Of a stretch of DNA of 30,555 nucleotides, positions 1 through 30,555 are shown piece by piece; within the stretch, counting starts at the first letter, position 1; each line of letters begins with the position of its first letter. Under the pieces are notes generated by a model. That model did not search any database. It saw only the letters and a program-made list of their open reading frames with translations, and was not told where the DNA came from. The position numbers and the translations under genes are program-made. Source of the stretch: a virus. The stretch covers positions 1 to 30,555 of IMG/VR virus record IMGVR_UViG_3300010885_060094; one strand, given 5' to 3'.

Positions 1-276
1 AACTATAAAAGTCATATCAACATCATTATATGTTGTATGATAGGCATGTTTTTCGGATGGATTGGAACCAAATTTTTGTTCAGTTGTTGCAAATGTTCTT
101 CCTGGTATATTTGTTGATTCACATCTATATGTAAGGCTTTCTTCAAAACCCACAAGGCCTTTATTCTTGAGGTTAAAATAATCATTCAGCGCAGTTGGAA
201 TTATAATGTTAACATCAAAAAGTTTAGGCCTAGCAACTTCTTGTATATTTGATAAAAAAGTGTTTATTGTACCCAT
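1..276 (-). CDS. gp19-family tail-tube protein, 3' part off the window (tube or gp54-type initiator)
   Basis: The gene reads leftward from the ATG at 276-274 and is open to the window edge, giving the first 92 residues. It starts MGTINTFLSNIQEVARPKLF. The 'ARPKLFDV' segment followed by a beta-strand resembles the start of T4 tail tube protein gp19, which has 'ARPNLFQV'. Further on, 'YRCESTNIPGRTF' and a Y-D-[VW]-[DT]-[MV]-T strand fit the first beta-sheet of the gp19 tube fold. Such proteins polymerise into the inner tail tube, or, as gp54, start the tube on the baseplate. The start lies one base after the stop of the upstream leftward gene, so the two are probably co-transcribed. Only a weak purine-rich stretch precedes the ATG. 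The fold family is fairly sure. Whether this is gp19 or gp54 cannot be settled from the visible part; closeness to gp48 fits a gp54 role. Confidence 0.6.
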   Translation of the reverse strand, partial: MGTINTFLSNIQEVARPKLFDVNIIIPTALNDYFNLKNKGLVGFEESLTYRCESTNIPGRTFATTEQKFGSNPSEKHAYHTTYNDVDMTFIV

Positions 277-277
277 T

Positions 278-901
278 TTATTCTTCTTCTTGGTTAAAGT
301 GTGCCATATGTTCTCTGTAATGTTGCATAGAATCTTTCCATACTGTGGATGTTCTAGCACCTCTAAATTGTTGTAGAGGTAACATTGCTGCCACATCCCA
401 CTCATTTGGTTGAATCATTAGTAATTTTGACCTAAGGTGACCATATAAGTATCTTTTCAACATTGGTCTAAACTCCACATACCTCTTGGCTGAGTTTAGG
501 ATATCATAGGATATACGCATACGCTTAATATCATCTTCTGGTGTCAACTGTGCAAACCTCATCAACTTGGACATAAATGCCATTCTGTATTTTACTGGCA
601 AATAGTGCAAGTTTAATCCTAGGAAACCATCATTGTACTTTTCTAATACCAAAATTACTGGAAATTTATCCCAATACGGTAAATCAGCCTTAGTTTTTGG
701 ATCGTATAGAAAGCAATACATCATTCCTATTCTGAACTGATTGGTTTTTCTAAACCTTTCATCTCTAATCGTGGCGGTTATTTTATCAGGTCTTTTTATC
801 TCAACAATCTTTTCTCTCAACCAAGCAATAGAATCCTTTGACATGGTCTTGAGACCAGCCTGCTTTTTTTCTTCTGCTAATGTTGTTAATTTAGATTCCA
901 T
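278..901 (-). CDS. Conserved T4-like myovirus protein, 207 aa, function not certain
   Basis: This basic, soluble 207-residue protein has no visible signal or membrane segment. Residues about 55-75 contain 'RIGMMYCFLYDPKTKADLPY', followed by a 'WDKFPVILVLEKY' strand and 'GFLGLNLHYLPVKYR'. The C-terminal half is helical and rich in Arg, Lys and Tyr, with 'KRYLYGHLRSKLL' and 'QPNEWDVAAMLPLQQF'. I associate this block pattern with a conserved protein of T4-like and related large myophages. In T4 the neighbour of gene 4 is gene 2, the DNA-end protector, so a gp2 role is possible, but that rests on position only. The start at 901 has no Shine-Dalgarno sequence and sits 4 bases after a CATAAATA motif on the same strand. 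Met20 (ATG at 844) is an alternative start. It is followed after one base by the tube-protein gene. Confidence 0.75.
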   Translation of the reverse strand: MESKLTTLAEEKKQAGLKTMSKDSIAWLREKIVEIKRPDKITATIRDERFRKTNQFRIGMMYCFLYDPKTKADLPYWDKFPVILVLEKYNDGFLGLNLHYLPVKYRMAFMSKLMRFAQLTPEDDIKRMRISYDILNSAKRYVEFRPMLKRYLYGHLRSKLLMIQPNEWDVAAMLPLQQFRGARTSTVWKDSMQHYREHMAHFNQEEE

Positions 902-905
902 GTAC

Positions 906-913
906 TATTTATG
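906..913 (-). promoter_or_regulatory. Candidate late promoter CATAAATA, leftward
   Basis: Read on the minus strand, 913 to 906 is CATAAATA, one base off the T4 late-promoter box TATAAATA. It lies only 4 bases before the ATG of the 207-residue gene. Transcription normally begins about 6-7 bases after such a box, so the transcript would be nearly leaderless or start inside the gene. That lowers confidence, or points to Met20 as the true start. Confidence 0.4.
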
Positions 914-916
914 TCT

Positions 917-924
917 TATAAATA
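917..924 (+). promoter_or_regulatory. Late promoter TATAAATA, rightward
   Basis: This is an exact match to the T4-type late-promoter box, in the 86-base gap between divergent genes. The expected RNA start is near 930. It would transcribe a hairpin at 928-957, then a ribosome site, AGGAG at 970-974, and the small ORF starting at 988. It is the best late-promoter match I found in the window. Confidence 0.6.
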
Positions 925-927
925 AGT

Positions 928-957
928 GTATGTCGCCGGATTGCCGGCCGCACATAC
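928..957. other. Strong stem-loop at the 5' end of the small-ORF transcript
   Basis: GTATGT at 928-933 pairs with ACATAC at 952-957. Inside it, GCCGG at 935-939 pairs with CCGGC at 944-948 around an ATTG loop, with small asymmetric bulges between the two stems. That makes 11 base pairs in a very GC-rich core within AT-rich DNA. On the plus strand it would sit at the very start of RNA from the TATAAATA box. On the minus strand it is followed by ACTTATTTAT, so it could also act as a weak terminator for leftward transcription from gp4. Both roles are inference. Confidence 0.6.
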
Positions 958-987
958 TCTAAAGCTAAAAGGAGCCTCAGCATAACT

Positions 988-1146
988 ATGTATACTATTA
1001 CTATTACCCAAAAGCAATTTGACGAATTAAACAAAGCATTGTCAGCTATATTTGAAGTTGAATATGTTCATATTGATGCCGGTGAAACGCATTTTGAAAA
1101 ATGTAAAAATTATTTAAATCCCAATTCCCTTTCTGTCCAAATTTGA
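988..1146 (+). CDS. Small 52-residue protein, unrecognised
   Basis: The ORF starts MYTITITQKQFDELNKALSA and ends with TGA at 1144-1146. The N-terminus is a short beta-strand followed by a predicted amphipathic helix. The rest is acidic, with 'FEVEYVHIDAGETHFEKC', and I see no known motif. Support for a real gene comes from the exact late-promoter box at 917-924, an AGGAG ribosome site at 970-974 (about 13 bases from the ATG, slightly long), and a protein-like composition. Its last 37 bases overlap the 3' end of the convergent gp4 gene on the other strand. It is the only rightward gene within an otherwise leftward block. It could be a small late regulator or virion accessory protein, but nothing in the sequence decides this. 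Confidence 0.55.
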   Translation: MYTITITQKQFDELNKALSAIFEVEYVHIDAGETHFEKCKNYLNPNSLSVQI

Positions 1147-1547
1147 AATTCCCAATTTCTATCTAAACAAAACTCTCGAGCGGCATGCCATTTAGCTTGA
1201 TTTACACCCCATGTGGCAACCTCTTGAATATACTGTTTTGTTATTTTTTTCTTTCTTTCAGGTTCATTTGTTTGTTTTAATGGTTTAACTTCCACCAACA
1301 TAGTTTTTAATAAATCATCTTTTGTTTTATATTTTATTAAAAAATCAGGAAAATACCTATGGCGTTTACCATCTATTGGTGATACATATGGTATGATAAG
1401 TTCTTCTGAGGACCAAGATAGTATATATGGTTCCTTATCCAAATGTGACATGACCCGCGCTTCCCAGGAAGAGCGATAAATAATATTAGTATAGTCACCC
1501 ACATACTTGTGTGGATATTTGGGAATAAATTTGCCTGAGTATGCCAT
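1110..1547 (-). CDS. gp4: Head completion protein gp4
   Basis: gp4 joins the head after DNA packaging and is needed before the tail can attach. The 145-residue protein starts MAYSGKFIPKYPHKYVGD, close to the T4 gp4 start MAYSGKWVPKNISKYRGD. It continues with 'IIYRSSWEARVMSHLD', 'ILSWSSEELIIPY', 'KRHRYFPDFLI' and 'MLVEVKPLKQT', and ends 'ELGFK'. The D-x(n)-E-x-K arrangement (PDF...LVEVKP) resembles a PD-(D/E)xK nuclease core, as noted for this family. The reading frame stays open to 1664, but homology fixes the start at 1547. The extra 39 codons would run through the promoter region and into gp48. No Shine-Dalgarno sequence is visible. The 3' end overlaps the convergent small ORF. Length matches T4 gp4 (about 150 residues). 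Confidence 0.93.
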   Translation of the reverse strand: MAYSGKFIPKYPHKYVGDYTNIIYRSSWEARVMSHLDKEPYILSWSSEELIIPYVSPIDGKRHRYFPDFLIKYKTKDDLLKTMLVEVKPLKQTNEPERKKKITKQYIQEVATWGVNQAKWHAAREFCLDRNWEFQIWTERELGFK

Positions 1548-1552
1548 AAATA
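1545..1552 (+). promoter_or_regulatory. Candidate late promoter CATAAATA before gp48
   Basis: CATAAATA overlaps the gp4 start codon on the opposite strand. RNA would start near 1559 and carry about 20 bases of leader with AGGA at 1570-1573, 6 bases before the gp48 ATG. This is sensible promoter geometry. A TATAAT hexamer at 1558-1563 is also present but has no obvious -35 partner. Confidence 0.5.
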
Positions 1553-1579
1553 GTATGTATAATCTTTTTAGGAAAATAA

Positions 1580-2671
1580 ATGGCCGCCGAAGAACCAGTA
1601 GTAGTACCTGTGAAAAACAAAAGTAATGATGGACCATTGGCGCCTTTAGAAAATCCAAATCCAAATGGTGCTGAAATACTTAGTTATCCAAGAACACTTA
1701 AAAGTGCTAGATTAAAACATTATGTAGCATTTGCTATCAAAGAGGTTAATCCACAAAGTTTGTATGCCATTGCCGGAATTGCCAGCAGCGCATCAAAAGA
1801 AGGAACAACTGTTACTAATCTACAACAACAAAGTAAAACTCCGGTTACTCTTGATCCGGCGGTGCTGAGCACCAGTAACTTTGGAAAGGCTCTTTATGCT
1901 TTAACTGAAAATTTATCCATAGAACACAATAGGACAAATGCTGAAGCATATATTAATTTATACATGCCAGATTCTTTAAAAGATTCTTATCAATCTGATT
2001 ATGCTTCAATTAGTATAAGAGATGAATTAGGTCCATTATTGAGTACAATAAGAGCAGCTGTATCTGTAGGAGATAGTGCATCAAAGGCCGATTCAGGAAA
2101 AATGGTTCAAGCTATATCTTCCGATCCAGCCGCTATAAAATTTGCTATTGATACTTTTGTTGGCGCTTTGGGTGGTGGTGGTGGAATAAGTGAAGCTATA
2201 TTACAAGCTCAAGGTTATACATCAAATCCACAACTACAGATGATATACAGAGGTTCATATTTTAGACAATTTTCTTTGGAATTTTTATTTACTCCAGTAT
2301 CAAAAGAAGAAGCTGAAGATGTTAGAAGAATTATATATTTGTTCAAATTTTTTGCAGCACCTACAATTACAGCTGGCCAAAAAGCGAAAGGTGCTATGTT
2401 TTTAATACCACCTAGTCTTTTTGAAATTAAATTTATGAAAGATGAATCGGAAAATATAAATTTACCAAAATACACAGACTGTGTTTTGGAAGATGTTTCT
2501 GTCGATTATGCACCAAATGGTTTTGCTGTACATGAAAAAGATGGTGCACCAATTCAAACACACTTAACCTTGACGTTCCAAGAAGTTGAAATTGTAGATA
2601 GGGAAAGATTATCAGCCGGTTACAGTAGTGCTGATGGTTCTACCGCTGATGGAATTGGAGGATTAAGATAA
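1580..2671 (+). CDS. gp48: Baseplate tail-tube cap protein gp48
   Basis: gp48 sits on the central baseplate hub and forms the platform from which the tail tube grows. The protein has 363 residues; T4 gp48 has about 364. The N-terminus is Pro/Asn-rich, followed by 'EILSYPRTLKSARLKHYVAF'. A Ser/Ala-rich variable middle section contains a GGGGG run. The C-terminal half has the conserved tube-like fold: 'YRGSYFRQFSLEFLFTPVSK', 'EAEDVRRIIYLFKFFAAP', 'FLIPPSLFEIKFM', 'LEDVSVDYAPNGF' and 'THLTLTFQEVEIVDRE'. An AGGA ribosome site lies 6 bases upstream. The stop overlaps the gp53 start by one base (TAATG), so translation is likely coupled. gp54 shares part of this fold, but length and position favour gp48. 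Confidence 0.88.
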   Translation: MAAEEPVVVPVKNKSNDGPLAPLENPNPNGAEILSYPRTLKSARLKHYVAFAIKEVNPQSLYAIAGIASSASKEGTTVTNLQQQSKTPVTLDPAVLSTSNFGKALYALTENLSIEHNRTNAEAYINLYMPDSLKDSYQSDYASISIRDELGPLLSTIRAAVSVGDSASKADSGKMVQAISSDPAAIKFAIDTFVGALGGGGGISEAILQAQGYTSNPQLQMIYRGSYFRQFSLEFLFTPVSKEEAEDVRRIIYLFKFFAAPTITAGQKAKGAMFLIPPSLFEIKFMKDESENINLPKYTDCVLEDVSVDYAPNGFAVHEKDGAPIQTHLTLTFQEVEIVDRERLSAGYSSADGSTADGIGGLR

Positions 2672-3330
2672 TGAAATATTTTGAAACTCTACCTAAAGTA
2701 TCGACCATTGATTATAGTGGAAATAAGATATTGATGACCAATCTTATGGTCAGGTCCGAAATCGTACCTAGTTTATTGAAAAATCCTCTGTTGTTCTATT
2801 CATATAACATAAAAGACGGTGATTCACCTGAAATAATTGCAACCAAATACTATGATGATTCATATCGTTATTGGATTGTTTTATTTGCCAATCAAATCAT
2901 TGATCCTGAATGGGATTGGCCAATGAATTCTGCTTTGTTTGGTAATTATATTTTTGAAAAATACAAAGCTGAATATGCAAAAGATTATGATGTTCCTGTT
3001 AATAGTGTAACACCAAGTCAAGTTATTCCATTCGTACAAGCACAAACACAAAATTATGTCAAAAGTGTCACGACAATCGACAACACTTCAGGTAAATCCA
3101 ATACAATAAATTACTTCATCGATTATATAGCTTATAGTTTAGTGGATGAAGGGACATTGGTTAGAAATTTTCCAACAGGTCAACAAGTAACACAAATTAC
3201 AACCAAATACATAGAAACATATTATGACTACGAGGAGCGTTTAAATGAAGCGCGCCGCTCAATCTTTTTGGTCAATGCAAAATATGTTTCAGAATTTGAA
3301 TTGCAGTTTTATAATTTGATGAAGATGTGA
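2671..3330 (+). CDS. gp53: Baseplate wedge protein gp53
   Basis: In T4, gp53 links neighbouring wedges around the hub. This 219-residue homologue starts with 'MKYFETLPKVSTIDY'. Residues about 47-80 hold a LysM-like segment, 'YNIKDGDSPEIIATKYYDDS', followed by 'YRYWIVLFANQIIDPEWDWP', which is the hallmark of the family. The middle is a variable Ser/Thr/Gln-rich stretch. A final 'YYDYEERLNEARRSIFLVN' and 'VSEFELQFYNLMK' end matches the C-terminal part seen in long gp53 proteins of T4-like phages. It is slightly longer than T4 gp53 (about 196 residues). It overlaps gp48 by one base and is followed after one base by the hub gene. Confidence 0.9.
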   Translation: MKYFETLPKVSTIDYSGNKILMTNLMVRSEIVPSLLKNPLLFYSYNIKDGDSPEIIATKYYDDSYRYWIVLFANQIIDPEWDWPMNSALFGNYIFEKYKAEYAKDYDVPVNSVTPSQVIPFVQAQTQNYVKSVTTIDNTSGKSNTINYFIDYIAYSLVDEGTLVRNFPTGQQVTQITTKYIETYYDYEERLNEARRSIFLVNAKYVSEFELQFYNLMKM

Positions 3331-3331
3331 T

Positions 3332-4687
3332 ATGTCAGCTGGTATAAGATTTCCATCAGACTTTAAATTAATTAGTGTAACTGTTCATTCAGGCACTGGT
3401 GACATTGATTTGTCTTTAACTCATTTAGAAATATCTTACAATGAAGATTTGTTTAATAACACAGCTTCTGGTTATGTGATGATTAAAGATTCTTCAGACA
3501 TTTCAAACACTTTAAGTCTATCCGGCAATGAATTTATTCACCTACATTTAGGTAAAGCTGATGATACTACAAACATCATCAAAAAGAGTTTTCGTATCTT
3601 TTCAATAAAGAAAAGAGAACCTTTAAATGATGGAAATACAGAAACCTACTTGATATATTTTTGTTCTGAAGAATTGTTTCTTTCTGAGCAATATAAAATA
3701 AGTAAATCGTATAAAAATTCAGACATAACCACAAACATAAAAGATATAATGAAAACTTATCTACATGTTCCAAATAACCGAATTGGACAAATAGATAAGA
3801 CATATGGTGTTTATGATTTCATAGTTCCATTTTTGAAACCTTTTGATGCTATCAATTGGTTGGCTTCATATGCAAGACCTGGTGCTTTCGGTTCCACCAA
3901 TATGGTTGGTGCTGACATGTTGTTTTATGAAAATAAGTTTGGATATAATTTTAGGTCATTGCAGAGTTTATATGAACAGAGTCCAATGAGAGAGTATACT
4001 TATGCTCCTAAGAATTTGAACATTACAGATGCGGCATATAATCTATCCAATGCACTTTCATATGAAATAATGGATTCTTTTGATACATTGGCTGGTGTGA
4101 ATCAGGGTGTTTTTGCTAATAGATTATTGTCAGTTGATCCTTTATTGAGAAGGTACAAGGTAACAGATTTTAATTATGCCACCTACAGTAACAAAGTTGA
4201 AAAATTAAACTCTTGGCCAATAACAAACAATTATCAGAATCGTATGGGTGATAACATCTATGAAACACCTGAAGCAGCTTTTAAGATGGTGTTCTCAAAT
4301 TCAAACCAAAACGATTATGCTGTTATTAAAAATAGTCCAGGTTCAGTTGCTCGCGATATTTTTGCAGAGACCTACATACCAAATAGAACCGCACAAATAC
4401 CTTTGGCAAATTATCATAGAATGAAGATTTCAGTTTGGGGTGATCCAGCACTGACTGTTGGCGCCGTTGTCAAATTTAACCTACTTTCAAAAAATCCAAT
4501 TCCACAAAATAAAGGTTTAGATTATTTTTATTCAGGAAACTATTTGATAACTGCGGTTAGACACATATTGGACCAATTCAAATATAGAACAATTTTGGAA
4601 TTGTGTAAAGAAAGTGTACCTGAACCATATGCTGATGTAAGAAATGGTTCCACTGGTTGGAGTAATGCGGTTAAAGGAGTTATATAA
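3332..4687 (+). CDS. gp27: Baseplate hub protein, gp27-type
   Basis: The 451-residue protein is probably the trimeric hub ring that holds the gp5 spike and contacts gp48. It starts with two-layer beta-barrel strands ('FKLISVTVHSGTGDIDLS', 'LEISYNEDLFNNTASGYVMI'), then 'LIYFCSEELFLSEQYKISKS' and a short helix, 'ITTNIKDIMKTYLHV'. Next comes 'FIVPFLKPFDAINWLASYAR', typical of gp27/Mu gp44-like hubs, where a peptide such as 'P.FDAI.WL...A' connects the two tube-like barrels. The C-terminal barrel includes 'MKISVWGDPALTVGAVVKFN' and 'YYSGNYLITAVRHIL' type strands. T4 gp27 has 391 residues. Its stop overlaps the gp5 OB-fold start by one base, as expected for hub and spike partners. Assignment rests on the fold pattern and position rather than close identity. 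Confidence 0.78.
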   Translation: MSAGIRFPSDFKLISVTVHSGTGDIDLSLTHLEISYNEDLFNNTASGYVMIKDSSDISNTLSLSGNEFIHLHLGKADDTTNIIKKSFRIFSIKKREPLNDGNTETYLIYFCSEELFLSEQYKISKSYKNSDITTNIKDIMKTYLHVPNNRIGQIDKTYGVYDFIVPFLKPFDAINWLASYARPGAFGSTNMVGADMLFYENKFGYNFRSLQSLYEQSPMREYTYAPKNLNITDAAYNLSNALSYEIMDSFDTLAGVNQGVFANRLLSVDPLLRRYKVTDFNYATYSNKVEKLNSWPITNNYQNRMGDNIYETPEAAFKMVFSNSNQNDYAVIKNSPGSVARDIFAETYIPNRTAQIPLANYHRMKISVWGDPALTVGAVVKFNLLSKNPIPQNKGLDYFYSGNYLITAVRHILDQFKYRTILELCKESVPEPYADVRNGSTGWSNAVKGVI

Positions 4688-5016
4688 TGTCTAAGATGAC
4701 TAGTAATTTTGCAGGTTTAAATGGATTTGTTTGGTGGATGGGTGTTATTAAAGACCGATCCGACCCATTAGGTTTAGGAAGATGTAGAGTCAGAATATTT
4801 GGCTGGCATACAGATAATATCACCTTAATTCCTGATGCTGATTTGCCTTGGGCCACACCAATGAACGGTATAAATACTTCAAAAACATTTGGTGTACCTG
4901 AACTCAATGATTGGGTTGTTGGTTTTTTTATGGATGGTGAAAGTGGCCAATTTCCTGTCATGATGGGTGTGTTACCAGGAATAACACCAGAACAAAAAGC
5001 TGGTTATTCAACTTAA
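4687..5016 (+). CDS. gp5: gp5-type spike, OB-fold domain only
   Basis: T4 gp5 is a three-part spike protein: OB-fold, lysozyme, and triple-stranded beta-helix. This 109-residue gene codes only for the first part. The pattern 'FVWWMGVIKDRSDPLGLGRC' followed by 'RVRIFGWHT' matches 'WFVGVVEDRMDPLKLGRVRV' at the start of T4 gp5. It continues 'LPWATPMNG', 'VGFFMDGESGQFPVMMGVLP' and stops shortly after 'GITPEQKAG'. No lysozyme residues follow, and the stop is a normal TAA with no readthrough signal. It overlaps the hub gene by one base. The OB-fold should seat the spike in the gp27-type ring. The matching beta-helix is encoded separately at 5917-6789. Confidence 0.87.
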   Translation: MSKMTSNFAGLNGFVWWMGVIKDRSDPLGLGRCRVRIFGWHTDNITLIPDADLPWATPMNGINTSKTFGVPELNDWVVGFFMDGESGQFPVMMGVLPGITPEQKAGYST

Positions 5017-5027
5017 TAGGAGATATT

Positions 5028-5903
5028 ATGGCTGCGATTAAAGCACAATTTGCATTAGATTATGTTAACGCTGCACCAGGATACATAGATTCAACTGGAC
5101 ATATTGTTACACCGACAAAAGCGGAATGGGCATGGGGTGGTGAGTTTTTAACCAAAGGTGTTCAAACTACTCCAGGTATTGCTAGAGGCGCATTGATTAA
5201 CACTGGTGTCTATATCACCAATAGTCAAGTTGCTCACGTTTGTGATTTTACTTTCAATTTGAATACAGATTTCTCACTTACAGCTTTAGTTCCAAATTTG
5301 GGATTAATAACTGGTGCAATTCAAAATGGTAAAAATGCTGCCGCTAACGTGATGCGAGCTGTAATTGCTCAGTTAAACAGAATTTTTAGAATTGCAATCG
5401 ATGCAATTTTGGGAGCATTAAATTTTGACGCAACAGGTACATTAGCATTTTCATTTTCCACATTAAAAGATATAGTAAGAAAAATTAACGAAAAACTGGA
5501 AGAAGCTGCTCAAATTATAGCAGATGTTGCAATGGTTTATTACCTTATACAGGAATTGAAACAACTTGAAGAATGGATCAATTCACTTGAAGGTAGAGTG
5601 AGACAGATATTATTGGATTGTTTAACTAATTTTCAAAATATAGGCAAATCAATCGCGGGTCAATTTGAAAAAAGCTTAACTGACACACAATCCGCTGTGA
5701 CAAATAATCTGACAACTGAATCAAATGCGCCACAAGCAAACACAACAGTTATAGATAGTTTCGTAAACTCTTTAGTTTACGAACCTGTTAGTTTAGATAC
5801 AACTGCTGTAACAGGTCAAATTGATGCTGTTGTTGCAGAAGCTAAAGTCGCTTCAGCAGATGTTAGTTTTAATGACAAAAAAAACAATTCAGAAAAAGTG
5901 TGA
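5028..5903 (+). CDS. Unrecognised helical protein between the two gp5 parts
   Basis: The 291-residue product is not recognised. The first 80 residues are mixed, with 'YVNAAPGYIDSTGHI', 'KAEWAWGGEFLTKG' and 'ITNSQVAHVCDFTFN'. Residues about 95-205 are strongly helical, with long amphipathic stretches such as 'VMRAVIAQLNRIFRIAIDAI', 'TLKDIVRKINEKLEEAAQII' and 'YYLIQELKQLEEWINSLEGR'. The last 70 residues are Thr/Asn/Ala-rich and probably flexible. Ala/Ile-rich faces could associate with other helices or a membrane, but there is no clean transmembrane segment or signal peptide. AGGAG lies 6 bases before the ATG. Its place between the OB-fold and beta-helix genes suggests it is a spike- or hub-associated virion protein. 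I recall similar helical genes near gp5 in marine T4-like phages, but cannot verify this. Confidence 0.85.
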   Translation: MAAIKAQFALDYVNAAPGYIDSTGHIVTPTKAEWAWGGEFLTKGVQTTPGIARGALINTGVYITNSQVAHVCDFTFNLNTDFSLTALVPNLGLITGAIQNGKNAAANVMRAVIAQLNRIFRIAIDAILGALNFDATGTLAFSFSTLKDIVRKINEKLEEAAQIIADVAMVYYLIQELKQLEEWINSLEGRVRQILLDCLTNFQNIGKSIAGQFEKSLTDTQSAVTNNLTTESNAPQANTTVIDSFVNSLVYEPVSLDTTAVTGQIDAVVAEAKVASADVSFNDKKNNSEKV

Positions 5904-5916
5904 GGAATAATTTATA

Positions 5917-6789
5917 ATGGCAACAATAAAAAAACCAGTTTTCTTTGGTGGATGGACTGAACCTGAATCATCCGCAAATACCGATTATCCACCAATTTTT
6001 CCTTTTAATAATACAACACAGACACCTAGCGGTCATGAATTCTCTTTGGATGACACTCCAAAGAGAGAAAGAGTTAGGTTGCAACACCGTTCAGGTACTT
6101 TTATTGAAATGCATCCTAATGGTGATGAGGTTCACAAGGTTTATGGTGATGGGTATGAAATTACAATCAAAGACAGAAACATAGTAATTGGTTATAAAGT
6201 AGATACGATACCTGATTCTGGTAGAGGCAACTTAAACATAACCATAAACGGTGATGTAAAAATGAATGTGAATGGTAATTTCATTCAAAATGTTGAAGGT
6301 AACTACGAATTGACTGTGAAAGGACATCACCTCACAGCAGTTGAGGGTAAAGTTAGTAAAGTTTCAAAAGGCTCTCAATTTTACCAAACTGGTGGTCGTA
6401 TTGAATTAAATCCAGGTCCAAGTCTTATTCCAGGAATTGGCGGCTATGTCAATATCACTGGCGATTTATCGACTCGCGGTGAAATTGTCGCAAATAAAAT
6501 ATTATCAAACGGTAGAATCGATGCAAATAATGGAATATCTTGTGCATTTGATGGTTTTTCAACTAAAGCCGGTGGTATAGCTGTAGGTTTGGCTTATCCA
6601 ATTCCCCTTTCCATCAATTGTACAGGTCCAATTAATTCACAAACCGTGGTTTCTGCGCCGTACATAACATCAGCCTTATCTACTACCTTATTGGGTAAAG
6701 ATTTAGTGAATGGTATATTGCGTAACATCCAATCACACATTGCGCCTAATGGACCTACAAGTCCACCAACAACACAAGAAGTAACATGA
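5917..6789 (+). CDS. gp5: gp5-type spike, C-terminal beta-helix
   Basis: This 290-residue protein matches the C-terminal part of T4 gp5, the needle that pierces the outer membrane. Residues about 35-60 have 'PSGHEFSLDDTPKRERVRLQ' and then 'HRSGTFIEMHPNGDEVHKVY', the typical entry into the gp5 beta-helix. It is followed by short repeats with 'VNGN', 'VEGNYELTVKGH' and 'VEGKVSKVSKGS' turns. After residue 170 the sequence leaves this pattern: it has 'GGYVNITGDLSTRGEIVANK' turns and a Pro/Thr-rich end, which may be a longer or capped needle. It starts 13 bases after the previous stop with a GAGGA ribosome site. No lysozyme domain is present. Three copies should assemble with the OB-fold protein made from 4687-5016. 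Confidence 0.83.
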   Translation: MATIKKPVFFGGWTEPESSANTDYPPIFPFNNTTQTPSGHEFSLDDTPKRERVRLQHRSGTFIEMHPNGDEVHKVYGDGYEITIKDRNIVIGYKVDTIPDSGRGNLNITINGDVKMNVNGNFIQNVEGNYELTVKGHHLTAVEGKVSKVSKGSQFYQTGGRIELNPGPSLIPGIGGYVNITGDLSTRGEIVANKILSNGRIDANNGISCAFDGFSTKAGGIAVGLAYPIPLSINCTGPINSQTVVSAPYITSALSTTLLGKDLVNGILRNIQSHIAPNGPTSPPTTQEVT

Positions 6790-6799
6790 GGATTATATT

Positions 6800-7618
6800 A
6801 TGAGCATTTATGGAAGATTGGGATTTAATTCAACAGACCCAACCACAGATTCGACGGTTACAGATTATAGCAGTGGTGTTGCAAATAATATAGCTTTAAT
6901 GCCTTCGTTGTTAAACCAATGGCAAACGGAAGACATTGCAAATTCAAGTGTTAATGGTTATTTTGTTAATCCGGTTGCAGGTGTGACTGCAACAATATCA
7001 TCAACCATGAACTCAATTAATGCTGCAACTATTGGTGTTAATGTACAATCAACCATTTCAAGTACAGTAACACAAGCTTTACACGATTTAGGTAATAGTG
7101 CTGCTTCAGTAGTATCAACTGCCGGAAACTATTTGTATGTGACAAATAGAGAATCAAATGTAGTTGATCCAGGAACCGATACAACAACAGTTCATTATAA
7201 AATTGCCATCGGATATGGAAAAATTCTATCATACATGACTTACCAGTCAGATGGAATACAAAACAACTCTCCTATTATGGGTAACTTTACTAGTATAACT
7301 TTAGGTAATACCTTAAATACATTAAGTAACACATTGTCAACACAACAAATTGCACTTTCTGCTAGTATCACAATGGGTTCTCCTAATACATCCGATTTTA
7401 CATTGGCTCAAACACAAGATTTACAAAATACTGTAAGTTCAATCAGCACCCTGATGACCAAATATCCTGCACAAGATAATGCATTTTTTAATAACTCTAA
7501 ATCGGTAATAAGTGACTATTCAACAGTTTCACCTTTGGCAGAGATGGGTTCTACAGAAAAAATGTTGGTAAACAAATATATTGGAACAGACAAATTAAAA
7601 ACCAGAATAAACTCCTAA
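6800..7618 (+). CDS. Unrecognised structural protein, 272 aa
   Basis: I do not recognise this protein. It is rich in Ser, Thr, Asn and Val and poor in charge, which is typical of beta-rich or fibrous virion parts. It begins 'MSIYGRLGFNSTDPTTDSTV'. The middle contains 'LYVTNRESNVVDPGTDTTTV' and a strand, 'YKIAIGYGKILSYMTYQSDG'. The last 100 residues may be helical with a Ser/Thr-rich face ('LGNTLNTLSNTLSTQQIALS'), ending in a basic 'NKYIGTDKLKTRINS'. A GAGGA ribosome site lies 7 bases before the ATG. Position between the spike gene and gp25 suggests a baseplate or spike accessory role. It could be a spike-tip or hub partner, but no motif shows that. Confidence 0.82.
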   Translation: MSIYGRLGFNSTDPTTDSTVTDYSSGVANNIALMPSLLNQWQTEDIANSSVNGYFVNPVAGVTATISSTMNSINAATIGVNVQSTISSTVTQALHDLGNSAASVVSTAGNYLYVTNRESNVVDPGTDTTTVHYKIAIGYGKILSYMTYQSDGIQNNSPIMGNFTSITLGNTLNTLSNTLSTQQIALSASITMGSPNTSDFTLAQTQDLQNTVSSISTLMTKYPAQDNAFFNNSKSVISDYSTVSPLAEMGSTEKMLVNKYIGTDKLKTRINS

Positions 7619-7625
7619 TAAGAGT

Positions 7626-7633
7626 AATAAATA
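7626..7633 (+). promoter_or_regulatory. Candidate late-promoter box AATAAATA before gp25
   Basis: AATAAATA lies in the 19-base gap between the 272-residue gene and gp25, 4 bases before the gp25 ATG. It matches the NATAAATA late-promoter pattern of T4-like phages. An RNA starting 6-7 bases downstream would be leaderless, so it may be chance in AT-rich DNA. Confidence 0.3.
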
Positions 7634-7637
7634 GAAG

Positions 7638-8033
7638 ATGGCATCAACATTACAAAAAATATACTCAGACTTAGACCTGACATTCAAAAGAGTGCCTGGC
7701 ACTAATGATGTTGCTCTCCGTTATGATGAGAATGCCGTAATAGCCTCGGTTAGAAACCTTTTGCTGACAAATTTTTATGAGAGGCCTTTTCAACCTGACG
7801 TTGGTTCAAATTTAAATAAGTTGTTATTTGAACCAGCAGAAGGATTTACCGCTTCAATCATAGATATGGAAATAAGAAATACTATTAAAAATTATGAAAG
7901 AAGGGTTACGATAAGTGAATTGGAAGTCACACTTAATGCAGATAGTAATGCATTTTTAGTATATTTAAGCTTTTATGTTGGTAATAACTCAGTACCAACA
8001 GCGGTTAACCTAATTCTTCAAAGGTCCAGATAA
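7638..8033 (+). CDS. gp25: Baseplate wedge protein gp25
   Basis: gp25 is the small wedge core protein that binds gp6 and gp53 and helps start sheath assembly. The product has 131 residues; T4 gp25 has 132. It carries the GPW/gp25 family pattern: 'YDENAVIASVRNLLLTNFYE' followed by 'RPFQPDVGSNLNKLLFEP', then 'IRNTIKNYERRVTISELEV' and a final pair of strands. The conserved 'ERPF.PD.G..L..LLFE' segment is intact. The stop overlaps the gp6 start by one base (TAATG). The start is supported by GAAG just upstream and by length. Confidence 0.93.
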   Translation: MASTLQKIYSDLDLTFKRVPGTNDVALRYDENAVIASVRNLLLTNFYERPFQPDVGSNLNKLLFEPAEGFTASIIDMEIRNTIKNYERRVTISELEVTLNADSNAFLVYLSFYVGNNSVPTAVNLILQRSR

Positions 8034-10108
8034 TGGCATCAAATACAAACATACAGATAGCTGATTTAGATTTCTCAAACATTAAGAGGAATTTCATTAC
8101 TTATTTGCAATCACAAGATACTTTTAAAGACTACAATTTTACAGGTTCAGCTCTTTCTACATTATTGGATGTTCTTGCATACAATACACAATATAATGCT
8201 TTCTATTTGAACATGGTTGCAAATGAGATGTTTTTGGATTCAGCAATACAACGCTCTTCGGTGGTATCTCATGCAAAGTTAATGAACTATGTACCAAAAT
8301 CAGCAATTGGACCTATCGCTGAAATTAATGTTGTTTTTGGTGGCGTAACAACAACAAATTTCACAGTTCCAAAATATACAAATTTTATTTCTGAACCAAT
8401 TGGTGGTACAAATTACAATTATGTGGCAACAACAGACACATCGGTTGGAGTTATTAACAATTTTGCAAAATTTCCTAATATTACACTGAAACAAGGAAGT
8501 ATTGCAACATATAATTTCACTGTAAGTTCCACAAATAATTCAAATTATACATACGAAATTCCAGATTCTAATATTGATTTATCCACATTAGAGGTGTTAG
8601 TTCAAGAATCTATTTCAAATAGTTATTATGATATTTACAATAGCCAAACAAATTATTTGGAATTAGGTCCAACTGACAAAGTGTATTTTGTCCAAGAAGC
8701 TGTAAATGGAAACTATCAAATTTATTTTGGTGATGGTGTTTTAGGTAAAAAATTGTCTGATGGAAATCTTGTAAAGGTTACTTACCTAACAACATCAGGA
8801 ACTGCCGGTGGGTTAGCCAATAATTTTGTATTAATGGACAACATTGGTTCTTATTCTACATTGACCATTAATCCAATCATGGCGGCAACACAGGGAACTG
8901 AAAAAGAAACAATTGCTTCTATTAAATTTCAAGCACCAAAGGCCTTTGCTTCACAAGGTCGTGCCGTAAGTAAGAACGATTATATAACAGCAGTTCAACA
9001 AAATTCTTTAGGCATTTCTTTTGATGCAGTTTCTGTTTGGGGTGGTGAAGAAAATGTTCCACCAGTTTATGGTCAAGTTTTTATCTCGCTGAAACCAGCT
9101 GGTGCGTATGATTTAACAATAACTCAGAAAAATTTAATATTGTCACAGGTTCTTAAACCAATCAGCATGATGACTGTTGAACCCACTATTATTGATCCAG
9201 ATTATACTTACATTCAAATATCAGCAAATGTTCTTTATAATCCGGCACAAACCACTCTGACACCAAGTACATTGCAAACAGGTTTACAGAATGCAATTTA
9301 TAATTATGCAGCGAATAATTTAAACACTTTCAATTCAACTTTTAGTTCTTATGATGTTTTAACTACATTAAACTCTTATAGTAAATCTGTTCTTTCTTCA
9401 GATTTTTCTATTAATGTTCAAAAGAAATTTTACCCAACATTAGGAACTGAGACAACATACAACCTATATTTTAATAGTTCATTAAAACGAGGAATGTTTG
9501 GTAGTTCTCTGACTACTTATCCAGGAATAACAATTGTAAATCCAAATAATATTGCAACAACTCTAACTGGAATTTACTTTGAGGAAGTTCCAATTTTGAC
9601 GGTTGGTGTGGATTCCATTTCAGTAATTAACACGGGTTACAATTATACTGCAACACCAACCGTTGTGATTAATGGTGACGGAACAGGTGCAATAGCCACC
9701 GCCAAAATCGTCAACAACAAGTTGTATTCAGTCACCGTAACGAATGCAGGTGTTGGTTATACATCTGCAATAGCCACAATTGTTCCAGCGATTGGAGACA
9801 CAACAGGAACAGGAGCTTCTGTTGTTTTAAAACTACAAGGTCAATATGGTACAGTCAGAAGTTATTATAATGATACAGTGAAAGGTAAGATTATAGTTTC
9901 TGAAAATGTTGGCACTATTGATTATGAAAATGGAGTTATCACTTTAAGCAACTTGAATCCTGTTTCAGTTGAAAATGATTTAGGACAATTAACAGTTTCG
10001 ATGGAACCAACAACAACTATCATATCTTCCGCTTTAAATAGAATAATTACAATCGATCCATATGATCCAGCTGCGGTGAGTGTTGCTGTTACTGCTAAGA
10101 AAAGTTAA
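8033..10108 (+). CDS. gp6: Baseplate wedge protein gp6
   Basis: gp6 forms the continuous inner ring of the baseplate with gp25, gp7 and gp53. This 691-residue protein (T4: about 660) starts with the conserved region 'DLDFSNIKRNFITYLQSQDT', 'SALSTLLDVLAYNTQYNAFY' and 'LNMVANEMFLDSAIQRSSVV'. It continues through 'IYFGDGVLGKKLSDGNLVKV' and 'YLTTSGTAGGLANNF', the baseplate J-like core. The segment near residue 305, 'QGRAVSKNDYITAVQQNS', is another family hallmark. Residues about 525-605 hold a Gly-Tyr-Thr-rich beta module ('SVINTGYNYTATPTVVINGD', 'VTNAGVGYTSAIA') that looks inserted and recurs in gp7, gp8 and the DUF4815-type protein. It overlaps gp25 by one base and is followed by gp7 after four bases. 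Confidence 0.93.
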   Translation: MASNTNIQIADLDFSNIKRNFITYLQSQDTFKDYNFTGSALSTLLDVLAYNTQYNAFYLNMVANEMFLDSAIQRSSVVSHAKLMNYVPKSAIGPIAEINVVFGGVTTTNFTVPKYTNFISEPIGGTNYNYVATTDTSVGVINNFAKFPNITLKQGSIATYNFTVSSTNNSNYTYEIPDSNIDLSTLEVLVQESISNSYYDIYNSQTNYLELGPTDKVYFVQEAVNGNYQIYFGDGVLGKKLSDGNLVKVTYLTTSGTAGGLANNFVLMDNIGSYSTLTINPIMAATQGTEKETIASIKFQAPKAFASQGRAVSKNDYITAVQQNSLGISFDAVSVWGGEENVPPVYGQVFISLKPAGAYDLTITQKNLILSQVLKPISMMTVEPTIIDPDYTYIQISANVLYNPAQTTLTPSTLQTGLQNAIYNYAANNLNTFNSTFSSYDVLTTLNSYSKSVLSSDFSINVQKKFYPTLGTETTYNLYFNSSLKRGMFGSSLTTYPGITIVNPNNIATTLTGIYFEEVPILTVGVDSISVINTGYNYTATPTVVINGDGTGAIATAKIVNNKLYSVTVTNAGVGYTSAIATIVPAIGDTTGTGASVVLKLQGQYGTVRSYYNDTVKGKIIVSENVGTIDYENGVITLSNLNPVSVENDLGQLTVSMEPTTTIISSALNRIITIDPYDPAAVSVAVTAKKS

Positions 10109-10112
10109 TTAA

Positions 10113-13100
10113 ATGTTACAAAGTACCAATAAAACATCGTTACTGGTTCCTTTTCAACTCCCTAAGTTCATTAGTGAGGACCCAAATTACGCCAATTTTG
10201 TCTTGTTCTTACAAGCATACTATGAATGGCTGGAAGAACAAAATAATACTTTGGATTTTAGTAAGAATCTACTTAACTACATGGATGTGGATACAACCAC
10301 AGACCAGTTCTTACAATATTATGTAAATGATTTCATGTCTTATTTTCCACAAGACATATTATCAGATAAAGCCAAAACATTAAAAATAGCAAAGCAACTT
10401 TATGAAAGTAAAGGTACACCTGCATCTTATAGATTTTTGTTTAGAATACTTTACAATTCTGACGTAGATTTCTTTTACACCAAAGATGCGGTTCTAAAAG
10501 CTTCTTCAGGTAAATGGTATGTACCTCGAAGTTTAAAATTGGCGACCAGTGATTCCAATTTTCTGAAAATACAAAATCTAAGATTATTTGGAAACATATC
10601 TAAATCTATTGCAACAGTAGAGGTTGCAATTTTTGATGGACTTAAAACGGAAGTTTTTGTTTCAAATATTGAAAGACTTTTTCAATCAGGTGAAACCGTA
10701 ACAGTTGTAGATTCATCTAATCAAATTGTTTATTTCTTAGGTGGTAAAATTGTTCCTGTAGGAACACCTAATGCTGAATCATTATCGGCTCAAATCATTG
10801 GTCAGATTAGTCAAGTTAAAATTGATCCAAATAATAGAGGTTTATCTTATAGGTCCAAAGATCCAGTTGTTGTTTATGGTGGTTTGAATTCTAATATAGC
10901 AAATCCTGCTGCCGCGATTGTCGAGGTTGGTTCAGTTACATCAGGTTCAATTCAGCGTTTGACCATCGACAAACAGGGTTACGGATATACCACATCAGAT
11001 GCAAACTCACAAATTGGTGGAGCAAATACTTATATTCAATTTTCAAATTTAGTTGGAACAAGTCCACAAGCACCAATTGCGGTTGTTGGTTCGTTGGATC
11101 CAGCTGGTATTGCAAATGTAACATTTATACCAACAGATAGTATTCAATTAAAAAGATACCATTATCTCGGAAATATTGCAGGTAGTTCTGGTGCAAATAC
11201 TTACAATTCAAATACTGGATTATGGACACAACAATCATATCAATTTGCAAATTTGGCCAGTGCAAATGCAAATACAACTTTAGCAAACGCTTTTAGCTTT
11301 ATTAATTTTTCAACATTTCCAATTTCTTCTCTTATTGTTCAAAATCAAGGTGGTGGTCTTTCTGAACCACCTACAATTCAAGCTATATCAGAATATACAA
11401 CCGACGCTTACACACAGACAATCCTTTCAAATCTAGGTATCCTTACACCAATACAAATTGTTCAATCGGGAACAGGTTATGCCAACAATGACCAAATTGC
11501 ATTTATAGGCGGTTCTGGTTATGGTGCATTTGCAAATGTAAAAGTAAATAGTTCAGGTTCAATTGTGTCTGTTGACTATGTAAGCAACTCAACCAATAAG
11601 ATGACTTTGGGTGGTATGGGTTATTTTAATTTACCAACAGTTGTAGTAAAACATACAGCTAATGGAAATGTATCGGTAAGTAAGACAAGCAATATTGTTA
11701 CAGGTAACGGAACTAATTTTACTTCTCAGTTCAGTAACGGTGCATTGTTGGTTTCAAATACAAATATCATTATTGGAACAGTCAAGGCTGTCGTTAATGC
11801 AAACTCAATGATATTGACTGCAAACTCATCTGTTAATCTAAATGCAAACTCATACTACTTGGGAACCTCCATACTATCCGTTAGTGGTATTTTAGGAACA
11901 GGTGCAACTTTTTCACAGGCACTTAACCGTGTTGGTGCAATCACTTCTTTCAACATTATTGACAATGGTCAAGATTACATTTCAAAACCTTCAGTCTCTT
12001 TAAAGGTACAAGATTTAATTGTTTCTAATGTATTTGCAACAAGTGCTCCTTCATCCGGTGATGTAATCTATCAAGGTGCTAATACCAATACTGCAACATA
12101 TACAGCTTTTGTAGATTCAATTAATGTGTTGGAAAATTTTGTTCCTGCAAACAATAGTATATACCAATTAAGAGTTTACAATTACAATTCTATTCCGAAT
12201 AAAAATCTACCGCTAAAAATACAGTCAAAGGATGCAGCAATTACATTGGTTGGTGGTTATACAAATATCCACAATACAACATTTGATAACTCTGTGGAGA
12301 ATACCAGATTTGATTCTGCGAATGGTATCATCACATATGGCGACGGTTTTGCAAAGGCGAATGCAACTTTCTTGAATGGTTTGGTTATTGGTGATGGTAA
12401 GTATTTAGATACAACAGGACAACCTAGTGCATTCGATGTATTGCAAAATGAAGATTATAATAACTATACTTATCAAATCACATTATCTAAAGAAATAGAA
12501 AAGTACCGTGATGTTCTATTGAATCTATTACATCCATCGGGAACAAAAGTTATAGGTCGTATTGCAATGACCTCCAATAGTGACATGAATTTTCAAACGG
12601 TTGATGCATTGGATACAGGTCACTCATTAGGTTACTATGCGGGAGATGCAGCAACTGTGACAATTCCAGCAGGTACTGCATCGAATCCTAGCAATAATAT
12701 TGTTAAGTTTAATAATCTTTATGGTGCAAATATTTCGGATTTTGTTACTGCAAATACTACAGAATTGGTGTTCACTTACGGAACTGGATTAAATGATTCA
12801 GTCCATGGTTTAATTATTGCCGTTAATAATGCAGCCAACACAGTAACACTAGAAGATAATATTTGGACATATTTTGCTAACGTGGCGATTGGTTCTTCAG
12901 CAAACGGCAATAACCAAGTAATAAATATACAGTCATTGACATGGAGTTATAACATTGTCAACAATGGTTCGTATAGCAATACTGCATATCCTGTACTGGA
13001 TATTATTCATGTTGGTGATAAGATTACAGTTAACGGCGTAGCTCAAACAGTAACATCATTTAGTTATCCTTATACTTCAGTTACCTTGAGTGGACCATTA

Positions 13101-13265
13101 ACAAGTGGTGCGAATGGTTATATGTCAGTAGGAAGAACATTTACCTCTACACAAGGTAGTGTTCAAATTATTGGACCAGTTGGAGTACAATATTATGCAG
13201 AGTTGGGAACAGAAAACAACAAAATAATTACATCAGAAACAGGCGCATGGTTACTAATAGGATAA
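10113..13265 (+). CDS. gp7: Baseplate wedge protein gp7
   Basis: gp7 is the large wedge protein that connects gp6 with gp8 and gp10. The 1050-residue length is close to T4 gp7 (1032), and the position after gp6 fits. The first 150 residues are conserved: 'FISEDPNYANFVLFLQAYYE', 'DQFLQYYVNDFMSYFPQDIL' and 'LYESKGTPASYRFLFRILYN'. The middle is a chain of beta modules. Several have the Gly-Tyr-Thr pattern ('IDKQGYGYTTSDA', 'IVQSGTGYANNDQIAFIGGS'), and one near residue 530-590 has a 'VTGNGTNFTSQFSNGALLVS' signature. Near residue 785-830, 'NYTYQITLSKEIEKYRDVLL' and 'NLLHPSGTKVIGRIAM' form a second conserved block, also seen in other T4-like gp7 proteins. An AAATG context with no strong ribosome site suggests coupling to gp6. 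Confidence 0.86.
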   Translation: MLQSTNKTSLLVPFQLPKFISEDPNYANFVLFLQAYYEWLEEQNNTLDFSKNLLNYMDVDTTTDQFLQYYVNDFMSYFPQDILSDKAKTLKIAKQLYESKGTPASYRFLFRILYNSDVDFFYTKDAVLKASSGKWYVPRSLKLATSDSNFLKIQNLRLFGNISKSIATVEVAIFDGLKTEVFVSNIERLFQSGETVTVVDSSNQIVYFLGGKIVPVGTPNAESLSAQIIGQISQVKIDPNNRGLSYRSKDPVVVYGGLNSNIANPAAAIVEVGSVTSGSIQRLTIDKQGYGYTTSDANSQIGGANTYIQFSNLVGTSPQAPIAVVGSLDPAGIANVTFIPTDSIQLKRYHYLGNIAGSSGANTYNSNTGLWTQQSYQFANLASANANTTLANAFSFINFSTFPISSLIVQNQGGGLSEPPTIQAISEYTTDAYTQTILSNLGILTPIQIVQSGTGYANNDQIAFIGGSGYGAFANVKVNSSGSIVSVDYVSNSTNKMTLGGMGYFNLPTVVVKHTANGNVSVSKTSNIVTGNGTNFTSQFSNGALLVSNTNIIIGTVKAVVNANSMILTANSSVNLNANSYYLGTSILSVSGILGTGATFSQALNRVGAITSFNIIDNGQDYISKPSVSLKVQDLIVSNVFATSAPSSGDVIYQGANTNTATYTAFVDSINVLENFVPANNSIYQLRVYNYNSIPNKNLPLKIQSKDAAITLVGGYTNIHNTTFDNSVENTRFDSANGIITYGDGFAKANATFLNGLVIGDGKYLDTTGQPSAFDVLQNEDYNNYTYQITLSKEIEKYRDVLLNLLHPSGTKVIGRIAMTSNSDMNFQTVDALDTGHSLGYYAGDAATVTIPAGTASNPSNNIVKFNNLYGANISDFVTANTTELVFTYGTGLNDSVHGLIIAVNNAANTVTLEDNIWTYFANVAIGSSANGNNQVINIQSLTWSYNIVNNGSYSNTAYPVLDIIHVGDKITVNGVAQTVTSFSYPYTSVTLSGPLTSGANGYMSVGRTFTSTQGSVQIIGPVGVQYYAELGTENNKIITSETGAWLLIG

Positions 13266-13268
13266 AAA

Positions 13269-14468
13269 ATGTCAACAATTAAAATCTCAGAATTACCTCA
13301 ATTCAACACAATCGACGCTAACACGGCAAATACGCTGTTCGTTGGCGTTGATAAACCATCTGCACAAACAGTTCAATTTTCTGCACACACTCTTGCAAGA
13401 GGTTTGTATTTAAATGAAACTCTGATTGTAGGCAATAACACCGTATTATTACCAAATACATCAGCACAATTCTCATTGGCTGGTGAATCATATGTCCAGA
13501 CAAATTTTGTTAATCTAAATGGTGGTGGTACCGCAGACCATGTTATCACTGCAAACAATGGTACAGATTCATCATACTTCTTAGATTTAGGTTTTGCAAA
13601 TCCCGGTTATCAACCTGGTTCTGAATTCAACAATATCGGTAATGCTGTTGCTCCGTTAGATGGTTATTTGTATGTTCAAGGTGGTAGTACACCAGGAGTT
13701 CTCGGTGGTAATTTAATTATTGGTACAACGACAGCAAACACTGAAACTAGATTCACGGCATCCGGTGGAACATCTTCAAATGTTATCGCTAAAATGACTT
13801 CCGCCGGTTTCAAAATGGTCAATGGGAATCAAATTTTCTTCTCAGACGGCACTTCACAAAATACTGCGGCTGCTTCTAATGCATACTCACAGGCAGCTTT
13901 TGCATTAGCAAATACAACTGTAATAACACAATCAGCAATTAACACCACACAGAATACAAATATTACTGTTGCTTGGAATACTGCCAACTCAGCAGCATCA
14001 TTTGCTAATGGTGCATTCGTAACAGCTAACTCGGCAGCATCTTTTGCTAATGGTGCTTTTGCTACGGCTAATACTGCTGTACAAAATACTGCAATTATTA
14101 CTCTACAGTCTCTGGTGTTGACAGGCAATTTGACTGCCGATATACTGTATAACACTAGAAGTTATCCAAACTCTCAAACAGCTGTAACTTTATCTTTTGC
14201 AACAGACACATGGGTTCGTGCAAACATTGCTGCAAATTTTGCGGTTACATTGTCCAACTTTAAAGCAGGTTCTGATATTGTATTGTTTATTACAAATACA
14301 GCAACTGGTGGTGGTTCCGCAAAAACAATTACACACGGTTGTTCTGCATTAAATTCTACAGTAGGTGCAACAACATTTACTTTGGGTGGATTGACAACCG
14401 CCAGAATCAAATACTATTCTTTTGATGGTGACCTTGCAAACACCTATGCATCCATCTCCTACAGTTAA
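13269..14468 (+). CDS. Fibre-like virion protein between gp7 and gp8
   Basis: The 399-residue protein starts 'MSTIKISELPQFNTIDANTA', then 'NTLFVGVDKPSAQTVQFSAH' and 'TLARGLYLNETLIVGNN'. This N-terminal type is common on baseplate-attached fibres of marine T4-like phages. Near residue 195 is 'GNQIFFSDGTSQNTAA', the same D-G-T-x-Q module found in the large fibre at 23136. It is followed by Ala/Asn repeats ('YSQAAFALANT', 'SFANGAFVTANSAA', 'SFANGAFATAN') that probably trimerise. The C-terminal 110 residues form a beta tip with 'FSTDTWVR'-like features, here 'LSFATDTWVRANIAANFAVT', then 'KTITHGCSALNST' and 'RIKYYSFDGDLANTY'. That is a plausible adhesin head. AGGA lies just before the overlapping stop of gp7. 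T4 has no gene between 7 and 8. Exact role unknown. Confidence 0.85.
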   Translation: MSTIKISELPQFNTIDANTANTLFVGVDKPSAQTVQFSAHTLARGLYLNETLIVGNNTVLLPNTSAQFSLAGESYVQTNFVNLNGGGTADHVITANNGTDSSYFLDLGFANPGYQPGSEFNNIGNAVAPLDGYLYVQGGSTPGVLGGNLIIGTTTANTETRFTASGGTSSNVIAKMTSAGFKMVNGNQIFFSDGTSQNTAAASNAYSQAAFALANTTVITQSAINTTQNTNITVAWNTANSAASFANGAFVTANSAASFANGAFATANTAVQNTAIITLQSLVLTGNLTADILYNTRSYPNSQTAVTLSFATDTWVRANIAANFAVTLSNFKAGSDIVLFITNTATGGGSAKTITHGCSALNSTVGATTFTLGGLTTARIKYYSFDGDLANTYASISYS

Positions 14469-14474
14469 TAAATA
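14467..14474 (+). promoter_or_regulatory. Candidate late-promoter box AATAAATA before gp8
   Basis: AATAAATA overlaps the TAA stop of the preceding gene and ends 4 bases before the gp8 ATG. The arrangement is the same as before gp25. An RNA from it would be almost leaderless. No Shine-Dalgarno sequence precedes this gp8 start, which would fit a leaderless message, but chance is also likely. Confidence 0.3.
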
Positions 14475-14478
14475 AATC

Positions 14479-15903
14479 ATGGCATCAAATCTAAACATAC
14501 TTACAAATCAAGCAAAAGTAATCAGAGTTGAGACGGATTATTACAATCCTTCTGTTAAACTGAATGGTGCTTCGATTAATTCCATCTATGCGTTCTTAGG
14601 ACAAGAAGATTCATGGCCTGTAGTTGATTCTGTAGAAACACCAACACAACCAACCGAAGACCAAACGTATCTTAAAAAAGTATTTAAGAATATGTTTGCG
14701 GCAAAATTGATAAATGCCAGTAACATTTCACCTGTAATCCAAAGAATTAATTGGGCAAACAACACCAACTTTTTTGCATATTCTGATTCTATAAACATGA
14801 ATGCAAAAGATGTCAATGGTTTTCCGTTGTATAATTTCTATATAAAGAACAGGTACGACCAAGTTTTCAAATGTCTTGCGAATAATAATGGTGGTTTGTC
14901 CACATCTGAACCATATTTTCAACCGGGTTCATATGGAACAAACAATATCTATCAAGGCGATGACCTGTACAAGTGGAAATATATGTATACCGTTGACGGA
15001 GCACTCAAGAAAAGCTTCTTAGATACTAATTGGATGCCGGTTCCTGTAGGTGCAAACACACCACAACCATATTTGACCAATGCGGGTTACGGAGACATTG
15101 AGGTAATCAATGTGACTAATGGAGGAACAGGATACGATGCTGTTAATACATTTATCGTTGTTACTATAACTGGAGATGGAACAGGAAGCGTTGCAAATAT
15201 AACCAATTCACAAATATCTGCTGGTGTTATTAAAGACGTTGTGGTGAAACCTGGTTTTTCTGGCAAAAACTACACTTATGCCAACGCAGCAATAACTGCA
15301 TATACATCATCTAATATGGCCATCATTTCTTCGGGAAGTTCAGGAGCAACAGCATCTGCTCCAATCTCACCTGTTGGAGGTCATGCATATGATCCTATTT
15401 CAGAATTGGGTTGCAATCATGTTATGTATGCAGTCGAATTCAATGGTTCGGAAGGTGGAATTTTACCTACGACAGGTGTAGATTATCGCCAAGTTGGACT
15501 ACTTGTTAATCCACAGGCTTACGGCGCCAGTGGTGCGGTGTTGGCTAATAGTGTAATTTACAATACTTCCACACAATTTTTACTATCATCAGGTGCAGGA
15601 AATTTCTATACACCAGATGAAGTTGTGCAACAAAAAGATGCAAATGGAAATGTGTTATATTTTGGAACAGTTTTAAATTTCAACACATCAACCAATATTT
15701 TACAACTGATAAATACAGGTGGAACATATATTGTTGGCCAATCAATTATCGGTGCAACCTCAGGTGCTTCCAGAGTTGTTTTGAATGTTACAGAACCATC
15801 TCTCATTCCATTCTCAGGATATATAACCTATGTTGAGAATAGAGTTGGTGTTCAAAGAAGTAATGATGGCATCGAACAATTTAAATTTGTACTAGGTTAC
15901 TAA
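14479..15903 (+). CDS. gp8: Baseplate wedge protein gp8
   Basis: gp8 is a dimeric wedge protein bound to gp7 and gp10 in T4. This 474-residue version (T4: 334) has the family landmarks in order: 'SINSIYAFLGQEDSWP', 'VIQRINWANNTNFFAY', 'YNFYIKNRYDQVFKCLANNN', 'NIYQGDDLYKWKYMYTVDGA' (T4: a G-D-G-Y-V-W-E-Y-L-F-E segment), 'YRQVGLLVNP' (T4: ISIITNP) and a final 'SGYITYVENRVGVQRS' (T4: GEMIYMENRPPI). The extra length comes mainly from residues about 208-310, a Gly-Tyr-Thr-rich beta module with 'VTNGGTGYDAVNTFIVVTIT', and from a loop after residue 340. It is preceded by the fibre-like gene and followed by an AAAGG site for the giant protein. Confidence 0.88.
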   Translation: MASNLNILTNQAKVIRVETDYYNPSVKLNGASINSIYAFLGQEDSWPVVDSVETPTQPTEDQTYLKKVFKNMFAAKLINASNISPVIQRINWANNTNFFAYSDSINMNAKDVNGFPLYNFYIKNRYDQVFKCLANNNGGLSTSEPYFQPGSYGTNNIYQGDDLYKWKYMYTVDGALKKSFLDTNWMPVPVGANTPQPYLTNAGYGDIEVINVTNGGTGYDAVNTFIVVTITGDGTGSVANITNSQISAGVIKDVVVKPGFSGKNYTYANAAITAYTSSNMAIISSGSSGATASAPISPVGGHAYDPISELGCNHVMYAVEFNGSEGGILPTTGVDYRQVGLLVNPQAYGASGAVLANSVIYNTSTQFLLSSGAGNFYTPDEVVQQKDANGNVLYFGTVLNFNTSTNILQLINTGGTYIVGQSIIGATSGASRVVLNVTEPSLIPFSGYITYVENRVGVQRSNDGIEQFKFVLGY

Positions 15904-15915
15904 AGGAAAAAAATG
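15901..15915 (+). promoter_or_regulatory. Identical 15-base junction TAAAGGAAAAAAATG, copy 1
   Basis: The stop of gp8, an AAAGG ribosome site and the start of the next gene form the 15-mer TAAAGGAAAAAAATG. The identical sequence occurs at 27855-27869 and 29517-29531, again as stop, ribosome site and start. It is a good ribosome site and fixes the start at 15913. Confidence 0.85.
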
Positions 15916-18900
15916 TCTTTAAATTTCAATGTTGGCCCATATTTTGACGATTTTGATCCATCAAAAAACTTTCACCGCATACTTTTCAAACCAGGTTCTG
16001 CGGTCCAAGCTCGTGAATTAACTCAATCACAGACAATCCTGCAAAATCAGATTTCGGAATTTGCTTCTGCAATTTTTTCTCAGAATACTCCAGTTTCAGG
16101 TGGTCAAGTCACAATTAACCGAAATTGTTATTACCTAAAATTAAATAATACTTATAATAATATTACAGTTGTTGCTGAGAATTTTACAGGCCAAATAATT
16201 CAAGACGCTTCTGGTACAATTTTGGCTAGAGTTATTGCTACTGCTGAAACCACATCAAGTGGTTCTATTGCCGGTGATCCTCCAACACTAATCGTAACAT
16301 ACCTATCGGGTGCTCAGTTTGCAGACGGTGATGTTATTACAACAACTACCGGCACCACATACTATGCTTCATTGGCAAATTCTACAACAGGAAACCCATC
16401 ATCTGGCCTATCATCAACAGCTTCTGTGGCCACTGGAGTTTTTTATGTTGTTAATGGTTACTCAGTTTCTGACATTACTGGCATCAAATATTCAATTGGT
16501 AATTTTGTACAAGTTGATCCACAAACAATTATTTTAGATAAATATGATAATACACCCTCTTATCGTATAGGTCTACAAATTGTTGAATCAATTTATGATT
16601 ATATAAACGATTCTTCATTATTGGATCCCGCTATTGGCGCATCCAATTATCAAGCACCTGGTGCGGACCGATATGTCATTACATTAACACTTGTAACATT
16701 ACCACTAACTCTAGGTAACGATGATAATTTCATTGAGTTGGTTCGTATTGAAAACGGAAGTATCCTTAAACAAGTTGATGGTACAGTATATTCAACCATC
16801 GATGATTACTTTGCGAAACGTGATTATGAAACAAACGGTGATTATATCGTTAATGATTTCAAACTAACACCTTCCGCAAACACTATATCAAATACAAAAT
16901 ACGATTTAAGTATTAGCAAGGGTGTTGCATATGTCCATGGTTACAGAGTTGAGAATCAATCTGACATTAAACTAACAAACGACAGAGCGCAAGCCGTTGC
17001 AAATATCAGCAACAATCCAGTCTTTATGGATTATGGTAACTATTTTGTTGTTGATACAGCCAACGGTGTATTCGACATTTCAACAATGCCGCCTATTGAT
17101 TTGCATTGTGTTACAGCTGCAAATATTGTTTCCACAAATACAAAAACGTACTCATCCACTTTGGTTGGTTCATCATTTATTCGTAATATAACATATGTTT
17201 CTGGAACAGGTTCTTCAACAAACACTTATGTTTTCAATGCATACGTTTCTGATTTTTCCGCAAACACACTTTCAGGAAATGTTACATCAGGTACTGCATC
17301 CACTTTCACTATAACGGACACTAACGGTTCATTCTCATCAATATCAAATGCTTATTTTGGCGCATCCGTAAGCATGAATACTAGTGGCATTATTGATGTA
17401 AGAAATATTACCAGTTACAACGGTTCAACCAAAGTTGCGACAGTTGATTTACCATTTACTCTAACACCAACATCAAGTTCAAAATTCTCATTAATCTTTA
17501 AAAGTGCCGATGTTGAATCTATTGTTAAGACAGCAGGTTCAGGTTCTTATGCATTAACTGCAAATGCTAATATTAACACCACTGGCGGTAAGGTTAATGG
17601 ACTTTCAGATGGTAATACATTATTGTACAATCAAGTTGCACCAGAGTTGTTGTTCCAAGTTGGTTATCCTTATGTTGCTCAATTGACAACAACATCTTAC
17701 TTTACACAAAGAGTATATCGTTCCAAAACATTCACAGGATCAACTCTTACATTACAATCAACTTCAGGTAATGCAAGTAATCCATTGAGATTTGAAGGTT
17801 CGGGAACACTATCCAGTTCTGCGGCTGAACAACTATTCATGGTCATAGACAATTCTACCGGCCGCGTTATGGATTTCACCTCATCGGGCAATACAATTTC
17901 CATCTCCGGTGATAAAACTACCGCAACATTCACAGTTGGTGCAGGCGTTGCAACAAATAAAAATGTAACCGTCATTGCACAAGTTCAAGCAAGCAGCGGA
18001 GATTCTGCAAGTTATGTTCTAAAATCAAAAGGATTGATTGTGGGTAACACCGCAACTGTTGGTTCTTTATCGTCAATTGGTGGTACAAGTGTTTATCAAG
18101 ACCTAACAAAAGGTCAGATTGCAATTGCAAAGGCGGGATTCACATCAAGTGGGAAAATGTCATTGTATGTAAATGACGTTAAGAAAATTACAAAGATTAT
18201 TGATTCCGGAACAGCAGGAACAAACCCAACAGGCAGCATAGAAAACTACACAGACATTACAAATTATTTCACATTGGACAATGGTCAAAGAGACACATAC
18301 TACGACCATGCATCAATTTCATTCATTCCTGGCGCACCAGTTCCTACAGGAAATATTTTAGTTATTGTGGATTATTATTCACACACACAATCATCATCTG
18401 GTGATGGATATTTTAGTATTCAATCATACAATTCAGCAGGTTCAACATACGGTGGTGTTTCTAGTTCACCAGAATCTTATGCTCAAATTGGTAGTTACAT
18501 TTCACAAAGAGGTACTCAATACAACCTAAGAGATTGTATTGATTTTAGACCTTGTCGTGTAAATGGACAAACTGCATATATTTGGGAGTATTCAGGTTCA
18601 CAAACTTCAACCAATGATATTGGTATATTAATTCCTAATAACCTATCAAACTTCACGAGTTTCTATCAATACTATTTGGGTAGAAACGATAAGTTGGTGT
18701 TGACTAAAGATAACAGTTTCAATATTATTCAAGGAACTCCTTCTGTCAATCCTCTATTGCCAAATGAACCATCAGGTTCTTTAGTGATAGCAAACTTATT
18801 GCATGATCCATATACTGCATATGTTCCGGGTGAAGGCGTTCCTGGTATAACTTCTAATCTATCTGTTAATAAAATCATTCATAAGCGTTGGGCAAAAGAA

Positions 18901-21900
18901 GATATTACAGATTTAGAAACTCGTGTTAACAATCTTGAATACTACACCTCATTGAGTATTTTGGAACAGAAAGCATCCTCACTACAAATTTCTGATGCAA
19001 ACGGTTTGAATCGTTTCAAGAATGGTATTTTGGTTGATGACTTTTCTTCTTTTGGTACCGCAGACACAAACAACCCTGATTTTGCGGCAAACATCAATGT
19101 AAGAAAAAATCAATTATCTGCATTGCAATTGGTTGATAATTTTCAATTACAGAATCCTGTAGTATTGTCAAGTCTAGGTACAGTAGCAAATACAAACAGT
19201 TATAGAATTGGTGGAATCAATGGTTCTCAAACTAATCTATTCACTTTACCATATACAACAACAAATGTTGCTTATCAACCTCTTGCAAGTAGTACAGTAT
19301 CGGTAAATCCATTCAATATATCGATACAACAAGGTAACTTACAATTAAATCCACCAATTGATAACTGGGTTGATAACAACCAAGCACCAGCTATCTTAAT
19401 TACCGATCCTAATTTTCAAGTATATCAAGCTTCAGGTGGTGTCAATTTATTGAATTCAGGTGATTATCAAACAATTCCTGGTACAACATTGGCGACAAGT
19501 GCTTCAAGAACTTCTGTGAGCACAAATGGTAATGATACCACAACAACCAGAACAACAACAACTCAGACCTACGCAAGTCAAATACAGAATACAACATCAG
19601 GTGCATATAATCCAACTTCTTCCACCTTTGGTGTAAACAATGGTTATTTGACCAACATTGCTGTATTGCCTTATATTAGACCGCAACAAGTTATTGTCCG
19701 TGCTTCCGGTTTATTGATTAACTCAAATGTTTCAACCTTCTTTGACGGTGTTGATGTGTCTCAGTATATGAGTTCACCTAACACTATAGAACTAACAAGT
19801 GTTTCTGGAACATTTGCAAGTGGTGATATTGTTGGTTTTTATGTTTCAAACACTTTCTATCCAGTTGCTCGCGTAATTTCGGTGTATAACTATCTAAACA
19901 CTACAAAATCTAGATTATATGTTTCAGATATTATTGGTGCACCTAACACGTTAGCAACAACCACTCTAAGAAATGCCACACTTGATACAAATGGAAATTA
20001 TGTAAGTTCAAGTGCATCAGGTACAATTCCAGCTGGTGCAATGGTAACTTTGAATCAAAGTGGTTATATAAGTGGTGTTGGTGGTGGTTGGTCAAATACA
20101 TTAAATGGTGGTGCAACAACTCAATTATTTGGAACACCTGTAGTTCAAAACTACTCAACACTATTGAATAATTATGGTGTTTGGGGTGATGCAAAAAACA
20201 GTACATCATTTAATCTAACATCAAATGTTACTTTCACTACAGCAGGAATATACACAATAGAAGTTGGCGTTTCTGGTTTTGCAACGGTGTATGCAAATGG
20301 TTCAAGTATTGGCACTTCATTTTTAAATTCACCGGCGTCCACAACAACATTTACATACACCGTTGCAACTGCACCAGCAACCGTAAAAATTGGATGGGCT
20401 GCAACAAGTTCAGGTACAACAACATCAGCTTTTGGTATGACCATCAAAGATCCTACCAACAATATTGTTTACACCTCTATTAATCCACCAGTAACATATG
20501 TAAATGCAGGAACATCTACTGTATTACCAATGGGTGGAGAATGGTTTAAAGGTGCAACTCAATTAAGATTAAATCCTGCTACTGCATCCAATACTGCTAA
20601 TTTTTATGTTGGTGCAACAATTAACATTACTTCAAAGTATGTTTATCAATTTAACACATCAGCAACTTATGTTCCACCTCCACAACTACCTTCAGGTGGT
20701 GCTGGCGGATTAACATTAAGTAATGGTTACCGTGCAAGTCTGTACACATATTCTGCAACTATTACAGCTTATGACAATGTAACGAAATTGGTTACATTAA
20801 GTACACCTGTAAACCTATCAATGGGAACAAATACAGCAATGGGTGGTGATATTAGTTCTTATTATTCTATAGCAGGTAATTTAACTAAAATAAATGCCGC
20901 TGTTCAAGCTGGAACTTCACTCGCTAAACCATCAACAGATGAAGCTGGTAATTTTGTTGGAATTTTCAATATACCGTCAACAAAATTTCAAACGGGAAGC
21001 AGAGTGTTCCGTGTAGATAATAGGACTGTTGCAACTAGTCCAGCAACTGCAACAACTTATGCTGAAGGTACATTCATAGCATCTGGTTTGTCAACTTCAT
21101 CACAGAGATTGGATTTTGCACCTTCTATTGATTCTTCAAAATCAGTATTTACACAGGTCAATCAACAATCCAATCAGTTGATTAACACGACAACCACTAC
21201 TTCTTCCTCAACAGTCACCAATAATAACAATAGTGATCCTGTTGCACAAACATTTATTGTTTCTAAAGATAATTATCCTAACGGTGTTTTCTTATCTTCA
21301 ATCAAGGTGTTTTTCTTCTCAAAACCAACAACAAATATACCAGTAACACTGAGCATTCTTCCTACAGTTAATGGTTATCCAGGCGGCGCTGCATTGGATT
21401 ATTCAACTGTTATATTAGAACCATCTCAAGTGAATACTTCAAGTACACCACATTACTTGGATCCATCTTCTTATACAGAATTTGTTTTTAATGCACCTGT
21501 CTACATTCAATCAAATGTATTGTATGCATTTATGATTAAATCCGCTTCCAAAGATTATGTGTTATACTACGGTCAACAAAATCAAACAGCAATTCCTTCT
21601 ACAGCTAAGGCTAAAGTAACTGATCCAAATCCAACCAATGTGACAAAAATTGGTGCTGCTCCATATGTTGGTGCTTTATTTGAATCACAAAACGGAATGA
21701 CATGGACAGCGGATCAAACTAAAGATTTGATGTTTGTTATGGATAAATGTGTATTCTCACAAACTTCAGCTTTAATTCCTTTCAATATTCCAAAAGGTTT
21801 ACCATATAGAAAAATGGGTAGTCAAGACATTATGAACAATATTGATGCAAATAGTGTTCCACAATTATTTGGTAACTACTCACCAAGTAGAGCATATGAT

Positions 21901-22911
21901 GCATTGAACATCACTACAACCGATTTTACTCCAACAGGAACGGGAATCAATTACACATATGCTGCAACTTTGAGTTATGGTAATGTTCCAACAGGTTTAT
22001 ATTCAGTTACTCCAGGTCGTTTGAGCAGTCCTCTACCTGAAGATATTTACTTGAATGATGGTAATGGAGAAAGAATCCTGTTAAAAGAGTCTAACAGTTC
22101 GTTCTCATTGTATGCATCTATGTCTACAAATGATCCTAATGTGACTCCAATCATCTCCGATGATGGTCTTACAATGTATGCGGTGTCTTATGTAATCAAC
22201 AACATGGGAATTGGCAATAATGTAATTTCGATTACCAATCCAGGATATGGCTACAATGTACAGAGTGCAACTATCACAATTTCTAATCCGGATATTGGTT
22301 CATCACCTGCAACATTAGGAATTACCGCAAATGCAAATGGTGCAATCACCTCTGTATACACAATATTACCAGGTTCCGGTTACATAACAACACCAACAAT
22401 TACTATTTCCGATTCGACCACTCGTAGCGGAAATGCAAATGTGGTTGTTACTGTCACGGGCGAAACTTCACCAAAAGGTGGAAATTCACTCGCTAAATAC
22501 TTTACCAAGAAAGTTGTATTGGCACCAGGAAATGATTCAGGTGATTTGCGTGTATTCTATACTGCTTACAAACCATTGGGTACGGCTGTGTATGTTTACT
22601 ACAAGATTTTAAATGCAGCGGATACTGCGCCTTTTGAATCAGGTAATTGGCAGTTAATGACTACTTTACAAAATCCAAATACATATTCTACCAACAGAAC
22701 TGATTTGTATGAGTATGAATGTGCGCCAGGTATTTTTGCAAGTAACCAAGCGAATAATAGTATCAGTTACACCAGTTCAACGACAGGTCAAACTTACAAC
22801 TCTTTCAATCAATTTGCAATTAAGATAGTTTTAGCAACAAGCGATAAGACTAATGTTCCATTCTTAACAGATATCCGAGCATTGGCTTTACCACCAGGAA
22901 CAGGAATTTAA
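15913..22911 (+). CDS. Giant DUF4815-type baseplate/virion protein, 2332 aa
   Basis: The N-terminus 'MSLNFNVGPYFDDFDPSKNF' then 'FKPGSAVQARELTQSQTILQ' is the hallmark of the DUF4815 family, large virion proteins of T4-like cyanophages and relatives. In the gp8-downstream position it may fill the gp9/gp10 role. Order of parts: DUF4815 region to about residue 570; a beta-rich stretch; a coiled coil near 990-1025 ('DITDLETRVNNLEYYTSLSI'); a Thr-rich linker near 1215; a conserved 'IRPQQVIVRASGL' and 'FFDGVDVSQYM' segment near 1255-1285; a beta-sandwich near 1410-1520 ('LLNNYGVWGD', 'AGIYTIEVGVSGFATVYANG') resembling carbohydrate-binding modules; a 'DPVAQTFIVSKDNYPNGVFL' sandwich near 1775; and Gly-Tyr repeats near 2105-2190 ('NPGYGYNVQSATITIS'). 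No lysozyme or depolymerase motif is visible. Probably a baseplate-periphery protein that presents or contacts fibres. Confidence 0.85.
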   Translation: MSLNFNVGPYFDDFDPSKNFHRILFKPGSAVQARELTQSQTILQNQISEFASAIFSQNTPVSGGQVTINRNCYYLKLNNTYNNITVVAENFTGQIIQDASGTILARVIATAETTSSGSIAGDPPTLIVTYLSGAQFADGDVITTTTGTTYYASLANSTTGNPSSGLSSTASVATGVFYVVNGYSVSDITGIKYSIGNFVQVDPQTIILDKYDNTPSYRIGLQIVESIYDYINDSSLLDPAIGASNYQAPGADRYVITLTLVTLPLTLGNDDNFIELVRIENGSILKQVDGTVYSTIDDYFAKRDYETNGDYIVNDFKLTPSANTISNTKYDLSISKGVAYVHGYRVENQSDIKLTNDRAQAVANISNNPVFMDYGNYFVVDTANGVFDISTMPPIDLHCVTAANIVSTNTKTYSSTLVGSSFIRNITYVSGTGSSTNTYVFNAYVSDFSANTLSGNVTSGTASTFTITDTNGSFSSISNAYFGASVSMNTSGIIDVRNITSYNGSTKVATVDLPFTLTPTSSSKFSLIFKSADVESIVKTAGSGSYALTANANINTTGGKVNGLSDGNTLLYNQVAPELLFQVGYPYVAQLTTTSYFTQRVYRSKTFTGSTLTLQSTSGNASNPLRFEGSGTLSSSAAEQLFMVIDNSTGRVMDFTSSGNTISISGDKTTATFTVGAGVATNKNVTVIAQVQASSGDSASYVLKSKGLIVGNTATVGSLSSIGGTSVYQDLTKGQIAIAKAGFTSSGKMSLYVNDVKKITKIIDSGTAGTNPTGSIENYTDITNYFTLDNGQRDTYYDHASISFIPGAPVPTGNILVIVDYYSHTQSSSGDGYFSIQSYNSAGSTYGGVSSSPESYAQIGSYISQRGTQYNLRDCIDFRPCRVNGQTAYIWEYSGSQTSTNDIGILIPNNLSNFTSFYQYYLGRNDKLVLTKDNSFNIIQGTPSVNPLLPNEPSGSLVIANLLHDPYTAYVPGEGVPGITSNLSVNKIIHKRWAKEDITDLETRVNNLEYYTSLSILEQKASSLQISDANGLNRFKNGILVDDFSSFGTADTNNPDFAANINVRKNQLSALQLVDNFQLQNPVVLSSLGTVANTNSYRIGGINGSQTNLFTLPYTTTNVAYQPLASSTVSVNPFNISIQQGNLQLNPPIDNWVDNNQAPAILITDPNFQVYQASGGVNLLNSGDYQTIPGTTLATSASRTSVSTNGNDTTTTRTTTTQTYASQIQNTTSGAYNPTSSTFGVNNGYLTNIAVLPYIRPQQVIVRASGLLINSNVSTFFDGVDVSQYMSSPNTIELTSVSGTFASGDIVGFYVSNTFYPVARVISVYNYLNTTKSRLYVSDIIGAPNTLATTTLRNATLDTNGNYVSSSASGTIPAGAMVTLNQSGYISGVGGGWSNTLNGGATTQLFGTPVVQNYSTLLNNYGVWGDAKNSTSFNLTSNVTFTTAGIYTIEVGVSGFATVYANGSSIGTSFLNSPASTTTFTYTVATAPATVKIGWAATSSGTTTSAFGMTIKDPTNNIVYTSINPPVTYVNAGTSTVLPMGGEWFKGATQLRLNPATASNTANFYVGATINITSKYVYQFNTSATYVPPPQLPSGGAGGLTLSNGYRASLYTYSATITAYDNVTKLVTLSTPVNLSMGTNTAMGGDISSYYSIAGNLTKINAAVQAGTSLAKPSTDEAGNFVGIFNIPSTKFQTGSRVFRVDNRTVATSPATATTYAEGTFIASGLSTSSQRLDFAPSIDSSKSVFTQVNQQSNQLINTTTTTSSSTVTNNNNSDPVAQTFIVSKDNYPNGVFLSSIKVFFFSKPTTNIPVTLSILPTVNGYPGGAALDYSTVILEPSQVNTSSTPHYLDPSSYTEFVFNAPVYIQSNVLYAFMIKSASKDYVLYYGQQNQTAIPSTAKAKVTDPNPTNVTKIGAAPYVGALFESQNGMTWTADQTKDLMFVMDKCVFSQTSALIPFNIPKGLPYRKMGSQDIMNNIDANSVPQLFGNYSPSRAYDALNITTTDFTPTGTGINYTYAATLSYGNVPTGLYSVTPGRLSSPLPEDIYLNDGNGERILLKESNSSFSLYASMSTNDPNVTPIISDDGLTMYAVSYVINNMGIGNNVISITNPGYGYNVQSATITISNPDIGSSPATLGITANANGAITSVYTILPGSGYITTPTITISDSTTRSGNANVVVTVTGETSPKGGNSLAKYFTKKVVLAPGNDSGDLRVFYTAYKPLGTAVYVYYKILNAADTAPFESGNWQLMTTLQNPNTYSTNRTDLYEYECAPGIFASNQANNSISYTSSTTGQTYNSFNQFAIKIVLATSDKTNVPFLTDIRALALPPGTGI

Positions 22912-22912
22912 A

Positions 22913-23134
22913 ATGGAACTAGTAAGAGTTACAGGTACAAATTTTGTTCGTGATATAGATAGTAGAGCAATAATGCCTGTGGATAACACAGAAAAAAATG
23001 AGTATTATGCTAAGCTTAGATTGGTAAAGAGCCAAAAAGAAGAAATAAATAAAGTAAAGTCAGAAATAGATTGCATCAAGGCAGACATGAATGAGATTAA
23101 ATCTTTGTTGCAACAATTACTAATAAAAGGTTAA
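22913..23134 (+). CDS. Small coiled-coil protein, 73 aa
   Basis: The product starts 'MELVRVTGTNFVRDIDSRAI', a beta-type segment, and continues 'MPVDNTEKNEYYAKLRL'. Residues about 35-70 form a clear coiled coil with heptad-spaced Ile, Val, Ile, Met, Ile and Leu ('EEINKVKSEIDCIKADMNEI' then 'KSLLQQLL'). It lies one base after the giant protein and one base before the large fibre, so the three are surely co-expressed. Small proteins with this start and a C-terminal coiled coil occur beside structural genes of T4-like marine phages. A connector or chaperone for the fibres is possible but not shown. Confidence 0.82.
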   Translation: MELVRVTGTNFVRDIDSRAIMPVDNTEKNEYYAKLRLVKSQKEEINKVKSEIDCIKADMNEIKSLLQQLLIKG

Positions 23135-23135
23135 G

Positions 23136-26100
23136 ATGGCAAATACAGTCAATATTTTAGGTTTCGCTAACACATTCGGTGATTGGATTGTTGCAACCAA
23201 CGCCGACTCAAACGAAATTAATTCTATCGGTAAATACGATTGGACTAAAGATTCGGGCACATTAACACTAAACGGTACAGGCACTTCATTAGCTATTGGT
23301 AATAATGCCGTTGTGGCAGGCCAATTGCAAGTTACAGGCACAGGTTCTTCTGCAACTATTGACAACAATTTGACCGTAGGTAAACAAGTATACTTTACAA
23401 ATACTTCACAAAGTTTGACTGCAAGTGGTTCAGTTACTGCAAACGGTACTGTATATGCTAGTAACACAGGAACTGGTTTAGCTGTTGCAAATAACACCAC
23501 AATTGGTGGAACATTAACTGTAAATGGTGCAACATCGATTGCAAATACCTTAACAGTTTCTAAAGCAACAGAACTTCAAAATACATTAAGTGTTGCTAAA
23601 GATACAATAATTACAGGTAATTTAAATGCAACATTAGATACCTACACCAATTCGTTACAAGCAAATACGGTTATTAGAGCTGCAACATCTTCAGTTACAG
23701 GTGCAAGTTATACAAATACACTTCAAGCCAACACAAGTATTCTAACTGGCACAATTCAGTCTAATACCGCAGTTAATACAGCAACTCTATCAGTTACAGG
23801 TATTACTTATACCGATAAATTGCAATCTAACACTGCCGTAAATACAGCAACATCTTCAGTTACAGGTGCAAGTTACACCAACACTTTACAAGCTAATACT
23901 TCTGTAAACACTGCCACTTTATCGGTTACCGGTTCTACATACACAGATAAAATACAGGCAAATACTGCCGTAAATACAGCTACTTTATCCGTTACTGGCG
24001 CAAGTTACACCAACACTTTACAAGCTAATACAGCAGTTAATACTGCTACACTATCGGTAACTGGTGCAAGTTATTCTAATACTTTGCAAGCTAACACAAG
24101 TATTCTAACCGGAACAATACAATCAAACACAGCAGTTAATACTGCAACTTTGTCGGTTACTGGAACTACCTATACTGATAAAATACAGGCAAATACTGCC
24201 GTAAATACAGCTACTTTATCCGTTACTGGTGCAAGTTTTACCAATACTTTACAAGCTAATACAGCAGTTAACACGGCCACACTATCTGTAACTGGTGCAA
24301 GTTACACCAACACTTTACAATCAAACACAGCAGTTAATACTGCAACTTTGTCGGTTACTGGTATTTCTTATACAGATAGATTGCAATCCAATACTGCCGT
24401 TAATACTGCAACTTTATCTGTAACAGGTACTTCATACACTGATAAATTACAGGCAAATACAGCAGTTAATACTGCTACACTATCGGTAACTGGTGCAAGT
24501 TTCACCAATACACTTCAAGCAAACACAGCAGTTAACACAGCAACCTTATCAGTAACTGGTGCAAGTTTTACTAATACACTTCAAGCAAACACAGCAGTTA
24601 ACACAGCAACCTTATCAGTAACTGGAACATCGTATACAGATAAACTTCAATCTAACACAGTAGTTAATACCGCAACTTTATCTGTTGTCGGAAATACTTG
24701 GACCAATTTACTACAAGCAAACACCGTTGTAAATACTGCAACTTTATCTGTAACAGGTACTTCATACACTGATAAATTACAGGCAAATACAGCAGTTAAT
24801 ACGGCCACACTATCAGTTACTGGTATTTCTTATACCGATAAATTACAATCTAATACTGCTGTAAATACAGCTGTGTTATCTGTTGTTGGAAATACTTGGA
24901 CAAATGCTCTACAAGCTAATGCGACAGTTAATACTGCGACATTATCTGTTGTTGGAAATACTTGGACAAATGCTCTACAAGCTAATGCGACAGTTAATAC
25001 AGTCACACTATCTGTAGTTGGTACCAGTTATACAAGTTATTTGCAATCAAATAATACAGTAAACACTACTACGTTTTCAGCAACAGGAAATACTTACACC
25101 AAATATCTTATTGCAAATAATGATATTTCTGTTTCTAAACTATATGTTACAGGTACATTACTTTCAGCAACAAATGCTGTTGGTGCATTTCAATCATTAA
25201 CAACAACGCAGGGTTTGTCGGTTGGCGGAGATTTTACCATCAACGGCACCACAATATATACTTCAAACATTTTTGTAATAAATGCAAATACATATACACC
25301 AATTTCAAGTTATATAAGCGTAAATAGAGGCACAGCAAATAATGCTGCAAATGGCATACCTCTTGCAAACGCTTCAATTCGTTGGAATGAATCAAACAAA
25401 TACTGGGACATTTTAGATGTAACCAATGGTACACAATATTCGCAAATTATGACTGCGAATATGATTTCTGATAGTTCAACATCTACAAGCACTTCAACAG
25501 TACCGACAAGTAAATTATCAACTGCAATTTACGCACAGGCGAATGCGGCATTTGCACAAGCTAATGTTGCAATACCAGCAAGTTCATATGCTAATTCAGC
25601 TTTCATTACTGCTAACAATGCATTAGCTAATGTTGGTTCCATGGTTACCTCTAATAGTAATACCATGTATACCTTTGCTAATACAACAGCAGCATTGTCA
25701 AATGTCACAGGTTCTATTGTAGTATCTGGTGGCATGGGCATTCGTGGTAATGTATACACTGGTATGGTATCAATTACAGGTTCAGGTAATGGTATAACAT
25801 TTACTGATGGTACCGTGCAGACAACAAATGTATCTGCCGCTGTCGGTTCATATGCCAATTCAGCTTTCATTACTGCTAACAATGCACTGGCGAATACTGG
25901 CGCTTCAGTAACAGCTAATGGTAGTACAACATACACATTCTCCAATGTGACACCATCATTATCTAATGTCACAGGTTCGGTTGTTATTACTGGCGGCCTA
26001 GGTGTTCGTGGTAATGTTTACACAGGTAATGTTGTAATTACAGGTTCAGGTAATGGTATCGTTTTCGTAGATGGAACTGTACAGACTACGGCAGGATCAC

Positions 26101-27857
26101 CTGCAGCTTCTGTATATGCTAATGCGGCGTTTGCACAGGCTAACATAGCAACACCAGCTAGTTCTTATGCTAACGGTGCTTTCGCTGCTGCTAATAATGC
26201 CAACGCTAATGCTGCAATAGCAAGTTCATATGCAAATTCAGCTTATCTTACTGCCAATAACGCCTTAGCTAACACTGGTATTGCAGTAACAGCTAACGGT
26301 TTAACTGTATATTCATTTGCTAATGCAACATCATCCACATCAAATACTACTGGTTCTATTGTTATTACTGGCGGCCTAGGTGTTCGTGGTAATGTTTATA
26401 CAGGTAATGTTGTAATTACAGGTTCAGGTAATGGTATAACATTCACCGATGGTACAGTACAAACAACCAATGTATCTGCTGCATCACCTGTTTATGCCAA
26501 CGGTGCCTTCGTAGCAGCTAATACAGCTAGTTCCAATGCAGCTTCGGCAAGTTCTTATGCTAACGGCGCATTTGCTGCATCCAATACTGCAAGTAATAAT
26601 GCAACATCAGCTGGTTCTTATGCCAACTCGGCTTTTGGTATAGCCAATACTGCAAGTAATAATGCAACATCAGCTGGTTCTTATGCCAACTCGGCGTTTG
26701 TTAAAGCTAACAATGCATTGGCTAACACCGGTGTATCAGTAACTTCGAATAATTTAACCTCATATATTTTCGCCAATACGACAATTTCTACATCAAATGT
26801 TACAGGTTCTATCGTAATATCTGGCGGCCTAGGTGTTCGTGGTAATGTTTACACAGGTAATGTTGTAATTACAGGTTCAGGTAACGGTATAGTATTTACC
26901 GACGGTACAGTACAAACAACAGCTGGTTCACCTGCAGCTTCTGTATATGCTAATGCTGCTTTCGCTCTAGCTAATACTGCAAGTAATACTGCAACATCAG
27001 CTGATTCATACGCAAACAGTGCATTCATTAGAGCAAATAACTCATTAAATGTACAATCTGGTGGTACAGTTACAGGCGATTTGAATCTTTCTGGTAATTT
27101 ATTTGTTAATGGCACAACAACATATATTAATGTTGCGACATTTCAGACAGTTGATTCATTGATTGAATTAGCTGCAAACAATCTTGGAGATTCGGTTGAT
27201 ATTGGTTTTTATGGTCAGTATGTAAGCTCAGGTACAAAGTATAGTGGTTTAGTAAGAACAGCATCATCTAACTGGACATTATTCCAAGGTATTACAACTA
27301 ATCCAACAAGTAATTCAATTGGCACAATAACATATTCGAATTACGGAACACTTAACGCAAATATTACGGCCGGACAAATAACTTCATCACAACCAATTTT
27401 GCCGGCATCAGGTGGTACAGGCCTAACTTCACCTACAGCTAATAGCATAATGATTGGGAATGGTGCAAATGCAATGAGATTACTTGCACCAGGAACATCA
27501 GGAAATGTTGCAGTGTCGGATGGTACAAACTGGTACTCAGGTGCCGCAGCACCGACAGTATCATTCAGCAATGATTTAGCTACTGCAACTCCTGTTTATC
27601 CACTATTCTCATCAGCTACAACAGGTGCTGCAATAGCATTATATACAGCCAATGCAAGATTACTATATACACCATCTACTGGTCAGTTTAGTTCAAATAC
27701 ATTTATTGCAACTAACGGAATAATTCAAAACAGCAATACAGTATCATCTAGTTATACAATTGCTGCAGGAAATAATGGTTTATCAGCTGGACCTATGACA
27801 GTACCATCTGGCCAGACTGTTACAGTTTCTTCTGGTGCTGTTTGGACTATAGTTTAA
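23136..27857 (+). CDS. Long repetitive tail fibre, 1573 aa
   Basis: Residues 1-60 ('FANTFGDWIVATNADSNEIN', 'YDWTKDSGTLTLNGTGTSLA') form an N-terminal module typical of fibres of T4-like aquatic phages, probably the baseplate anchor. Residues about 60-165 are beta repeats ('TGSSATIDNNLTVGKQVYF'). Residues 168-673 contain 22 tandem units of 22 residues (two with 33). Residues about 800-1310 contain four copies of a 'GGLGVRGNVYTGNVVITGSG' and 'DGTVQTT' module, joined by Ala/Asn-rich repeats such as 'SYANSAFITANNALANTG'. Then come 'GTTTYINVATFQTVDSLIEL' and 'DIGFYGQYVSSGTKYSGLVR', a conserved C-terminal region, and a final beta tip, 'NNGLSAGPMTVPSGQTVTVS'. The protein is Thr/Asn/Ala/Ser-rich with little charge, as in trimeric fibres. 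It probably reaches to the host surface. AGG lies within the overlapping end of the upstream gene. Confidence 0.88.
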   Translation: MANTVNILGFANTFGDWIVATNADSNEINSIGKYDWTKDSGTLTLNGTGTSLAIGNNAVVAGQLQVTGTGSSATIDNNLTVGKQVYFTNTSQSLTASGSVTANGTVYASNTGTGLAVANNTTIGGTLTVNGATSIANTLTVSKATELQNTLSVAKDTIITGNLNATLDTYTNSLQANTVIRAATSSVTGASYTNTLQANTSILTGTIQSNTAVNTATLSVTGITYTDKLQSNTAVNTATSSVTGASYTNTLQANTSVNTATLSVTGSTYTDKIQANTAVNTATLSVTGASYTNTLQANTAVNTATLSVTGASYSNTLQANTSILTGTIQSNTAVNTATLSVTGTTYTDKIQANTAVNTATLSVTGASFTNTLQANTAVNTATLSVTGASYTNTLQSNTAVNTATLSVTGISYTDRLQSNTAVNTATLSVTGTSYTDKLQANTAVNTATLSVTGASFTNTLQANTAVNTATLSVTGASFTNTLQANTAVNTATLSVTGTSYTDKLQSNTVVNTATLSVVGNTWTNLLQANTVVNTATLSVTGTSYTDKLQANTAVNTATLSVTGISYTDKLQSNTAVNTAVLSVVGNTWTNALQANATVNTATLSVVGNTWTNALQANATVNTVTLSVVGTSYTSYLQSNNTVNTTTFSATGNTYTKYLIANNDISVSKLYVTGTLLSATNAVGAFQSLTTTQGLSVGGDFTINGTTIYTSNIFVINANTYTPISSYISVNRGTANNAANGIPLANASIRWNESNKYWDILDVTNGTQYSQIMTANMISDSSTSTSTSTVPTSKLSTAIYAQANAAFAQANVAIPASSYANSAFITANNALANVGSMVTSNSNTMYTFANTTAALSNVTGSIVVSGGMGIRGNVYTGMVSITGSGNGITFTDGTVQTTNVSAAVGSYANSAFITANNALANTGASVTANGSTTYTFSNVTPSLSNVTGSVVITGGLGVRGNVYTGNVVITGSGNGIVFVDGTVQTTAGSPAASVYANAAFAQANIATPASSYANGAFAAANNANANAAIASSYANSAYLTANNALANTGIAVTANGLTVYSFANATSSTSNTTGSIVITGGLGVRGNVYTGNVVITGSGNGITFTDGTVQTTNVSAASPVYANGAFVAANTASSNAASASSYANGAFAASNTASNNATSAGSYANSAFGIANTASNNATSAGSYANSAFVKANNALANTGVSVTSNNLTSYIFANTTISTSNVTGSIVISGGLGVRGNVYTGNVVITGSGNGIVFTDGTVQTTAGSPAASVYANAAFALANTASNTATSADSYANSAFIRANNSLNVQSGGTVTGDLNLSGNLFVNGTTTYINVATFQTVDSLIELAANNLGDSVDIGFYGQYVSSGTKYSGLVRTASSNWTLFQGITTNPTSNSIGTITYSNYGTLNANITAGQITSSQPILPASGGTGLTSPTANSIMIGNGANAMRLLAPGTSGNVAVSDGTNWYSGAAAPTVSFSNDLATATPVYPLFSSATTGAAIALYTANARLLYTPSTGQFSSNTFIATNGIIQNSNTVSSSYTIAAGNNGLSAGPMTVPSGQTVTVSSGAVWTIV
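23637..25154 (+). repeat. 22 tandem in-frame 66-base repeats (11+11 residue units)
   Basis: The consensus unit is 22 residues: a first half like ASYTNTLQANT and a second half like AVNTATLSVTG. I count 22 units; 20 have 22 residues and two (starting near residues 190 and 311) have 33, gaining an 11-residue 'SILTGTIQSNT' half. Total is 506 residues, 1518 bases. First halves alternate between ASYTN, ASFTN, TSYTDK, ISYTDK and NTWTN types. Some neighbouring copies are almost identical at DNA level, which fits recent duplication. Confidence 0.92.
25727..26890 (+). repeat. Four dispersed copies of a 69-base fibre module
   Basis: Copies lie at 25727-25795, 25991-26059, 26369-26437 and 26822-26890. 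Each codes for a GGLGVRGNVYTG-type segment followed by a VVITGSGNG-type strand. Copies 2, 3 and 4 are nearly identical in DNA, including third codon positions; copy 1 has diverged. Spacings are 264, 378 and 453 bases, so the linkers with Ala/Asn repeats grow in length toward the 3' end. Confidence 0.88.
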
Positions 27858-27869
27858 AGGAAAAAAATG
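27855..27869 (+). promoter_or_regulatory. Identical 15-base junction TAAAGGAAAAAAATG, copy 2
   Basis: Stop of the long fibre, AAAGG ribosome site, and start of the S74 fibre-tip gene. Identical in all 15 bases to the junctions at 15901 and 29517. Confidence 0.85.
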
Positions 27870-28694
27870 AGTTCAGTATCAATACAACCAAATTCTGGAG
27901 GAACAGGAGTCTTTACGATTGCGGCTCCTTCAACTTCAAGTAATTACACTTTGTCATTGCCCACTGTTACCGGCGGGAGTTTTATTGCTAGTGATGGAAG
28001 CGGAAACGTGGGGATTGGCGGTGGTGTTCCCGCAAGCAATCCCAAAGTAAGTTTGTACGGGGGTATTCGGTTTTTAGCAAACGAAGCTGCCACTGCCACC
28101 TATACAGGCATTGGAAGTATTGCGACTGATACTGTAAGCATCAGCACTTCGGGCTATGAACGGATGCGTGTTGATACCGGCGGCAATTTTTTGCTAAACA
28201 CTACTTCAGTTGGGGGAAGATTTTCTATGCGGTACGACAGTAGTGTTGAACAAGGCTTAGTTATTCGCACTACCTCCGCCACATTTTCTGGTAGCCCTGT
28301 GGTGTTTCAGAATAACTCCGGCGGTACTTCTGGTTTTATTGGTCAAACAGCCACAACGGTATCCTACAGCACATCATCCGATTACCGCCTCAAAGAAGAC
28401 ATTGTTCCGATGACCAGCGTGTTGGAAAAAGTGGCCGCACTCAAGCCTGTCACATATAAGTGGAAGGTAGATGGCTCAGCCGGTGAAGGTTTTATCGCTC
28501 ATGAGCTGGCTGAAGTTTGCCCTCAAGCAGTGACAGGAGAGAAAGATGCGGTCGATGCTGACGGTAACCCGCAATACCAAGGTATTGATGTGTCTTTTTT
28601 GGTGGCAACCCTGACCGCAGCCATCCAAGAGCAGCAAGCCATCATTACTTCTCTAACGTCTCGGGTTGCAGCCTTGGAAGAAAAAAAAGTATGA
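27867..28694 (+). CDS. Fibre tip with S74 intramolecular chaperone
   Basis: Residues 1-35 ('SIQPNSGGTGVFTIAAPSTS') and 'GNVGIGGGVPASNPKVSLYG' form a tail-fibre or spike head seen in many environmental phages. The last 105 residues form an S74 peptidase/chaperone domain of the endosialidase type: 'SSDYRLKEDIVPM', 'VLEKVAALKPVTYKWKVDGS', 'GFIAHELAEVCPQAVTGEKD' and a C-terminal coiled coil, 'LTAAIQEQQAIITSLTSRVA'. The dyad is visible as Ser171 and Lys176, with the same five-residue spacing as in endosialidase NF. The domain helps trimers fold and then cuts itself off before Ser171. Base composition is unusual: three 60-base stretches that I counted are 47-50% GC, against 32% in one counted stretch of the neighbouring fibre. 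The shift begins near 27960. This points to recent acquisition. Confidence 0.93.
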   Translation: MSSVSIQPNSGGTGVFTIAAPSTSSNYTLSLPTVTGGSFIASDGSGNVGIGGGVPASNPKVSLYGGIRFLANEAATATYTGIGSIATDTVSISTSGYERMRVDTGGNFLLNTTSVGGRFSMRYDSSVEQGLVIRTTSATFSGSPVVFQNNSGGTSGFIGQTATTVSYSTSSDYRLKEDIVPMTSVLEKVAALKPVTYKWKVDGSAGEGFIAHELAEVCPQAVTGEKDAVDADGNPQYQGIDVSFLVATLTAAIQEQQAIITSLTSRVAALEEKKV

Positions 28695-28726
28695 CCGATG
28701 TAATCAACGTAACCAACGGTCTTTTT
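28693..28726 (+). terminator. Weak candidate terminator after the S74 gene
   Basis: GACCG at 28693-28697, overlapping the TGA stop, can pair with CGGTC at 28717-28721, followed by five T's at 28722-28726. The stem is only 5 bp and the loop is 19 bases, so activity is doubtful. The 87-base gap to the next gene otherwise holds AAGGG at 28771-28775, the ribosome site of the next gene. Confidence 0.3.
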
Positions 28727-28781
28727 ACGAATAAATCATAATAATTGTAAGATTAAAAACAAAATATCCTAAGGGTTAAAC

Positions 28782-29519
28782 ATGGCATCAAAAATTGACG
28801 GAACAAATGGTCTAATACAGAATTACATTTACTTGGATGGAACTGGAACAACAACTCCAACTATATTATCAGGTTTTAATTATACTATTCCATCGGGTGT
28901 TCAAAATGTTATATTGAATCCTTCCTCTACATATGCTGTTGGAACTATTGTCTTACCTGCAAATCCTGCGGATGGGATGACAGTAACCATGAGTACAACA
29001 CAACAGATTACTGGATTCACTGTTTCTGCTAGCGCAGGACAATCAGTTTCTGGTGGTTTTTCCGGAACAGTGTTCCAAGCTAAAACAGCTGTGTCGTATG
29101 TTTACAATTCAACCAAATCAACTTGGTATCCTTTCACAGCTATTTCACCTTACATTTTGCCAGCTCCATCAACGTCAGGCAATCTATTGACAAGTGACGG
29201 AACAATTTGGAATTCAACAGCCGCTTCTGCGATTGCAGCAGGTATTGGTGTTGGTCAAACTTGGCAGGCCGTTGTTCGTTTAGTCGCAACAACATATACA
29301 AATAGTACAGGAAAACCAATTATCGTGGCACCTTGGTTTGTTTTACCACTTAATTCTAGTGCTGCCATTACCGTGGCTGGAATTCAAGCTGCATACTTAA
29401 CTACAGGTGGTGCCGCCGGTAATAATACGCAAATGAATGCTCTTGTTCCGGCTGGAGCAACTTATGTATTCGCAGTAACCGGATCCGGATCGTTAAATTC
29501 ATGCACAGAACTTCGTTAA
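28782..29519 (+). CDS. Second fibre tip protein with GVGQTWQ-type C-terminal domain
   Basis: The 245-residue protein has an N-terminal region (residues 1-125) of beta-strands with 'YTIPSGVQNVILNPSSTYAV' and 'TMSTTQQITGFTVSASAGQS', similar to other aquatic phage fibre shafts. From residue about 160 it has 'GIGVGQTWQAVVRLVATTYT' and 'NSTGKPIIVAPWFVLP', ending 'PAGATYVFAVTGSGSLNSCT'. This C-terminal domain is common at the tip of tail fibres in many unrelated phages and is likely receptor-binding. Its base composition is AT-rich like the rest of the window, unlike the S74 gene just before it. AAGGG lies 6 bases before the ATG. No S74 or other chaperone is fused to it. Confidence 0.85.
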   Translation: MASKIDGTNGLIQNYIYLDGTGTTTPTILSGFNYTIPSGVQNVILNPSSTYAVGTIVLPANPADGMTVTMSTTQQITGFTVSASAGQSVSGGFSGTVFQAKTAVSYVYNSTKSTWYPFTAISPYILPAPSTSGNLLTSDGTIWNSTAASAIAAGIGVGQTWQAVVRLVATTYTNSTGKPIIVAPWFVLPLNSSAAITVAGIQAAYLTTGGAAGNNTQMNALVPAGATYVFAVTGSGSLNSCTELR

Positions 29520-29531
29520 AGGAAAAAAATG
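29517..29531 (+). promoter_or_regulatory. Identical 15-base junction TAAAGGAAAAAAATG, copy 3
   Basis: Stop of the second fibre tip, AAAGG ribosome site, and start of the next gene. With copy 2 it brackets the S74 gene and the second tip gene, 1662 bases apart. Confidence 0.85.
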
Positions 29532-29819
29532 AAATTATTTAAAGATTCAAACAATACAATATGGGCATTTGAGCTTGATGGAAGTCAAGATGATTTGATT
29601 AAATCTGACATGATTTCCATTACCAAAGAAGAAGCGGATGTAATTATTGCTCAAAACCAAAAGAATAAATTTGATGCATTATCTTATGTGGAAAAAAGAC
29701 AAAGTGAGTACCCACCAATCGTTAATTACCTCGATGGACTTGTAAAAGGTGACACGGAACAAATGCAGACATACATTGATGCCTGTTTGGCGGTGAAAGC
29801 TAAATACCCAAAACAATAA
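29529..29819 (+). CDS. Small tail-fibre accessory/assembly-type protein, 96 aa
   Basis: The protein starts 'MKLFKDSNNTIWAFELDGSQ', a beta pair, followed by 'ISITKEEADVIIAQNQKNKF'. The second half has the recurring phage pattern 'SYVEKRQSEYPPIVNYLDGL', then 'DTEQMQTYIDACLAVKAKYP' (R-x(3)-Y-P-x(3)-x-L-D ... V-K-A-K-Y-P). Small proteins with this tail are commonly encoded just after fibre genes, where they are called tail-fibre assembly or XkdW-like proteins. A chaperone role is therefore likely but not proven. It has the strong TAAAGGAAAAAAATG start and ends 66 bases before the next gene, in a gap that carries a candidate late promoter. Confidence 0.8.
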   Translation: MKLFKDSNNTIWAFELDGSQDDLIKSDMISITKEEADVIIAQNQKNKFDALSYVEKRQSEYPPIVNYLDGLVKGDTEQMQTYIDACLAVKAKYPKQ

Positions 29820-29843
29820 AAGAATGTTTTGATGAACAATAAG

Positions 29844-29859
29844 AATCATAAATATGATT
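29844..29859 (+). promoter_or_regulatory. Late-promoter box CATAAATA inside a palindrome
   Basis: CATAAATA at 29847-29854 is placed to start RNA near 29860, giving a 26-base leader with AAAAGG at 29872-29877 before the ATG at 29886. The box sits in a perfect 7-bp inverted repeat, AATCATA and TATGATT around AA. It is the best placed promoter box in the fibre region. The palindrome could bind a dimeric protein, or be chance in AT-rich DNA. Confidence 0.5.
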
Positions 29860-29885
29860 AACGCATCAAATAAAAGGTACAACAA

Positions 29886-30254
29886 ATGGCCGCAGGATAC
29901 TCAGACCAATATTTGGAACAAGGGGCTTCGTTCAATAGTCAGTTAACATTAACCGATGATTATGGTGCTCGTTACGATTTAACAAGTTACACCATAAGTT
30001 CAAGAGCGAAAAAATCTTACACAACAGCTAATGTTGCCTTTACTTTTGATGCACAAGTCACCGACCCAGTTCTTGGTTTAATAACACTATCGTTGGATGC
30101 ACCAACAACGGCAAATGTGCCGTATGGAAAATATGTTTATGACGTTATTATTCAGGATACAGTAACTAATCTGATAACTCGCGTTCTTGAAGGACAGATA
30201 TATGTTGCTCCCGGTGTAACTGGAGTAACCAATTCCTATGGTACTGATGCATAA
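29886..30254 (+). CDS. Small beta-rich virion protein, 122 aa
   Basis: The protein starts 'MAAGYSDQYLEQGASFNSQL', followed by 'TLTDDYGARYDLTSYTISSR' and 'AKKSYTTANVAFTFDAQV'. It ends with 'YGKYVYDVIIQDTVTNLITR' and 'VLEGQIYVAPGVT'. This is an immunoglobulin-like beta-sandwich pattern known from aquatic T4-like phages and related to the N-terminal domain of phage baseplate upper (BppU-type) proteins: polar start, 'D.YDLT.Y', K-S-Y turn, 'G..T.SLDAPTT..VP.G.Y.YDV'. It may be an adaptor for the fibre that follows. The stop overlaps the next start by one base (TAATG), supporting joint production. Confidence 0.82.
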   Translation: MAAGYSDQYLEQGASFNSQLTLTDDYGARYDLTSYTISSRAKKSYTTANVAFTFDAQVTDPVLGLITLSLDAPTTANVPYGKYVYDVIIQDTVTNLITRVLEGQIYVAPGVTGVTNSYGTDA

Positions 30255-30555
30255 TGGCAAATATTACAGTAAATCCAGTAAATCAGATTAGTGTAAGAGT
30301 TGGGCCTGGTGCACCTCCAGCTATACAATCAGTTGCTCAATTCACAGGTCCAAACCAGACTGCCAATATTGCAAGAATAGAAACTGAACTTACCTCAAAT
30401 GTTGCGGTATTGCAGTCTGAAATTGATAATAATGCAAATGTTTCCTATCAGTCTATACATTCAGTATTTTTACAAGCTAATGCAGCTTTCAGTTTAGCTA
30501 ACACTATTTCCAATTCTGGTGTTGACGTATGGGCTAGAGATAATTCAAATACTGC
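30254..30555 (+). CDS. Start of another fibre-type protein, 3' part off the window
   Basis: The frame opens at ATG 30254-30256 and continues to the window edge (100 codons). It starts 'MANITVNPVNQISVRVGPGA' and 'PPAIQSVAQFTGPNQTANIA', then a helical coiled-coil stretch, 'RIETELTSNVAVLQSEIDNN', and an Ala/Asn repeat, 'LQANAAFSLANT', like those in the fibres at 13269 and 23136. It is probably another trimeric fibre or adaptor. Coupled by a one-base overlap to the preceding gene. Confidence 0.75.
   Translation, partial: MANITVNPVNQISVRVGPGAPPAIQSVAQFTGPNQTANIARIETELTSNVAVLQSEIDNNANVSYQSIHSVFLQANAAFSLANTISNSGVDVWARDNSNT

Follow-up and report, generated by a model that had tools for sequence, protein, structure and literature searches.

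A T4-like phage with part of its fibre-tip locus replaced by a cassette, very probably from an unrelated lineage

The window, which is the whole stretch of 30,555 nucleotides analysed here, belongs to a T4-like phage of freshwater type and carries baseplate genes of the gp6, gp25, gp53 and gp48/gp54 types (phrog_219, 261, 232, 230 and others). Its nearest isolated relatives by gp6, among them Methylophilales phage Melnitz and Pelagibacter phage HTVC008M, are only 29–39% identical. Uncultured contigs are much closer, with gp6 identities of 76% (L083), 83% (the contig of L084) and 84% (L085), and in L107 the protein is 100% identical over 492 aa. One gene of the window, at 27867–28694 on the plus strand, codes for a fibre-tip protein with a C-terminal S74 domain and has a GC content of 0.477 and a third-position GC content (GC3) of 0.406, while GC is 36% elsewhere in the window. 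An earlier note, made from the letters alone, had read this gene as a compositional island, probably of recent acquisition. The locus raises the question of whether a foreign gene has entered here, what it displaced and where it came from.

We favour an explanation in which the tip gene is a chimera, very probably produced when a cassette from an unrelated, L005-like lineage of about 52% GC replaced part of a T4-like fibre-tip locus.

Replacement of the resident tip gene

The resident arrangement is kept in two sister contigs, L083 and L084. Both share with the window the upstream fibre gene and, downstream, the second tip gene, the 96-aa gene and a 122-aa gene. At the locus itself they possess a tip gene of 303 or 308 aa with the head MSSVSIQPNSGG..., an AT-rich body without S74 and the C-terminal ending ELR, and this is followed by a small gene of 87 or 93 aa (7724–7987 in L083, 7580–7861 in L084).

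The window agrees with these contigs at both ends of the exchanged region. Identity to both is complete immediately ahead of the ATG and over the first ~35 coding bases of the tip gene, and across codons 1–29 (27867–27954) DNA identity is 89% to L084 and 82% to L083 but only 60% to L005. Identity to the sister contigs remains high up to about 27955 and is near chance thereafter. At the other end, 26 bases (28756–28781) are exactly identical to the ends of both small genes, and the start of the following gene matches too. This pattern shows that the window retained the head at one end and a few final codons of the small gene at the other, and that everything between them was replaced.

In an ancestry scan along the tip gene, informative sites were assigned with L084 as the resident and L005 as the donor-type reference. 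Up to 27951, the last L084-matching site, 27 of 29 sites are resident-like, while from 27955, the first L005-matching site, 41 of 45 are donor-like (hypergeometric 9e-14). The ancestry of the gene switches once, between these two positions, and a protein made of two segments of different ancestry with a locatable join fits a mosaic receptor-binding protein. The earlier proposal of an acquired part joined to a resident start is thus borne out, with codons 1–29 matching the sister phages.

The right junction probably lies between ~28735 and ~28756. Here, the S74 stop is overlapped through ATGA by a 16-codon ORF, MTDVINVTNGLFTNKS, as the S74 stop of L005 is overlapped by the next gene, whose start MTLALSGTNGLLQN is similar to the ORF (shuffle p 0.0002; the comparison was selected post hoc). 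Judged by this similarity, the ORF is probably the truncated start of the next tip gene of the donor. The exchange extends beyond the S74 gene and removed a small gene as well.

The ancestral locus would have had the order seen in L083 and L084, namely fibre gene, tip gene (head module plus ELR-ending body), small gene of 87–93 aa, second tip gene and small gene. The cassette entered in frame at 27951–27955, within a head module carried by donor and recipient alike, and took the place of the first tip gene's body and of almost the whole small gene. It would have ended at ~28735–28756, and two scars would mark its exit: the beginning of the gene that came next in the donor, and the final ~28 bases of the small gene that was resident here. 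The features of the locus are listed in Table 1.

Table 1. Fibre-tip locus of the window, with positions counted from the first letter of the window.
Feature	Position	Strand	Basis or remark
Long fibre gene, resident	23136..27857	+	66-base tandem repeats; N-terminal part 65–69%, C-terminal part 56–66% identical in L084 and L083
Resident 5' part of tip gene, codons 1–29, common head module MSSVSIQPNSGGTGVFTIAAPSTSSNYTL	27867..27954	+	DNA identity and resident-type codons
Left crossover point	27951..27955	.	Informative-site switch from L084 to L005
Acquired gene part: LPTVTGGSF... body (to ~aa 168) and C-terminal Peptidase_S74 / intramolecular chaperone domain	27955..28694	+	L005 DNA identity, GC and codon shift
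PF13884 Peptidase_S74 core, aa 171–223	28377..28535	+	Pfam match, E 2e-13
16-codon ORF MTDVINVTNGLFTNKS, ATGA overlap with S74 stop	28691..28741	+	Similar to start of next gene in L005
Remnant of resident small gene 3' end (KTKYPKG stop), just before next tip gene	28754..28781	+	Exact match to L083 and L084
Second tip gene, resident, 245 aa, ends ...ELR	28782..29519	+	53% / 59% aa identical to L083 / L084 homologues, same position
Small gene, resident, 96 aa; putative fibre helper, paralogous to the one removed at the right junction	29529..29819	+	80% aa identical in L083; PHROGs 9114/2687, function not assigned

The donor-type lineage and the age of the exchange

L005 is a contig of 35.9 kb and 50–52% GC with an unrelated terminase (phrog_38) and a portal of another family (phrog_1216). 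The S74 domain of the window is 92% identical in amino acids to that of L005 and 90% to that of L006, whereas identity to the fibre-fused S74 domains of its own clade is 23–34% (one short partial alignment reaches 39% over 31 aa). At the DNA level, identity to L005 is 82% just past the switch and 81% over 28363–28695; the middle of the tip body (~28019–28360) has no close DNA match. The gene order of L005 is a gene ending SGSVWSIV, then the tip gene (MSSIAIQ...TLPTVTGGSF...S74), then the ATGA-overlapping gene. The long fibre gene of the window ends ...SSGAVWTIV, and its C-terminal module is also present in the gene directly upstream of the L005 tip gene.

The S74 tree, which is based on 108 columns and is mostly unresolved outside this grouping, places the window's domain with L005 (support 100/82) and L006 (99/90). 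It thus conflicts with the structural genes, the comparison which the earlier note had proposed as a check, as L005 is without a gp6 match whereas the closest structural relatives of the window possess gp6. A search with the window's gp6 found no homologue in L005 or in 15 other S74 contigs, which may be incomplete; the positive control gave matches in all four T4-like contigs tested.

On sequence grounds we regard L005 as donor-type, with the actual donor unsampled, for the nearest donor-type DNA is just 81% identical and the donor is thus absent from the collections searched. A scan of bacterial genomes yielded a single weak relative (34%, L208), so that no prophage donor was identified, and a DNA search of isolated phages returned short pieces only.

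A second GC-richer tip island is found in the L085 contig at 57.3–66.3 kb (L211 1310–5765, L212). It contains two S74 genes that are 75–82% identical to that of the window and have a GC3 of 0.30–0.38 beside genes at 0.12–0.20, while the L085 fibre itself ends in a different S74 domain of resident type. As this contig holds two donor-type S74 genes, such tip genes have entered the clade of the window on more than one occasion, or are handed on by it.

The L085 genes are also the reason to consider a second-hand transfer, in which a related T4-like phage, having imported S74 genes of this kind at an earlier time, supplied the cassette. The contig is a close relative (gp6 84%) and its S74 tip genes stand out in GC3 from their AT-rich neighbours, but neither copy has the arrangement of the window gene and both are more distant from it than L005 is (75–82% versus 92%). 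We consider this indirect route unlikely, although it is the alternative that survives best.

The acquisition had been taken as probably recent, and this is only partly upheld. By these comparisons it dates from after the split from L083 and L084 but is not brand new, given the 81% identity of the nearest donor-type DNA and some sign of AT drift. In the S74 part, window-specific changes comprise 27 from GC to AT and 9 from AT to GC (binomial p 0.004). The corresponding ratios on the comparison branches are 7:4 and 10:8, and the difference from the window is not significant (Fisher test, p 0.19). The data are at most suggestive of a drift of the S74 part toward the AT-rich composition of the recipient.

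These AT-ward changes also argue, if weakly, against misassembly, in which the S74 sequence of another phage would have been joined into the contig by the assembler. Such an error might be suspected from the sharp change between two lineages at the join, and from exact and degenerate DNA scans of viral_contigs (with records near the window possibly left out), in which no second contig with the left-junction peptide or the right junction was found. Both flanks, however, are resident and syntenic with L083 and L084, so that two false joins would be required; the left join is in frame inside the shared head module, the 27:9 ratio fits residence in an AT-rich genome, and the right end has gene scars rather than a clean join. 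An assembly chimera is therefore very improbable.

Slightly less probable still is an S74 cassette that was ancestral to the clade and has been lost or replaced in both L083 and L084. S74 domains are indeed common among the T4-like relatives (22 of 49 contigs), and two genes of the window's type occur in L085. Ancestry within the clade is nevertheless difficult to reconcile with fibre-fused domains of close relatives that are just 23–34% identical when L005 reaches 92%, and with the foreign codon usage of the gene. The small-gene remnant, moreover, gives the order of events, with the small gene present first and the replacement following.

Composition and codon usage

The step in GC that first drew attention to the gene is real. 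In 300-base windows, GC rises from 0.36 (27601–27900) to 0.47–0.50 (27901–28650) and drops to 0.33 by 28651–28950. The maximum-scoring GC segment, 27895–28677 with a GC of 0.49, has a score of 27.6, compared with a top score of 16.2 in 300 first-order Markov simulations, and the best 828-base window outside the S74 gene has a GC of 0.426. The fall had been placed at 28695; the GC-rich tract continues for ~40 bases beyond the S74 stop, to ~28735.

Codon choice changes as well. Synonymous codons were scored by log-likelihood under a donor-type model of 52% GC versus a resident model, and codons 1–29 gave −0.38 per codon, similar to resident genes (mean −0.33), while codons 30–275 gave +0.22, with −0.22 as the best of 96 equal-length resident chunks. 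The cumulative minimum falls at codon 31 (nt 27960), the position at which the earlier note had put the change. A step is present in the GC and codon-usage profiles alike, so neither of the two refutations named in that note, a profile without a step or an S74 tree congruent with the structural genes, is borne out.

GC3 is 0.17–0.29 in the 18 other plus-strand genes of the window. The S74 domain does not by itself impose a high value, as GC3 in 79 other S74 genes follows the GC of their flanks (r = 0.76) and is mostly 0.17–0.23 where the flanks have 36–40% GC; the window gene has the largest positive residual (z = +2.9). A GC rise without transfer, caused by amino-acid content or by local selection on the tip protein, can be dismissed. 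Fibre proteins rich in Gly, Ala and Thr do have elevated GC at the first two codon positions, and neighbouring fibre regions are at GC 0.41–0.43, but the third positions are shifted too (0.41 versus 0.17–0.29), S74 genes in AT-rich flanks mostly have a GC3 near 0.2, and the replacement is directly visible in the sister loci and the tree. The sister alignment, the comparison of S74 genes with their flanks, the ancestry switch and the codon usage refute this reading.

We rejected GC3 by itself as proof of import, since values above 0.33 were also found in 8 of 189 clade genes, mostly gp2/gp4-like genes on the minus strand; those in the window have an ordinary total GC. In the clade, such minus-strand genes reach a GC3 of 0.40 (0.34 for 278–901 (−) in the window; a further case is L101 2361–3428). 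Three other S74 genes (L048, L056 and L062) have a GC3 of 0.36–0.51, well above the prediction from their AT-rich flanks, and may represent further imports.

The tip protein, its head module and known systems

The PF13884 match at the C-terminus of the 275-aa protein has 50.7 bits at a cut-off of 22. Ser171 and Lys176, within TSSDYRLK, are invariant in 27 sequences and are the candidate catalytic pair, with the same spacing of five residues as the Ser/Lys dyad (S578/K583) of the MYRF homologue (PMC3742443). A long C-terminal helix is predicted for aa 242–274. The AlphaFold monomer model is of low confidence (pLDDT 65, pTM 0.33); when compared with the PDB it gave nothing significant, and 3gw6, a known S74 structure, appeared only at E 1.6 or worse, while comparison with predicted viral S74 proteins gave E-values down to 8e-14 with low TM-scores. 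Searches of solved structures by sequence, with the protein and with a profile, gave no match. The S74 domain is expected to be a folding chaperone that is cleaved off, with the body ahead of it as the adhesive part.

The retained head module would dock the tip protein on the resident fibre and the acquired body would be the distal, host-contacting part, while the S74 domain would drive trimer folding and then cleave itself at Ser171 using Lys176. With a chaperone supplied in cis by the new tip, the small gene, a putative helper of the old tip, may have become dispensable and could thus be lost.

Small paralogous genes of 87–96 aa, ending KxKYPKx, are each located after an ELR-ending tip gene (window 29529–29819; L083; L084), and have PHROGs matches without an assigned function. 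Their position suggests tip-specific helpers and, as they follow ELR-type tips in the sisters and in the window, a role which such tips may require and an S74 tip may not.

The head module is present on the tip genes of many other phages (40–63% GC) with different bodies, which makes docking at the end of the fibre a plausible role for it. We tentatively extend this to a broader idea, to which we give somewhat less than an even chance, that a head module of ~30–35 residues (MSxVxIQxNxxGxGVFTIAxPxxxxNYTLxLP) acts as a portable docking piece and recombination hinge across the tips of unrelated phages, so that whole tips are exchanged in one step together with their folding mode, here from a separate helper to a built-in, self-cleaving chaperone.

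Phages are known to alter their binding targets by swapping fibre tips. The swap in the window is ordinary in kind, as the general process is already well established, but it is unusually clear in detail: in all likelihood it is a well-resolved natural case of a T4-like phage exchanging its fibre tip with an unrelated phage, with the shared head at the join, the displaced gene pair in the sisters and the scars visible together. It provides a concrete candidate for a docking module, and a candidate case in which a separate helper was exchanged for a chaperone built into the tip.

A survey of receptor-binding proteins reported that tail fibres and spikes have recently exchanged domains, rarely between members of different taxonomic families, and named the intramolecular chaperone domain as one that takes part in the mosaicism (PMC10684548). 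Compared with that mosaicism, the window offers one resolved event: the join is placed within ~5 bases, sister phages preserve the resident alternative, and gene scars remain. In the distantly related Alteromonas phages V22, A5 and P24, a host-recognition module of tail fibre and chaperone has moved between unrelated morphotypes (PMC10579305). In that case the shared units are complete fibre-chaperone modules in which the chaperones have genes of their own, whereas in the window a tip and the separate small gene behind it gave way to a tip whose chaperone is built in and predicted to cleave itself.

As in endosialidase and the T5 L-shaped fibre (PF13884), the window protein has a C-terminal S74 domain, an invariant Ser and Lys five residues apart and a predicted long C-terminal helix, but it is short, with a small body, and is not an enzyme-bearing spike, and its cleavage is a prediction. 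The fibres of L085, L086 and L088–L095, from the same clade and region, likewise have a Pfam S74 domain at the C-terminus; unlike that of the window, it is part of a long fibre gene, and it belongs to the divergent group (23–34% identity) described above. The long fibre gene varies strongly in length among the relatives, from 884 to 1573 aa, and in the window its tandem 66-base units (22 aa, ...SYTNTLQANTAVNTATLSVTG...) occupy 23761–25021.
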